This document shows, piece after piece, positions 1 through 64,000 of a stretch of 64,000 nt of DNA (position 1 is the stretch's first letter; the number at the start of each line of letters is the position of its first letter). Below the pieces are notes generated by a model that worked only from the letters and a program-made list of their open reading frames with translations, had not been told where the DNA came from and did not search any database. The DNA is from Nitrosarchaeum sp. (GTDB lineage: Archaea; Thermoproteota; Nitrososphaeria; Nitrososphaerales; Nitrosopumilaceae). The stretch is taken from assembly GCA_003569705.1 (NCBI GenBank), contig BGOU01000008.1:1-64000 (forward strand). Direction: 5' to 3'. The translations under genes and the position numbers were made by a program.

Positions 1-65
1 TTTTGGGTAGTGTTTCAAATTACGTCATTCACTCATCAAAAATTCCAGTACTCATTGTAAAATAA
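1..65 (+). CDS. Universal stress protein, C-terminal end (partial)
   Basis: The window opens inside a plus-strand frame (codons from base 3, TAA at 63-65) whose last residues read LGSVSNYVIHSSKIPVLIVK. This is the typical UspA C-terminus, with the serine-rich end of the nucleotide-binding motif and the final beta strand. It closely matches the end of the complete UspA-like gene at 30.2-30.6 kb, so the two are probably paralogues. The rest of the gene lies outside the window. It converges on the broken msrA. Confidence 0.75.
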   Translation, partial: LGSVSNYVIHSSKIPVLIVK

Positions 66-517
66 TTTAAGATAGTCCGTGTTTCTGAAATATTTTGATG
101 ATATTCTTCAGCTTTATAAAATTCAGGAGCCTGGAACAATTTCAGTCACAACATGTTTCTGAAATTTTCCTGATTTTTCTAGTTCTTCTGGATTTTTGTG
201 CAATCTTTTTTTGTTCCTCGTCATGAAAAAATATGCAGATCTATATTGATTCCCAATGTCAGGTCCCTGTCGATTTAGCGATGTTGGATCATGATTACTC
301 CAAAATACTTTGAGTAATTCATCATAAGAAATTTCATTTGGATCATATTCTACTTGCACAGCTTCAGCATGACCAGTTGTATCAGTGCATACTTCTTCAT
401 AAGTTGGATTGTCAATTTACCTCCAATGTAACCTACCTGTGTCGATTTCACACCTTTAGTTTTACGAAGCAGGTCTTCAACATGCCAAAAACATCCTGCA
501 CCAAATGTCGCTTTCAT
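36..517 (-). pseudogene. msrA: Peptide methionine sulfoxide reductase MsrA, frameshifted
   Basis: MsrA repairs oxidised methionine (the S-sulfoxide). The N-terminus from ATG 517 reads [20 protein letters not shown], carrying the catalytic GCFW motif. The frame then breaks after GGYIGGKLT-like residues. The family block [22 protein letters not shown] continues one frame over, as if one A were missing near base 400. A second break lies near base 138, where an extra G changes [14 protein letters not shown], and a possible third follows just after it near base 100. All conserved blocks are present and well preserved, so sequence error is as likely as real inactivation. The exact 3' end is uncertain and may overlap the uspA stop. 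Confidence 0.7.
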
Positions 518-596
518 AATTTTAATAAAAACTCTATCAGATTAAAACCATATGATCAGCAGTAATAATATAATTCAAAGATTGTTTTCCAGCAAA

Positions 597-1573
597 CTAT
601 TTAATTTCAATGATTTGTTCTTCAATCAAATATTTTAAAGAATTTACAAATTCTTGTTGTGAAATCAAATCATTTGCCCACCAATCAGCATTGTTTCGTA
701 TCCAATTTGGAACATTAGACACAGTGTTTTGTTCAGAATAATGTAGATTTGGAATTACAATTATGCGATGGTCCAACATAAAATCTAATCCGGTGATGAA
801 TTCAGAATCAGACATATCACCTGTAGCCCACAATTCAGCATATGTCTTAATCCAATCAGGAATATAGGTTGAAAAACCCAATACATCATAGAGTGATTGA
901 TCAGGAAATTGAGAGTCAAACCAAGACTTGTAGATTGGTTCAGTGTTATATCGGTCAATGTAATATTGCGGGGAGCGGTCTAGAGAAGGAAAATTTTGGA
1001 TGTGTGTTGGTTGTATCCAACAACATCTTGTATCGCATAATTAGGAAATTGAGAGTCAAACCAAGACTTGTAGATTGGTTCAGTGTTATATCGGTCAATG
1101 TAATATTGAGGGGATATATCTAACGAAGGAAATCCAGGTATTCGCATTTTAGGATTTTCAGTAAATAATTCATTTGAATTATCAGCATCAGTAGGGACAT
1201 TATTTTTGGAATTCACAGATGATTTTTGATAGGAAAATGTTTTTTCAGTATTTCCCCCATATGACACTTTGATTGTATAAGTGCCATCATCAGACCATGT
1301 AGGTCCACCCACATGAAATGTAGAAGAGAACGAACCATCAGATTTTGGTAGTGCAGTTCCAATACCAGCAAGACCAGTTCCACCCGGAGTGATTATTTGG
1401 AGTATTACAGATGGGATTGTAGGATCATAGTTTACGATACCTGAAATTTTAAGAGTGTCACCGTCATAATAGGTCAATTTATCTGTAGAAAAATTTTGGA
1501 CAGATCCAAACACCGAAATAAAATTACCAAATACAAGTAAAATTGAAAATAAAATTAGAAAAGATCTAATCAA
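597..1573 (-). pseudogene. Secreted protein with WIKN repeats and an internal duplication, frameshifted
   Basis: The protein begins with a signal peptide (MIRSFLILFSILLVFGNFIS), followed by a beta-sandwich-like region (about residues 25-125: DKLTYYDGDTLKISG, GTYTIKVSYGG) of the kind common in thaumarchaeal surface proteins. A segment reading PQYYIDRYNTEPIYKSWFD occurs twice; the DNA shows an exact 66-bp repeat at 903-968 and 1043-1108. Between the copies, near 985-1040, the frame shifts, producing an early stop. The C-terminal part resumes in another frame from about base 1010 down to 597 and holds two WIK/WIRNNADWWAN repeats. No enzymatic function is evident; an exported envelope protein is inferred. 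Confidence 0.6.
903..1108. repeat. 66-bp exact direct repeat (140-bp period) within a secreted-protein gene
   Basis: Bases 903-968 and 1043-1108 are identical over 66 bp, and a more diverged similarity continues for about 25-30 bp on both sides. This is a tandem duplication with a period of 140 bp. 140 is not a multiple of three, which fits the frame difference seen between the two copies. Confidence 0.9.
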
Positions 1574-1628
1574 TGCAACAATAAAAAATTAGGACATATT
1601 AAAGAATTTGCCAGATAGTGAGAAATTT

Positions 1629-2018
1629 TTAATTAACATTAGTAAAAATTTTAACTATTTTCTTAGCCAAATTTTCAATGTTAGCAGAAGGTTCTGCAGA
1701 TATTAAAAGAAGAATTTGAGTAACAGGAAATGGAAAACTTATCAATACTGCCTTGTCACGTCTTGCTGCAATGTAATTAATTGGACCCAAACTTTCATCA
1801 TATTCTTTTCGAATAGTGGCTTTAGATACAAATTCCAAAAATAAATGCAGTCTAGTTTCATCACCCTCGTAAGGAGTAATTCCGTCTTTAAAACCACCAG
1901 CGATTAGTTTACCATCTTTGTCCACAATACCAGCAAATCTAATTTCAGACTCTTTGAGGATTTGGGAACATTTTTCATTGTAAAGTTTAAGGGCAGTGTT
2001 ATTTTGAGCAGACAACAA
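1629..2018 (-). CDS. DUF6659-like small protein
   Basis: This 129-residue protein has the pattern IRFAGIVDKDGKLIAGGFK ... EFVSKATIRKEYDESLGPINYIAARRDKAVLISFPF ... SAEPSANIENLAKKIVKI. The same layout recurs in the genes at 38654 and 46839: a 'RFAGxxDxxGKLxAGG' strand-turn, a central 'RxxYDxxLGxxxYxxxRR' block and a 'P-x-x-x-N' end. The fold suggested is Roadblock/longin-like. The name DUF6659 is from memory of this thaumarchaeal family. No signal peptide or catalytic motif is visible. The job is unknown; a regulatory or scaffold role is only a guess. Confidence 0.65.
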   Translation of the reverse strand: MLSAQNNTALKLYNEKCSQILKESEIRFAGIVDKDGKLIAGGFKDGITPYEGDETRLHLFLEFVSKATIRKEYDESLGPINYIAARRDKAVLISFPFPVTQILLLISAEPSANIENLAKKIVKIFTNVN

Positions 2019-2175
2019 AGTACAGTCAACATATCAAAAATAAAAATGTAGCCAATAACACAGATATTTATCAAATTTGTCGGAATCGTATTTAGAATTA
2101 AAATTCCATATTGGTCATCAAGTTAAGAGAATTTCTACTAGCAATTAATAAGTAAAAAAACAGAAACAGATCTCA

Positions 2176-3264
2176 GTGAGATTATCAGTATCGGTGCTCC
2201 TAATAATGATAGGAATATTGGGTGGGATTGCGGTGCCAAGTGTATTTGCAAGTGATCCGGATTTCGAGATAAAAACTAGTAAAGACATTCTAAAATTTTG
2301 TGAGTTTTTTTATAATGACTATATTGTAATGGGTGCAGAAACACTTGCCAAGAATCATCCAGATTATCCAAATATCAGAGCATGTGGAATTTTATACAAT
2401 CATGTGGCTTGGAAGAGCACGCATCCAGCAAGAGATAAGGTGTTAATTGCAGAAATTGAAAAATATCTTGGAGATTCAAAATACATCAAAGAGAGGCACC
2501 TAAGAAATTCCAGTACGATTCCAACATGGATAAAAAATGATGCAAAAATGTGGGTAAGAGGAGGAATTGAAGATGTGTCATTTGCATATGGGATCAGAGC
2601 AATGCTAGAAGATCATATTCTAAATCCATCTTTGAATAACACAGATAGTAGTTGCAGTGAGGGAAAACTGTGCATTGCAAAATCAAATTTCATAAAATAT
2701 TCATACTCTAACAAATATGGTCAAGACATTAAAGAAACATACACGATAGATTCAATTAACGATAATGAAATTTTAATAAAAACAGAAAAAATTTCAAGAG
2801 ATGGAAAAGAGTTTTCAAGTATCAACATGGACAATCATGGAACGATTCCAGCAAATAAGAAATGTTGTGTGATAGATAAATTCATATTTTTAACACCAAT
2901 TAGTTTTGGAGACATGATCACCACAGATTTGAAAGTAATAGGAGAAACATCATATGATTTTAAAGGTAATGCACATCAGGTGTGGATTGCACAAAATTCA
3001 GAAAAGCAAGATACGTTGATTATCGACAAAGAAACAGGACTGGTGTTCTCAGACAGTCATAAAGAAACAGGTATAACGATAACATGGGAAAAAACAGAAT
3101 TAGTAGACACTAATATTTTTGAGAAAAAATATCTAACAAACGAAGTAGCCATACCAAAATGGTTTAAGACAATTACAATGTGGTTAGGAGATAATTTGAT
3201 TTCAGAATCAGAATACCTAAATGCAACAGAAAATTTATTGGAGAGAGGAATACTTCGGGTCTAA
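2176..3264 (+). CDS. Secreted protein with two WIKN repeats
   Basis: This is a 362-residue exported protein starting at GTG 2176, with a clear signal peptide (residues 1-25, ending SVFA). Two copies of the thaumarchaeal envelope repeat are present: IPTWIKNDAKMWVRGGI (about 117-133) and IPKWFKTITMWLGDNLI near the C-terminus, each followed by a short 'ML/LLE..IL' helix. The middle domain (residues 150-320) is beta-rich, with a CC pair and no recognised motif. It shares its repeat with the disrupted gene at 597-1573, suggesting a local family of surface or periplasmic proteins. Function unknown. Confidence 0.75.
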   Translation: MRLSVSVLLIMIGILGGIAVPSVFASDPDFEIKTSKDILKFCEFFYNDYIVMGAETLAKNHPDYPNIRACGILYNHVAWKSTHPARDKVLIAEIEKYLGDSKYIKERHLRNSSTIPTWIKNDAKMWVRGGIEDVSFAYGIRAMLEDHILNPSLNNTDSSCSEGKLCIAKSNFIKYSYSNKYGQDIKETYTIDSINDNEILIKTEKISRDGKEFSSINMDNHGTIPANKKCCVIDKFIFLTPISFGDMITTDLKVIGETSYDFKGNAHQVWIAQNSEKQDTLIIDKETGLVFSDSHKETGITITWEKTELVDTNIFEKKYLTNEVAIPKWFKTITMWLGDNLISESEYLNATENLLERGILRV

Positions 3265-3265
3265 T

Positions 3266-4111
3266 TTAGATCCTACATTTTAGAACAACATAATCAATAA
3301 TTTTTTGTTCAGACGCATTTTTCATTTTAAGAATAGATGTGTAGAGTATTTTTTCTACATATTTTGGATATTTTTGCAATATTGATTTTTTTAATTCATC
3401 TCGATGTTCAACATAGTAATTTGCCAATGGTTCATAGACATTTTTTCCTATTAATTTTTCATCAGTAATGATAAAGCCACCAGACGTCACAGTTTCCCTT
3501 ACATGTTTTAATCCATAATGCTCTGAGGACCAAGTAAATTTTAGAATCCCTAATTTCACAAATGACACACCTGGAAGAGTTACAGGTAATGCCAAAGCCA
3601 GTATTCCATCGGATTTTAAAATTCGTTTAGATTCTGAAATAAAATCTTTTAGAGGTTTGAAATGTTGTGAAGACTCTAATGCCAATACGCGATCTACAGA
3701 GTTATCAGAAAATGGTAATTTTGTAGAAGTTGAATTTAAAAATTCGAGATTTCTTTGAGGGCCAGAAAAAGACAATTGATCATAATTGACGTTTACACAA
3801 AACAGATTTAGTTTGTCATAATTATTTCTCCAAAAAATTGCAGGTGCAGATAATCCACTTCCAACATCAACGACAGTTTTTGCATTTTCTAATTCTGCCA
3901 GTTTACCAAAGTATGAACAAAGATTTTCTTGTGCAGTTATAGGTTCACTGGTATTTTCCATCCAATAGCCAAAATTCAACATCGAACCACCTGTTGCAAG
4001 TTGCATTATTGGGGAAAGAGAATTGTAGAGGTTTATGATGTCTTTCTCATTTTTTCTAATAGTCCAAAAAAAGACATCGCGGGGGTTAATCAAGATCAAA
4101 AAGATTTTCAA
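3266..4111 (-). CDS. SAM-dependent methyltransferase (class I)
   Basis: This 281-residue cytosolic enzyme has motif I as VVDVGSGLSAPA, motif II/III around STKLPFSDNSVDRVLALESSQHF (acidic D-x-V and the post-motif loop), and ESKRILKSDGILALALPV as the downstream beta5 region. This is the Methyltransf_11 pattern, closest in style to small-molecule methyltransferases (quinone, sterol, phospho-base or sugar). The leading LATGGSMLNFGYW segment is usual in this group and caps the substrate pocket. It sits alone and converges with the secreted protein at 2176-3264. The substrate cannot be told from sequence. An internal start at a later Met is possible. Confidence 0.8.
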   Translation of the reverse strand: MKIFLILINPRDVFFWTIRKNEKDIINLYNSLSPIMQLATGGSMLNFGYWMENTSEPITAQENLCSYFGKLAELENAKTVVDVGSGLSAPAIFWRNNYDKLNLFCVNVNYDQLSFSGPQRNLEFLNSTSTKLPFSDNSVDRVLALESSQHFKPLKDFISESKRILKSDGILALALPVTLPGVSFVKLGILKFTWSSEHYGLKHVRETVTSGGFIITDEKLIGKNVYEPLANYYVEHRDELKKSILQKYPKYVEKILYTSILKMKNASEQKIIDYVVLKCRI

Positions 4112-4187
4112 ATAGAGTTGAAATTAGATCTTATTAATTTCTAGGGTTGTAGAGATGTTTTATTAATTTGATCATAATAGATGCAAT

Positions 4188-4676
4188 ATGAGCGAGTCAA
4201 GTTTGGATGGAGTTTCAGAGATAGTGATTGCAAAATGGAGTGATAGATTTTGTGCATGGTTAATTGATTTTTGCATTATTTCAATAATTTCAATATTGAT
4301 GATTTCTTCAGTTTTTGGAACAATCAACTATGAATTAAGTGAAAAATTGGTTTTAGCAGAAACAACACAATTCATTCCAACCAGTATGCTGGTTTCCCAT
4401 ACATGTCTGTTATTTTTAAATTCAGAATTTTTTTTCCTATTGTTTGACCTTTTTTATATTCCAAAATTGTCCAATATGCAAAAAAGATGATATTGGAAAG
4501 GAGTCATGATCAGTAGTTTTGGCAAAACGTTTCTTTTGCCATTGGATGTTGTGTTAGGATGGATTTTTACAAATGAAAATCGCCAAAGAATTTTCAATAA
4601 AATAGGAGATACACTCGTAATAAAAATAAAAAACACAGAAGGAAATAAAGAAAATATCAGATATAAAAAAGACTAA
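4188..4676 (+). pseudogene. RDD-family membrane protein, disrupted
   Basis: The N-terminus has the RDD hallmark IAKWSDRFCAWLIDFCIISI, with the first membrane helix. The C-terminal part, SSFGKTFLLPLDVVLGWIFT ... RIFNKIGDTLVIK, is the usual RDD ending and lies in the same frame, but a TGA at 4488-4490 separates them. The middle, where 'Y/F..GQSIGKMIL' should be, is scrambled: fragments such as KKMIL appear in other frames. Two or more compensating indels or a small deletion are needed to explain this. RDD proteins are small membrane proteins of mostly unknown or transport-related function. Confidence 0.6.
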
Positions 4677-4760
4677 ATTTTGTCATATTTTGTTATACAA
4701 TTAGTTTGTAGAATTAACCAGCAGATCTATTACCAACTTAGAGTCTTTTCATTTTAAGAA

Positions 4761-4832
4761 ATGTCTGAGAACACAAAATGGTGGATTGGGCTTCCTAAAG
4801 AACTAGAAAAAGACATAGAATTCGAAGAGTAA
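4761..4832 (+). CDS. Possible 23-residue small protein
   Basis: An ATG frame encodes a 23-residue peptide beginning MSENTKWWIGLPKELEK and ending in acidic residues. The composition (paired Trp, amphipathic charged tail) looks non-random and it lies alone between the RDD gene and the next minus-strand gene. There is no other support. It could be chance. Confidence 0.3.
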   Translation: MSENTKWWIGLPKELEKDIEFEE

Positions 4833-4980
4833 AGATATTTCTATAAAATGTCAAATTAAATTCAATATCAATATGTTAATTTTTGTAGAAATGTATGATA
4901 TAATTCACAATTATAAAATCAAGTATGGAATAAAATATCAGATAATAGAATTTTAGGATTTATTATATTCAGATAAAATA

Positions 4981-5445
4981 CTATTGAGTCCAGCCCCAAG
5001 CAAGCAATTTTTGAACACTTGTTGTTTTAACACAAGCTGGTTGTCCGTTGAGTTTGAAGATAAGGTCTAGTCCTTCTTTACAAACGACACTTGTAGGCAC
5101 AATTCCAGATTTGATTTGTTTAAGGGGTGAAAGAACAGCTGGAGTGACTTCATCTTCAGTTTCCATCATATCCTCTTCAGCAGATTCTGAGTTTGTTGAT
5201 GTAGCATTAGTTCCAGTTGGATTATCAGACATTGTCACACCATCTTCAATTTCAACAGATGTTGAATTTGTTGATGTAGTGTCAGTTGCATTTACAGGAG
5301 TTTCTTGTCCAAATGCAAAATGTGTAGAAGGTAATTTAGAATTACCAGTTATAGAATCAAAAGAGATTGAAGATACTGACTGATTGATTACTAGTACGGT
5401 AACAAGTATAGAAAATAATAAAAACACACCAATATTATTACTCAT
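4981..5445 (-). CDS. Exported Thr/Ser-rich protein with conserved C-terminal domain
   Basis: This is a 154-residue protein. Residues 1-28 form a signal peptide or membrane anchor. Residues 45-100 are a low-complexity Asn/Thr/Ser/Glu linker, likely extracytoplasmic and possibly glycosylated (several N-x-T/S). The last 50 residues are compact: LSPLKQIKSGIVPTSVVCKE ... FKLNGQPACVKTTSVQKLLAWGW, with two Cys that could form a disulfide. From general knowledge this C-terminal module recurs on many thaumarchaeal exported proteins. A surface-exposed role is inferred; no enzyme motif is seen. Confidence 0.7.
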   Translation of the reverse strand: MSNNIGVFLLFSILVTVLVINQSVSSISFDSITGNSKLPSTHFAFGQETPVNATDTTSTNSTSVEIEDGVTMSDNPTGTNATSTNSESAEEDMMETEDEVTPAVLSPLKQIKSGIVPTSVVCKEGLDLIFKLNGQPACVKTTSVQKLLAWGWTQ

Positions 5446-5533
5446 ATTAATATCGAATACAGAGTGTAATTTAAGATTTGTGCATGGATATCACATCAAT
5501 ATTTGATTCAAAATTATTTTCTCATTGTCGTGT

Positions 5534-5619
5534 ATAGCATTCGCTAGGAGTGATTAAAAATAAAATCATCAAATCAAAATGCATAGCATTCGCTAGGAGT
5601 GATTAAAAATAAAATCATC
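5534..5619. repeat. Two 37-bp direct repeats in the 23S 3' trailer
   Basis: Bases 5534-5570 and 5583-5619 are identical, with a 49-bp period. A 'tgtcgtgta' fragment occurs on both outer sides, as if a third copy were partial. On the transcribed minus strand each unit contains a small hairpin (TAGC-GAAT-GCTA) and an AT-rich inverted element (TGATT...AATCA). They lie just beyond the 23S processing stem, so they belong to the rRNA trailer or to its transcription stop. Confidence 0.85.
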
Positions 5620-5646
5620 GTACATGTCGTGTATTTGTTTTCACTT

Positions 5647-5670
5647 GATGAATTCAAAAATGAATTCATC
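5647..5670 (-). terminator. Perfect 10-bp hairpin in the 23S 3' trailer
   Basis: The arms gatgaattca (5647-5656) and tgaattcatc (5661-5670) are perfectly complementary, with a four-base loop. In the minus-strand transcript the hairpin lies immediately 3' of the pre-23S processing stem. It may be an end signal or an RNase landing site. No T-run follows directly, so terminator is only the closest category. Confidence 0.45.
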
Positions 5671-5680
5671 GTGCATAGTC
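5669..5680 (-). other. Pre-23S processing stem, 3' arm
   Basis: tcgtgcatagtc is the exact reverse complement of gactatgcacga at 8708-8719 in the 16S-23S spacer. The two arms bracket the 23S gene about ten bases outside each mature end. That is the expected arrangement of the archaeal pre-23S helix cut by the tRNA-splicing endonuclease at a bulge-helix-bulge. Confidence 0.7.
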
Positions 5681-5687
5681 TCTATGT

Positions 5688-8700
<3,013 letters not shown>

Positions 8701-8707
8701 ATTACAC

Positions 8708-8719
8708 GACTATGCACGA
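8708..8719 (-). other. Pre-23S processing stem, 5' arm
   Basis: gactatgcacga pairs perfectly with 5669-5680 across the 23S gene. It sits in the spacer about eight bases before the mature 23S 5' end. Confidence 0.7.
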
Positions 8720-8768
8720 CGATCATTGCAAGTCCTCCGGTAAGAGGACCCACTACATCCTTCATACA

Positions 8769-8784
8769 TCACTTTCGTGATGCA
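8769..8784 (-). other. Internal transcribed spacer with a small hairpin, no tRNA
   Basis: The 16S-23S spacer is only about 135 bases (roughly 8701-8834). It holds a hairpin around 8768-8783 (catcac/gtgatg arms), the 5' arm of the 23S stem and the 3' arm of the 16S stem. No tRNA-Ala gene fits. Absence of a spacer tRNA and of a linked 5S gene is typical of marine thaumarchaea. Confidence 0.7.
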
Positions 8785-8799
8785 TTGCATCGATGATTT

Positions 8800-8815
8800 T
8801 GTGAAGATTATGTGC
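8800..8815 (-). other. Pre-16S processing stem, 3' arm
   Basis: tgtgaagattatgtgc is the exact reverse complement of gcacataatcttcaca at 10364-10379. The 16-bp helix would loop out the entire 16S gene for excision. Confidence 0.85.
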
Positions 8816-8834
8816 ACCCGGCACATTCACTTGT

Positions 8835-10308
<1,474 letters not shown>

Positions 10309-10363
10309 CTGTTTTTTACTTGATTATTGAAGTACACATTGTACTAAATTGGAATTGACGGAT

Positions 10364-10379
10364 GCACATAATCTTCACA
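10364..10379 (-). other. Pre-16S processing stem, 5' arm
   Basis: This 16-base arm is perfectly complementary to 8800-8815 and is located about 55 bases upstream of the mature 16S end. It defines the leader of the rRNA operon, together with the AT-rich region up to about 10500. Confidence 0.85.
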
Positions 10380-10521
10380 TTTCAGATTTGATCAGTTGAT
10401 CAGATCCTCATTTTGTATGCGTAAATGGAGGCCTATGAATCACAAAATGGTACAATACCATATTTTCATCACAAGCGCCGCCTATTGCTTTACGTATGCA
10501 GAAGATCAAAATTTTCAAATA

Positions 10522-10529
10522 CATATAAA
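10522..10529 (-). promoter_or_regulatory. Probable TATA box of the rRNA operon
   Basis: Read on the minus strand this is TTTATATG, an archaeal TATA-box match, about 215 bases upstream of the 16S gene. Transcription would begin near 10497, leaving a leader of about 190 bases with the 5' processing arm inside it. No purine-rich BRE was clearly recognised. Confidence 0.45.
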
Positions 10530-10594
10530 CCATGGCTAAAATCTGCGATCATCGATTAAATAATCATTCAATTTTAGAGTAAATAGAAAAACAA

Positions 10595-11893
10595 ATGAGT
10601 ATTATTTCAGATTACAAAAAAAAGACAAAAAAATCTGCAAAGTTATTTTCATCATCATCTAAATTTCATGTAAATGGTGTAAGCCATAACATACGATTTT
10701 TTGAACCATATCCATTTGTTGTAAAATCATCATCAGGAAAAAATTTAGTCGATGTGGATGACAACAAGTATACAGATTACTGGATGGGTCATTGGAGTTT
10801 GATTTTAGGGCATGGTCCAAAACAAGTCAAAGATTCACTGAAAAAACAGATTGAGAAAAGTTGGATGTATGGCACAGTAAATGAGCAAACTATCAAATTA
10901 TCTGAATTAATTTCAAAGGCAGTTCCAGTAGCTGAAAAGATTCGTTATGTCACATCAGGTACTGAAGCTACAATGTATGCAGTAAGACTTGCACGCTCTG
11001 TAACTGGTAAAAAAATTATTGCAAAGATAGATGGTGGATGGCATGGATACACATCAGATTTACTAAAGAGTGTAACATGGCCATTTACAGAATCAGAAAG
11101 CAGTGGTATTGTAAATGAAGAAAAAATAATTTCAATACCGTTTAACGATTTAGAAAAATCACTAGAGATTCTCAAAAAAGTTTCAAGTGATCTGGCAGGA
11201 ATTATAGTAGAACCAATATTAGGCGGTGGTGGATGCATCCCAGCAACACCAGAATACCTTAAAGGAATACAAGAGTTTGCTCACAAAAATAAATCATTAT
11301 TCATACTAGATGAGATTGTAACAGGATTCAGATTTAGATTTGGATGCTTGTATCCCACCATGAATCTTGACCCAGATATTGTCACACTTGGAAAAATTGT
11401 TGGTGGGGGAATGCCAATTGGTGTAATGTGTGGTAAAAAAGAAATAATGAAGCATGCAGACACTACAGGAAAGAAAAAATCAGAGAGATCATACATAGGA
11501 GGTGGCACATTTTCTGCAAACCCCATGTCAATGACTTCAGGATTTTCAACATTGACAGAGTTAAAAAAATCAAAAAACATTATCTATCCAAAGATCAACA
11601 CATTGGGAAAATTTGCAAGAGATGAACTAGGTAAAGTGTTTGGAGAAAAGGTAATCATCACAGGTCAAGGCTCATTATTTATGACACATTTTGCAAAAGA
11701 TGGAATCACAGAAATTACAAATTCTGCCCAAGCTGCAAAGTGCGATAGTGTTTCACTCTACAAATATCACTTTAAGATGATTGCACAAGATGGAATATTC
11801 TTTTTACCTGGAAAACTAGGTGCCATATCCAATGCACACACCAAAGACGACATAAAAAAGATGATTGCAGCATCTGAGAATTGTCAGCAATAA
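10595..11893 (+). CDS. Glutamate-1-semialdehyde aminomutase-like class III aminotransferase
   Basis: This 432-residue PLP enzyme resembles HemL, which isomerises glutamate-1-semialdehyde to 5-aminolevulinate in haem/corrinoid synthesis. Visible features: the substrate-gate [13 protein letters not shown] (about 122-134), the HGY segment at 150-152, the PLP-binding aspartate in [12 protein letters not shown] (D239) and the Schiff-base lysine in [13 protein letters not shown] (K267). The HemL pattern 'GGGxPxG' is followed by VMCGKKEIM, where classic HemL has AYGG. It may therefore be a HemL paralogue acting on another omega-amino substrate. It stands divergent from the rRNA operon, with a TATA-like ttaaataa near 10557. 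Confidence 0.75.
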
Positions 11894-11987
11894 AATAATT
11901 TGTGGATTAGATTCACTGAAAATGCAACACATGAAATTCAAGGCCATAAACTAAACTTTCATTACCCATAACATTTTGTAACTAATC

Positions 11988-12809
11988 ATGGGCTTGTTTG
12001 GTTCAAAAGAAGACTCTGAAGACTTGATGTATCATGCAATGTCCCTAATGGAAAAAAATCAGCCCAAAGCGGCAATTGTATTATTTAGTAAGGTACTAAA
12101 ACAGGATTCAAAAAACACATCAGCATTATACAATAAAGGACTGGCACTAAATCAAATCAAAAAGTACAGTGATGCAATAACATGCTTTGATTTACTATTA
12201 CAGATAAACTCCAAAGATGCTGCTGCAATTAACAACATGGGAATTGCAATGGCAGAAATGGAAAACATTCAAGGCGCATCAGAGTGCTACGATATGGCAA
12301 TTAAGGCAGACCCAAAATATGGACCGTCGTATTTTAACAAAGGTGTTTTGCTGGATAAATTACAAGAGCATGAGGAGGCACTTAATTTCTTGGACAAAGC
12401 AATAATCATAGAACCCAGAAAACCAAATGCCCAGTTTTACAAAGGGATCATTTTGGGAAAATTAAAAAGACATGAGGAGTCACTGAATTGTTTTGAAAAT
12501 GTTCACAAAAGACATCCCAGTCACATGGATGCATTATTTCACGTGGGAATAGAATTAGCAGAATTGGGAAATCATAAAAAAGCAATAGAAATTTTTGATC
12601 AGATAATTACAAAGCGCAAAGACAATGTAAATATCATCTATGCAAAATCAAGAAGCAAATCAGCGTTGGGGGAGTTTCCAGAATCATTAGAGTTGTTAAA
12701 AAAAGCAGTCAATTTGAACCCAAAAACAATTAGAACATGGGCCAAAGAAGAGAAGGCATTTGAAAAATTACACAGCAACGAGCAATTCAGGAAACTAGTG
12801 AAACTCTAG
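11988..12809 (+). CDS. Tetratricopeptide repeat protein
   Basis: This 273-residue soluble protein is built almost wholly of TPR units from about residue 12 to 250. Repeats such as ALYNKGLALNQIKKYSDAIT and AINNMGIAMAEMENIQGASE show the usual W/L-G-Y-A-F-A-P pattern. The N-terminus MGLFGSKEDSED is a short charged lead. TPR proteins assemble other proteins; no partner is identifiable. Neighbours downstream are the cupin pair. Confidence 0.85.
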   Translation: MGLFGSKEDSEDLMYHAMSLMEKNQPKAAIVLFSKVLKQDSKNTSALYNKGLALNQIKKYSDAITCFDLLLQINSKDAAAINNMGIAMAEMENIQGASECYDMAIKADPKYGPSYFNKGVLLDKLQEHEEALNFLDKAIIIEPRKPNAQFYKGIILGKLKRHEESLNCFENVHKRHPSHMDALFHVGIELAELGNHKKAIEIFDQIITKRKDNVNIIYAKSRSKSALGEFPESLELLKKAVNLNPKTIRTWAKEEKAFEKLHSNEQFRKLVKL

Positions 12810-12830
12810 AGATTCGCAATCAAGGTAAAT

Positions 12831-13328
12831 TTGGAAAAGAATAATACAACAGATAAAATTTTACAAAGTAATACGATGGAAAAATCAAATATCTATGCCC
12901 CAGGAGACAAAAGAGTGATCAATCCAGATTGGTTTACAAACAAAGTGCACATGAAAGATATTTCATCTAAAATAAAATCAAAAGAACAGGACATCTATCA
13001 CGTTTACTTTGAAAACGGTGCAAAAACAAAAATGCATTTGCATAATGGCAATCAAATTCTCATAATTACCAAAGGAGTTGGAAGTCTTGAAACATTTAGA
13101 AAATATGGCACAAGTAAGACAAATTTCAAAATAAAAAAGACTGAGAAAATCAACCTCAAAGAAGGAGACATCGTATACATTTCATCCAATACACTGCATA
13201 CACATGGTTCATCAAACAAAAAGACATTTTCACATATTGCAATCAATATTTTACCGTCTAAAAATTCAGAATACAAAACAACATGGTACGAGTCAGATTT
13301 TAAGACAACTATCACAAAAAAAATATAA
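12831..13328 (+). CDS. Cupin-domain protein
   Basis: This 165-residue protein carries a single conserved cupin barrel. Motif 1 is around GAKTKMHLHNGNQILIITKG (two His, a Gln in place of the usual Glu), and motif 2 is around EGDIVYISSNTLHTHG (His). It probably binds one metal ion. The first possible start is TTG 12831; ATG 12876 (MEKSNIYAPGDKRV) fits the family equally well. The 6-base gap to the next cupin points to co-transcription. Substrate unknown. Confidence 0.7.
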   Translation: MEKNNTTDKILQSNTMEKSNIYAPGDKRVINPDWFTNKVHMKDISSKIKSKEQDIYHVYFENGAKTKMHLHNGNQILIITKGVGSLETFRKYGTSKTNFKIKKTEKINLKEGDIVYISSNTLHTHGSSNKKTFSHIAINILPSKNSEYKTTWYESDFKTTITKKI

Positions 13329-13334
13329 TTTAAG

Positions 13335-13697
13335 ATGTCAGTTAGAAAAAGTTCTGAAATAGAAACAATTCCAGGAAACGAAGGAACAAAGATAAAACAA
13401 TACTTTCACCCACACAACACACTAAATGGAATTAGTTACAGTCTAGCGCAATTTACATTAGAAGTGGGAAAAAAATCCCTACTCCACAAGATAAAATCAT
13501 CAGAGATTTATTATATTTTAGAAGGAGATGCAGTTTTGAGGGTCAATAAAGAATCACACCAATTAAAAAAAGATGATTCATTTTACGTTCCACCAATGTC
13601 AGAGCAATGCATAGAAAACATGGGTTTGATAAATCTGCGATTTTTGTGCATAGTGGAACCTGCATGGAAACCAGAAGATGAGATTATTTTAGAATAA
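13335..13697 (+). CDS. Cupin-domain protein (mannose-6-phosphate isomerase-like fold)
   Basis: This 120-residue single cupin has motif 1 in the region GKKSLLHKIKSSEIYYILEG (His, Glu, and the closing Gly) and motif 2 around DSFYVPPMSEQCIENMG. One expected His of motif 1 is replaced by Lys and the second motif has no clear His, so metal binding may be weak. It probably forms a unit with the cupin just upstream. A sugar or small-ligand-binding role is inferred from the fold only. Confidence 0.7.
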   Translation: MSVRKSSEIETIPGNEGTKIKQYFHPHNTLNGISYSLAQFTLEVGKKSLLHKIKSSEIYYILEGDAVLRVNKESHQLKKDDSFYVPPMSEQCIENMGLINLRFLCIVEPAWKPEDEIILE

Positions 13698-13758
13698 ACC
13701 AATAACCACTACAAATCTTATGTAATTGTTTTTAACATATGAGAAATTCCTAGCATTA

Positions 13759-14433
13759 GTGAATACATATCAAGCCCTCAAAGCATTGAATGTAAAACCT
13801 GATTCATCATGGGATGAGATAAAAATAGCATATAGAAAATTAGCACTCGAATTTCATCCTGATAAAAACACTAGTGAGAAAGAAGGTTATGAATTCAAAA
13901 AAATCACAGAGGCATACAACCACTTGAAGAAAAATTTCAATCAAAATGCAGACGAACCAAAACAAAAATTCACAGATACTAGTAACAAAACAGATTTTGA
14001 GAGAAAATCCCAATGGGGTGCACCACCAGGAGGAAAGATACCAGAAGAGGATTGGAGCAAATATACACGTGAGTTTGAAGAGGGAGATCCCGCTTTTTGG
14101 AAAGAATATGAAAAAAGATTCTGGGAAGAGTACAATGCACGAATACGTTCAGATGGAAAACATGGAGAGTATGAAAAAGCAAAAGAACCTGAAATCCAAC
14201 CCAATCTCTTTGTGGATGTGGACAAGAGTTTGTGCATAGGATGTTGCAGTTGTGAAATAATTGCACCAGATGTTTTTTTGGTCAACAAGAATTCAAGGAC
14301 AAATCCAAAATCATCAGTCATAAATCCAAAAGGCGCAGGAATAAATAAAATAATGAATGCGGCTGAGACGTGTCCGACTAAAGCAATAATTGTAGAAAAT
14401 ATAGATACAAAAGAGAGACTGTATCCTTATTGA
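13759..14433 (+). CDS. DnaJ-domain / ferredoxin fusion protein
   Basis: The N-terminal J-domain is YQALKALNVKPDSSWDEIKI ... EFHPDKN, with the HPD motif that stimulates DnaK/Hsp70. The C-terminal ferredoxin-like part has CIGCCSC ... ETCP, a CxxCxxC-x39-CP arrangement for one [4Fe-4S] cluster. A Trp/Glu-rich linker (EEDWSKYTREFEEGDPAFWK) joins them. A DnaJ-ferredoxin fusion could couple Hsp70 to Fe-S protein assembly or to redox sensing; this is inference. GTG 13759 (VNTYQALKAL) is preferred over TTG 13726, because the J-domain normally starts there and a TATA-like element lies about 40 bases upstream. Confidence 0.8.
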   Translation: MNTYQALKALNVKPDSSWDEIKIAYRKLALEFHPDKNTSEKEGYEFKKITEAYNHLKKNFNQNADEPKQKFTDTSNKTDFERKSQWGAPPGGKIPEEDWSKYTREFEEGDPAFWKEYEKRFWEEYNARIRSDGKHGEYEKAKEPEIQPNLFVDVDKSLCIGCCSCEIIAPDVFLVNKNSRTNPKSSVINPKGAGINKIMNAAETCPTKAIIVENIDTKERLYPY

Positions 14434-14436
14434 GGA

Positions 14437-14838
14437 TTATTTTAATTTATGATAAATTTCTTCAATCTCTGAATCAGAAAATTTCACAACATTAAACATG
14501 CTATGAATTGCACCTGCAGAATCACCAGTAGTACGAGGAACTAGATGCACATGAACGTGTGGAATTTCTTGTCCTGCTTCTTTCCCATTGTGAATTGCAA
14601 CAAGTGTGGCACCAGTTAGTTTATCTATTTTTGGTAGAACTTGATGAACAAGTGAAAACAAGTCAGAGTTTTCTTCATCACTCATGTCTTGAATTTTTAC
14701 ATGGTGGTTTTTTGGAATTACCAGAGTATGACCTTTGGCCAGTGGAAACGCATCTAAAAACGCCATAGAATGTAGAGTTTCTTTAATGATTTTAGTTGGA
14801 ATTTGACCAGAGACTATTTTGCAAAAGATGCAATCCAT
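14437..14838 (-). CDS. HIT-family nucleotide hydrolase
   Basis: This 133-residue protein has the histidine triad HVHVHLVPR (His 94, 96, 98), with the middle His as nucleophile. The N-terminal CIFCKIVSGQIP provides two Cys of the usual structural zinc site. Such proteins hydrolyse adenylylated or purine-phosphoramidate substrates (HINT-like) or dinucleoside polyphosphates. Length is full for the family. It ends 3 bases from the stop of the DnaJ-ferredoxin gene, so the two converge. Confidence 0.88.
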   Translation of the reverse strand: MDCIFCKIVSGQIPTKIIKETLHSMAFLDAFPLAKGHTLVIPKNHHVKIQDMSDEENSDLFSLVHQVLPKIDKLTGATLVAIHNGKEAGQEIPHVHVHLVPRTTGDSAGAIHSMFNVVKFSDSEIEEIYHKLK

Positions 14839-15003
14839 ATCAGTTTAACACATAATCAAAATATTAACTACTACAATTCAATATCATGGTCCAGCATACA
14901 CACAAAAAACATTTTTACAAATTAAATTCCAAAATTGAGAAACTACAATATAACTGAAAATGTGCCTCCAAAAACAGAGTATATGTTCAGATTAATCCCA
15001 CAA

Positions 15004-15170
15004 TTACCAGGTGCCACCTGAGCCAGAATTTGGATCAAGTTTCTTTTCAGGTATATTTCCATGTGCCTTTTTGTGTGTCTTTTGAGGCGTTCTGGATCAT
15101 GTAATTCCAAACCACATACATTACATTTAGTTTCATTATCTTTGTCTTTATTTCGTTTGAATAGACCCAT
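15004..15170 (-). CDS. Small C2H2-type zinc-finger protein, frameshifted by one base
   Basis: The start MGLFKRNKDKDNETKCNVCG begins a single C2H2 finger, CxxC...HTxxxH (CNVCGLELHDPERLKRHT). At the T-run 15068-15072 one base appears missing. Restoring it continues KKAHGNIPEKKLDPNSGSGG, completing the second His and ending TW-stop at 15004. The uncorrected frame runs on into unrelated residues. The corrected size is about 55 residues. Its N-terminus resembles the zinc-finger proteins at 19187 and 19598 (MGLF/MGFF starts). Confidence 0.65.
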
Positions 15171-15421
15171 GAGTTAGTAAGTTTTTGAAATACATTAAAA
15201 GGTATACAAAATACCATATTTGAGATATCGTCCAGTTCAGGTTTGAAGTAAATTATCCAAATACCAACAAAGCACCATAAATTCATGTTCTAAAAACAAT
15301 AGAAAAACATTTCAAGATTAACAAAAAATCATAACATTTTAAAATTTTATTTGGATAAGAAAGACATTTAGAAAATAGTGAATAAGGTAATTTATTTTAT
15401 TATAATGATTAATGTGAGTTA

Positions 15422-16081
15422 CTAACTACCAGATGTTTTTGGTGGTTGCGGTTCACTTGGTGGCGGTATTTCTTTTTCAGATTGTTTTTCCTTTATTTTT
15501 TCTTCTTTTTCAGTCATTTTTTCATACATCTTTGCTTCTTTTTCAGTCATTGTTCCCTTCATCTTTGCTTCTTTTGCAGCCATCTTTGCTTTCAGCTTTG
15601 CATCTTTTTCATACATCTTTGCTTTAGTCTCTTCTGCTTTTTCAGCCATCTTTACCTTGTTCTGTTCTGCTTTATCAGTCATTTTTGATTTCATTTGTTC
15701 TTCTTTTTCAGCCATCTTTGCTTTCATGTTTTTTTCTTTTTCAGCCATCTTTGCTTTCATTTTTTCTTCTTTTTCAGTCATCTTTGCTTTGAGATTCATT
15801 TCTCTTTCAGCCATCTTTGCTTTCAGAGCTTTTTCTTTGTCAGTCATCTTTGCTTCTTTTTCAGCCATTTTTGCTTTCATCTTTGCTTCTTGTTCAGACA
15901 TCTTTACATCAATCTGTCCTACTTTTTCAGACATTGTGGAATTTGTCATTACTGTGTTTGATTCAGTTGAATTTTGACTTTGTTCTGCTTGAACAAGTGA
16001 AGTTGTAGGTGCCATAATTACCATAACTGTTAACATCAATATTCCTATGGATAATTTTTGCATATTTTGTTCCTCGTTCAT
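15422..16081 (-). CDS. Exported hendecad-repeat coiled-coil protein
   Basis: The signal peptide starts at MQKLSIGILMLTVMVIMAPT; this second Met is the more likely start, five codons in. After a Ser/Thr/Asn linker come about thirteen 11-residue repeats of the type MKAKMAEKEAK (33-bp units, residues 58-200). An 11-residue period predicts a straight or slightly right-handed helical rod. The C-terminus is Pro-rich (PPPSEPQPP). The composition is extreme (Lys, Glu, Met, Ala). A periplasmic or surface fibre, spacer or LEA-like protectant is possible; nothing identifies a partner. Confidence 0.8.
   Translation of the reverse strand: MNEEQNMQKLSIGILMLTVMVIMAPTTSLVQAEQSQNSTESNTVMTNSTMSEKVGQIDVKMSEQEAKMKAKMAEKEAKMTDKEKALKAKMAEREMNLKAKMTEKEEKMKAKMAEKEKNMKAKMAEKEEQMKSKMTDKAEQNKVKMAEKAEETKAKMYEKDAKLKAKMAAKEAKMKGTMTEKEAKMYEKMTEKEEKIKEKQSEKEIPPPSEPQPPKTSGS
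15485..15910. repeat. 33-bp imperfect tandem repeats (about 13 copies)
   Basis: The units contain 'tttttcagccatctttgctttca' variants spaced 33 bp apart and encode the hendecad repeats of the minus-strand gene. Copies vary at third codon positions and some second positions, so the array is old rather than newly expanded. Confidence 0.8.
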
Positions 16082-16151
16082 AGATATTTAATATTTGTGT
16101 ATTATTCATCATGAACAGATTATGAATGATATTTTTTGATGTTTAAAATAC

Positions 16152-16159
16152 ATTATAAA
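16152..16159 (+). promoter_or_regulatory. TATA box for the 3-hydroxyacyl-CoA dehydrogenase gene
   Basis: attataaa lies 22-29 bases upstream of ATG 16181. That distance predicts a transcript starting at or next to the start codon, a leaderless mRNA as is common in archaea. It supports the internal ATG over the more distant ATG 16136, which would lie upstream of this promoter. Confidence 0.5.
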
Positions 16160-16180
16160 GGATATGCGAGTTTTGAAAAT

Positions 16181-17322
16181 ATGATAAATCTAAAAAATAT
16201 CACTGTATTAGGCTCAGGAATAATGGGACATGGTATTGCACAAGTTTCAGCTACTGCAGGATACAACGTAATTCTCAGAGACATCGAACAGGGATTTTTA
16301 GATAAAGCCATGGAGAAAATAAAATGGAGTTTAGATAAATTAGCAACTAAAGGAAAAATATCACAACAAGAAGCAGACTCAATTTATTCAAGAATCACAC
16401 CAATAGTAAATCTTGCAGAGGCTGTAAAGAATGCACAACTTGTAATTGAGGTAGTGCCAGAAATTATGGAGCTAAAGAAAAAAGTTTATGCAGAATTAGA
16501 TGCAGTTGCAGGCAAAGATGTTATTTTTGCATCAAATACAAGCACACTGCCAATTACAGAGATTGCAAATACGATATCACGCCCAGAAAAATTTATTGGA
16601 ATTCATTTTTTTAATCCACCACAGCTAATGAAGTTAGTTGAAGTGATTCCAGGAGAGAAAACGTCTCAAGAGGTAATTGATTTGACTCAAGAGTATGTAA
16701 AATCTGTAAAAAAAGAATCTGTCCTATGCAGAAGAGATGTTCCAGGATTTATCATCAACAGATTATTCATTCCAATGGTCCATGAAGCATGTTACGTGAT
16801 GGATAGAACGGGTGCAACAATGACTGAAATTGATTCTGCGGTGAAATTCAAACTCGGTTTTCCAATGGGAATTTTTGAATTGGCGGATTTTACAGGAATG
16901 GATGTAATACATAAAGCAACAGTAGAGATGCATTTACGAGATAAAAAAGTAATTTTACCACATCCAACTATTGAAAAGATGTTTGATGCAAAAAAACTAG
17001 GTCAAAAATCAGGTGAGGGGTTTTACAAATATTCAGATGAAAAATATGAACGAGTTCCATTATCAGAAGAGTTGGCAGAAAGTGCAATCCAATCCAACTT
17101 GTTGCAAATATTTTAAACAATGCATCTTGGCTTGTTACAAATAAAGCCAGTGACATTGAGGAGATTGAAAAAGCTGCACAATTAGGTCTTGGATTAAAAA
17201 AGCCGTTATTTGAGACAGCAAAAGAGATAGGAATCAAAAATATCGTAAATGAGTTAAAACAACTAGCTTCAAAATACGGTAAATTTTACGAGCCAGATTC
17301 ACTGTTAGTTTCTATGCAGTAA
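16181..17322 (+). CDS. 3-hydroxyacyl-CoA (3-hydroxybutyryl-CoA) dehydrogenase, frameshifted by one base
   Basis: This enzyme oxidises (S)-3-hydroxyacyl-CoA with NAD. In thaumarchaea this type serves the 3-hydroxypropionate/4-hydroxybutyrate CO2-fixation cycle. It shows the Rossmann motif VLGSGIMGHGIAQ (residues 7-19), the catalytic SNTSTLPI and IGIHFFNPP (His about 142) and the C-terminal GEGFYKY. At the A-run 17079-17081 one base seems missing: the first frame stops at 17116, but the family continuation CNPIQLVANILNNASWLV reads on to TAA 17320-17322, giving about 380 residues. The extra C-terminal part is a second dehydrogenase helical unit. It overlaps the LOG-like gene by 11 bp, tail to tail. 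Confidence 0.8.
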
Positions 17323-17820
17323 TTAATTCAAGAATTTTCTTTACAGCGTCTTTTGGAGAATCAACGCCAATAATTTTGACATTTTTTCTATGATCTACAT
17401 ATCCGTCGATGAATTTATCAGCTGCCCCACCAGTATTCCTAATTGCAACTATGGGTTTTTTGTTCATGTATGCAGCACATATTTCAGATAAAGTTCCAGA
17501 ACCACCACCAACTATTATAACACCATCAGCAGACAGGGCAGTTAGAAAATCCCTTGTCATACCCATTCCGCTTGGAATTACAACATCACAAAATTCATTT
17601 GCAAATGACGCATCATCCTGAGGAATAATTCCAATAGTCAATCCATTTGCATCATGTGCTCCATGAGATGCGGCTTTCATTACACCCCCAATCCACCCGT
17701 GATAAGAACACAGTTAGACTTGGCCACTTCATAACCGATCTCATATGCAATTTTTTCATGTGCTGGAGTGCAACCACTATCATTATGCCCAATTATCAGA
17801 ATCTGGACTTTCTTTGTCAA
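17312..17820 (-). CDS. LOG / TIGR00725-like nucleotide-binding protein, frameshifted by one base
   Basis: The first part, from TTG 17820, reads MTKKVQILIIGHNDSGCTPA ... KSNCVLITGGLG. The second reads VMKAASHGAHDANGLTIGII ... ADGVIIVGGGSGTLSEI. Joined, they give the lysine-decarboxylase-like (LOG) fold with a glycine-rich 'GGGSGTLSE' phosphate-binding loop. The join needs one more base in the run of five C at 17685-17689. About 169 residues, matching the family. Members of this branch have unclear function; true LOG enzymes release cytokinin bases from nucleotides. Confidence 0.7.
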
Positions 17821-17842
17821 TAGAATAGGGATAATTTGGCCA

Positions 17843-17875
17843 TCTAATATCTTTCCTAACGCAAAGGATATTAGA
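17843..17875. promoter_or_regulatory. Inverted repeat upstream of a tiny RHH gene
   Basis: tctaatatc (17843-17851) and gatattaga (17867-17875) are perfect 9-bp arms with a 15-base centre, which also contains ttt/aaa pairing. They lie in the 75-base gap between the divergent LOG-like gene and the small DNA-binding-like gene at 17896. It could be an operator for that protein. Confidence 0.45.
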
Positions 17876-17895
17876 TAATAAAATACATTATCAGT

Positions 17896-18018
17896 ATGGA
17901 AAATCGTTCAATGCCAGTTTGTTTTACAGAAAAACAATACAAAATGATCGAAGAATTTGCCAAGAGAAACGGCATGCTCAATGCAAGTCAAGCTCTTGAA
18001 AAAATCTTAAACAGTTAG
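17896..18018 (+). CDS. 40-residue ribbon-helix-helix-like protein
   Basis: The protein reads MENRSMPVCFTEKQYKMIEE followed by FAKRNGMLNASQALEKILNS. The short strand (MPVCFT), the first helix (EKQYKMIEEFAKRNG) and the second helix (NASQALEKIL) after a Gly/Asn turn match the ribbon-helix-helix (CopG/MetJ) pattern. RHH proteins bind DNA as dimers and often repress their own promoter. A 9-bp inverted repeat lies 20 bases upstream. Too short for domain searches to be decisive; DNA binding is inferred. Confidence 0.6.
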   Translation: MENRSMPVCFTEKQYKMIEEFAKRNGMLNASQALEKILNS

Positions 18019-18130
18019 ACGTTTTTTGTCAGTTTTTGTTTTTATTTTATTTACACAATAATTATCAAAGCACCACAAGTTGATATTATTTTCCAAATTA
18101 CGTATCAAAAAAACAACTACAAGTTACTAA

Positions 18131-18843
18131 CTATAATTTTTCAATGATTTCTTTTTTTATTTTATCAATTGTGATAGATAGCATTTCAATTTGATTATCA
18201 ATTAATGACATTTTCATCGAAAGAGAGTCATCATTCCAATCAAAGTTTTCTTGAATATTTTTTAACATCATCTCATATTCAATGCATTGATTTGTGATGT
18301 TTTTACCCAATAGTGGATCTTCAAAGAGTTCACCAATGTATCCAATGTCACTTTTTATATTTAGAATTATAAAATATACGATAGATTCCAATTTTTTTTG
18401 GAAGATAAAATTATTTTCTGTTTGTTTTCTTCACTAGTGTTATTTAGATAATCTGTCAAGTCTTGTTTTAATTCATAATGATTCTGTCGTATTGTCTCCA
18501 AATTAGATATAATTCTATGACTAAATACAGTCAGTCTTTTATTCTCTCTCTCATCATGTCGTTGTTCAATATTTTGTATATTCAAAACTAATTCAGCAAT
18601 TTTTTCTTGTTGTTCCTCAGATCTACGTTGTTGATTGTTTGAATAAATTAAGATGGCAATTGTAATGGATGTACCTATTCCAGTTTCAATCACAGATGTA
18701 ACCCAGTTTGTTGAATCATCAGAGAGAATGATCGGAGTATTGAAAATAAAATGTACAAAAAAGATTGTCAAAAACATAATTATTGGAGTTACAAAAAATA
18801 ACAGTTTTATTTTTTGATTTAACGAATTTTTTCTTTTTTGCAT
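18131..18843 (-). CDS. Membrane-anchored coiled-coil protein, frameshifted by one base
   Basis: The N-terminus holds two membrane helices (LLFFVTPIIMFLTIFFVHFI and SVIETGIGTSITIAILIYSN), followed by a charged coiled coil (NNQQRRSEEQQEKIAELVLN and onward). The first frame ends prematurely after SSKKNW. With one more base in the T-run 18392-18399 it continues KLESIVYFIILNIKSD and on to the stop at 18131 (IDKIKKEIIEKL). The total is about 237 residues. I do not recognise the family. The layout, two helices then a cytoplasmic helical domain, resembles many small membrane proteins of unknown role. Confidence 0.6.
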
Positions 18844-19186
18844 GATTTTAAACTAAATTTCATAATTCGCATTGTAATTTATAGAAATAGCTAAACAAAG
18901 CAGTCATTGTTTTGTGTATTTAGGATGCTATAACTAATGACTTTACAAAAACTGCCAATAAAAAAACAATTAGGGATAAATTGAAAAACAGATACAAAGT
19001 CACCTTCAAAAGAAATTCAAAAATAATCACAACTTTCTAAAAAAGCAATAAGAGAAAAACGCATAAAGGGATTCAGTAAATTACAATAATCAAATCCCAA
19101 ATGAGACATTTTGTGAGAATAAAGAGCAAAAATTTGTTTTTTCGGATGTTGTATTAACTTAAATTATTTCAATTATAACATGGCAT
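18844..19186. other. Intergenic region with one possible broken micro-ORF
   Basis: No full gene is seen. From ATG 18937 a short basic peptide, MTLQKLPIKKQLG..., could read through to TAA 19038-19040 (DKLKNRYKVTFKRNSKIITT) if one G were restored in the run near 18975. The corrected product would be 34 residues. The rest is AT-rich and holds the promoter of the zinc-ribbon gene at 19187. Confidence 0.3.
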
Positions 19187-19597
19187 ATGGGATTATTTAG
19201 TAAAAAGCCAACATATTGTACTGTTTGTAACAAAGAACTCACACACAAACACAAACCCAAAAAAGAATGGAATATCAAAGGAATGCTTTGTGGGGATTGT
19301 CATTTTGATAAATCAAAGGAATACTATGAGGGAAAAGTAAAACAACCATGTGTTTCATGTGGAACAATAAAGATCATCTCAGAGTTATGGGAGCCAAGAT
19401 GGCAATGGGATATGGAAGGGTTGGTGTGCAAAGAGTGTTTTGATAAAAAAGAAGAGTCATTTGAAGTAAAGAAAAAATTTTGTGCATTGTGTGCAACAGA
19501 GATGGGATTCATCAGACATAATCCAAAAAGCAAATGGATGATAGAAGGTCAACTCTGCAGAAAATGTTGGGATGAAAAGAAAGCAGAGTTGGGGTAA
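19187..19597 (+). CDS. Triple zinc-ribbon protein
   Basis: This 136-residue protein is built from three similar units of about 45 residues. Each has a CxxC knuckle, a basic/Trp-rich middle and a second CxxC: CTVCN...CGDC, CVSCG...CKEC, CALCA...CRKC. Each middle contains a W-[DN/M]-[IM]-[KE]-G motif (EWNIKGMLC, QWDMEGLVC, KWMIEGQLC). This implies internal triplication and three bound zinc ions. The N-terminus MGLFSKKPTYC resembles other MGLF zinc proteins here. Function unknown; nucleic-acid or protein binding is inferred. Confidence 0.75.
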   Translation: MGLFSKKPTYCTVCNKELTHKHKPKKEWNIKGMLCGDCHFDKSKEYYEGKVKQPCVSCGTIKIISELWEPRWQWDMEGLVCKECFDKKEESFEVKKKFCALCATEMGFIRHNPKSKWMIEGQLCRKCWDEKKAELG

Positions 19598-19795
19598 GTG
19601 GGATTTTTTAAAAAATTTGCTTGTGATGTTTGTACTAGTAAATTTTCACATCAAGAGGAACTGATGAATCATAAGCAAATTGTACATGGAAAAGATTTAC
19701 AGTATGATTGCAAAGAGTGTAAGAAATATTTTTCAAACATGGAAGATATGAGAACACATTTGCAGAGAGAACACAGTTACAAAAAAGACAGATAA
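19598..19795 (+). CDS. Two-finger C2H2 zinc-finger protein
   Basis: This 65-residue protein starts at GTG 19598, directly after the stop of the triple zinc-ribbon gene, so the two are almost certainly one transcript. Two C2H2 fingers are plain: CDVCTSKFSHQEELMNHKQI with the second His in IVHGK, and CKECKKYFSNMEDMRTHLQREH. Classical C2H2 pairs in archaea bind nucleic acid or protein. The tight linkage suggests a joint role with the zinc-ribbon protein. Confidence 0.8.
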   Translation: MGFFKKFACDVCTSKFSHQEELMNHKQIVHGKDLQYDCKECKKYFSNMEDMRTHLQREHSYKKDR

Positions 19796-20002
19796 CTAAA
19801 TTGCCTTGACTGTTCTAACTATATGAGGTCTTGCCTTGGTAAAGACTCTAAATCCACAAATACATTTGATTTCAGGTAGTCTTGATAATTCAGTATTTGT
19901 AACATTAGTTGCACATCTCAAGCAAGAGTAAATTACTTCGAATTTTTCACTAGTTTCCTCAACACTGTCAGTTTCATTGTCTTCAACCATATTTATCATC
20001 AA
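19796..20002 (-). CDS. rpoP: DNA-directed RNA polymerase subunit P (Rpo12)
   Basis: This 68-residue protein's C-terminal 45 residues are the Rpo12/RPB12 zinc ribbon: YSCLRCATNV, IKCICGFRVF, then KARPHIVRTVKAI, the conserved basic end that contacts Rpo3/Rpo2. The acidic N-terminal extension (about 20 residues) is lineage-specific. The start could be either of two Met codons 4 apart. It lies downstream of rps10 and EF-1A on the same strand, forming an informational gene cluster. Confidence 0.85.
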   Translation of the reverse strand: MMINMVEDNETDSVEETSEKFEVIYSCLRCATNVTNTELSRLPEIKCICGFRVFTKARPHIVRTVKAI

Positions 20003-20028
20003 AATTTCTATAATTTAAGGATACCAGA

Positions 20029-20337
20029 TTATGTTAGGGATAATTCAATGTAAACGTCATCAGGAATCTTTAGTCTCATTAATTGTCTGATGGCTTTATC
20101 ATCTGCACTAATGTTAATTATTCTTCTATGCATCTTCATCTCCCATTTTTCATATGTTTCAGTTCCACTACCGCATGGAGATTTTCTTGTTGCAATATGT
20201 AATTTCTTAACAGGAAGTGGGGTTGGTCCTTTAACTTTCACACCGGTTTTTTTACCAATGCCCATAATCTCACCACACACCCCTTCGAGTTTAATAAGAC
20301 TGATGCTAGTTAGTTTGACACGAGCAGTTTGAGTCAT
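20029..20337 (-). CDS. rps10: 30S ribosomal protein S10
   Basis: This 102-residue protein has typical uS10 sequence: ARVKLTS near the start, the loop KVKGPTPLPVKKLHIATRKS that reaches the 30S head, and ETYEKWEMKMHRRIINI before DDVYIELSL. Full length. The start is only 11 bases after the EF-1A stop on the minus strand, the conserved archaeal tuf-rps10 arrangement, so co-expression is expected. Confidence 0.97.
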   Translation of the reverse strand: MTQTARVKLTSISLIKLEGVCGEIMGIGKKTGVKVKGPTPLPVKKLHIATRKSPCGSGTETYEKWEMKMHRRIINISADDKAIRQLMRLKIPDDVYIELSLT

Positions 20338-20348
20338 CTCAACTCAAC

Positions 20349-21647
20349 CTATGGTTTGAACTCTTCAGTAATTTCCTTAACAATTCCGGCTGCAATAGTT
20401 GCACCCATATCTCTAAGTGCAAATCTACCCATTTCAGGGAATTCTGAAAAAGTTTCTATACAAGTTGGTCTTACAGGTCTGATTTTGACAATTGCTGCAT
20501 CACCTACTTTGAGGAACTTTGGATTCTCTTCTTCAACTGCACCAGTAGCTGGATTAATTCTTTGTAGGAATTCAGTTACAGTTGCTGCAACTTGTGCAGT
20601 GTGGCAGTGCATGACTGGAGTGTAACCAGGTGCAATAGCTGTTGGATGATGAATAACTATAATTTGTGCTTTGAATTCTTTGGCAACCTTTGGTGGTGCA
20701 TCTGGAGTTCCAAGTACATCTCCTCTTTTGATATCTTTCTTTTCAATACCTCTAAGGTTGAATCCAATGTTATCACCTGCTTCTGCAGTTGGCATTTCCG
20801 TGTGATGAGTTTCAATTGATTTGATTTCACCTAGAGCACCAGAAGGCATTACAATGATTTTTTGTCCTGCTTTCATTACTCCGGTTTCAACTCTACCTAC
20901 AGGTACAGTACCAACACCAGTAATAGTGTAAACATCTTGAATTGGAACACGTAGTGGTTTACCAATTGGTTTTTCAGCTACTGTAAAGTCATCAAATGCT
21001 TGCAGTAGTGTCTTTCCAGTATACCATGCCATGTTTTCAGATTTTTTAACCAAATTATCGCCTTTCCATCCAGAAATTGGAATGAATGGTACATTTTCTA
21101 ATTTATAACCTACAGATCTTACTAGTTTTTCGCCTTTTTCTTTTGCTGCTTTGTATGCTGCCTCTTTGTATTCAACAGCATCCATTTTGTTAATTGCAAC
21201 AATGATTTGACCTACACCTAATGTTTTTAGCAAAAATGCATGTTCTCTTGCTTGACCACCTGCAGCAATTGCAGTATCAGTTTCACCTTCTTTTGCTGAA
21301 AGTACCAAAATAGCTGCATCTGCTTCAGAAGCACCAGTAATCATGTTTTTGATAAAGTCTCTGTGGCCAGGGGCATCAATTAATGTAAAAAAGTATTTTG
21401 CTGATTCAAACTTTTGGAAAGCAAGGTCAATTGTAATACCTCTTTCTCTTTCATCTTTAATATTATCCATAACCCACGCATACTTGAAAGTATCACCTTT
21501 TCCAGTCTTTTCTGATTCGGCTCCATGTGCTGCAATAGTTCTTTCATCTACAACACCCAAATCCATTAAGAAGTGACCCATTGTTGTGGATTTACCATTA
21601 TCAATGTGTCCTGTAACAATCAGGTTCAAGTGTGGTTTAACTGCCAT
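20349..21647 (-). CDS. tuf: Translation elongation factor EF-1 alpha
   Basis: This 432-residue GTPase delivers aminoacyl-tRNA to the ribosome. Nucleotide motifs: GHIDNGKSTT (P-loop), DERERGITIDLAF (switch I), DAPGHRDF (G3), NKMD (G4) and the domain II/III sequence through GAIDVV-like MGATIAAGIVKEI at the end. Length matches archaeal aEF1A. It is first gene of a tuf-rps10-rpoP cluster. The region upstream (21.65-21.78 kb) is very AT-rich and holds divergent promoters for this gene and the FBP aldolase/phosphatase. Confidence 0.97.
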   Translation of the reverse strand: MAVKPHLNLIVTGHIDNGKSTTMGHFLMDLGVVDERTIAAHGAESEKTGKGDTFKYAWVMDNIKDERERGITIDLAFQKFESAKYFFTLIDAPGHRDFIKNMITGASEADAAILVLSAKEGETDTAIAAGGQAREHAFLLKTLGVGQIIVAINKMDAVEYKEAAYKAAKEKGEKLVRSVGYKLENVPFIPISGWKGDNLVKKSENMAWYTGKTLLQAFDDFTVAEKPIGKPLRVPIQDVYTITGVGTVPVGRVETGVMKAGQKIIVMPSGALGEIKSIETHHTEMPTAEAGDNIGFNLRGIEKKDIKRGDVLGTPDAPPKVAKEFKAQIIVIHHPTAIAPGYTPVMHCHTAQVAATVTEFLQRINPATGAVEEENPKFLKVGDAAIVKIRPVRPTCIETFSEFPEMGRFALRDMGATIAAGIVKEITEEFKP

Positions 21648-21778
21648 ATCAAATCGGTATTCGAGGGGATTTATTACTGTTATGAATTTTTAAAAAAAAT
21701 ATAAAATATTTTTAATAATTTTTCGATCAAAAAAATTTGAAAAATTACACATAAATCAAAGGGGAAATTAGAGAAATC

Positions 21779-22915
21779 ATGAAAATTACAGTTTCAGTTA
21801 TTAAAGCAGATGTAGGTGGAATTGGCGGACATACAAGACCAAGTGATGCATTGATAGAAGCAGTTAGAAAAACTGTCAAAAATGCTGGCGATTTATTAAT
21901 TGATCATTATATTGGATATTGTGGTGATGATGTACACATTGTCATGTCACATACACATGGAATGGATAATGATAAAATTCACAAATTAGCATGGGATGCA
22001 TTTATGGCAGGAACACAAGTTGCAAAACAAGAAGGACTTTACGGAGCAGGACAAGATCTTCTAAAGGATTCTTTTTCAGGAAATGTAAAAGGAATGGGAC
22101 CAGGTGTTGCAGAAATGGAATTTGAAGAAAGAGAAAATGAAGCATTCACAGTTATTGCTGCAGATAAAACAGAACCAGGTGCATTTAACTATCCAATTTA
22201 CAGAATGTTTGTAGATAGTTTAAGCAACACAGGACTGATTGTAAATCAATCACTTGCTAGTGGTGTGATAATTAATGTCATGGATGTAGAAGCAGGTAAA
22301 ATTGCAAAACTTTCATTGTGGGAAGATAAACCAACAATTGAGGCAGCTTTAATGTATCCAGGAAGATATGTAGTTTCAACAGTTACAACAAAACAAGGAG
22401 AACCAATTCTTGCAGCATCGACAGATAGACTGCACAACATTGCAGGAAGATATGTCGGAAAAGATGATCCAATATGTTTAATCAGAACACAAAAGAATTT
22501 TCCAGCAACAGAAGAAGTAGGTAGTGTGTTTAACAACCCACACTATGTTGCAGGAAATACAAGAGGAAGTCACAATATGCCATTAATGCCAGTAAAACTA
22601 AACTCTGCAGCATCGATCAACTTTTGCATTCCAATTGTAGAAGCACTAGTCTTTAGCATGCACCATGGAAAATTCACAGGTCCATTTGACGGATTTTCAA
22701 CACCTGATTGGGATTACATACGAGAGATCGCAACAAAAAAAGCACTTGCAATGAGAAGTCAAGGATTCATTCATCCAGCTACACTTGTTCCATCAGAATT
22801 AGAATATGCTGAAGGATACAGAGTAAGAATGGAAGTACTAGAAACCAAGATGAAGCCAGTAGAGGATTATGCAGCAAAGTCCCAAAAGAAAGAAAATTAC
22901 GAAGATCCAGATTAG
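21779..22915 (+). CDS. fbp: Fructose-1,6-bisphosphate aldolase/phosphatase (archaeal type V)
   Basis: This is a bifunctional gluconeogenic enzyme: it condenses triose phosphates and then dephosphorylates FBP. The N-terminus MKITVSVIKADVGGIGGHTR carries the conserved metal-binding Asp/His, and HIVMSHTHGMDNDKIHKLAW and DKTEPGAFNYPIYRMFVD are typical family blocks. The 378-residue length is right. It fits an autotroph that builds hexoses from CO2-fixation products. A purine-rich stretch ggggaaattagag sits 8-20 bases before the ATG. Transcribed alone. Confidence 0.96.
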   Translation: MKITVSVIKADVGGIGGHTRPSDALIEAVRKTVKNAGDLLIDHYIGYCGDDVHIVMSHTHGMDNDKIHKLAWDAFMAGTQVAKQEGLYGAGQDLLKDSFSGNVKGMGPGVAEMEFEERENEAFTVIAADKTEPGAFNYPIYRMFVDSLSNTGLIVNQSLASGVIINVMDVEAGKIAKLSLWEDKPTIEAALMYPGRYVVSTVTTKQGEPILAASTDRLHNIAGRYVGKDDPICLIRTQKNFPATEEVGSVFNNPHYVAGNTRGSHNMPLMPVKLNSAASINFCIPIVEALVFSMHHGKFTGPFDGFSTPDWDYIREIATKKALAMRSQGFIHPATLVPSELEYAEGYRVRMEVLETKMKPVEDYAAKSQKKENYEDPD

Positions 22916-22972
22916 AAAAAAGATCACATATGAGAAATAGTTAAAAGAAATTACATCGTACCAAAATCACCC

Positions 22973-23383
22973 ATGCGATTAATCTTGAAGATTTTCGATT
23001 GGAAGACATACATTTTCACAGTTGTAGCAGTAATTTCATTTTCAAATTTTATGGCAGTATTATTTGGACAAACTATACCGGGAATATTTGTGACATTTTT
23101 TAGATATGCAAGTGAAGTAATAATTTTAGGGGCTGTGTTTTTATTTGCACTATCATGGCTCTTAAAGGCAAGGCCACACAATCGTCCAAAGAGCTATTCA
23201 ATAGTAGTCTTTGATGTGTATGGAAGAAAAAGTGAGATAGTGGACATACGTACTGAATTTAAGACTCACGATGTGGCTTGGAGCTTTATGAAACAGTACA
23301 AAAAATCATATCCACTATACAATTTTGCCATGGTATCAAAACTTTCAAAATCAGACAAGCCAACAATTTTTAGATATATCTAA
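22973..23383 (+). CDS. Small two-helix membrane protein
   Basis: This 136-residue protein has two hydrophobic helices (about residues 13-33 and 42-65) separated by a short loop with a Gly/Pro. The basic RPHNRPKS then leads to a soluble C-terminal domain (about 75-136: SIVVFDVYGRKSEIVDIRTE, YKKSYPLYNFAMVSKL). No family is recognised. The ligase gene follows after 55 bases, so it may share its transcript. Confidence 0.6.
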   Translation: MRLILKIFDWKTYIFTVVAVISFSNFMAVLFGQTIPGIFVTFFRYASEVIILGAVFLFALSWLLKARPHNRPKSYSIVVFDVYGRKSEIVDIRTEFKTHDVAWSFMKQYKKSYPLYNFAMVSKLSKSDKPTIFRYI

Positions 23384-23438
23384 AAATTAAGATAAACAAG
23401 ATTCAGACTTTTATTCAGGATGGTATAATAGAACTAGA

Positions 23439-25211
23439 GTGGAGTTTTCTATTCTAGCTGACGCATTCAGTAAAATGGAATCAACTACAAAGAGACTAGA
23501 GCTAACACAACACCTAGTGGAATTATTTGAAAAGACACCACAAGATGTGATTTCAAGAATTGTTTATCTCTTACAAGGAAAATTAAGACCAGATTTTGAA
23601 GGAATCGAATTAGGAGTTGCAGAAAGACTAGCAATAAGAGCAATAGCAAAATCAGCAGGATCAGATAATGCCGAGAAAAATATCGAATCAGAATATAGAA
23701 AAAGTGGGGATTTGGGACACGCAGCATCCAAAATTTTAGAGCAAAAAGAGCAAACTACATTCATGGTTCAAGATATCACAGTTGAGCGAGTCTATGAAAA
23801 CTTGTTTACGATTGCAAAACTAGAAGGCTCAAAGACTCAAGATAGAAAGATGAAATACATTTCAGGATTGCTCAATGACGCAAGTCCGGTTGAAGCTAAA
23901 TTTATTCTAAAGATTTTACTTGGCACACTTCGATTAGGAGTTGCTGAAAATACAGTTATGGATGCACTTGCCATTGCATTTACAGGCAATAAAGAAAACA
24001 GAAAAATTTTAGAATATGCATATAATGTATCAAGTGATCTAGGAAAGGTTGCAGAAACTATTGCAAGCAAAGGACTTGCAGGGATTGAAGGATTTGAAAT
24101 TAATTTATTTAATCCCATACGACCAATGCTAGCAGACAGAGTAAAAAGTGAAGAAGAGGCAATTGAAAAACTAGGAATCAAGTTTGCTGCAGAATACAAA
24201 CTAGATGGAGAACGGGTTCAACTACACATTGAGGGAGAGAAGGTAGTATTATTTTCAAGAAGCTTGGAAAATATTACAAGTTATTATCCAGACATTGTAG
24301 AAAAAATTCCAAAAGCAATTCAAGCACACAAAGTAATTTTAGAAGCAGAGGCAGTTGCAATAAATGAAAACACTGGTGAGTTTTTACCATTCCAAGAATT
24401 AATGCATCGAAGAAGAAAATATCAGGTGGAAAAAGCAGTGTCACAGTATCCAATAACGGTAAACTTTTTTGATGTGTTGTATCATGATGGAAAAAGTTGT
24501 TTAGAGTTAGAATACAGCGAAAGAAGAAATCTTTTAGAAAAAATTGTAAAACAAGACGACTTTGCAAAGCACATACCAATGAGTATCATAAACAATCAAG
24601 GAGACATTGAAGAGTTTTTGGAAAACAGCATCAACTCTGGATGTGAAGGAGTGATGTTAAAGATGCTAGACAAGCCATATCAAGCAGGCGCACGGGGAAG
24701 TTATTGGTTAAAACTAAAACGAGAATACCAAAATGAATTGGGCGACAGTCTTGACTTGGTAGTAATTGGCGCATTTTTTGGAAAGGGTAGACGAACTGGA
24801 AAATATGGAACCTTGCTTTTAGCTTCATACGATTATGACACGGATACATTTACAAGCATATGCAAGGTGGGAACGGGGTTTACAGATGAGGACCTGGATC
24901 AACTATATCAGATTCTATCAGATAAAGTAACAATAAAGAAAAATCCAAGAATAGACAGCGAGATGGAAGCAGATGTATGGTTTGAGCCAGAGCTAGTAAT
25001 TGAAGTAGTGGCATCTGAGATAACTCTGAGTCCCATACACAAGGCAGCAAGAAATGAAATTAGAAAAGATACTGGACTGGCACTGAGATTTCCAAAGTTT
25101 ACTGGAAAAATAAGACTGGAAAAAGATGCAGAAGATGCATCAACTAATGAAGAGGTAATGACACTATTCAAAGGACAGAAAAAAGTAGCTCATGACAAAA
25201 ATTTAATGTAA
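23439..25211 (+). CDS. lig: ATP-dependent DNA ligase
   Basis: This 590-residue replicative ligase seals nicks in Okazaki fragments and repair intermediates. It has an N-terminal helical DNA-binding domain, then the adenylation domain with motif I YKLDGERVQ (adenylated Lys 254), motif III near VILEAEAVAIN, motif IV EGVMLKML, motif V WLKLKRE and the C-terminal OB fold with motif VI-like ALRFPKFTGKIRLEKD. GTG start. A typical archaeal Lig with no truncation. Confidence 0.96.
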   Translation: MEFSILADAFSKMESTTKRLELTQHLVELFEKTPQDVISRIVYLLQGKLRPDFEGIELGVAERLAIRAIAKSAGSDNAEKNIESEYRKSGDLGHAASKILEQKEQTTFMVQDITVERVYENLFTIAKLEGSKTQDRKMKYISGLLNDASPVEAKFILKILLGTLRLGVAENTVMDALAIAFTGNKENRKILEYAYNVSSDLGKVAETIASKGLAGIEGFEINLFNPIRPMLADRVKSEEEAIEKLGIKFAAEYKLDGERVQLHIEGEKVVLFSRSLENITSYYPDIVEKIPKAIQAHKVILEAEAVAINENTGEFLPFQELMHRRRKYQVEKAVSQYPITVNFFDVLYHDGKSCLELEYSERRNLLEKIVKQDDFAKHIPMSIINNQGDIEEFLENSINSGCEGVMLKMLDKPYQAGARGSYWLKLKREYQNELGDSLDLVVIGAFFGKGRRTGKYGTLLLASYDYDTDTFTSICKVGTGFTDEDLDQLYQILSDKVTIKKNPRIDSEMEADVWFEPELVIEVVASEITLSPIHKAARNEIRKDTGLALRFPKFTGKIRLEKDAEDASTNEEVMTLFKGQKKVAHDKNLM

Positions 25212-25279
25212 TTTACGCGCAAAAATTACAACAAATCATAGAGGATTTAAATTACCTGAGTATGTTTTGAAATTTAGAT

Positions 25280-25933
25280 ATGTATAGCGGAGAGCTTGAA
25301 GTTCAAGCAAAAAGAAAGGCTATAGCAGTTTTACAAGACGAAATCAACAGAATCTTAAACGCAGCCAGAGAACTTGCAACACTACCAGACCTGATGATGA
25401 AAAAAGACAAGACAGGTATCAAAAATGCACTGGAGCAAATATCAACTATCGAAGAAGAAGTAGAAAATCTTAGAAGAAAAATTACTAGAGAAGTAGCTGA
25501 CGTGGGAGGTTTAATCATGAACAGAGAAAATCTTCTAAACACAGCATACACAATGGATGAGATTGCAGGTTACATCACCGGAATAGCATTCAAACTTTCC
25601 AACATCAAGATAACTACATTGAAAAGCGCAAATCTGGACGGAGATATTACAACGTTGATAGAGTTGGTAGTAGACGAAGTTTACAAACTAAATGAAATCA
25701 TACGTAGTCTAAACACCAATACTGCTAATGCAATTGAACTAGCACAAGAAACACAAAAAATAGAACGTGAAATAGACGTCAAATACAGACAAGCAACAAT
25801 CAAACTTTTATCAGGAGTTACAAACATGAAAGAATTATTGCTGATAAAAGATGTAATTGAGGGAATTGAAGAAATGTCAGACAAATGTCAACGTGTCTCA
25901 GATTCTTTCATACTATTAGCATTGAGTCTATAA
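25280..25933 (+). CDS. PhoU-like DUF47 protein
   Basis: This 217-residue all-helical protein of the DUF47/TIGR00153 group is related to the phosphate-signalling protein PhoU. Helices with E/D-rich patterns are visible: LEQISTIEEEVENLRRKITR and IEGIEEMSDKCQRVSDSFIL. In other organisms DUF47 proteins pair with PiT-type phosphate transporters; no such partner is next to it here. It follows the ligase after about 68 bases on the same strand. Confidence 0.8.
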   Translation: MYSGELEVQAKRKAIAVLQDEINRILNAARELATLPDLMMKKDKTGIKNALEQISTIEEEVENLRRKITREVADVGGLIMNRENLLNTAYTMDEIAGYITGIAFKLSNIKITTLKSANLDGDITTLIELVVDEVYKLNEIIRSLNTNTANAIELAQETQKIEREIDVKYRQATIKLLSGVTNMKELLLIKDVIEGIEEMSDKCQRVSDSFILLALSL

Positions 25934-26168
25934 AACCACCACCCCATCTTTTTACTTTAAAATTTTTATCTTATTTTATAAATAAAATCAGCCACAACCA
26001 ACATAGATTGTCTCAAAAAAATGACATCACTTGAAAAAGATATCAGAAAAGCAAGTAGAAAAAATTAAACAGAGAATAATTGTGGCTTGTGAGAATGACT
26101 CTAGTCATACAAAAAAGTTATGCACTAAGTAGAGAATTCATATACGCAAGTTATTTTAAAAAAACTAG
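25934..26168. other. Intergenic, one very short frame
   Basis: The stretch is AT-rich with one 15-codon basic frame (26021-26068) that cannot be told from chance. The promoter of the endonuclease gene is expected in its last 40 bases. Confidence 0.4.
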
Positions 26169-26705
26169 ATGAGAGCAGAACTAATTGAAAATAGAATCAT
26201 TGTATGGAATATTGAAGACTCACGCAAATTATTTAGTCATGGATATTACGGTAAACCAATTGGAATTCCAAAACCAAAGCCTGAAGAAATCAACGTCCCA
26301 TTAATCTTAGACCTTATCGAAGGACTGTACTTACTTGAGAATAAAAAAATTACCATCTACAAATTAAATCAAAAGATAGCAGTTGAAGAGATGACAGAAT
26401 TATGTAAAAAAGAATATCATGATTTTGATAAAAAATATCTAGTGTACAAAAACTTTCGAGATAAAGGATATGTGATTAACCCGGGAATAAAATTTGGATG
26501 TGATTTTGCAGTGTATGAAAAAGGACCAGGTATTGATCATGCACCATTTTTAATTCAGGTGTATAATAGAAGCGATTACATCACATCGACTGGAATTGTT
26601 CTAGCAGGAAGACTGGCAACTACAGTAAGAAAGCAATTCATCTTGGCAATACCAAGAGGAAAAGATAAAGTTGATTTTCTTGCACTTGATTGGTGGAAAG
26701 CTTAG
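26169..26705 (+). CDS. endA: tRNA-splicing endonuclease
   Basis: This 178-residue enzyme cuts introns from tRNA and the bulge-helix-bulge stems of pre-rRNA. The C-terminal catalytic domain shows the triad: Tyr in FAVYEKGPG (Y116), His in GIDHAPFLIQ (H124) and Lys in TVRKQFILAIP (K155). The YLVYKNFRDKGYVINPGIKF segment is family hallmark. Length matches the compact homo-oligomeric archaeal class. Its likely substrates include the rRNA processing stems seen at 5.7-10.4 kb. It converges with the hypothetical gene at 26702. Confidence 0.93.
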   Translation: MRAELIENRIIVWNIEDSRKLFSHGYYGKPIGIPKPKPEEINVPLILDLIEGLYLLENKKITIYKLNQKIAVEEMTELCKKEYHDFDKKYLVYKNFRDKGYVINPGIKFGCDFAVYEKGPGIDHAPFLIQVYNRSDYITSTGIVLAGRLATTVRKQFILAIPRGKDKVDFLALDWWKA

Positions 26706-27082
26706 ATTTTTTTTATGTGTCCGGCTATTCTATCATAAATCTCAAAGAGTTCTTTTGTAATTCCAAATTCAACGTGATTCTTCCATTTATTTCGAATTCG
26801 AATGGCACCATCAGTTGGCTCTACGTATATGGTAGCGTCATGTATTGATTGTTTAGCAATCATTTCATTTAGTGGGCTATCTTCATTTAACTTTCTTGCA
26901 AGACTGCCACTACCATCCCATTCCACTTTAAGAATTTTTTTTGATGAAAAATGCCCCTTTGTTGTAAGTTTGGTTCTAGCGACGTAGTTTACTATTCCCT
27001 GTTCAGTTTCCTTTCTAACAATAAAATGTGCTTGGTATCTATCAAGTGCTCCCCATGGCATTGGATTTGTGTCTTGCATCAT
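26702..27082 (-). CDS. Hypothetical protein
   Basis: This 126-residue soluble protein has no motif I recognise. It is Trp-containing with a mixed alpha/beta pattern (AHFIVRKETEQGIVNYVART, KKILKVEWDGSGSLARKL). Its ATG overlaps the stop of the upstream gene at 27082, so the two minus-strand genes are translationally linked. Confidence 0.6.
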   Translation of the reverse strand: MMQDTNPMPWGALDRYQAHFIVRKETEQGIVNYVARTKLTTKGHFSSKKILKVEWDGSGSLARKLNEDSPLNEMIAKQSIHDATIYVEPTDGAIRIRNKWKNHVEFGITKELFEIYDRIAGHIKKI

Positions 27083-27318
27083 TATCCCTTTTGAATAATT
27101 TGAATCACGTCAATATTTGAATTCGTAAGATCAAGACAACCTTTGTTTGTTACCATTCTAGGTGTTTGAGAAAAATATCTACTGTAATAATCACCTTTTT
27201 CAACATCATCAGTTCCAATTTGTTTGGATTTAGAATCAACTCCGATCTTTTTTAGCATATCAGAGAATTTCTCAGGCCATGATTGTAAGACAAATGTGTC
27301 TAATTCTGAATCATGCAT
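27082..27318 (-). CDS. Hypothetical protein
   Basis: The protein has about 78 residues if started at MHDSELDTFVLQSWPEKFSD (ATG 27318), preferred to the upstream Met that adds the hydrophobic MWVWFFVI. It is a helical, charged protein without a known motif. It shares a start/stop overlap with the following 126-residue gene and should be co-translated with it. Confidence 0.55.
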   Translation of the reverse strand: MHDSELDTFVLQSWPEKFSDMLKKIGVDSKSKQIGTDDVEKGDYYSRYFSQTPRMVTNKGCLDLTNSNIDVIQIIQKG

Positions 27319-27412
27319 AATTACAAAAAACCACACCCACAAATAAAGATATCAAGAAAATATTTGTCTCAGAGATCAATCCAATTAAATAATACAAAAG
27401 TATTGTAGGTCT

Positions 27413-29191
27413 ATGCTAAAATTTCAGAATAAAGTTGCCCTAGTAACAGGCAGTGGAACTGGAATAGGACAAGCCATCGCTAAAAAATTTATTGAAAATG
27501 GTGCCAGTGTGATCATTCTAGGTAGAAGACGAGAACCATTGGAAGAAACATCAATAATGCTAAAAGAAATAATTTCCAAAGTAAACAGTGGTGCCACGGT
27601 AAGAATTTTCTCTGGTGTTGATGTTAGCGATGAGATTGGAATTAATGACATGTTTGATACACTAAATAAAGAAAACGTCACGGTCGATTATGTAATTAAT
27701 AATGCAGGTGTTTCAGGACCTGTCACATGTTTTGCAAATGCGCCATTAGATGAATTCAAAAGTACTGTAGATATTCACTTGACTGGAACATTTTGGGGTT
27801 CAGTTCAAGCATTAAAAGTAATGAAAGAAAATGGAAAGATTGTTACAATTTCAACATTTTTCACAGAAGAAAGGCCGCTAGAGCAAAGACCATACAGATT
27901 CAGAAGTCCATACACTGCATCACAGGGTGCAAAAAACAGACTAGTAGAGGCAATGTCTTGGGAATTGACAGATAAAAAAATTATATCAATTGGAACAAAT
28001 CCAGGTCCAGTTCATTCAGATAGAATTTACAAAACAGTTTATCCAAAAGCGGCAGCAGAATTTTTACGAGTAAGTGGTTTTGAAGATTTGACACCAATTC
28101 AAGTTGATGCTGCAAACAAAGAGATACTACCATTATTGGGCGAAGAGCAAAGTATAGTCAAAGATGGAATTTCAAAAGCTGCACAAAAACTAGCAAAAGA
28201 TAATGGGAAAGACATTACAAAACTAACTGCAACACTTGTCAATTTATTAAATAAAATTCAAAGCATTGCAGAAAAAGTTCAAAACAATACATCACACATG
28301 ATTGCAGACCAGCAATTCTTATCACAAGGACAAGTTGCAGAATCTGTTTTGAATCTATGTGATGATGAGATTGCAAAAATTCTAAACGGTAAAATAATTC
28401 CAGGAGACAGAGTATTTTATCCAGTTAAACCATATATTGGCACCACTACACCTGGCGTACACCAGCCAAACTTCACTGGAAGATCAATAGTATTCACAGT
28501 TGATGCGACTGAAAAATCAGATGCGCAAAGGGTGGAATATCTAGCACAGCATGTTATAAAAAATGGCGGCAAAGTTGCATGCTTTATTTCTGAATCAACT
28601 CCAAAAGAATTACAAGAATACATTAGCTCAAAATTCCATTCTCACATAGTAAATCTCAAGAATCCAGATGAGGTTCAGAAATGGCTAAACACTGCAAAGA
28701 CCAACATAGGCAGCATCCTAGCAGTAATCCACATCACAGGAAGACTGCCAAACATTGCAAAACTAACAGAATTATCAAGGGCAAAATGGCAAGAGTTAAT
28801 TGAAAAATTCATTACAACCCCTGCCATTGTAGGGCAAAGAACATTGGAGCAGTTTGTTCCAGGTGGAGACAAAGACCCCAGACTATACAAAGATGCAAAG
28901 GGTGCCATGATGATAATTGGTCCAGATTTACCAACAGGTGCCAAAGTCACAGGATTGCAAAGAGCCCAAGTAGAAGTATTTCGCGGAGCACTAAGACCAT
29001 TTACAACTACAGTGAATCAAGAACTAAGCGATGTTCTTGGCTCAAAGATTAGAATATTCACAGTATTTCCAGGATCAATTACTGGAGTAGAGCCAAACAA
29101 TGAAAGAATTGCTCAGGCATTAAACTTTCTAGTATCAGATAATGCTGCAGATTCATCCGAAGTTACATTTTGTGTTGATGAATCAAGATAA
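27413..29191 (+). CDS. Tandem short-chain dehydrogenase/reductase-like protein
   Basis: This 592-residue protein has two SDR-like halves. The first (1-260) has the nucleotide motif TGSGTGIG, NNAG (97-100), Ser 147 in VTISTFF and Tyr 167 in SPYTASQGAK. The usual YxxxK lysine is Gln 171. The second half (about 350-592) keeps the Rossmann outline but has no YxxxK at all. The architecture and several blocks resemble the N-terminal half of Chloroflexus malonyl-CoA reductase, which makes 3-hydroxypropionate from malonate semialdehyde. That would fit the cycle of this lineage, but the lost lysines make activity doubtful. The hotdog gene follows after 2 bases. Confidence 0.75.
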   Translation: MLKFQNKVALVTGSGTGIGQAIAKKFIENGASVIILGRRREPLEETSIMLKEIISKVNSGATVRIFSGVDVSDEIGINDMFDTLNKENVTVDYVINNAGVSGPVTCFANAPLDEFKSTVDIHLTGTFWGSVQALKVMKENGKIVTISTFFTEERPLEQRPYRFRSPYTASQGAKNRLVEAMSWELTDKKIISIGTNPGPVHSDRIYKTVYPKAAAEFLRVSGFEDLTPIQVDAANKEILPLLGEEQSIVKDGISKAAQKLAKDNGKDITKLTATLVNLLNKIQSIAEKVQNNTSHMIADQQFLSQGQVAESVLNLCDDEIAKILNGKIIPGDRVFYPVKPYIGTTTPGVHQPNFTGRSIVFTVDATEKSDAQRVEYLAQHVIKNGGKVACFISESTPKELQEYISSKFHSHIVNLKNPDEVQKWLNTAKTNIGSILAVIHITGRLPNIAKLTELSRAKWQELIEKFITTPAIVGQRTLEQFVPGGDKDPRLYKDAKGAMMIIGPDLPTGAKVTGLQRAQVEVFRGALRPFTTTVNQELSDVLGSKIRIFTVFPGSITGVEPNNERIAQALNFLVSDNAADSSEVTFCVDESR

Positions 29192-29193
29192 GG

Positions 29194-29643
29194 ATGAAAA
29201 AATTCTCAGAGATCAAAGTAGGAGATGAATTTTTTTCCACATGCAGTATTTCAGAAAAAGAATTGGCAGAATATCTAAAATTTTCTAGAATAAAAAATGC
29301 ATTTTTAGAAGATACTCAAAAAACAAAACAAGAACTAGTTTCAGGCAGAGCCATCCTATCAAGAATTGAGGGGGAGTTTACCAGACTGAGTCAAATTTAC
29401 GGAAATCACATAATATTTCTCGGAACGGATGGAGATTCAGAGTGGGAAAATAAAAGTACCAGATTTCTAAAGCCATTATACACAGATGAGGTATTAAAAA
29501 TAAAATGCACCGTTTCTGCAAAAGAAGACATCGATGATGAATTTGGAAAAATTGCAATAAATTATGAAGGAACAAAACAAGAAGGGGAGATAGTTGTACT
29601 ATCAAAGAGAAACTGGTATCGAATTAAAAAATCAATATCTTAA
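29194..29643 (+). CDS. MaoC-like hotdog-fold protein
   Basis: This 149-residue protein begins KKFSEIKVGDEFFSTCSISE, the standard opening of MaoC/hydratase hotdog domains. It then has a helix-rich insert and the final strands (TRFLKPLYTDEVLKIKCTVS, GEIVVLSKRNWYRI). The family's catalytic D-x-N-P-x-H is not visible, so enzymatic hydration is doubtful. The two-base gap to the tandem-SDR gene indicates one operon, suggesting a shared acyl-type substrate. Confidence 0.65.
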   Translation: MKKFSEIKVGDEFFSTCSISEKELAEYLKFSRIKNAFLEDTQKTKQELVSGRAILSRIEGEFTRLSQIYGNHIIFLGTDGDSEWENKSTRFLKPLYTDEVLKIKCTVSAKEDIDDEFGKIAINYEGTKQEGEIVVLSKRNWYRIKKSIS

Positions 29644-29811
29644 ATCATAACATCTAATTAATTTTAAGTTGCATTCACAATTATTTCTTTTTCCACATTT
29701 AGGACAATTACAATCACAGAGTAATAACGAGGCATCACATCCATTGCATTTGGTATACTCTGCAAAATCCTCTCTCATCAGAATATCATACAACATGATG
29801 AAAAATAAATG
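29632..29811 (-). CDS. Cys-rich small metal-binding protein
   Basis: The likely start MLYDILMREDFAEYTKCNGC or the later MREDF gives 50-55 residues; a longer frame with a hydrophobic lead reaches 29871. Eight Cys are arranged as CNGC, CDCNCPKC and CEC, enough for one or two zinc sites or an Fe-S site. It converges with the hotdog gene, overlapping by about 12 bp. Function unknown. Confidence 0.5.
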   Translation of the reverse strand, partial: HLFFIMLYDILMREDFAEYTKCNGCDASLLLCDCNCPKCGKRNNCECNLKLIRCYDLRY

Positions 29812-29871
29812 TGAAATTAATATTCTTAAAATTTGTTCAATATTTTCAATTATTATGATACATTTGTTCAT

Positions 29872-30181
29872 ATTTTATACAATAGACAATAAATTCCATC
29901 TACACAAAAATATACTATGAATGATAAAGAAAAAGACAGAAAAAAATTCAGAGCAAAACTAGCCAAGGGCGAAGTTATGGAATTTACTTGAAAATAGCAT
30001 AACACGTATTTAGAAAATTTAAAAATCACATTCTAAAATAATCAATATTCAAAGTTTTTTGTCTATGATTAAAAGAAAACGTACTTTTAGAACAAAAAAC
30101 AACAGAAATTTCTACAAAAATAGATTTCAAATTATTTGTTTTATCAAATATCGTCAATGGAATACAAAATGTTGGAAAAAA
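29872..30181. other. Intergenic, one possible 24-residue frame
   Basis: An ATG frame at 29917-29991 would encode a short basic peptide starting MNDKEKDRKKFRAKLAKGE. No other gene is seen. The remainder is AT-rich and includes the 3' end of uspA. Confidence 0.35.
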
Positions 30182-30604
30182 TTATTTGATCAGATATACA
30201 GGTATCTTTGATTTGTGCAAGACGTAATTCGATACGCTTCCCAACATTTCTCCGGTAGCAGACCCAGAACCAGTAGTACTCATAACTATATCATCAAATT
30301 TTCCACTTTGTGATAGTTTTATTATTTCATGACTTGGGGAGCCTCTAATTATTTTTGTCTTGAATTGAACATTTTTGTTTCCAGCATGTTTTGATGCTTT
30401 TTTTAAAACAATGTCAGATTCATAAGCAATCTGTTCATCTATTGCTTTTGTTCTAGGTCCTCCCTCCTTGATAACATGAGGTATTACGTTAAGACATGTA
30501 ACTTCACCATGTGTAAAACCTGCCAAAGTCAATGCCCGATCTAATGCTTCAAATGATTTTTTTGACCCGTCAATAGGAACCAAAATTTTATGTAACTTAT
30601 CCAC
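30182..30604 (-). CDS. Universal stress protein (UspA family)
   Basis: About 140 residues from GTG 30604 (DKLHKILVPIDGSKKSFEAL). A longer start at TTG 30625 adds seven residues before the family's usual 'KILVPIDGS' opening. The ATP-binding end is present: STTGSGSATGEMLGSVSNYV, matching G-x2-G-x9-G-S/T. Such proteins bind ATP and respond to stress or starvation. A paralogue's C-terminus lies at the start of the window. Confidence 0.85.
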   Translation of the reverse strand: MDKLHKILVPIDGSKKSFEALDRALTLAGFTHGEVTCLNVIPHVIKEGGPRTKAIDEQIAYESDIVLKKASKHAGNKNVQFKTKIIRGSPSHEIIKLSQSGKFDDIVMSTTGSGSATGEMLGSVSNYVLHKSKIPVYLIK

Positions 30605-30940
30605 AGCAAACGGCACAAATATCAACTATATTAATCATAATCCAAAATATCAATTTCAACATACAAGAAGTAAAACTAAATCAGATTTTAGACTGTTTTC
30701 ATAAATAATATTTTATCAAATTTTGAATTGAAATCAAATGAATCGAGTTAATTAAATTAGAAATAAAATATACAAAAATTATTTCTAACTCTTTGGTACG
30801 GGTGTTCCTTGCAGTAACATTTCAAATTAATACATTTTTTCATTTCATGATTGTACTCATAAGCCAACATTTAGATCTAGGGCCAAAAATCGAATAATTT
30901 CATAGTAATGGTTTAATGCAATAATCAGATCATTACAGCC
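30605..30940. other. AT-rich intergenic stretch
   Basis: Nothing coding is supported. It contains the uspA promoter and the region upstream of the micro-ORF at 30941. Confidence 0.4.
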
Positions 30941-31030
30941 ATGAGTCTTGATTGTAACTGTACCATCAATGATTATGGAGAATTACTCCAAGAATGTGAC
31001 GGACACAGAGAAGCTAATTTTATGAAATAG
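30941..31030 (+). CDS. 29-residue Cys-containing micro-protein
   Basis: ATG 30941 to TAG encodes a peptide beginning MSLDCNCTINDYGELLQECD and ending HREANFMK. The CxC plus a third Cys and a His give a possible metal site. The composition (acidic, no low complexity) is unlike random AT-rich sequence. Confirmation needs conservation across related genomes. Confidence 0.4.
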   Translation: MSLDCNCTINDYGELLQECDGHREANFMK

Positions 31031-31055
31031 GTTCCATCCTCTTTTGATTTTATGA

Positions 31056-31077
31056 TGCCTCCTCAAAAGTGGAGGCA
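31056..31077. other. Isolated hairpin tgcctcc/ggaggca
   Basis: A perfect 7-bp hairpin with an 8-base loop sits alone in a GC-richer patch (31050-31150) between the micro-ORF and the next gene. It could be part of a small RNA or a terminator for the micro-ORF. No T-run follows. Confidence 0.35.
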
Positions 31078-31312
31078 AATGAAATGCGTTAACTAGTTTA
31101 TGTGAGCTATTTGGCTTCCAGCTAACACCGCGAGATGTACCTGACTCAATGAGTGCACAAATACAAAACACAGTATTAAAAAATAAAGGCAAAAAAAAAT
31201 CACCAATTAGTAAACTCTTACAATATATCTCAACACAGATATAAAAAATTCATAAAATATGGCACAATATTAAAAATATTATTAATTTAGAGACAACTGT
31301 AAAGATTCAAAA

Positions 31313-31450
31313 CTATTCATTTGATTCATCAAATGTTTCATCTTGTTCATAGTTTTCTTTGAGTTCAAGCTGATGATCCTCTTCTTTCATCTCTTCTTGT
31401 TCTACTTTTTTCCATTCCTTTTCTGTTTCTTTAATGATTTTCTTTACCAC
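31313..31450 (-). CDS. 45-residue acidic/basic helical protein
   Basis: GTG 31450 (VKKIIKETEKEWKKVEQEEM onward) to TAG encodes a highly charged helix ending in an acidic tail (EQDETFDESNE). Low-complexity charge makes it weakly supported. The next gene upstream on the strand is far away. Confidence 0.35.
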   Translation of the reverse strand: MVKKIIKETEKEWKKVEQEEMKEEDHQLELKENYEQDETFDESNE

Positions 31451-31535
31451 ATCACATCATGTCAACCCCAAGCATAATAGAGAGATCATAATTTTCAAGT
31501 TTGATATTCTTATCTCAGGAACAATAATTTTAGAT

Positions 31536-32312
31536 TTAGCCGCCAATTAATAGATCAGATGCAGAATCAAAAAATAATTTTATTGCAGATAGTATAATTA
31601 TTGCCGAAACTAGAATTTGCAGAGAACGTTCTTTAATATTAAAAGAGATACGAGCACCAATTATTCCACCAACAAAAGCCCCTACGGATAACAAACCCGC
31701 CTGGAGAAAATCAGGATGACCCAATATACTATGGATTATAATTCCAGATAGTGAGGCAAAGAGTAAAATGAACTGCGATGTCGGGGCTGCCTTTTTCATA
31801 GTCATTCCAATTCCTACTACCATTAAGGGCACAAAGACAATCCCCCCACCTATTCCAAAAAACGATGAGATTATTCCAGCAAAAAAACTTGCAGATATTA
31901 CAAAAACAATCATTTGTTTTGTGAGGGTTTTTTCTTGTGTCTCTATTTTTTTTCTCATAAAGATATAGACTGCAGATGAAACTAGTACTAGTCCAAATAA
32001 TATCTTGAATATTCCAGGTGTAACATCACTTGAGAGATACGCTCCCAAAATAGTTCCAGGGATGCACAATAATCCAAGTTTTAATCCAAGGGAATAATCA
32101 ATTCTTTTTTGACGTGAATATGAAACAGTAGAACCAACCGCATTGCTAAAAGCTGCAAAAAGACTATTGCTCACAGCTAGTGTCGGAGGAAAACCAAAAA
32201 ATGTCAAAACAGGTACAACAATAATTCCTCCACCAAGACCAATCATAGAACCAAGTATTCCAGCTGCAAATCCCAATGGGACTAGCCATAATTGATCAAT
32301 CATGATATACAC
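31536..32312 (-). CDS. TauE/SafE-family membrane transporter
   Basis: This 258-residue protein has about seven or eight membrane helices in two related halves. Each starts with the family signature: LGFAAGILGSMIGLGGGIIV and SFFAGIISSFFGIGGGIVFV. These transporters export organic anions, sulfite or sulfoacetate-like compounds. Substrate is not predictable from sequence. Start MYIMIDQLW; the second Met is equally possible. Confidence 0.88.
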   Translation of the reverse strand: MYIMIDQLWLVPLGFAAGILGSMIGLGGGIIVVPVLTFFGFPPTLAVSNSLFAAFSNAVGSTVSYSRQKRIDYSLGLKLGLLCIPGTILGAYLSSDVTPGIFKILFGLVLVSSAVYIFMRKKIETQEKTLTKQMIVFVISASFFAGIISSFFGIGGGIVFVPLMVVGIGMTMKKAAPTSQFILLFASLSGIIIHSILGHPDFLQAGLLSVGAFVGGIIGARISFNIKERSLQILVSAIIILSAIKLFFDSASDLLIGG

Positions 32313-32343
32313 CAGTAATACACGTTATTTGTATATCTTGAAT

Positions 32344-33111
32344 TTAGTTTGATATGATGAATTTCCAAAGATATCCTTCGGTGTTTGTAGTGACTTCTAA
32401 AACTAGTTGTTTTTGAGCAAGGCCAGTAATCTTGGAGCTACTGGTGATGCTCTTTGCCTCCAAATGATGAGATTTTGCAATGTCAATCCAAGAAGAAACA
32501 GATTTGAGAGTACCTGGCTTTTGGTCTTGCCAGCAATCACATACAAGTGATTTTACCATTATTTCATATGTTGTCTTGAGAGAATCAAGATTAGACATGT
32601 GGGGGTCTGTCTGAATGATACCCAGTACTGTATTAGGGGAATCAGTATTGCCAACCATGTGAATATTTCCAAGAAACTTTCCATCTGAATCTTTTAGCTC
32701 AGTTGAGGTACAGTATTCAATGGATTTTTGTTTTTCAGCATCGCTGTAAAATGTACAATATTTTGCAATAGCATTACCAGATATTTTTAGCGGTGTAGAC
32801 ATGGAGATTTTTTTGGAGGCAAGTGATGATTTTAGAATAGAGTTTAAATCATATGAAAAATCAATTGGCGTGATTAGTGTCATATTGTCATTAACGGGCA
32901 GGGGGGTTTGATTTGGTGTAATTGTATTATTGCTGAGTGGAATTACAGTTTCATTTGTTGAGATTGGATTTTCTCTAATTGGAATTGGTTTTACATTAAT
33001 TGGTTTTTCAATTACGGTAATTGGTTTTTGATTAACAGGAACTAGAATAGTCACCAGAATTAGCACAATAGCAATTCCAAAAATAACAGGTATGATAATT
33101 TTTGGCTTCAT
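32344..33111 (-). CDS. Membrane-anchored extracytoplasmic protein
   Basis: This 255-residue protein has a single N-terminal membrane helix (IIPVIFGIAIVLILVTILVP). It is followed by a Pro/Asn/Thr linker with 'PI-x-x-PI' repeats (about 30-80) and a folded outer domain with four or five Cys, including CDC. No family is recognised. It lies next to the DUF192 gene on the same strand; both are exported. Confidence 0.65.
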   Translation of the reverse strand: MKPKIIIPVIFGIAIVLILVTILVPVNQKPITVIEKPINVKPIPIRENPISTNETVIPLSNNTITPNQTPLPVNDNMTLITPIDFSYDLNSILKSSLASKKISMSTPLKISGNAIAKYCTFYSDAEKQKSIEYCTSTELKDSDGKFLGNIHMVGNTDSPNTVLGIIQTDPHMSNLDSLKTTYEIMVKSLVCDCWQDQKPGTLKSVSSWIDIAKSHHLEAKSITSSSKITGLAQKQLVLEVTTNTEGYLWKFIISN

Positions 33112-33153
33112 TTTATTGATTGAATTATTATTACAACATAAGGTTTTGCAATT

Positions 33154-33645
33154 CTAAATTGAAATTATAGTCAGCTTTGAATCCTTAGTAATGTTGAATT
33201 TATCTACAAATCCAGAAGTCACTTCTAAAATGTATAGTGCCTCACCATCAGGAGTAATACTTTGACAAGCCATAGTTTCAAGGGCAGTCCTACATGGAGG
33301 AATGTCTTTTTCTATGTGAATAATATTGCCGTCTTGATCAAACCAAATCATATCTAGTGGAAATTGCATGTTTAGCATCCAAAGCGAGTAAATACCCGCT
33401 TTGTCAAAAACAAAGATCATTCCTTGATTATAGGGGAGCTGATCTTGAAACATCAAACCGCGTACACGAGTTGGTTCAGTATCTGCAACTTGGACCTCTA
33501 ATGGAATGTTATCTATTTTGATAGTGCCTCTTGGAAATTCTACTGATTCTAGTTTGCTATCACTTGGAATTGATAATACACCTGCAATTCCAATAATTAC
33601 CGCAGCAATCACCACAGGGATTAGAATCTGAGTTCGAGTAGTCAT
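33154..33645 (-). CDS. DUF192 exported protein
   Basis: The start is set at ATG 33645 (MTTRTQILIPVVIAAVIIGI), giving 163 residues with an N-terminal membrane helix. The longer frame upstream adds 37 residues without pattern and would bury the promoter. The DUF192 core is clear: VEVQVADTEPTRVRGLMFQD-like, GMIFVFDKAGIYSLWMLNMQ, FPLDMIWFDQDGNI, DGEALYILEVTSGFVDKF. These small beta-barrels are often exported in archaea and of unknown function. Confidence 0.82.
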   Translation of the reverse strand: MTTRTQILIPVVIAAVIIGIAGVLSIPSDSKLESVEFPRGTIKIDNIPLEVQVADTEPTRVRGLMFQDQLPYNQGMIFVFDKAGIYSLWMLNMQFPLDMIWFDQDGNIIHIEKDIPPCRTALETMACQSITPDGEALYILEVTSGFVDKFNITKDSKLTIISI

Positions 33646-33854
33646 GCCAATAATGGTTTTTTTCCTTTTAAAAAATATATCATATGGGTGAGAAAAACGA
33701 GTCAGAGAATTTTGAGAGATTTTCTTGTATAATAATTGAAAAAAAGGCAATACCATAAGCGCTCACGGTAAGGCTAAGATGCTATTGGAAAAGGTTGCAG
33801 ACAAGCAGATGATTCAATAACCATCTGAATTTCAGTAAGATTTAGGAAAACAAG

Positions 33855-33923
33855 CTACTTTTTTGATTTATCATTATCTCGTGCTTTTGTTTGTTTTTTC
33901 GCTTTGTTTGATGTTTTACTCAT
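33855..33923 (-). CDS. 22-residue Lys-rich micro-ORF
   Basis: ATG 33923 to TAG encodes a Lys-rich peptide (MSKTSNKAKKQTKARDNDKS...). Composition bias makes this low confidence. Confidence 0.25.
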   Translation of the reverse strand: MSKTSNKAKKQTKARDNDKSKK

Positions 33924-34008
33924 TACCAATTTCTAAATGACATATTGATTTAAGGATTTAGAAATTAGAATTTAATTGTCAGATTATTTTATTTGACATC
34001 ATCTGTCA

Positions 34009-34170
34009 TTATTTTTTGTTAACTTCCTGTGTATTCTCGGTTATCTTTTTTAATTCAGAAAGAATCAGAACTAGTATTTCCTTTTCACTTAACTTCAAAA
34101 GTTCCACTGTCTCTTCTTCTGTGAATTTAATCTCTTCATTTATTTTTGAATAAGTATTAAGATCAACCAT
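34009..34170 (-). CDS. 53-residue helical protein
   Basis: ATG 34170 to TAA encodes MVDLNTYSKINEEIKFTEEE followed by TVELLKLSEKEILVLILSEL. Regular heptads of hydrophobic residues suggest one or two amphipathic helices, as in a small coiled-coil or antitoxin-like regulator. No family recognised. Confidence 0.5.
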   Translation of the reverse strand: MVDLNTYSKINEEIKFTEEETVELLKLSEKEILVLILSELKKITENTQEVNKK

Positions 34171-34347
34171 ATCGCAATACAATTTCAGTATTGATTAAAA
34201 CTTTGTTATTACTAATTCAATCATTTCTTATCATACCTATTGAATTTAATACTGAATCATGCTTCATGAGCACAAAAAATGAGACATGCTGACTTTTGTT
34301 AATATAATATTCAAAATTGTTAAAACATAGTAGACCCACTATCAGAC

Positions 34348-34563
34348 ATGGGTTTTTTTGATAGATTCAAAACTTCAAAAAATGATTCTGACGATAATTC
34401 AGACGATGAATTAGGGACAAATTGTACTACAATGATAGATCATGAAGAAGAATACAAAAAGCAGATGATTAAACTCAAAGAAGATCATGATAAAATGAAA
34501 GGAGATGAAGGTGATTCAGATTTGATCTTTAATGGAAAAGACAATAAATACAAAAATAACTAA
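34348..34563 (+). CDS. Acidic small protein
   Basis: This 71-residue protein begins MGFFDRFKTSKNDSDDNSDD, followed by an Asp-rich segment and a charged helix (EEEYKKQMIKLKEDHDKMKG). The MGFF/MGLF-type opening recurs on several small proteins in this window. No motif; function unknown. Confidence 0.5.
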   Translation: MGFFDRFKTSKNDSDDNSDDELGTNCTTMIDHEEEYKKQMIKLKEDHDKMKGDEGDSDLIFNGKDNKYKNN

Positions 34564-34619
34564 TAATTCTTTAACAAATATGCCATTTGGTAAATCAATA
34601 TATCGTAAAGAAAAAGTGT

Positions 34620-34760
34620 TTAGAATCTACGTAGGCATAGTGCAAGATTTAGCCGTTTTTCTTCAATTGTCTTGTCTTGCAATATCATAAATTCTGACGG
34701 TGTTACGGTAATGGTAGATGTTATTTTATTGACAGATCTGACCACACTTACAACACTCAT
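34620..34760 (-). CDS. 46-residue hypothetical protein
   Basis: ATG 34760 to TAA encodes MSVVSVVRSVNKITSTITVT plus PSEFMILQDKTIEEKRLN... The strand-then-helix pattern resembles a very small regulator. Coding nature is uncertain. Confidence 0.4.
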   Translation of the reverse strand: MSVVSVVRSVNKITSTITVTPSEFMILQDKTIEEKRLNLALCLRRF

Positions 34761-34870
34761 AATTGATTTTAATTTTATTTGAACTTAAGAACTGGAGTGT
34801 ATTAAATTACACATAATGTTAACATGTACAACTAATTACTCTAGACACTCAAGAATAAAAAGAGTTTAGA

Positions 34871-35116
34871 TTAGGTTCCAGTAAGAATAGATTGTAGTTT
34901 TTCTATAACAATATTGTGTATTATGATTTCCATTGGAACTAATGAATTAGTCACTATTTGTTGATTATCTTTAATTGCTTTTTGTAATCTTTCTCTAATT
35001 TCTTGATCATCAAAGATTTGCTGTCTTAATGAAAATGCTTCTTTTTGGTTCTTGACATAAATTTGGAGCCAATAATAACCAGTTTGACTATCATCTATTT
35101 TTATTTCAGATATTTT
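34871..35116 (-). CDS. Hypothetical helical protein
   Basis: The protein has about 81 residues if started at the second Met (MKISEIKIDDSQTGYYWLQI); a start six codons earlier is possible. An initial beta-hairpin is followed by charged helices (KEAFSLRQQIFDDQEIRERL). No family is recognised. It stands alone. Confidence 0.5.
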   Translation of the reverse strand, partial: KISEIKIDDSQTGYYWLQIYVKNQKEAFSLRQQIFDDQEIRERLQKAIKDNQQIVTNSLVPMEIIIHNIVIEKLQSILTGT

Positions 35117-35217
35117 CATGAGATTATTTCTCAAATTACTATTTTAACTATAGTTTACAAAATCTAAAGGTATTTGAGAAATATCAGCGTGTATGAAATT
35201 GAAATTATTTAGGTGGT

Positions 35218-35328
35218 TTATTCTGTTTTGAATTTTAAATTACAACTAGGACAAAACCAAGATATCGCCTCACCTTGCTCTCTAAATATCATCCCAAAAC
35301 ATTTAGGACATGATCCAACTTCGCTCAC
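35218..35328 (-). CDS. 36-residue zinc-ribbon protein
   Basis: GTG 35328 to TAA encodes VSEVGSCPKCFGMIFREQGE and AISWFCPSCNLKFKTE. The CPKC and CPSC knuckles spaced 18 residues apart are a textbook zinc ribbon. The Trp and the compact size match archaeal ribbon micro-proteins. Confidence 0.65.
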   Translation of the reverse strand: MSEVGSCPKCFGMIFREQGEAISWFCPSCNLKFKTE

Positions 35329-35662
35329 AAATTTTCTAAATGCAATACCAATACAAGTATTTCAAAAATACAAAAAACAGTACAACGAGATAAATGGAAA
35401 ATCAAAACGAATGTTGAGTGCTTCCACCCTTTTTCGCCTCATTTCCTTACTGCCGATAATTCTAACAGTTCCTCGTCATGAGTTATACTACTGGATGATA
35501 TTAAAGGAATTCTAGATCATATCGTTACATTTGTCAAGAAAATAATAATATTTTCAAATAAATGTAAATATTATACATGTAGTTAATATTTACAACTTTT
35601 AACAAATTATATGTTAAAAATTATAATAAATAAAAATTATTGTAATAAATATACATACTAAA
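35329..35662. other. Very AT-rich gene-free stretch
   Basis: Bases 35520-35660 are over 80 percent A+T, with many short taaat/atata runs. No gene is supported; longer plus-strand frames here are the reverse of the zinc-ribbon gene. The region precedes the candidate RNA at 35.7 kb and could carry its promoter and regulatory sites. Confidence 0.5.
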
Positions 35663-35664
35663 TC

Positions 35665-35672
35665 TTAAATAC
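35665..35672 (+). promoter_or_regulatory. Candidate TATA box for the 35.7-kb RNA
   Basis: ttaaatac lies about 25 bases before the point where GC content rises (about 35693-35697), which is the right distance for an archaeal transcription start. Confidence 0.4.
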
Positions 35673-35692
35673 TTGAACTTCCTATACTGAAT

Positions 35693-35822
35693 GATGTCGA
35701 TAACCATTTCGGCTGATTAGACTGCGTGACCCTGCAGAACAAAAAAGGCAATCAGGCGTTTGACGTCCTGACCACGAGAGGAAATCTCTCAGTGTTCTGC
35801 AATTGAGGGTTACGCCTTTTTT
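35693..35822 (+). ncRNA. Candidate structured RNA with intrinsic T-run end
   Basis: The outer helix GCGTGACCCT (35724-35733) pairs with AGGGTTACGC (35806-35815), with one G-T pair. Stacked on it, GCAGAAC (35734-35740) pairs with GTTCTGC (35794-35800). Inside are two hairpins: TCAGGCGT/ACG-T-CCTGA (35752-35771) and CACGAGAG/CTCTC-A-GTG (35773-35794). A T-run (35817-35822) follows at once. The unpaired AAAAAAGGC at 35741-35749 is an exact complement of GCCTTTTTT at 35814-35822. GC is far above the surroundings. It does not look like tRNA, 5S, SRP or RNase P RNA to me. About 130 nt if starting near 35693. Confidence 0.6.
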
Positions 35823-35823
35823 A
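35816..35823 (+). terminator. T-run after a strong stem
   Basis: Six T residues directly follow the 3' arm of the 10-bp outer helix, the shape of an intrinsic terminator. Archaeal polymerases also end at T-runs. Confidence 0.5.
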
Positions 35824-35995
35824 TTTTCTAAAACAGATGACACCATAAAAAAAATTTAGAGAAATAATAGGATGTTTTACTACAAACATGTATCCAGAAT
35901 ACAAAAAATAAAATCCCTGTTTTAAAATAAACCAAATAATATTTTTACTAAAAACAATAAAGGATCTATTTTTATTCTAGAAACGTGTAATAGTG

Positions 35996-36103
35996 TTGGA
36001 AAGCTGACACAGTATTCTATTGTCAATTGTTGGCATCAGTTTGCTGGCCTTTGCTTACTTGCAGGGCTATGCAAAGGTTGATCCGCAAATAGTCAGCTTC
36101 CAA
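35996..36103 (+). ncRNA. Second candidate structured RNA
   Basis: TTGGAAAGCTGAC (35996-36008) and GTCAGCTTCCAA (36092-36103) form a 12-bp helix with one bulged A. Inside, CCTTTGC (36048-36054) pairs with GCAAAGG (36071-36077). GACA/TGTC (36005-36023) and CAG/CTG near 36036 form smaller hairpins. The region is GC-richer than its flanks and lies 170 bases after the first candidate RNA. The strand is not determined by the fold. No clear terminator or promoter was found. Confidence 0.5.
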
Positions 36104-36321
36104 ATTATTTAACAGAATTTGGGTAAAAGCACGATTCTATATTTCCATTGCGGATAGAATAATGGTAAACTATTCCATGTGAAAGTTTGGTTTGTCCGAT
36201 GTATTTCATTAATAGATATGAAAAAATTTTTACTTAACAAAATGTGTGTTCAAAAAATACAACTTTAAGGATATGGTTTTATGGTACTAACTTGACAATA
36301 AGATTCAAAAATAATTTCAAA
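36104..36321. other. Intergenic between RNA candidate and MFS gene
   Basis: No gene is seen. It contains the 3' flank of the MFS gene. Confidence 0.4.
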
Positions 36322-37599
36322 TTAGAGATCAACATCTTTGGTTTCTCTGCTGAGCAATGTTGGAACTATTACAATTATTGCACCAATTATAATATTAATC
36401 CCTAGTGCAACAGGTATCATTTGTTTTGGAACATATGACATTAAAGATAATGCAATTAATGGAGACCAAGAACCAAAAAGTAAACCAGCATTATATGAAA
36501 ATCCTGCAGCACTGTTTCGTATCTGTGTTGGAAATCTTTCTGAAAAATATGCGGGGATTGGTCCCGATGCAGTAGATATGACAAATGCAAACATTACAAC
36601 ATATACCACCAATCCATAGACATTCTCCAATATCGCACTTGCAAGTGGAATTGAGACTAGTATTGATGCAGATACAAAAACAAGCATTGATTTTTTTCGT
36701 CCAATTTTTTGGGATAACCAACCAGTAAGAATCATTCCAACCCAAGATGAGGCAGTTGCATAAATCATAATTAGGGCTATTTGCCGTTTGTCAAAATTAC
36801 CAAACTGTTCCAAGTATGTCGGTAAAATGCTAATAGAGCCATGATACATGTAGACAAGACCAGTCATTATTGCAGCACACAGCAAAAACTCTTTTTTATG
36901 TATTCCAAAAACAATGCTTCTCAAGGGGGTTCTTTCAAGCCCAGATTCTTTGTTCTTTTTTACCCATAATGGTGATTCATCCATGCTAATCCTTACAAAC
37001 AGTGCAACAAAACCGGGAATAATTCCTGTAAAAAAGAGTATTCTCCAACCAATCTCCCCAAACATGTCTCCTGGAAATGCAAGGGTTATGATTTGAAACG
37101 ATATTGCAGCCAAAAGAAAGCCAAAAGAGAATCCACTTTGTAAAAATCCAGACAACAAACCCCTTTTCTGTTTTGGAATGCTTTCAATTGTCAATACAGC
37201 GCCGCTACCCCACTCACCGCCAGCAAAGATTCCTTGAATCAAACGAACCATTATCAAAAGAAGTGGTGCAAACACTCCAACAACAGCATATGTTGGTAAC
37301 AGTCCAACTGCAAATGTTGCAACAGAGAATCCCAGTATTGTAATAATCATAGATTTTTTTCTACCAAACTTGTCGCCATAAATTCCGAAAATCACAGAAC
37401 CAAGAGGCCTCATTATTAGGGTAACAGTATATGATGCAAATGTTGCAAGTATGCTAAACACTGGATCCTTTGATGGAAAAAATAATTGACTAATCGAAGG
37501 AATGACTAGAAGCATCAACACGATATCATATCCATCCAAAGACCATCCAAGAAATGAGCCGATGGCAATTTTTTTCTGAGATGTTGTTAAACTCAACAA
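36322..37599 (-). CDS. Major facilitator superfamily transporter (metabolite:H+ symporter type)
   Basis: This 425-residue protein has twelve predicted membrane helices. The MFS loop 2-3 signature is GDKFGRKKSMIITILGFSVA, and its second-half counterpart is QKIGRKKSMLVFVSASILVS. LIRPLGSVIFGIYGDKFGRK-like and RLIQGIFAGGEWGSGAVLTI resemble the sugar/carboxylate:H+ symporters (MHS, e.g. proline/betaine, alpha-ketoglutarate, shikimate type). The substrate is uncertain. An autotroph could use it for osmolytes or organic acids. Confidence 0.88.
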   Translation of the reverse strand: MLSLTTSQKKIAIGSFLGWSLDGYDIVLMLLVIPSISQLFFPSKDPVFSILATFASYTVTLIMRPLGSVIFGIYGDKFGRKKSMIITILGFSVATFAVGLLPTYAVVGVFAPLLLIMVRLIQGIFAGGEWGSGAVLTIESIPKQKRGLLSGFLQSGFSFGFLLAAISFQIITLAFPGDMFGEIGWRILFFTGIIPGFVALFVRISMDESPLWVKKNKESGLERTPLRSIVFGIHKKEFLLCAAIMTGLVYMYHGSISILPTYLEQFGNFDKRQIALIMIYATASSWVGMILTGWLSQKIGRKKSMLVFVSASILVSIPLASAILENVYGLVVYVVMFAFVISTASGPIPAYFSERFPTQIRNSAAGFSYNAGLLFGSWSPLIALSLMSYVPKQMIPVALGINIIIGAIIVIVPTLLSRETKDVDL

Positions 37600-37741
37600 A
37601 ATATTTTCAGTCTAGTTGTATATAGGCTTGATTTCAAAATAGAAGATTAATCAACTGCACTAGAGAGTTTAAGACGGTCTCAAAGTGAACCGATAATATC
37701 AGAATTTTAAATGAATGTAAAAAACAAAAGACTTTTCAGAA

Positions 37742-38035
37742 ATGAATTCTTATTTTATCAGTATGATAACTAATGAAATGCTAAAAGAAATTTGTGACAA
37801 AGTTGAAAATTCACTTGAGAATTATGTTATAGAGTATAAAGGACAATTATTTGAAAATGGCAGAATCATTGAAGGTATGGAAATACAGATAAAAAATCAA
37901 TATGAAGATAGATTATCAGGGATGATTCTTGCAAAAGGCGAGGACATTAAATTGCTGTCAGAAGAAGAACAAAGGTATATCAAAAACAGAATAAAAAACA
38001 CACTAGAATTATCTAAAAGGCAATACGATGCCTAA
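37742..38035 (+). CDS. Hypothetical protein
   Basis: This 97-residue mostly helical acidic protein has a possible later start at MITNEMLKEICDKVENSLEN. It contains a mid beta-strand pair (EIQIKNQYEDRLSGMILAKG) and a basic C-terminal helix (RIKNTLELSKRQYDA). No family recognised. Confidence 0.55.
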   Translation: MNSYFISMITNEMLKEICDKVENSLENYVIEYKGQLFENGRIIEGMEIQIKNQYEDRLSGMILAKGEDIKLLSEEEQRYIKNRIKNTLELSKRQYDA

Positions 38036-38058
38036 TTAGAAAAAAGGGGCACTGTTAC

Positions 38059-38556
38059 TTAGTTGATTTTTGGAATCTGTTGAAGGATGCTCTTTTTGAT
38101 CAGTATTGGGATGCTGTAAAATGTGGCAAGTGCTATTGCATCTGACGCCCTATGGTTTCTCAGAATCATTTCTTTTTTCCCAGTAAAATACAGATTTGCC
38201 CTTAACGCCTCACCGCTTTCATATATCCTGACTTTAACTAGAAACACCCCAGATTCCTCACAGATACGCTCAAGCATATCATACATTGACGGAATATCAC
38301 TGCGTTTGCCCTCTTGAAAATCAGAGATATTTTTTGCAACATCAACTGAAAATGCAGAGATGGGAAATTCTTTACCATCATTTGTTTTGAGAATTACTGC
38401 ACCCATACCCAAATCGGTAATGCCTACGTTATCTATTGTTACAACTTCAGAGTCTTCATCCAAATCAGTGATTTGTATTTTAGATTTTACATGAGTTATT
38501 TTCCTCCATAAATCCAATAAATTATTGATAGTAGATGGTATGTTCATAATTTGCAC
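38059..38556 (-). CDS. DUF151 / bifunctional nuclease-family protein
   Basis: This 165-residue protein has the DUF151 core VVTIDNVGITDLGMGAVILK, EFPISAFSVDVAKNI, FLVKVRIYESGEALRANLYF and RASDAIALATFYSIPILIKK. In plants and bacteria, members of this fold have been reported to act as nucleases (BFN); archaeal members are untested. The N-terminal 35 residues are extra. It is transcribed alone, convergent with the gene at 37742. Confidence 0.8.
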   Translation of the reverse strand: MQIMNIPSTINNLLDLWRKITHVKSKIQITDLDEDSEVVTIDNVGITDLGMGAVILKTNDGKEFPISAFSVDVAKNISDFQEGKRSDIPSMYDMLERICEESGVFLVKVRIYESGEALRANLYFTGKKEMILRNHRASDAIALATFYSIPILIKKSILQQIPKIN

Positions 38557-38653
38557 TATATAGCAAATTCATTCTTTTAAACCCTCGGTATCAGATAAAT
38601 GATTTACAGATGGGTTATGGTAGAAATATAGAGATAATACCAATCAAAATAGA

Positions 38654-39043
38654 ATGCCAGAGGTAAATATCAAAGAATACGAAAAGAGATGCCAAGAATT
38701 ACTAGAAGATGACGAAGTAAGATTTGCAGGTTTATTAGATGAGTTTGGAAAACTATTGGCTGGAGGATATAACAAAGATATAGACCCTAAATTGACAAAA
38801 GAACAACACGATGCAGTGTGTAAGGAATTGGCAGCCAGGGTTGAAAAAAGAAAAAAATATGACACTGAATTAGGACGTGTGAAATATTCTGCATCACGTA
38901 GAGAACATGTTGTAATAATGAGTTTTCCAATTTATGAAAAAGTAATAATGATAGTAGCAGAACCAAATGTCAACATGGATAGATTGGCATTTAGAATAAT
39001 AGAAAAATTAGGAAGTCAATGGGATGAGTTTTTCGGAAAATAG
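38654..39043 (+). CDS. DUF6659-like small protein
   Basis: This 129-residue paralogue of the protein at 1629-2018 has EVRFAGLLDEFGKLLAGGYN, KRKKYDTELGRVKYSASRRE and IVAEPNVNMDRLAFRIIEKL in the same positions. The start MPEVNIKEYEKRCQELLEDD fits the family's N-terminal helix. No catalytic site visible. Confidence 0.7.
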   Translation: MPEVNIKEYEKRCQELLEDDEVRFAGLLDEFGKLLAGGYNKDIDPKLTKEQHDAVCKELAARVEKRKKYDTELGRVKYSASRREHVVIMSFPIYEKVIMIVAEPNVNMDRLAFRIIEKLGSQWDEFFGK

Positions 39044-39070
39044 ATTTCAGTTTTTGAGAAAATACAGTAA

Positions 39071-39415
39071 CTACATTATTGTTCTTTTAAAATCATTCAT
39101 ATCTGAAATTGTATGTGTCGTCTCATGACCTATATCGTGGATGGTTGCACCGTTGTATTTTTTTGTAAAAATTGTTCCAGTTGCAATTAGCACTATGCCT
39201 ATCGGAGTAGTCACCGGTTCAGGAGCTAAAACTAGAGCCATGCCAATTTTTTGCATCTTTTTTCCTGGTGATGGTGCTTTTCGCGTACATCTCAATGACT
39301 GAGCAGTGGATTTATCGTCAAATTTTGCCATGTCTGTGTATAGTGTTGCTCTTCGCTTTGCAGAATCAGAAGCCTTGCGTACTTTTTCTAACCGTGCCTT
39401 TAGATGATCAGCCAT
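39071..39415 (-). CDS. Hypothetical protein with one hydrophobic segment
   Basis: This 114-residue protein has a basic helical N-terminal half (ARLEKVRKASDSAKRRATLY) followed by a hydrophobic Gly/Pro-containing segment (MALVLAPEPVTTPIGIVLIA) that may insert in the membrane. Ends in a His/Thr-rich tail (HDIGHETTHTISDMND). No family recognised. Confidence 0.55.
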   Translation of the reverse strand: MADHLKARLEKVRKASDSAKRRATLYTDMAKFDDKSTAQSLRCTRKAPSPGKKMQKIGMALVLAPEPVTTPIGIVLIATGTIFTKKYNGATIHDIGHETTHTISDMNDFKRTIM

Positions 39416-39536
39416 AACTAGTAATTTAGAAAAATATAGTTAAGATTCAATGATCAATATCGATTACTTGCAAGTCAATAAAGAATAACAAAGGACATGC
39501 AATTATACTAGGTTCAGAATAGATACAAAGACCATA

Positions 39537-40001
39537 TTGAAGGCAAAAAATTCCAAGAGACTAGAGTCAATCAAGGCAGCTCACCAGTCAGAAAAAGCAA
39601 GCTACAGTGCAAGAATGGAGGACTATCTTGAGGTAATTTCAGAGTTGGTAGAATTAAAAGGGTATGCCACAACACTAGATATTTCAAGATACATGAATGT
39701 AAGTGCACCAAGCGTTACAAAGATGCTACAGAGATTGGAGGAAAACAAGCTATTAGAATATGAGAAATATCATGGGATTAATCTAACAAATAAGGGCATG
39801 CAGATAGCTTATGAGATAAGACAAAATCATGGAATTTTGTTGGAATTTTTTGAAATTTTAGGATTAAGTCATGAAACTGCAAATAAAGATGCAGAAGAAA
39901 GTGAACATCATTTGGATCCCAAAACAATAAAACAATTAAGAAAATTTATCACATTTTTAAAATCAAATCCAAAAATTTTAGAAAATTTTAAAAATCCTTG
40001 A
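39537..40001 (+). CDS. DtxR/MntR-type metal-dependent transcription regulator
   Basis: This 154-residue protein has a winged helix from about 25 to 85: MEDYLEVISELVELKGYATT, DISRYMNVSAPSVTKMLQRL (recognition helix) and YHGINLTNKGMQIAYEIRQN. The dimerisation/metal helix follows (HETANKDAEESEHHLDPKTI). Glu/His ligands of the MntR site are present. The SH3-like third domain of DtxR is absent, as in MntR. TTG start; the extra N-terminus is Lys-rich. It probably senses Mn or Fe and represses transport genes elsewhere. Confidence 0.85.
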   Translation: MKAKNSKRLESIKAAHQSEKASYSARMEDYLEVISELVELKGYATTLDISRYMNVSAPSVTKMLQRLEENKLLEYEKYHGINLTNKGMQIAYEIRQNHGILLEFFEILGLSHETANKDAEESEHHLDPKTIKQLRKFITFLKSNPKILENFKNP

Positions 40002-41816
40002 GAAATATTTGAATGTCATTTTGAGATGACGCAAGTTTCATGAGATTTCTGGAAGCATCAGAACGTTTAGGAATTACTATCTCCCCTTTTTTACCAATTC
40101 TGACAGATGTGACATATTTGTTATTAGCATAAATATCAGCATGCATTGAAGAATATTCTCTATCAACAGTTAGTAATAATGCAGTTTTTGATTCTGAAAA
40201 AGTAAATTCTACATCATCAGACATATTGGCAGAATCAGAATTTTTTTCAACAACATCGATGTGAATTTTGAGTAATTTTTCAATCTCATTTATGTTAGAG
40301 CCACCCTTTCCAATAATGGATGCCATGCATTGCTTGTCAACCATAACCTTCACCCGATTATCAGATAATATCTCAACTTCCACTCGAGGATCGAATTTCT
40401 TAAAAATGTCTCGTATTTTGTCTTCTGCAAGTTTTTCAATTCCAACTTTTTTCACTTTTTTTGAGACTGGAACTATGACATTTTCTTCACCAAATGTATA
40501 GATCTCATGCTCTAGTGTATCATCGGCAAAATTCCTAATCTCAATTACAGGTCTTGCCAAGTCAGATTCAGTCATGCCGGTTGGAACTTTTACTACAAGC
40601 TCCAAGTCATAGATTTTGCCAATATGTCCATCTTTGACAAAAACTACAGTGTCTATAACATTTGGAATTATTCCAAGTTCGATTTTTCCAATAAAGCGCT
40701 GAATCGCATCCAATGGCGAGTTTGCATGTACTACACCTACCATTCCCACACCAGTTAGTCTTAGATCAGCAAATGTGCGAAAGTCTTCTCGTCTTCGCAC
40801 TTCATCAAAAATCGTATAATCAGGACGAACCAATAATAAAATATCAGCACTATTATCAAAACTGCCATCTAGTTTTGTATATTGTGTGATTCCAGGATCC
40901 ACTTGTAAATCACGTGGAGATTCAAATGTTTTTACAATCTTTCCTGTATGGTGGTAAAAATTAGCCAGACTGGATGCCAGAGTACTTTTTCCAGAGCCAG
41001 GAGGACCAGAGATTATAATTCCCTCGGCTCTATCAGAAAATCTCTTCATCAACTCTTCAGATATTTCATAATCATCAAGGGTTAATTTCACAATAGGGTG
41101 AACTATAGTGATTTCAAACGCTTCAGAAAATGGAGGATATGTAATGGCGATTCGATAATCATTGTATTGAATTACAGATGCACCATTCTTTGAGATTTCC
41201 ACAGTACTTGAATCAAAAATTGTTGTAGTTTCTAAGATTTGAGATGACATGAATTGCAGATATTCTTTGGTTAGAATTTCATCTGATAGTTTTGTCAGAT
41301 TAAAAGATCCTGGCTTTCCTTTTTTTGCCATGGGATGCATGTTTTCTTTTAATGTACACTCATTGTTTCAGAATCAAAAAATTTTAAAAATTCTAAAACA
41401 ATATTTTTAGGCAGTGGTTTTACAAACACAGATTCCAATCCTTCTGCCTGTGCCACTAAATGCTGAACATTATCTGAGGTGTAAAGAGTTGCCTGATTTT
41501 GTTTTGCCACATCCTTAATTATTGCATCAATTCTTCCAGTACCTGCCATACGAATATCCTCAGAGGTGGGATGAGAGCCCTTAATCGATATAACCAAACC
41601 AAAATTAGCAGATATGTCTTTAAGTTTTTTTATTCCTTCCAATCCGATGAACCCCTGTTCTTTTTTCTGAGATGCTTGTGATTGTAATTCGTCAAAAACT
41701 GCCTGAGGAATTATAATTTCAGAATCTATGATATGACCAGATTCAATTTGGGCAATCAATTGTCCATTAATTATGATACTTGTATCAACAACGATCTTTG
41801 ACAAATTTTCTATCAA
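39988..41816 (-). CDS. PIN-ATPase-KH protein (PilT-like ATPase), frameshifted by one base
   Basis: The upstream frame (from 41816) is a PIN nuclease domain: KIVVDTSIIINGQLIAQIES, a conserved acid pattern and IDAIIKDVAKQNQATLYTSD. It stops at 41349 after SETMSVH. The second frame (450 residues) has a P-loop ATPase (GPPGSGKSTLASSLANFYHH, DYTIFDEVRRREDFRTFADL) and a C-terminal KH domain (ASIIGKGGSNINEIEKLLKI). The junction reads SVHLKENMHPMAKKGKPG if one T is added near 41351, so a single protein of the COG1855 architecture is likely. Such proteins are proposed to act on RNA in archaea. Confidence 0.85.
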
Positions 41817-41841
41817 TTTTTAAATGAATCTAGACCCTAAA

Positions 41842-42207
41842 TTACTTTGCCAAAATATCTGAAATGACTTTCAAGACATTGTTAAAATCAAATGGTTTTG
41901 AAATAAAAGAAATGGCGCCTGAATCCAAACATTGTTGGATGATTTTTTGATCATCACTAGCAGTAATCAGTATAATCTTAGCAGTGGGATTTTGTGTAAT
42001 AATTTCTCTGACAACAGTAAGGCCATCTTTTTTAGGCATTGCTAAATCTAAAAGTAGCAAGTCAGGATTTACTTTGGAAAATAATTCTACAGCTTCTGCA
42101 CCGTCTTTTGCATCTCCTACTATAGTATGATCACCAATTGACAAAATATCTTTCAGAACTAGTCTAATGGCATCAGAATCATCTGCAATCATAATATTTG
42201 CCATCAA
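41842..42207 (-). CDS. CheY-like response regulator
   Basis: This 121-residue stand-alone receiver domain has the acid pair DD at 9-10 (IMIADDSDA), the phospho-acceptor Asp in LLLLDLAMPKKDG (about residue 54), the switch Thr in ITASD and the Lys in FISKPFDF. No output domain. It lies 34 bases downstream of an HPt protein and divergent to a histidine kinase, so the phosphorelay is likely kinase, HPt, receiver. Confidence 0.93.
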   Translation of the reverse strand: MMANIMIADDSDAIRLVLKDILSIGDHTIVGDAKDGAEAVELFSKVNPDLLLLDLAMPKKDGLTVVREIITQNPTAKIILITASDDQKIIQQCLDSGAISFISKPFDFNNVLKVISDILAK

Positions 42208-42241
42208 ATCATCATAGATTTCACGTAATTAAAAATGTTGA

Positions 42242-42598
42242 TCAATGAGTAGAGAGGATTTTGGAAATTCTTTGTTTTATTTTATCCAGATTGTAATTTG
42301 AATTAGTCATTGAATTTTTCATTTCGTCAACTGCATCTATTAGCGATTCAAATATTTCATCAGTAATAGCACCATCCATGATCTTTTTTAATACAGAATC
42401 AAGCAAAGAAGACAAACGCCCCACCTCTTCTTTTCCCATCATTGGTGCCAATCCTTTGATTTTATGAGTGGATTTTTGAAGTTTTGCGGCATTTGCAGAT
42501 ACATCCAGACTACTATGACAAAAATTCAAAATATTTTGAATTTCTGAAATTTCATCATTGATTTCAGCAGTGGCGATTTTGAGAAATTCATCAGACAT
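42242..42598 (-). CDS. Stand-alone HPt (histidine phosphotransfer) protein
   Basis: This 118-residue helical bundle has the phosphorylatable His in STHKIKGLAPMMGKEEVGRL (about His 46), the typical H-K-x-K-G-x-[AG] environment. It carries no kinase domain of its own. It sits immediately upstream of the response regulator on the same strand. The 61-base gap to the histidine kinase on the other strand would hold divergent promoters. Confidence 0.85.
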   Translation of the reverse strand: MSDEFLKIATAEINDEISEIQNILNFCHSSLDVSANAAKLQKSTHKIKGLAPMMGKEEVGRLSSLLDSVLKKIMDGAITDEIFESLIDAVDEMKNSMTNSNYNLDKIKQRISKILSTH

Positions 42599-42659
42599 GC
42601 CAGATAGTTTGATAAAATCAACCCATTATTTTTATACCCTCTGTTAGATTTCAGAGATT

Positions 42660-44543
42660 ATGAAGATTATCAACAAGACTTACCTGTTAGTAACAATTCT
42701 AATTATTGCAGCAGTCATCAATTTGACATTACTTTATCAGAGAGAACAGATAGATAACTCTGAATCATATTCCATCATCAAAGCAGGAGATCTTAAAGTA
42801 CAGACAGAGTCTATTTTAGGATTAGCTGTATCCGTGGCAAACGGAAATGTTGGTGATAAAGATGAATTAAATGTAGAAATAGAAAATGTAGATTCAGTAC
42901 TCGTCATGTTAAAAAACGGTGGGTCGGTTAACGGACAAACAATACAAAAAACTCCTCCCACAATAACATCAGAGTATAATAAAGTAGTAACATCATGGAA
43001 TACATATAAAGAAAAAGCATTGAACGTAGAAAAAACATCAGTGTTTGATAAAGAAGCCACAAACGCAATGAATTATGTACTACAAAAAAATAGTGAACTA
43101 GTTTTATCAACAGATTCATTATCTAAAGAATTATCAGATTTAGGAAGAGATTACAACAGACACAAAGAAATTGCCAATGAATTAGAAAAATCTGCAAAAG
43201 AGATAGGACAGCAAACTTTGTTAATTTCAATTGGAGAAGAAGAAAATACACAAGAAAAATTAAAGAAAGAAAGACTAGGATTTGAAATAGGTCTACGAAA
43301 ATTATTAGGCATTTCAACAAAAGAACTAGATGTACAAAGCATAGGACAAAAACATGAGGTATTAATCCAAATTCCAAGAGAAAATTCAAATGAATTACGA
43401 AAACTAGATCCACTATGGGAAGCATTACAACCTAAAATCAGCGTTCTTGAAGAAAGGGCATTACTATCTCCAAATTTTGATTCAGCAAAAAAAGAAATGA
43501 AAGATGAAAAAGTAGTTTTATTTTCAGAGATCGATAATTTATTAAATTCTTGGAACGCACAAATCACCCATAAGGGTAATCAAGAACAATTAATCGTTGA
43601 GATTTTATTAATTATAGATATAGCAATATTCTTTCTAGTACTTTATGTTATTAGAGAATCTCTTTTACCTCTAAGATTAATCACAAATGCACTTTCAGGA
43701 ATCAAAGAAGGGGCATATAGTGAAAAAATAAAATACACCAAGGGAGATGAGATAGGAGAATTAGTAGAGACATTTAACACAATGTCAGATACGATTAAAG
43801 AAAAAGAAGAAGAAACTAAAAAAACAGAAATTGCAAAAGATGAATTTTTAGCAATGATCACTCACGAATTAAAAACTCCACTAGTTCCCATTCAAGGATA
43901 TGCAGATATTTTACTTAGTGAGCATTTAGGAAAATTAACAGACAAACAAAAAGAAAGAATAGAAATTATCAAAAGCAGTTCAGAAACACTACTATCATTA
44001 ATATCAGATTTACTTGATGCTCAAAAACTAGAATTAGGTCAGCTCAAAATGAGAAAGGAGAATATCAACATAAATGACACAGTCACACATGCAATAGAAG
44101 TATTTTTGCCACAAGCACAAAAGAACAAAATACAAATTATTTCAAACATGGAAGACTTTTCAATAGAACATGATCCAGTAAGAATAAAGCAAGTCATGAC
44201 AAATTTAATTAAGAATAGTTTGACTGCCGTAGAATCAGAAAAAGGAAAAATCGAGATATCAATGAAAAATATGCCCCAAGAGATTCAAATCATAGTAAAA
44301 GATAACGGAGTGGGCATTCCATTAAATAAACAAAGTGATCTATTCAAGAAATTTTATCAGGTTGATGCATCACTGACAAGGGAAAAAGGTGGAAGTGGTT
44401 TAGGATTGTCAATATGCAAAGGCATAATAGAAAATCATGGAGGTGCAATCACGGCAAAGAGCACACCAAATCAAGAAACGGTATTTACAGTCATACTACC
44501 AAAAAAAGAAGGGTCAGGAAAATCCCCAATAGGACTTGCTTAA
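42660..44543 (+). CDS. Sensor histidine kinase with HAMP domain
   Basis: This 627-residue protein has membrane helix 1 (about 8-26), a helical extracytoplasmic sensor of about 280 residues and membrane helix 2 (IVEILLIIDIAIFFLVLYVI). A HAMP linker follows (LITNALSGIKEGAYSEKIKY), then the HisKA dimerisation helix with phospho-His in MITHELKTPLVPIQGY, and the ATP-binding domain with N-box NLIKNSLTAVE, G1 DNGVGIP and G2 GGSGLGLSIC. The sensor region is four-helix-like, with no known ligand domain. The adjacent HPt and receiver genes suggest a complete relay. Confidence 0.93.
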   Translation: MKIINKTYLLVTILIIAAVINLTLLYQREQIDNSESYSIIKAGDLKVQTESILGLAVSVANGNVGDKDELNVEIENVDSVLVMLKNGGSVNGQTIQKTPPTITSEYNKVVTSWNTYKEKALNVEKTSVFDKEATNAMNYVLQKNSELVLSTDSLSKELSDLGRDYNRHKEIANELEKSAKEIGQQTLLISIGEEENTQEKLKKERLGFEIGLRKLLGISTKELDVQSIGQKHEVLIQIPRENSNELRKLDPLWEALQPKISVLEERALLSPNFDSAKKEMKDEKVVLFSEIDNLLNSWNAQITHKGNQEQLIVEILLIIDIAIFFLVLYVIRESLLPLRLITNALSGIKEGAYSEKIKYTKGDEIGELVETFNTMSDTIKEKEEETKKTEIAKDEFLAMITHELKTPLVPIQGYADILLSEHLGKLTDKQKERIEIIKSSSETLLSLISDLLDAQKLELGQLKMRKENININDTVTHAIEVFLPQAQKNKIQIISNMEDFSIEHDPVRIKQVMTNLIKNSLTAVESEKGKIEISMKNMPQEIQIIVKDNGVGIPLNKQSDLFKKFYQVDASLTREKGGSGLGLSICKGIIENHGGAITAKSTPNQETVFTVILPKKEGSGKSPIGLA

Positions 44544-44612
44544 AGAAAACAAACTCTCTTAACTAAAATCACTCACTCTCTTGAAAAAATTGGTTTTTTG
44601 CAATAGTCATTA

Positions 44613-44753
44613 ATGAGTCATGAAAATGATAAAAACGCTGAATTTTACGCAAATTGTGCCCTATATTTTGAATTCTTGCGTAAAAAAGGGAATAGTGACG
44701 ATAATTTTGAGGATGAATACTACTTCACCATGCCTGCAATATCAAATCATTAA
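44613..44753 (+). CDS. 46-residue hypothetical protein
   Basis: ATG 44613 to TAA encodes MSHENDKNAEFYANCALYFE and FLRKKGNSDDNFEDEYYFTM... The charged/aromatic pattern is protein-like, unlike the overlapping longer frame in another phase. Coding nature is moderately supported only by composition. Confidence 0.45.
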   Translation: MSHENDKNAEFYANCALYFEFLRKKGNSDDNFEDEYYFTMPAISNH

Positions 44754-44936
44754 AGCAAATAATTTACGAATCTCAATTAATATTGGTTTTTTACGGATTT
44801 CACATTACAAGAATTTGCAGTCAAAATATAGCCATACCAAAGATATGATTCTCAATATCATGATAATTTCAGTCTGATCAAATACAAATTGCAGTGGAAC
44901 CGTAACCAATGATTATAGAGTGCCTTGAGGAAATGC
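44754..44936. other. Intergenic, AT-rich
   Basis: No gene is supported. The promoter of the DNA-repair pair should lie in its second half. Confidence 0.4.
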
Positions 44937-44939
44937 ATG

Positions 44940-45548
44940 ATGAAAGAGGATGACATGAATTCAGAATTAGAAATAACAAGACAAAAGGTAATAAAATGTA
45001 CAAAGTGCGAACTCTCCAAAACAAGAACAAACTCAGTACCAGGTAAAGGAAATTTTCAATCAGATGTGATTTTTGTGGGAGAAGCACCTGGTAGAAATGA
45101 GGATAAAAAAGGTGAGCCATTTGTAGGAATTGCAGGACAAAGGCTTACCATTGCATTAGAGGAGGCAGGGATATCAAGAGAGTCAATATACATTACAAAT
45201 GTTGTAAAGTGCAGACCTCCAAACAACAGAGTTCCAACAATTTCTGAAAGAGATACATGTCATGATTATCTTCAAAAAGAAATTGCCATAATAAAACCAA
45301 AAATAATATGTATTTTGGGAAATACTGCATTTAATTCAATTTTAGGCGGATCAGAGATTACAAAATATAGAGGCAAAATTGTAAAAAAAGACAATCAGTT
45401 TTATTTTTTGACAGTTCACCCAGCAGCCACAATTTACAACCAAAAATTAATCACCATTCTAAAAGAAGACATTATCAAATTATTTGATTTGATCAGAGAG
45501 TTAAAAAATGGCAAACAAATTTTAGCAGATATTGACTATACTACCTAG
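44940..45548 (+). CDS. udg: Family 4 uracil-DNA glycosylase (Fe-S)
   Basis: About 202 residues, started at ATG 44940 (MKEDDMNSELEITRQKVIKC); an earlier TTG at 44925 and a later ATG 44955 are alternatives. It removes uracil from DNA. It shows the Cys pair KCTKCEL, the catalytic VGEAPGRNEDKKGEPFVGIA, TNVVKCRPPNNRVP with the third Cys, C-x-x-Y, and the leucine-loop region TVHPAATIY. The four Cys hold one [4Fe-4S] cluster. It overlaps the next gene by 17 bases, a base-excision-repair pair. Confidence 0.92.
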   Translation: MKEDDMNSELEITRQKVIKCTKCELSKTRTNSVPGKGNFQSDVIFVGEAPGRNEDKKGEPFVGIAGQRLTIALEEAGISRESIYITNVVKCRPPNNRVPTISERDTCHDYLQKEIAIIKPKIICILGNTAFNSILGGSEITKYRGKIVKKDNQFYFLTVHPAATIYNQKLITILKEDIIKLFDLIRELKNGKQILADIDYTT

Positions 45549-46092
45549 AGCATTTTATTCACGTGATACTGTTACAGTTGCAAAAAGTTTACTAGGAAAA
45601 AAAATAGTACGAAAGATAGGGAAACAAGAGATTTCAGGAACAATCATAGAAACAGAAGCATACAGACATGCAGATGACCCAGCAAGTCATGCATTTAGAA
45701 AAATTACTGAGCGAAACAAAGTGATGTTTGACGAAGTTGGAAAGGCATATGTCTATTTTACCTATGGAATGCATTATTGTTTTAACATAGTTGCAAAAAG
45801 TCCAAAATTTGAGGCAGGTGCAGTGTTAATTCGTGCAATTACACCTGAAAAAGGAATAGAAGTGATGGAAAAAAACAGAGGCATAAAAGATAGAAAGAAA
45901 CTCACAGACGGTCCTGCAAAGTTAACTCAGGCATTAGGAATTACCAAAGAGCACTATGGGGTGGACTTGACTGCAGATGCAAAATTATTCATTGTTGATG
46001 GAGTAAGGTCTGGGAAAATAATTGCCAGTCCCAGAATTGGAATAAAAAATGCGACAGACAGATTGTGGAATTTCAAAATATCAATAAGATAA
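45532..46092 (+). CDS. mpg: DNA-3-methyladenine glycosylase (AAG/MPG type)
   Basis: This 186-residue protein removes alkylated and deaminated purines. The fold shows RAFYSRDTVTVAKSLLGKKI, the catalytic IIETEAYRHADDPASHAF (Glu), VYFTYGMHYCFNIV (the intercalating Tyr region) and DGPAKLTQALGI. TTG start at 45532 inside the end of udg. This class is usual in animals and bacteria; its presence here beside udg suggests joint control. Typical length. Confidence 0.92.
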   Translation: MTILPRAFYSRDTVTVAKSLLGKKIVRKIGKQEISGTIIETEAYRHADDPASHAFRKITERNKVMFDEVGKAYVYFTYGMHYCFNIVAKSPKFEAGAVLIRAITPEKGIEVMEKNRGIKDRKKLTDGPAKLTQALGITKEHYGVDLTADAKLFIVDGVRSGKIIASPRIGIKNATDRLWNFKISIR

Positions 46093-46101
46093 AACTAGAA
46101 T

Positions 46102-46734
46102 TTATTTGTCATTGTTTTCATCCAATGTCCATGGTGCAAATCGTCCCAAAATTTTTTGCCAATCTAATCTTAAAAGCAAAACAACTACACCAGTCATCAT
46201 TGCACCAAATATTATAATTCCAATATACACCGTAGTTACATCAGTCACATGTTCAAGATATGGATCTATCAAAGAAGTACCTAAATTATGAGAAATAAGA
46301 ACAATGGCATAACTAAGAACAATCTTACCAGTAAGTGTAGCAATGAAAAATCTTTTTGGATTATATTTTGCCAATCCCAATGGAACGTAGACTAAATCAT
46401 CAGGTATCGGGGTTGCGGCAGCAACAAACGCAGCAGCTGCACCATATCGTTTTACCAATCGCTCAAATGGGCGCATTCTCTTTCTAGTTTTTTCATTTAG
46501 AATATGTCGTCCTTCATAACTTACATAGAAAATAATTTGTTTTGCAACAGTTGCAGTTAATGCAGAAATTAATACCAAAAGATGAATATTGAATTGATCA
46601 CCTACAGACATTGAAGCAAGTAAAAGAAAACCAGGTAACGGAATAAACGGAATTAAAGAACCAAAAAAATTAACTAGCCCCAAACCAAGATATCCCACTT
46701 CTGGAGAAAATGGAAACAATGCAGTAAAATCCAC
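46102..46734 (-). CDS. DedA/VTT-family membrane protein
   Basis: This 210-residue protein has four or five membrane helices. The VTT (SNARE-associated Golgi) pattern is visible: FFGSLIPFIPLPGFLLLASM, followed by FVAAATPIPDDLVYVPLGLA, with the conserved Pro/Asp in 'PIPDDLVYVPLG'. These proteins act as lipid scramblases or flippases in several lineages. It converges with mpg. Confidence 0.8.
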   Translation of the reverse strand: MDFTALFPFSPEVGYLGLGLVNFFGSLIPFIPLPGFLLLASMSVGDQFNIHLLVLISALTATVAKQIIFYVSYEGRHILNEKTRKRMRPFERLVKRYGAAAAFVAAATPIPDDLVYVPLGLAKYNPKRFFIATLTGKIVLSYAIVLISHNLGTSLIDPYLEHVTDVTTVYIGIIIFGAMMTGVVVLLLRLDWQKILGRFAPWTLDENNDK

Positions 46735-46838
46735 AAATCAACGAGCCATCAGGCATTATTTAATAAAAGCGAACAGTTGAATGTTTGACGAAAGTACCTT
46801 ACAATCATTAAAATATCATCTTTTTACAACCAAAACAG

Positions 46839-47219
46839 TTGATCAAAAAAGAGTACCCAAAAATTTGTGATGGAATATCAGGAATTAGCCCATATATTAG
46901 ATTTGTAGGGATAGTTGGGAAGGGTGGAGAACTATTAGCATACAAAAGAAGACCAGATTTAAAACCGCTTTTGGATGCAAAAAATACACAGTATCAATTT
47001 TCACATATTGCCATAAAAACAGATCTCGAGGAATTCTTTGATAAGAATCTTGGAGAAATAGAATTTGTTTGGGAGGAAAGAAAGAAGGTCCAAACAATAT
47101 CGTTTGCAATTAAAAAAGTTCGTGTTTGGATATCAATTGATAAAAAAGTAATTCGCTCAGAAATGCTAAGAATAATTGACTCTTGCTTGCCAATTGTAAA
47201 AAAATATGCTCAGGCATAA
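46839..47219 (+). CDS. DUF6659-like small protein (third copy)
   Basis: This 126-residue protein has YIRFVGIVGKGGELLAYKRR, EFFDKNLGEIEFVWEERKKV and VWISIDKKVIRSEMLRIIDS in the same order as the proteins at 1629 and 38654. It is more diverged; the 'AGG' turn is replaced by AYK. TTG start. No catalytic motif. Confidence 0.65.
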   Translation: MIKKEYPKICDGISGISPYIRFVGIVGKGGELLAYKRRPDLKPLLDAKNTQYQFSHIAIKTDLEEFFDKNLGEIEFVWEERKKVQTISFAIKKVRVWISIDKKVIRSEMLRIIDSCLPIVKKYAQA

Positions 47220-47341
47220 ATTAATTGAATGTCATTACGGTAAAATCACTTTAGATTCCAAGAGGATAGATTAAAACATAATTTACAACATAAAAATAAT
47301 CATAGCAAACCTTAACTTTTTTAAAATAATCATTCCAAATC

Positions 47342-47641
47342 ATGGAAGAAATAGAGGAAATTCAAAAGTTAATTGATAAAATAAACACAAGAGAGTCTAA
47401 TTCAAAAGAATATCAGGAAATGAAAATTGAAGAACTGAGTGCAGAGATTAAAAAAGTCATCAAATTTCAACAAGAATCATTACAAATGATTGAAGATTTT
47501 GAAGTAAAAGGAGTGCAGCAGGATTTGATAAAATATGCAAAAATAATTTGTAAAAATACTATAGAAAGAGAAATATTAAAAATCCAAGAAATTTATCTTA
47601 AAAAAATTGAAAATGAGTATCTCAAATCAAATAAAAAGTGA
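47342..47641 (+). CDS. Coiled-coil hypothetical protein
   Basis: This 99-residue, strongly charged and helical protein (EEIEEIQKLIDKINTRESNS, SLQMIEDFEVKGVQQDLIKY) likely forms a coiled coil. No family. It converges with the ABC ATPase, its stop 1 base away. Confidence 0.55.
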   Translation: MEEIEEIQKLIDKINTRESNSKEYQEMKIEELSAEIKKVIKFQQESLQMIEDFEVKGVQQDLIKYAKIICKNTIEREILKIQEIYLKKIENEYLKSNKK

Positions 47642-47642
47642 A

Positions 47643-48575
47643 CTAGAGATCATCATATAACCAACATCTAACATAACCAGTTTTTGTTTTAAATTTTGGT
47701 GGAACCGTTTTACATTTTTCTATTGCAAGTGGACATCTTTCAATGAAACGGCATTGAGTGGGAGATTCTAAAAGACTGGGAGGTATTCCTTTGATGTATT
47801 TAGGAATATTTCCTTTTAATTTTGGGATTGATTCTAAAAGTCCTTGTGTGTAAGGATGTTTTGGATTTTTGTAAATTTCATACGAAGAACCAAATTCAAC
47901 CATATGTCCACCATACATTATTCCAATTTTATCAGCGATTTCAGATAGGACGGCTAGATCATGTGTGATTAGCATAAATGACATGCCATCTTTTTTGAGT
48001 TTTTTTAAGAGGTGGATGATTTGAGCCTGAATTAAAACATCAAGTGCAGTTGTCGGTTCATCAGCAATAACAAATTTTGGTCTAAGTAATAACGCCATAG
48101 CAATTATCACTCTTTGTTTCATTCCACCACTGAGCTCGTGAGGATATTTCTTTAACACAATATCATCCAAACTCACAGAATGAATTGCATTTACAATTAC
48201 CTCGTCTAAATTACCATTAAAGTTATGTTGTTTTAGAATTTCAATAAATTGTTCTTTTACAGTAAATACAGGGTCAAGAGAATTCATTGCCCCCTGAAAT
48301 ATCATTGAGATTTTTTTCCATCTAAATTTCTCAGCAAATTCAGATTCTGAAATCTCCAGTATGGGATTACTGTCAAAAAGAATTTCTCCAGTGGTGTCAC
48401 CTCCCAAAAGCATCCTAATAATTGAAAGACCCAAAGTACTCTTACCACATGCGCTCTCCCCTGCAATTCCTATTGATTCACCGTCAGCCAAATCAAAGTC
48501 CACATCATCTACTGCATATACAGAACCCTTTGATGTGCGATATTGTGCAGAAAGTCCATTTACAATTAAGACCAT
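47643..48575 (-). CDS. ABC transporter ATPase, oligopeptide/dipeptide type
   Basis: This 310-residue protein has Walker A GESACGKST, signature LSGGMKQR, Walker B VIADEPTTALD and H-loop ITHDLAVL. The C-terminal extension is that of Opp/Dpp ATPases (CRFIERCPLAIEKCKTVPPK, ending VRCWLYDDL), with Cys residues reported in some such proteins to bind a metal or Fe-S centre. No permease or second ATPase is adjacent, so the operon is split or the partner genes are elsewhere. Alone on the minus strand. Confidence 0.9.
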   Translation of the reverse strand: MVLIVNGLSAQYRTSKGSVYAVDDVDFDLADGESIGIAGESACGKSTLGLSIIRMLLGGDTTGEILFDSNPILEISESEFAEKFRWKKISMIFQGAMNSLDPVFTVKEQFIEILKQHNFNGNLDEVIVNAIHSVSLDDIVLKKYPHELSGGMKQRVIIAMALLLRPKFVIADEPTTALDVLIQAQIIHLLKKLKKDGMSFMLITHDLAVLSEIADKIGIMYGGHMVEFGSSYEIYKNPKHPYTQGLLESIPKLKGNIPKYIKGIPPSLLESPTQCRFIERCPLAIEKCKTVPPKFKTKTGYVRCWLYDDL

Positions 48576-48883
48576 GTATGTCGTAATTCCAAACTAGAAT
48601 TTTTGTTTTCATTAATGGATATAAACAACTTTACAAAATGTAAAAAATCGATTCAAATGAAATTGCCATGCAATTTTGATGTAAAAGTGAGACGTTGAAA
48701 ATGCAAGGGTGATTTTGCCAACAAAAAGTCGGTCAATCAGGTTTGTTTTGGCACCATGTATGGTACAAAAAATGAAGTTCACAATACATAGAAAATGAAC
48801 ATTTGGATTTCCAATTGATACAAAGTCATCAAAATTGTCAAAAATGCCCGAAACCTTGACATTAAGATAGAATTTGAGGAAAA
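48576..48883. other. Intergenic region with a 12-bp palindrome
   Basis: No gene. It separates the divergent ABC ATPase and aspS. It contains accatgtatggt (48753-48764), a perfect palindrome apart from the centre, which could be a regulator site. Confidence 0.4.
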
Positions 48884-50188
48884 ATGAAGGGTGAAAATGA
48901 ATTGGGATTTGTTAAAACTCACGATATTGCAGAATTAAACGCAGAGAATATCGGAAAAGAGGTCGTATTAGGAGGATGGATTGAAGATCTACGAAAATTA
49001 GGAAAAATGACATTTATCACATTGCGCGATGTTTCAGGAATTTCTCAGATCATAGTAAAGGGTGAATTAAACGACAATCTAGAAGAGTTGAACCGTCAAA
49101 GCGTAATTTGCGTGAGAGGAATTGTACAAGAAACAAAGGCAAGAGATTTTAATTTTGAGATAAAAGCAGATGAGATAGAAGTATTGGCAAAGGCAGTACA
49201 TCCATTACCTGTCGATCCAATTGGAAGAGTAGAGAGCAATATTGACACACGATTAAATCATCGTGCACTAGATATGCGAAACCAAAAAACTGCGTCTATT
49301 TTCAAATTACGACATTATGTGTTAGAAATATTACGTAAAACATTGGCAGAGAAAAAGTTTATTGAAATTACAACACCAAAAATAATTGGCAGTGCAAGTG
49401 AAGGAGGAGCGAATTTATTTTCACTAGATTATTTTGGTAAAACGGCATATCTTGCTCAAAGTCCACAGTTATACAAAGAACAAATGACAATAGGACTTGA
49501 GAGAGTTTATGAAATTTCTAATTTCTACAGAGCAGAAAATTCACATACAGGTCGTCATCTTAGTGAATTTACAAGTGTAGACATTGAAGCTGCATTTATG
49601 GACTATAATGATGTAATGAATATTTTAGAATCACTAGTAATGGAAGTATACAAAGTTACATCAGAAAAATGTAAAAAAGAACAAGAAAACATAGGACATA
49701 TAATTGAAATTCCAACATCTCCTTTTGAAAGGATAACATACACCCAAGTAATTGATGAGTTAAAAAAAGTGGGTGAAAAAGTTGAATTCGGAGATGACTT
49801 GCTTGATTCACATTTAAGAATAATTGGAAAAAATCATCCAGGATTTTATTTCCTCACTGACTGGCCAATGAAATTAAAACCATTTTACATAAGAGAAAAA
49901 GATGAAGATCCTAAATTATCACGCTCATTTGATCTTCAATTTGGATATCTGGAATTATCATCTGGTGGAACTAGACTGCACAACCAAGAGATGCTAAAAG
50001 CCAGACTCAAAGAACAGGGTTTGGATCCAACTCAATTTGCAGACCATCTTCAGACATTTGATTGGGGAATGCCGCCTCATTCGGGTTGGGGAATGGGATT
50101 GGACAGACTAATGACTACTCTTATTGGAATAGACAATGTAAGAGAAGTTGTACTTTATCCAAGAGATCCGGACAGATTAAGCCCATAA
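48884..50188 (+). CDS. aspS: Aspartyl-tRNA synthetase (archaeal, aspartate-tRNA ligase)
   Basis: This 434-residue protein has the anticodon-binding OB-fold (WIEDLRKLGKMTFITLRDVS) and class II motifs: motif 1 IEITTPKIIGSASEGGANLF, motif 2 ISNFYRAENSHTGRHLSEFT and motif 3 GWGMGLDRLMT. It is an archaeal-type enzyme, which in lineages lacking AsnRS also charges tRNA-Asn; whether that holds here cannot be told. Full length. Confidence 0.96.
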   Translation: MKGENELGFVKTHDIAELNAENIGKEVVLGGWIEDLRKLGKMTFITLRDVSGISQIIVKGELNDNLEELNRQSVICVRGIVQETKARDFNFEIKADEIEVLAKAVHPLPVDPIGRVESNIDTRLNHRALDMRNQKTASIFKLRHYVLEILRKTLAEKKFIEITTPKIIGSASEGGANLFSLDYFGKTAYLAQSPQLYKEQMTIGLERVYEISNFYRAENSHTGRHLSEFTSVDIEAAFMDYNDVMNILESLVMEVYKVTSEKCKKEQENIGHIIEIPTSPFERITYTQVIDELKKVGEKVEFGDDLLDSHLRIIGKNHPGFYFLTDWPMKLKPFYIREKDEDPKLSRSFDLQFGYLELSSGGTRLHNQEMLKARLKEQGLDPTQFADHLQTFDWGMPPHSGWGMGLDRLMTTLIGIDNVREVVLYPRDPDRLSP

Positions 50189-50229
50189 ATCAATTCAGAT
50201 TTTTATTGCAAAAGAAATAACAACATTAC

Positions 50230-50472
50230 ATGATAGAACAAACAGATGCAAAAAAAGTAGTAGAAGTGATAGGAAATAATCTAATTGGAGTTTCACATGA
50301 TTCCAATAACTTTCAAAAGTTGCCAGATTCTTTTTGGGGTTATTTTGCAAGAGGTCATGATACAAAAGGAACTTTTGGCGTAATAGTCACTTATTCTGAA
50401 AATGGAAATGATGTGGATGATCTAATCAAAATGTATGAAGAATGGGTAAATAAAAATAAAGAATCAAAATAA
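50230..50472 (+). CDS. Hypothetical protein
   Basis: An 80-residue acidic protein (GNNLIGVSHDSNNFQKLPDS, YEEWVNKNKES end). No motif is recognised. It follows aspS after about 40 bases and may be read with it. Confidence 0.5.
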   Translation: MIEQTDAKKVVEVIGNNLIGVSHDSNNFQKLPDSFWGYFARGHDTKGTFGVIVTYSENGNDVDDLIKMYEEWVNKNKESK

Positions 50473-50473
50473 A

Positions 50474-50605
50474 CTATTTCGTATTCTTTAAGAGTTTTCT
50501 ATACTCGCTGCATTCCGTACAAATGGGCTTTCCCTTGTATTTTGGATTACCATCCGTAATTTTCGAGGTGCCAGGATTTATTTTACAAATACTACAAACA
50601 ACCAT
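50474..50605 (-). CDS. 43-residue zinc-binding protein
   Basis: ATG 50605 to TAG encodes MVVCSICKINPGTSKITDGN plus PKYKGKPICTECSEYRKL... The CSIC and CTEC knuckles form a zinc ribbon or hook. Compact and charged. Convergent with the gene at 50230. Confidence 0.6.
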   Translation of the reverse strand: MVVCSICKINPGTSKITDGNPKYKGKPICTECSEYRKLLKNTK

Positions 50606-50910
50606 GAGTATACGTTAGAATATTCAATTTATAAAAATTGGTATTTTTTCTAAAATTGGTAAATTCAAAGATATTGTAATTCAGATGATTTTAGTTGTTT
50701 AGAGATAAAAACAGGTGAAAAATTTACGCCTAAATCAAACAAAAATATCTTTAAAAAAATGCCAACCATATGATCAAATTATTTACACATTTGAGAAGAT
50801 AATTAAAAATAAGATTATTTTTTGTGGATCTAAATTATAAAACATTTTTGTGGATGGTAAAAACACAGAAAAAAATTCATGAAGAATACATTGAAAGTAT
50901 TTCTTAATTT
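50606..50910. other. Gene-free stretch
   Basis: AT-rich with no coding frame or notable repeat. It holds the 3' flank of leuB. Confidence 0.5.
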
Positions 50911-51924
50911 TTAGAGCCTGTCAGTAATTTCTTTGGTAAATTCAGATGTAGATTTATCTCCACCAATATCTTTAGTTTTGATACCCCTTTTTACCAAATC
51001 AAAAATGGTAGATTCTAGTTTGTTACCAACAGCAATACATTTTGAATCATTATGTTTTGCTCCAAGCCAGTCAAGCATCATTTTAATGGATAAGAGAAAT
51101 GATGAAGGATTTGCAATGTTTTGTCCTGCAATATCAAATGCTGCACCATGAACTGGTTCAAACAATGCAAAGTTATCACCAATATTAGCAGCTGGTGCCA
51201 TACCCAATCCACCTACAACTTGAGAGGATTCATCAGATAAGATATCACCGTACAAATTGGTAGTCACTATGACATCAAATTGGTTCGGTTGACGAATGAG
51301 ATTCATAGCACATGCATCAACATACATTTGTTCAAATAAAATATCAGGATAGTCTTTTGCCACTTCACTGCAAGACTTTACAAATAAACCATCAGTGAGT
51401 CGCATTACGTTTGATTTATGAACACATGTAACTTTTTTCATAGAGTTACGTTGTTTTGCGGTTTCAAATGCATATTTTGCAATTCTCTTTGAGGCATATT
51501 CAGATATTATTTTTAATGCGACAGCTGAATCTCCCAAGCTAAATTCTTTACCAGTGTAAAGATCCTCAGTGTTCTCTCGAACAATTACCATATCAATATC
51601 ATCCCTTAATGCAGGCATGTGAGGATATGATTTTGCAGGTCGAATATTGGCATAAAGATCAAGCATGCGTCTTAATACAACAATCACATCAGCGGCGCTC
51701 TCACCAACTGGTGCCTTTAAACAAGCATCTGATTTTTTAATTGTAGATATAGTTTCATCAGGAAGTGCCTTTCCAGTTTCTTTTAATGCTGTGTCTCCTG
51801 CACGTAATTTTGTAATATCAAATTTCAAGTCAAGTTTGTCATGAATTGTATTTAAAACAGATACTGCAGAATTTGAGAGTTCAGGTCCAATTCCATCTCC
51901 GGTGATTAATGAAATTCTGTACAT
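50911..51924 (-). CDS. leuB: 3-isopropylmalate dehydrogenase
   Basis: This 337-residue protein of the isocitrate/isopropylmalate dehydrogenase family has GDGIGPEL near the start, substrate Arg in VVLRRMLDLYANIRPAK, NTEDLYTG and DILSDESSQVVGGLGMAPAA with the metal-binding Asp residues, and ENVHGAA-like FEPVHGAAFDIAG. Its position at the end of ilvB-ilvH-leuA makes leucine synthesis the likely role, oxidising 3-isopropylmalate. The sequence alone does not fully exclude isocitrate. Confidence 0.88.
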   Translation of the reverse strand: MYRISLITGDGIGPELSNSAVSVLNTIHDKLDLKFDITKLRAGDTALKETGKALPDETISTIKKSDACLKAPVGESAADVIVVLRRMLDLYANIRPAKSYPHMPALRDDIDMVIVRENTEDLYTGKEFSLGDSAVALKIISEYASKRIAKYAFETAKQRNSMKKVTCVHKSNVMRLTDGLFVKSCSEVAKDYPDILFEQMYVDACAMNLIRQPNQFDVIVTTNLYGDILSDESSQVVGGLGMAPAANIGDNFALFEPVHGAAFDIAGQNIANPSSFLLSIKMMLDWLGAKHNDSKCIAVGNKLESTIFDLVKRGIKTKDIGGDKSTSEFTKEITDRL

Positions 51925-51956
51925 AATGGAATTTTATAATAAGGGAATTTTAGGAT

Positions 51957-53471
51957 TTAGCTTAATTGCTTCTGATTTAGCATTTTTTTGAGCATGATTC
52001 TATTAATGGCATCAATTACTGCTTGAACGCTGGTAGTAACAATATCCTCGCCTATTGATTTTGCAGAGACGCTGTTTCCTTGTGCATCTTCAACTCTAAC
52101 TGTTACCTCACATAATGCAGTAGAACCACCAGATATTGATGCCAATCCATAATCTTTGATTCTAAGTTCAGATATTTGTCCAGTAATTTTTTGAATTGCA
52201 TTTAACGCAGCATCGACTGGACCAACACCATAATCAGTTCCGATAAAATCCTTACCATCAATGTTTAATTTAACAAATGCATATGGCATTGTTCCAATTC
52301 CAGTAGATACTGAAAATCCAGTTAATTGGACAATTCGTTTGATTCCTTTTTCCCCTAAAATATTACTTGCAATGGAAAGCAACTCAACATCGGTAATTTG
52401 TTTTCCTTGATCACCAATGATTTTTATTTTATCAAGAATTTGTTTTGCCTGATCATCTGTCGGATGTACACCATATTCAGCAAGCATTGCATTCATACCA
52501 TGAATTCCGGCATGTTTTCCAACTTGAAGCCATCTCTTTCTTCCAACTAATTCAGGGCTGATTGGCTCATAGGTTAAAGGATTACTCAACACACCATGTG
52601 TATGAATTCCAGATTCATGACCAAATGCATTATCACCCACAATTGCCTTGTTTGGTTGAACATGAACACCTACGGTTTTTGAGATAAATCTAGATGTTTC
52701 ATAGAGTAATTCAGATTTAATTCCAGTTTCATATTTTTGATCATAAGGCAAGCACTTTAAGGCCATAACAAATTCTTCCAATGCTGCATTACCTGCTCTT
52801 TCACCAATTCCATTAATTGTAACATGGGCGCATTGAGCACCTGCCCTTATTCCAGATAATGAGTTTGCTACTGCCAATCCAAAGTCATTATGACAATGAA
52901 CACTGATTGGAAGTTTTGTAGCTTCAATTGCATCTCTAGTGATTTCTGCCATATATTCAGGAGTTGCATATCCAACAGTATCAGGAATATCGATTCTATC
53001 AGCACCTGCTTTTGCAACTTCGCCAAATACATGTTTAAGAAAAGTTCTATCAGTTCTTGTTGCATCTTCTGCAGAAAACTCTACTTGTAATCCCCTGGAC
53101 TTGCCATACTCTACTGCCTCTATTGCTTTTTCAAGTGCTTGTTCTCGTGTCATTTTGAGTTTGTATTCCAAGTGAATATCAGAAGTTGCGATAAAGGTGT
53201 GAATGTATTTTAATCCTGCATCAACTGCCGCATCAATGTCTTTTTTATTAGTTCTAGCCAAACCACAGATATCCGCAGACAAACCTTCGCTTGCAATCAT
53301 CTTTACAGCTTTGAATTCACCTTCAGAAATTACTGGAAACCCAGCTTCAATTGCATCAACGCCAAGTATGTCAAGTTTTTTTGCAATGGTAAGTTTTTGA
53401 TCTGGCGATAATGAAATACCAGGTGTTTGTTCACCGTCTCTTAGTGTTGTATCAAAAATTCTAATTCTCAT
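51957..53471 (-). CDS. leuA: 2-isopropylmalate synthase
   Basis: This 504-residue protein condenses acetyl-CoA and 2-oxoisovalerate. Catalytic barrel: RDGEQTPG (4-10 region), HTFIATSDIHLEYKLKMTRE, IDIPDTVGYATP and the metal-binding HCHNDFGLA. The C-terminal leucine-feedback domain is present (STGIGTMPYAFVKLNIDGKD, GPVDAALNAIQKITG). The barrel plus regulatory domain and operon context favour LeuA over citramalate or homocitrate synthase. Its ATG overlaps the ilvH stop by 4 bases (ATGA). Confidence 0.9.
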   Translation of the reverse strand: MRIRIFDTTLRDGEQTPGISLSPDQKLTIAKKLDILGVDAIEAGFPVISEGEFKAVKMIASEGLSADICGLARTNKKDIDAAVDAGLKYIHTFIATSDIHLEYKLKMTREQALEKAIEAVEYGKSRGLQVEFSAEDATRTDRTFLKHVFGEVAKAGADRIDIPDTVGYATPEYMAEITRDAIEATKLPISVHCHNDFGLAVANSLSGIRAGAQCAHVTINGIGERAGNAALEEFVMALKCLPYDQKYETGIKSELLYETSRFISKTVGVHVQPNKAIVGDNAFGHESGIHTHGVLSNPLTYEPISPELVGRKRWLQVGKHAGIHGMNAMLAEYGVHPTDDQAKQILDKIKIIGDQGKQITDVELLSIASNILGEKGIKRIVQLTGFSVSTGIGTMPYAFVKLNIDGKDFIGTDYGVGPVDAALNAIQKITGQISELRIKDYGLASISGGSTALCEVTVRVEDAQGNSVSAKSIGEDIVTTSVQAVIDAINRIMLKKMLNQKQLS

Positions 53472-53950
53472 GCTCCACTCCTCTGTAAAGCCGCAACCCC
53501 TGTTCTTGCAACTTCAATGATTCCAAATGGTTTTGCCAATTCCTCAAAGGCTCTGATTTGATCAGGAGTTGCAGTCAACTCTACCATTATTGATTCTTTT
53601 CGGACATCATGTATTTTGCCCCCATATGCATTTGCCAATTTGTTTACCTCCATGCTATCATTAGCATTACTTAGTTTAATCTTAAAAATACTTAGTTCGC
53701 GATATACGGTTTTGTGTTCATCCAAGTGTTTTACCTCTATGGTATCAATCATCTTGTCGAGTTGTTTTACTATTTGTTCAACTTGTTTTTCATCGCCATA
53801 TGTGGTAATAGTCATCCTTGAATATTCTGGATTGTCAGTTACACCAACAGAGATACTGTCAATATTGAAATTCCTGGATCTAAAAAGATGAGTAACTTTA
53901 AACAATATTCCCGGTTTATTTTCAACTAAAAGAGTAAGAATAGCCCACAT
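53468..53950 (-). CDS. ilvH: Acetolactate synthase small (regulatory) subunit
   Basis: This 160-residue protein has an N-terminal ACT domain (LLVENKPGILFKVTHLFRSR, NIDSISVGVTDNPEYSRMTI) that senses valine, then the C-terminal domain of the small subunit. It activates and confers feedback on IlvB. Start codon lies 9 bases after the ilvB stop. Confidence 0.95.
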   Translation of the reverse strand: MWAILTLLVENKPGILFKVTHLFRSRNFNIDSISVGVTDNPEYSRMTITTYGDEKQVEQIVKQLDKMIDTIEVKHLDEHKTVYRELSIFKIKLSNANDSMEVNKLANAYGGKIHDVRKESIMVELTATPDQIRAFEELAKPFGIIEVARTGVAALQRSGA

Positions 53951-53959
53951 GATTAATCA

Positions 53960-55657
53960 CTATGAAGGTAAAATCATATCCGCAAGAGAAGTTCCTGGTG
54001 CTACAAATGGCAATACGTCTTCTTCAGGATCAATTGGAATATCAATCACTGTTGCAACATCGCTCTTCAATGCTGTTTTAATTGCCTTGTCAAGTTCATC
54101 CATGGACTGTGCACGTATTCCTTGAGCCCCATATGATTCTGCTAGTTTTACATAATCTGGACATTTTCCTTGATCAACTCCTATCATTCGTCTATTATAG
54201 AAAGTTCTCTGCCATTGTGCAACCATTCCTAATGTAAAATTATTTAATAGAAATACAATCACTGGAATATCTTCCAACACTGCAGTTGCAAGAGAGTTTT
54301 CAGTCATACTAAAACTACCATCTCCTGCAATATCCACTACAGGAACATCCGGTCTTGCTACTTTAGCACCTATTGCCGCAGGAAATCCCCACCCCATAGT
54401 TCCAAGCCCAGTAGAACTAAAGAAGGTACCAGGTTGTATCACATCATAAAATAAAGATGCCCACATTTGATGTTGACCTACTTCAGTAGTCACAATAGAT
54501 TCACGAGGTAACACTTCTCTGAGTTTTCTCAAGATTTTTGCGGCACCCATTTCACCTGGATGTAGTTTCAAATTTTCTTTCCAATACGCTTTGGTTTCTT
54601 TTACATGTTTAATCCAAGTATTTTCTTCAGTTCTTTTGGTTGCTCTTTGCATAAGCATCTTTACCATAATTCGAAGTGAAGCACGCACGTCACCAACCAC
54701 TGCAACAGAGGTAGTCTGATTTTTACCAATTTCAGCAGGATCTACATCCATATGAATAATTTTTAACCTCTTTTCAAAAGCTTCAAAAGTTCCAACAGAT
54801 CTATCAGAAAATCTTGTACCTATTGCCAATACACAATCAGCTTCAGTCATCATCTTGTTTGCCTCTGCATGACCATGCATTCCAATTGGTCCCAATGATA
54901 ATGGATGATTCTCTGGAAATGCACCTTTTCCTTTGAAAGTAGTAACGACTGGAATCATTAATAATTCAGCTATTGATTGAAGTTCTGCAAATGCAGATGA
55001 GATAATTGTTCCACCACCAGCTAATATGATAGGTCTTTCTGCACTAAGTAACATCTCAATTGCTCTTTCAACATGTACAATATCAGGATCAGTCCATGGA
55101 TTATATCCACGAATTTTAAATTCATCTGGAAAAATCATATTTGCTTCTTTTTGTTGGACATCTTTTGGAATATCAATAAGAACAGGTCCAGGTCTGCCAG
55201 TTTCCGCAATGTAAAATCCTTTTCTAACTACTCCAGGAATTTCACCAGGAGTTCTAGGTTGAAATGCATATTTTACAACAGGGTTTGCCATTCCAATAAT
55301 ATCACTTTCCTGAAATGCGTCTTTTCCAATCATCGCTACTGGAACTTGGCCAGTAACTGCAATCATAGGAGAAGAGTCAGCTTGTGCAGTAGCAATACCA
55401 GTTAGAATGTTAGTAGCACCAGGTCCAGACGTAGCAAAACACACACCAGGTTTTCTGCTGACTCGTCCAAATCCATCTGCCATATGTGCAGCAGATTGCT
55501 CATGTCTAACCAAGATATGTCGAATGTTACATCTAGCAAATTCATCATACATTGGAAGGTTTGCACCTCCGGGTAAACCAAATACTTCTTTGACGCCTTC
55601 TTTTTCCATAGCAACCATCAATGCTCTGGCACCTGTCATAGTTTCCATTTTATTCAA
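53960..55657 (-). CDS. ilvB: Acetolactate synthase large (catalytic) subunit
   Basis: This 565-residue ThDP enzyme forms acetolactate from two pyruvate or aceto-hydroxybutyrate. Signature blocks: the ThDP glutamate region FGLPGGANLPMYDEFARCNI, HEQSAAHMADGFGRVSRKPG, GPGATNILTGIATAQADSSP, FQESDIIGMANPVVKYAFQP (activator loop), and the ThDP motif GDGSFSMTENSLATAVLEDI with metal ligand. The first gene of an ilvB-ilvH-leuA-leuB operon on the minus strand. Confidence 0.97.
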   Translation of the reverse strand: MNKMETMTGARALMVAMEKEGVKEVFGLPGGANLPMYDEFARCNIRHILVRHEQSAAHMADGFGRVSRKPGVCFATSGPGATNILTGIATAQADSSPMIAVTGQVPVAMIGKDAFQESDIIGMANPVVKYAFQPRTPGEIPGVVRKGFYIAETGRPGPVLIDIPKDVQQKEANMIFPDEFKIRGYNPWTDPDIVHVERAIEMLLSAERPIILAGGGTIISSAFAELQSIAELLMIPVVTTFKGKGAFPENHPLSLGPIGMHGHAEANKMMTEADCVLAIGTRFSDRSVGTFEAFEKRLKIIHMDVDPAEIGKNQTTSVAVVGDVRASLRIMVKMLMQRATKRTEENTWIKHVKETKAYWKENLKLHPGEMGAAKILRKLREVLPRESIVTTEVGQHQMWASLFYDVIQPGTFFSSTGLGTMGWGFPAAIGAKVARPDVPVVDIAGDGSFSMTENSLATAVLEDIPVIVFLLNNFTLGMVAQWQRTFYNRRMIGVDQGKCPDYVKLAESYGAQGIRAQSMDELDKAIKTALKSDVATVIDIPIDPEEDVLPFVAPGTSLADMILPS

Positions 55658-55888
55658 TCAAATCCATCTCCATAATTTTAATGTGTTAAAATTCAGAGCA
55701 CATTTTACAGTACTAGATCAACTAGTAATAAAATACCCAATGTACCAGTTGTCGTTGCGCTCATTGAAATTCAAAAGTAACATACGATTGATAGCTAATA
55801 AAGATTCTCAGAAAATTACCAGTGTTTTTTGATGTGTTTAGTCCAGAAGACTTAAACTGATAATTTTTCATATTTTGAAATAGCCATT

Positions 55889-56293
55889 TTGTCTGAAAAT
55901 GAAGAAATTATTAAAATAATTGAAACACTGCTTGAATCAGGAAAGACAAAGGATTTTTCATCACTCAGAGATATCCACCTCAATGATTCCAGATTTTCAA
56001 GTTTTAGTGATTTGCCACCATATGATCTAAAAGATTTTCAAAATACGATTGAATTGGAGGAATTAAAATTCATAAGCATTTCAGATTATGACTATCAAAT
56101 TAAAAATTTGAAAATAAGCGTATTTGGAGATACGGCTGTTGTTGCTTTGGAATTAAATCAAAAAGGAATGTTGATAGATAACAAAGCATACACGGGTGAA
56201 CATATTTCAATTGATGGTAGGGCAACTTTTGTGTTAGTTAAACAACCAACATGGAAAATTGCACATATTCATCTATCTAAAATAAAAAACTAG
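55889..56293 (+). CDS. NTF2/SnoaL-like protein
   Basis: This 134-residue protein has the alpha-beta cone pattern of DUF4440/SnoaL: an N-terminal helix (EEIIKIIETLLESGKTKDFS), LRDIHLNDSRFSSFSDLPPY, and beta strands ending ATFVLVKQPTWKIAHIHLSK. Members bind small ligands or act as mild isomerases. TTG start (55889). It converges with the aldolase gene. Confidence 0.7.
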   Translation: MSENEEIIKIIETLLESGKTKDFSSLRDIHLNDSRFSSFSDLPPYDLKDFQNTIELEELKFISISDYDYQIKNLKISVFGDTAVVALELNQKGMLIDNKAYTGEHISIDGRATFVLVKQPTWKIAHIHLSKIKN

Positions 56294-56298
56294 TATCA

Positions 56299-57476
56299 CT
56301 ATTTATTTTCTACTGGTTTGTTTTGTTGTGGTTTATTTTGATTAGGTTGGTTTGATTTGATTTGTGGTTTGTTTTGTTGTGGTTTATTTTGATTAGGTTG
56401 GTTTGATTTGATTTGTGGTTTGTTTTGTTGTGGTTTATTTTGATTTTGGGTTGGTTTGATTTGATTTGTGGTTTGTTTTGTTGTGGTTTATTTTGATTAG
56501 GTTGGTTTGATTTGATTTGTGGTTTGTTTTGTTGTGGTTTATTTTGATTAGGTTGGTTTGATTTGATTTGTGGTTTGTTTTGTTGTGGTTTATTTTGATT
56601 AGGTTGGTTTGATTTGATTTGTGGTTTGTTTTGTTGTGGTTTATTTTGATTAGGTTGGTTTGATTTGATTTGTGGTTTGTTTTGTTGTGGTTTTTCATTA
56701 CGCAATGTTTGGTATAATTTGAATGCTTGATCAACAGTTGCGTTTCCATGAACAATATATCTAACAGCTCTAATCATTGCGACTGGATTTTCAGATTGCC
56801 AGATATTTCTACCCATATCAACGCCTACTGCACCGCCTTTGATTGCATTATATGTTAATTGTAATGCATCTCGCTCTGGAATCTTTTTGCCTCCTGCAAC
56901 AATTATTGGGACAGGACAAGATTGAACAACTTTCTCAAAATTATCACAATAATAGGTTTTAACAATATGAGCACCTTGTTCAGCAGCTATTCTACACGCT
57001 AATGAAAGGTATCTAGCATCTTTTCCAAGTTCTTTACCAACTGCAGTTACTGCAAGTACTGGGATTCCATATTCTTCTGCTTCATTAACTAATTTTCCAA
57101 GATTTACAATAGTTTGATGTTCATATTTTGAGCCAACAAAAATAGACATGGCAAGTGCACTGGCATTTAGTCTAATTGCATCTTTAATACTAACGGTAAT
57201 TTCTTCTCGAGATAAATCCTCACCAATAATACTTGAACCACCAGATACTCGTAAAATCATAGGGACATTGGTAAAGGTTGGAACTGATGTTCTTTGTACA
57301 CCTCTTGTGAGCATCAAAGAATCACAGTATTTCAATAGTGGTGCAATTACTTTTTTTGGATTTTCTAATTTTTCAGTAGGACCTAAAAAATATCCATGAT
57401 CAACTGCTAACATCAATGCACGATTATTTTGTGGTTTGATAATTTGTGAAAGTCTATTTTGTAATCCCCAATCCAT
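56299..57476 (-). CDS. DhnA/FBP-aldolase family enzyme with a tandem-repeat tail
   Basis: The catalytic part (about 265 residues) is a class I aldolase of the DhnA/LsrF type: LMLAVDHGYFLG near the start, IVKTYYCDNFEKVV with the Schiff-base Lys, and VAGGKKIPERDALQLTYNAI. It may make fructose-1,6-bisphosphate or aminodideoxy-heptulosonate. The C-terminal tail is unlike any aldolase: about seven Asn/Lys/Gln/Pro-rich 17-residue repeats (QNKPQQNKPQIKSNQPN) from 51-bp DNA units. A two-base difference in one unit (about 56446) shifts the frame. Without it the protein would end ...NKPVENK at 56299. The shifted frame ends at about 56310. Confidence 0.75.
56315..56693. repeat. 51-bp tandem repeat (VNTR), seven full copies plus a partial
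   Basis: Units start at 56315, 56366, 56417, 56470, 56521, 56572, 56623 and 56674 (partial). All are nearly identical. Only the unit at 56417 is 53 bases, with 'ttttggg' in place of 'ttagg', which breaks the frame. High identity between copies indicates recent expansion or strong homogenisation. The 51-bp length keeps frame. Confidence 0.93.
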
Positions 57477-57522
57477 ATCTCTTCGATTTTGAAAGAATAG
57501 AAATACCTTTCTTAAGCCTTTC

Positions 57523-58551
57523 TTATTTTGTAATAATTATTTTCATTGCATTATCACCGCTTCTAGCATGATCAAATGCTTTTTGAGAGTCTTGAATATG
57601 ATACGTGTGAGTCACTAATTGTTTGACATCTATTTGAGATGATTCTATTAATCTAAGAGCCTCTTTGGTATCATTATCAGATGCAGCATAACTTGTCACC
57701 AGTATAATTTCTTTAGAATATATTTTACTCATATTCAAAACAATTTTTGCATCCTTTGAGGGAACACCAAACATCATGACAGCCCCACCTTTTCGTACAA
57801 CATCAATTGCATCTTCCAATGCTTTGAGACTACTTGTTGCAACTATTGCCACATCTACTCCTTTTCCTTCAGTATTATCCAAAATTCTTTGTTTTCTATT
57901 TTCATCTAGAGAATTAATAGAGGCTGTAATGTTAAATTTTTTTGCAAATCCTAATCTAAAATCATTTACATCAAAACAGAAAATCTTTGAAAATTTTTTA
58001 GATTTTGCAAGCATCACGTGCATCATGCCAGTGGGGCCAACACCAAAAATTGCAACCGAGTCTCCTTCCTGATAAGAGTATTTTGTCCATGCCCTAACAC
58101 AACATGCTAAAGGTTCAATCATTGCAGCTTCTTCAAAACTCATAGAATCTGGAATTTTGAGCACGCCACCATGTTCTACATTCCATTTTGGTACAACATA
58201 TTCTTCAGATAAACCACAGGGTGAAAGATTTGTTTCATAATATTTTGAGCACATTGTTTCATTACCATGTTTACACAAGTGACAAGAATAACACGGAACA
58301 TGATGGTGAGTAAATACTCTATCACCTTTTTTAAATTCAGTTACATCAGAGCTAACATCAATAATTATTCCAGCAGGTTCATGACCTAACCGCATTGAAG
58401 GTTGTCCATATTCTCCAAAGACTTTTTCCAAATCAGACCCACATATACCACATGCGTGCATTTGTACCAAAATATCTCCAGAACTCAATGTCGGATTTTC
58501 TATTTCATTAATTGAGACAACAGAGGGTTCTCTGACAGACGCAGTCTTCAT
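57523..58551 (-). CDS. Zinc-dependent alcohol/polyol dehydrogenase (MDR family)
   Basis: This 342-residue protein has the catalytic zinc Cys in GICGSDLEKVFGEYGQ, the structural zinc loop C-x2-C-x2-C-x7-C (CYSCHLCKHGNETMC), GHEPAG with His, and NAD motif GVGPTGMMHVML. It resembles threonine/sorbitol/butanediol dehydrogenases. It sits 46 bases before the aldolase gene in the same direction, hinting at a sugar or amino-sugar-linked role. Substrate undetermined. Confidence 0.9.
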   Translation of the reverse strand: MKTASVREPSVVSINEIENPTLSSGDILVQMHACGICGSDLEKVFGEYGQPSMRLGHEPAGIIIDVSSDVTEFKKGDRVFTHHHVPCYSCHLCKHGNETMCSKYYETNLSPCGLSEEYVVPKWNVEHGGVLKIPDSMSFEEAAMIEPLACCVRAWTKYSYQEGDSVAIFGVGPTGMMHVMLAKSKKFSKIFCFDVNDFRLGFAKKFNITASINSLDENRKQRILDNTEGKGVDVAIVATSSLKALEDAIDVVRKGGAVMMFGVPSKDAKIVLNMSKIYSKEIILVTSYAASDNDTKEALRLIESSQIDVKQLVTHTYHIQDSQKAFDHARSGDNAMKIIITK

Positions 58552-58588
58552 ATCAAAACTTTAGAAGACTGAATATAAGTAGATTAAA

Positions 58589-58882
58589 TTATACACCAAG
58601 GATCTTTTTGAGCATCAATCTATAATCAACCTCAGTTTTTTCACTTCCCGCTGAAGGTAATGCAAAAACCAATGTGGATTTTATTGCTCGAAGTGCAGTC
58701 AGTTCATCACTAATAGATTCAGTCATATCATCACTTACCAAAACTAATCCAACGTCAGGATTATCAGTTAGTTTCTTAATTTCATCTAATGCTTTTTTAG
58801 GGGTATCTGAGATTATTCCAGGTACTCCTGCTAATTGGAAACTGGTAACAAAGGATTTGCTTCCTACAGTGAATATTTTCAC
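58589..58882 (-). CDS. atpF: A/V-type ATP synthase subunit F
   Basis: This 97-residue protein has the subunit F pattern: MKIFTVGSKSFVTSFQLAGV, ALDEIKKLTDNPDVGLVLVS and a C-terminal helix. It is the stalk-side regulatory subunit of the archaeal A1Ao ATP synthase. The rest of the ATPase is outside the window. It is placed upstream of the dehydrogenase and on the same strand, though not clearly in one operon. Confidence 0.85.
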   Translation of the reverse strand: MKIFTVGSKSFVTSFQLAGVPGIISDTPKKALDEIKKLTDNPDVGLVLVSDDMTESISDELTALRAIKSTLVFALPSAGSEKTEVDYRLMLKKILGV

Positions 58883-58971
58883 AGATCAAAATTTTGTTTA
58901 TTCTAATTTAACCCTTTTTGGTAGGTATTAGATCAGGAAAGATTGATTTAGTTTAAGAAACCAAACAAATC

Positions 58972-59271
58972 ATGATAAAAATTGACACTCAGAAAAATGT
59001 CTATTTATTCACGCATGGAAGAATGGATCTACAAGAAAAAGCAGTAAGTGCCCTAGTCTCAAAAGGATTCTCAAAGGAGAAAATAGTCATGGCATTACCA
59101 AGTAAAGTTGGAAATGTAGGAGATTACATGGCAATGCTTTGGATGCCACCTACCCCAGATCACATAAAAATTCAACACATAACCAAAGTTGAAGACGTGA
59201 AACCAGAGGGAATGGTTGGACTTTGGAAAGGCGTTTCAAAAGACGACATTGAAACTATACCATTGGGATAG
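58972..59271 (+). CDS. Hypothetical protein
   Basis: A 99-residue alpha/beta protein (NVYLFTHGRMDLQEKAVSAL, MALPSKVGNVGDYMAMLWMP). It is divergent from atpF with a 90-base gap. Small beta-alpha pattern; no family recognised. Convergent with the gene at 59274. Confidence 0.5.
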   Translation: MIKIDTQKNVYLFTHGRMDLQEKAVSALVSKGFSKEKIVMALPSKVGNVGDYMAMLWMPPTPDHIKIQHITKVEDVKPEGMVGLWKGVSKDDIETIPLG

Positions 59272-59273
59272 AA

Positions 59274-59525
59274 TTAACTAAATCCAGCGCCAAATTCATC
59301 ACCCTTTTGAAGAGGGTCACCAGAATCCAAATTTTTTAATTTTAAATAAAGCAATGATTCGTAGACTAGCTTCATTGCATCCTCATCATTTAGATTCGAA
59401 TTAGATTTTACGTGGTCATTATATTTTTGTAGTTTCTGAGCATTTTGCTCATCAGCAGATAATTCATCTTTTTCCATCATTGTTGCAATTTTTTCAATTA
59501 GAGAATCGTATTGATTTTCATCCAT
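59274..59525 (-). CDS. Hypothetical acidic protein
   Basis: An 83-residue protein with acidic helices (DSLIEKIATMMEKDELSADE, DAMKLVYESLLYLKLKNLDS) and a Gly/Phe end. No family recognised. Lies 2 bases from the stop of the convergent gene. Confidence 0.5.
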   Translation of the reverse strand: MDENQYDSLIEKIATMMEKDELSADEQNAQKLQKYNDHVKSNSNLNDEDAMKLVYESLLYLKLKNLDSGDPLQKGDEFGAGFS

Positions 59526-59574
59526 AATTATTTTGTATTATTTCTAGTTATTAACAGTTCTAATAATAGAATTT

Positions 59575-59877
59575 TCATAAATCAGAAATTAATCCTGAAA
59601 GAAAATCACCATATTCTTCATCAGAAAATCTAATCGTTTCTATTTTATTTTCTTTTTTAGCCAAATGTGTAGATTCTAAATGGTAGCAAGTTGTTTTTCC
59701 ATTTAATCTGCCAAAATAATATCCAGGACACGAACAGTATTCAGCATCAGGATCTAACCAATGTTCTTTACCTTTTCCAACGACAGTCCAAATTTTTCTT
59801 TGACTGGGTTCAAAAAGATGTAATTTAACTCGTTTTTCAGAAACTAGAGATTCAATTCTCTCAGAATCTTTGTTCAT
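59575..59877 (-). CDS. SWIM zinc-finger protein
   Basis: This 100-residue protein has a SWIM motif C-x-C-xn-C-x-H: CSCPGYYFGRLNGKTTCYHL. The fold is predicted to bind DNA or protein; in archaea SWIM proteins often accompany recombination factors (Shu-like), which cannot be confirmed here. Transcribed divergently from the phosphoesterase. Confidence 0.8.
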   Translation of the reverse strand: MNKDSERIESLVSEKRVKLHLFEPSQRKIWTVVGKGKEHWLDPDAEYCSCPGYYFGRLNGKTTCYHLESTHLAKKENKIETIRFSDEEYGDFLSGLISDL

Positions 59878-59911
59878 AAGAATTTAATCCAAAGTCTATT
59901 GTATATCTTTG

Positions 59912-60661
59912 ATGCTCAAAACAAGAATAATTTCATCAAAACCAATAATGGTTTTAGAGGGGGAAAAAAAGAATCTAATAATTACAGATATTCATATTGG
60001 ATTTGAAAGCACTCTTGCATCAAATGAGATCTTTATCGGAAAAAATACGTCAATCAATGAAACAATAGATGAATTATCAAGTGTAATTGATTCAGAAAAG
60101 CCAGACGCGCTGATTTTATTAGGAGATATAAAATCCAGCATAAAAAATATCTCAAAAAGCGAATGGGACGAAGTTCCGTTATTTTTTAAGAGAATAAAAC
60201 AGAAATGCGATGTGATATTAATTCCTGGAAATCATGATGCAAACATACAGAGACTAGTTCCGGAAAATATCTCAATGATCAGTTCTACGGGAATGGTGGA
60301 AGAAAATATTTTGCTCACGCATGGACATACAATGCCTTCAGAAAATTTTTCCCATGTAGATAAAATCATCATGGGTCATGTACATCCGGTATTTTTTCAA
60401 GAAGATTCAGTACTAAATGGACAAAGAGTATGGATTTCAATGAAAACAAAAAAACAAAATATTTTTCCAAATAAATCAGGAGATATAGAAATAACAATCA
60501 TCCCATCATTTAACAGATATTTTTATGCAACTCATAAAAGAAAATATAAAAAATCAATTTCCCCCATAATAGAAAAAATAAAACAGGTGTCATCTGCCAA
60601 AATAATCACATTAGATGGAACTATTATTGGAGATGAATCGATAATTGATCAAGTGTTATAG
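59912..60661 (+). CDS. Calcineurin-type metallophosphoesterase
   Basis: The start at ATG 59912 is preferred to a TTG three bases upstream. Motifs in order: ITDIHIGFE (D-x-H), LLGDIKS (GD), IPGNHDAN (GNHD), LTHGHT (GH) and MGHVHPVF (GHxH). 249 residues. Two metals, likely Mn or Fe. A DNA, nucleotide or phosphoprotein substrate is possible; the sequence does not decide. Neighbour to the SWIM gene in divergent arrangement. Confidence 0.85.
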   Translation: MLKTRIISSKPIMVLEGEKKNLIITDIHIGFESTLASNEIFIGKNTSINETIDELSSVIDSEKPDALILLGDIKSSIKNISKSEWDEVPLFFKRIKQKCDVILIPGNHDANIQRLVPENISMISSTGMVEENILLTHGHTMPSENFSHVDKIIMGHVHPVFFQEDSVLNGQRVWISMKTKKQNIFPNKSGDIEITIIPSFNRYFYATHKRKYKKSISPIIEKIKQVSSAKIITLDGTIIGDESIIDQVL

Positions 60662-60718
60662 TTGAATTCAAATCAAGAATAGGTTTTTGTTACAAATGGT
60701 ATTTTGTGATCATAATAG

Positions 60719-63700
60719 TTATTCAATTTTATCATATGGTTCTATAGGATCTTTTGTTGTTTCATTATCTTTGAGCCATTCTAGAGTCTTTACAAATGAA
60801 TCAGCTAGCTCAATAGTTGTAAGAACTGGAATTCCTAATTCAAGTGCTTTTCTTCTAATTTGATATTCATCCTCAAGCATTCCAACATATTTTTCAAGTG
60901 TTGATGTGCTAGGAATATTTATGATAAAATCTATCTTTCGTTCATAAAGCAAATCTGCAATGTTAGGTTTTCTTGTAGGTTCTGAAATTTTGTGAACTAC
61001 TTCAACATCACCAATCTTTTCTTCAAAAAATTCTGCAGTATGCTCAGTTGCAACGATCTTAAATCCAAGACTTTTCAATCGTGCGATTGGTTGCAATAAC
61101 TTTTCTTTATTTTGAGAACCACCAACTGTAACAAGTGCTGTGCCTGTCTTTGGGAGAGTATATCCTGCAGAAGTAAGCCCTTTAGCTAATGCATCGTAAA
61201 AGCTTGTTCCAAAGCATGCAACTTCGCCAGTAGATTGCATTTCCACGCCTAGTCTAATATCTGCCCCCTCTAGTTGCATAAAGGAGAATTGAGGTACCTT
61301 GATTCCAAAATTTGGAATTTTTTGCCATTTATTTTCAGGTAATTTGGGAAGGGGTTTACCCAAAATTGCCTTTGCTGCTAACAAGATAAGATTTGTCTTA
61401 ACAAGTTTTGATACAAATGGCATAGAACGAGATGCTCTAATGTTTAGTTCAATTACATAGACATGATCATCATGAATTAGAAATTGTAGATTAAATGGTC
61501 CTTTAACATTAAACGTTTTTGCAATCTTTGTAGAGTATTCAGTGATAGTTTCAATAGTTTTATTGTTTAGTCTCCATGGCGGAATACACATCATGGCATC
61601 ACCTGAATGAACACCTGCACTTTCAATGTGTTCAACTATGGCGCCAATTATAACATCAGTTCCATTACTGACTCCATCAACATCTACTTCTAGTGAATTT
61701 AACATGAATTTTGAGATAACTACTGGATGATCAGGTGATACATCAGTTGCTTCTTTAACATATTTTTTTAATTCATCTTGGGACCATACAACTTTCATTG
61801 CAGCGCCAGATAACACATATGAAGGTCTAACAATTACTGGGAAACCTACGTTTTGTGCAAAACTTTTTGCCTCAGCAGTATTTGAGAATGCTTGCCATCT
61901 TGGTTGTTGAATATGTAATTTATCTAATTCCGCACTGAATTTGGAACGATCTTCTGCTCTATCAACATCATTTGCAGCAGTACCAATTATGTTAATACCA
62001 TTTTTTGCAAGACCTAATGTTAAATTATTTGCAGTTTGACCTCCAACACAAGTAACTATACCTTTTGGATTTTCAAATTCTGCAATATCCAAAATTCTTT
62101 CCAAAGTTAATTCTTCAAAGTACAATCGACTACAAATATCATAATCAGTTGAAACAGTTTCAGGATTACAGTTTACAACTGAAACATTTTTTTCGCCATT
62201 TTCTTGCAAACCCCAAACCATATTTACAGTGCCCCAATCAAACTCTACACTGCTGCCAATACGATAAGGACCTGCGCCAAGTACGATGACGCCTTTTTCA
62301 TCAGGTGTTATTTGAATATCATTTTGATTACCGCCATATGTCAGATAGAGGTAGTTGGTAACTGCAGGCCATTCAGCTGCCAAAGTATCAATTTGCTTTA
62401 CAGAAGGTAAAACACCCGCTTTTTTACGTATTTCACGTATTTCTTCAGCAGGTTTGTCTTTTGCACGCGCAATTTGCTTGTCAGAGAATCCCATCTTTTT
62501 TGATTCCCAAAGCAAGGGAGTGTCAAGTGGCTCTTTTTTTAATTTAGATTCAATATCCACGATATTTTTGATTTTTTCAATAAACCAAGGATCAATTGCA
62601 GAAAGTCGATAGATTCTCTCAACTGAGATTCCCATCTTAAGAGCGGCTGCAACATAATACAAAATCAAATCATCAGGATGAGATAGGTGATCTTCTATTT
62701 GCTCTTCGTCATATGATTCCATATTTGCTCGATTTAGAACAAGACCGTCATTTCCAATGTCAAGCATTCGTATTGATTTTTGTAATGATTCCTCAAAGCT
62801 TCTTCCAACTGCCATAACTTCACCAACTGATTTCATGGTAGGACCAAGTTTTCGTTTTACAAGATCAAATTTTGCAAAATCCCATCTAGGATGTTTACAT
62901 ACAATGTAATCCAAAGAAGGTTCAAAACAAGCAGTGGTAGATTTTGTAATTCTATTTTCTAATTCGGGCAATGTATATCCCAATCCAATTTTTGCAGACA
63001 TGTATGCAAGTGGATAACCTGTTGCTTTACTTGCAAGTGCAGAGGATCGTGATAATCGAGGATTGATTTCTATTGCAACGTATCTATCAGAATCAGGATC
63101 CAATCCATATTGTATGTTACATTCACCTACAATTCCAACATGTTTTGTTGCACGCAAAGCTGCAGTGCGAAGCATGTGATATTCATGATTGTCAATTGTT
63201 TGAGAAGGTGCAACAACAATATTATCACCAGTGTGAACTTTCATTGAAAGAACATTTTCCATATTACAAACAATTACATTATTTCCATCATAATCTTGCA
63301 TCACTTCATATTCTATTTGCTTCCAATGTCCAATGTATTCCTCAATTAGAACTTGACCCACAAGACTTGCCCTTAGCCCTCGTTCAACAATTTCGTGTAA
63401 TTCAATTTCATTGTAAGCAACTCCACCTCCCTTACCGCCAAGTGTATACGCTACTCGAATAATTACAGGGTATCCTAATTCTTGAGCAATTTCTTTGGCA
63501 TCTGTAAAATTTGTAACAGTTCTACTTTTTAGAATTGGAACATTGCACTGATTCATAGAGTCTTTGAAGAGTTGACGGTCCTCAGTTCTTTGAATTCCCT
63601 GAATTTGTGTGCCCAAAACATGCACTCCATACTTTTCAAGTATGCCTGCTTGTGCAAGATTAACACCACAATTCAAAGCAGTCTGACCCCCATATGCCAG

Positions 63701-64000
63701 CATTATCCCATCAGGCCTTTCCTTTTCGATAATAGATTCTACATACTCGACATTCACAGGTAACAAATACACTTTATTTGCAAATCTAGTATCTGTCTGA
63801 ATTGTTGCAATGTTTGGATTGATTAAGATACTTTTCAGTCCATCTTCGTGTATTGCTTTGAGGCATTGGCTTCCGGAGTAGTCAAATTGACGGTCGTTTT
63901 TAGCGACTCTCGCCGGCTTCTCCGATTTTTATTGCCCCACTACCAAGTACAAGAATTTTTTTTATCGACTCATTCTTCGGCAGATTTACCTTCCTCCATA
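60719..64000 (-). CDS. carB: Carbamoyl-phosphate synthase large subunit, with a 22-bp insertion near the N-terminus
   Basis: This large synthase subunit makes carbamoyl phosphate for arginine and pyrimidines. Two ATP-grasp halves are visible (GYPVIIRVAYTLGGKGGGVA in the first, GFPVIVRPSYVLSGAAMKVV in the second), with linking oligomerisation and C-terminal MGS-like domains. Downstream of 63772 all is in frame. Upstream, PKNESIKKILVLGSGAIKIGEAGE (split by the shift) and FDYSGSQCLKAIHEDG are separated by 22 extra bases (63887-63908) which bring a stop. Without them the frame runs open to the window edge; no good start codon lies inside. A short frame ending at 63972 may be the carA end. Confidence 0.88.

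Follow-up and report, generated by a model that had tools for sequence, protein, structure and literature searches.

Comparative analysis points to a structured RNA family with a conserved 5′ mini-ORF in Nitrosopumilaceae

In dual-function bacterial small RNAs such as SgrS/SgrT, RNAIII/hld and Spot 42/SpfP, one small transcript combines a short open reading frame (ORF) with a structured RNA that is terminated independently. Here we describe an RNA gene family of Nitrosopumilaceae, ammonia-oxidizing archaea that are among the most abundant in the sea and that drive nitrification, which is predicted to share this arrangement and is nearest in kind to the dual-function small RNAs, minus their usual selected peptide. 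Unlike the longer, conserved peptides of those RNAs, the ORF described here is predicted to be leaderless, spans 8-10 codons and is constrained in length, not in sequence, and the RNA domain has no sequence relation to theirs. In rnTrpL/peTrpL of Sinorhizobium, an attenuator leader that is released as a small RNA, a short ORF likewise precedes hairpins and a terminator, and the leader peptide is reported to be active in trans (PMC7298713). Whereas rnTrpL-type leaders are found at the 5′ end of the operon under their control, the archaeal gene stands alone, mostly faces convergent genes and shows no amino-acid bias. tmRNA also joins an ORF of about ten codons to a structured body; in the Nitrosopumilaceae RNA, however, the ORF lies at the extreme 5′ end with its own start codon, and there is no tRNA-like domain. 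Another orphan structured non-coding RNA of planktonic marine archaea is Tan1, an abundant 229-nt RNA of marine group II Euryarchaeota discovered by RNA-seq (PMC5069720). By its description Tan1 is set apart from the present family: it belongs to another phylum, is larger and has no mini-ORF described. Almost nothing on regulatory RNAs of Nitrosopumilaceae appears in the open-access literature that we searched, and the RNA is not described in the open-access papers searched on small RNAs of Nitrosopumilus and Thaumarchaeota. The family occurs in nearly all Nitrosopumilaceae genera, in multiple copies, and with its covariance model a hitherto unlisted RNA gene can be annotated in hundreds of genomes.

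Fold, covariation and distribution

The RNA gene occupies positions 35691-35822 of the plus strand (about 130 nt) in a 64-kb window, the whole stretch of DNA that was analysed (Table 1). An earlier note made from the letters of this DNA had proposed a novel GC-rich RNA in AT-rich surroundings, folded into a 10-bp outer helix (P2), a 7-bp inner helix (P3) and two side hairpins (P4 and P5), and flanked by a TATA-like element and a T-run. Each of these elements is present as described. G+C content is 49% in the RNA interval and 27-28% in its flanks. The minimum free energy of the predicted fold is -47.7 kcal/mol; shuffled sequences average -31.0 (z = -4.66), and none of 200 is equally stable. In the upstream region the note recognized the TATA box and missed both a mini-ORF and a 5′ hairpin, P1; these two are conserved, and any mechanism has to account for both.

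Table 1 Features of the RNA gene in the window
Feature	Position	Strand	Remarks
TATA box TTAAATA	35665-35671	+	Distance from first base to the A of the start codon, 29 nt
Mini-ORF, predicted leaderless, ATG TCG ATA ACC ATT TCG GCT GAT TAG (MSITISAD, stop)	35694-35720	+	
Hairpin P1, within the mini-ORF shortly 5′ of the stop codon	35696-35713	+	Fold; mean z -2.8 over distinct ORF sequences
Spacer from stop codon to P2, 3 nt	35721-35723	+	3-5 nt in 121/125 copies with a detected ORF
P2 5′ strand GCGTGACCCT	35724-35733	+	10 bp with 35806-35815
P3 5′ strand GCAGAAC	35734-35740	+	7 bp with 35794-35800
A-rich joining region AAAAAAGGCAA	35741-35751	+	Kept in the genus of the window and genera near it; lost from conservation in distant genera
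Hairpin P4 TCAGGCGTTTGACGTCCTGA	35752-35771	+	Compensatory changes
Hairpin P5 GAGAG-GAAAT-CTCTC	35776-35790	+	Near-invariant AGGNAAUCU, GNRA-like pentaloop
P3 3′ strand GTTCTGC	35794-35800	+	Compensatory changes
P2 3′ strand AGGGTTACGC	35806-35815	+	Compensatory changes
C and U-run, predicted 3′ end or terminator	35816-35822 (U-run 35817-35822)	+	

Homologues, which the earlier note had named as a check, are present in 17-18 genera. A pattern scan places Nitrosarchaeum and Nitrosopumilus as the nearest named relatives of the archaeal genome of the window. Blastn detects three copies in this genome and matches in 132 of 250 Nitrosopumilaceae genomes; a first covariance model, built on 16 sequences, finds the RNA in 194 of 250 such genomes and 17 of 22 genera. 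A second model, built on 64 sequences and run on 400 genomes of the class, finds it in 200 genomes and 18 of 82 genera, and among the matches listed for the two models in the 400 genomes none lies outside Nitrosopumilaceae. Copies number one to five per genome, and complete genomes usually have two.

Covariation, the second check, gave a clear result. In an alignment of 64 rows (63 distinct sequences), 24 of 30 base pairs show compensatory changes and none of 500 shuffles matches the observed pairing; 96.1% of cells are paired compared with 85.5% after shuffling, percentages that are inflated because the alignment was fitted to the covariance model. Structures slid along the alignment pair just 33-52% of cells. 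Regardless of the fitting, compensatory changes are directly visible, as in the exchanges C-G/U-A/A-U in P2 and A-U/G-C/U-A in P5. They affect 7 of 10 pairs in P2 (97.1% of cells paired), 6 of 7 in P3 (97.3%) and all 8 in P4 (92%); P5 is 98.7% paired, and its AGGNAAUCU columns are invariant or nearly so across the 63 distinct sequences. The minus strand folds about equally well. Paired columns contain 90 G-U cells and 17 A-C cells, however, an excess indicating that the RNA is the plus strand, and the promoter and the ORF likewise disfavour a minus-strand RNA. The RNA gene, its fold, its strand and its promoter are thus established by comparison of sequences.

Searches of Rfam 15 returned only 16S and 23S rRNA for the whole window at the gathering threshold, and only chance matches for positions 35550-35950 at E<=10. 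By this test the RNA is a new family, and the homologues, the covariation, the conserved promoter and the lack of an Rfam match together strongly support the earlier proposal of a novel structured RNA. Individual classes were set aside on further grounds. RNase P RNA and SRP RNA have intact copies elsewhere in the genome (192.7 bits, C7; 110.4 bits, C4), and ARAGORN finds no tmRNA in the window, which leaves tRNA and tmRNA aside. Near its 5′ hairpin the window copy has a box-D-like CUGA, which might suggest a C/D box guide RNA (RUGAUGA/CUGA) and which the other groups lack. Inspection of the region beyond the 3′ stem shows a C, then a tail rich in U, A and C, and no conserved ANA box of the kind that an H/ACA guide RNA would have. 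An IMG/VR pattern scan for a mobile or viral element returned 0 matches, phage and plasmid collections gave none, and the synteny of the main copy is conserved.

Promoter, mini-ORF and peptide

In 123 of 126 copies, the first base of a TTAAATA-like box lies 28-30 nt 5′ of the start codon. The mini-ORF, 8-10 codons long, is likewise present in 123 of 126 copies, covering all 17 genera sampled, and in 1.1% of dinucleotide shuffles; the automated scan used for the shuffle comparison, which sometimes chose the wrong TATA box, scored 116 of 126. Longer ORFs of the same genomes have about 24 exact boxes 10-59 nt upstream, and 9 of these cluster at a distance of 28-31 nt. Start codon and TATA box therefore have the same spacing in the mini-ORF as in longer ORFs, and the transcript is predicted to begin at the start codon (the window copy has an additional in-frame ATG at 35691). 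From these comparisons we infer that the RNA is transcribed and the mini-ORF translated.

Starts are ATG, GTG or TTG and stops TAA, TAG or TGA. On a tree of the core RNA, parsimony places 23 of 24 inferred stop-codon changes among TAA, TAG and TGA and never yields TGG; a single 'GGT' in the output comes from a naming clash between two L094 matches. Start changes within intact ORFs lead only to GTG or TTG, and ORF lengths of 24, 27 or 30 nt plus stop (usually nine codons) change by threes only. Comparison of sequences thus also establishes the start, stop, frame and near-fixed length of the mini-ORF. Three copies have a degraded mini-ORF with a recognizable fold, two of them lacking a start (L074 and L142) and one a stop (L172); these may serve as natural tests of the need for the ORF.

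Such a pattern of change is awkward for a purely structural RNA of a ribonucleoprotein, whether housekeeping or a small-RNA scaffold, in which the AUG would be an initiator element, the UAR an unpaired motif and the mini-ORF incidental. P1 is itself conserved as a hairpin, and near-invariant positions in P2, P3 and P5 are typical of protein-binding RNAs, both as such an RNA would have it. Stops that move among three codons and never to TGG, starts that move to GTG and TTG, and lengths that change only by threes nevertheless make this reading unlikely. In addition, the register of P1 shifts between groups at constant ORF length (MAEKSRQMT, MFVKPLRMA and MSKAIKYIA types), so that neither P1 nor the ORF explains the other away.

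The encoded peptide itself is not conserved. The 71 distinct ORF sequences yield 66 distinct peptides, differences between close pairs at codon positions 1, 2 and 3 number 73, 100 and 57 with no enrichment at the third position, and the synonymous fraction is 0.17 against an expected 0.22. Between genera the peptides are wholly different (MAEKSRQMT, MFVKPLRMA, MTIFVRAMD and MRKDANPID), and selection on their sequence is not apparent. Compared with dual-function small RNAs, the family combines a short ORF and a structure on one RNA conserved at the sequence level, and the selected peptide is missing. A dual-function RNA in which the peptide of 8-10 residues would itself be active, as a signal, regulator or cofactor, with the structured part serving as a stabilizing 3′ UTR or in base pairing, is consistent with the conserved start, stop and frame and with the recurrence of MPKDIIPID and MSLVxKSGD over many species; the diversity of the peptides and the lack of synonymous enrichment make it improbable.

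Translation as a possible signal

Selection is strong on the start, stop and length of the ORF and absent on the peptide, a combination that speaks for translation serving as a signal, and the joining of mini-ORF and fold suggests an RNA whose state depends on a translating ribosome. We tentatively favour, short of firm confidence, a stand-alone small RNA gated by translation, in which the act of translation and not the peptide would matter; a peptide free to vary favours this reading over a bioactive peptide or an incidental ORF. The strong promoter would start transcription at the AUG or about 1 base from it, and a ribosome initiating at this 5′ end would melt P1, halt at the stop codon against P2 and keep the foot of P2 open. 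With no ribosome, P1 and P2 would close. The P2-P3 stem bearing P4 and P5 forms a rigid, highly conserved domain, with transcription predicted to end at the U-run, and this domain, P5 above all, may bind a protein or the ribosome and allow the RNA to report or control translational activity in trans.

The gating step itself we infer purely from geometry. Given the size of ribosome footprints, a ribosome whose A site is occupied by the stop codon would extend into P2. Two stacked ribosomes, moreover, are about 27 nt apart, and initiation and termination on the RNA would therefore be expected to interfere. Against gating, P1 is conserved, so the constraint on the 5′ end could partly be one of RNA structure, and the three copies with degraded mini-ORFs have no canonical ORF. 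It is conceivable, though more doubtful, that the mini-ORF acts as a minigene that would park one terminating ribosome against the RNA domain, the RNA then sensing initiation, termination or collision and acting in trans. We know of no described class that works as a ribosome-gated stand-alone RNA, and translational gating, if true, would make this a new category of RNA.

Genomic context, the A-rich segment and individual copies

In the window's genus and nearby genera the A-rich segment AAAAAAGGCAAUC is almost invariant and unpaired, as would suit a seed for target mRNAs in a trans-acting antisense small RNA. That function is quite improbable for the family, because distant genera keep the structure and the ORF and not the segment.

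Neighbouring genes are diverse among loci, and at most of the 63 loci the RNA faces the next gene on the opposite strand; this convergent neighbour is a 143-aa protein family in 34 loci and purP in 9. The most widespread copy is flanked on one side by genes for a short-chain dehydrogenase and a membrane protein of 69 aa and on the other by that of the convergent 143-aa protein, a second copy faces purP and the window copy faces an MFS transporter. The 143-aa protein (L024:1672-2100 and 33 other loci) has a predicted N-terminal hydrophobic segment and no match in Pfam or NCBIfam, and the stop codon of its gene lies within a few bases of the 3′ end of the RNA. Beyond this gene, some loci have a Snf7-like gene (a weak Pfam match, just below cut-off) or, alternatively, a gene that by eye we take to be a TFB transcription factor. 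A TATA box at fixed distance together with diverse neighbours indicates that the RNA gene stands alone. Leader ORF, hairpins and U-run do have the layout of a transcription attenuator, with the mini-ORF as leader peptide, and at about 10 of the 63 loci a gene on the same strand follows 85-440 nt downstream; convergent genes at most loci, neighbours that differ between copies and peptides with no runs of a sensed amino acid render an attenuator very improbable.

The earlier note had also suggested that AAAAAAGGC pairs with GCCUUUUUU, giving a pseudoknot, a switch or protection of the tail. Its coordinates are exact: in the window copy AAAAAAGGC (35741-35749) and GCCTTTTTT (35814-35822) are perfect 9-nt complements. 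This complementarity is real but shows no covariation, and true tails pair no better than swapped ones. In the A-rich group of close relatives, where both strands hardly vary, the mean complementary run is 6.48 with own tails and 6.55 with swapped tails; in divergent copies the values are 4.57 and 4.60, the level of chance. An excess for own tails in the pooled set (2 of 500 shuffles) reflects the contrast between the two groups. Divergent copies replace the A-run with, for example, CGAAUUGGUG, CUGAAACGCGG or UACAAUUGUGG and the tail with GCCAUUUU, GCCACC or GCCAUUAA, and across relatives the 3′ tail is pyrimidine- or A/U-rich yet variable. Several close relatives retain AAAAAGGC even though their tails have changed to GCCAUCUU or GCCUUCCU. 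Moreover, the base of P2 already includes the GC of the tail GCCTTTTTT; the suggested interaction would thus compete with P2 and cost 2 bp. The pairing is therefore unsupported, and a role for it is scarcely credible.

Some copies merit individual description. The P5 hairpin of L085 carries GGAGGTGATC, a sequence similar to the complement of the 16S 3′ end. Because the G is replaced by A in nearly all other copies, a conserved function in anti-Shine-Dalgarno pairing is unlikely. Elsewhere in the genome of the window, the 11-nt pattern of the P5 motif has four further matches, near the level expected by chance. In the same genome, C6:14915-18090 (L002) and C3:210215-213390 (L003) share an almost identical stretch of about 1.8 kb that contains a copy of the RNA; the stretch either was duplicated recently as a segment or is redundant in the assembly. 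One copy (L119, contig JABSRY010000148.1) is carried by a metagenome-assembled genome labelled Hyphomicrobiales and is most likely on an archaeal contig that was wrongly binned. At L094 (G246:C184:10119-10213 and 10425-10521), two copies lie in tandem about 200 nt apart and differ in their mini-ORFs.
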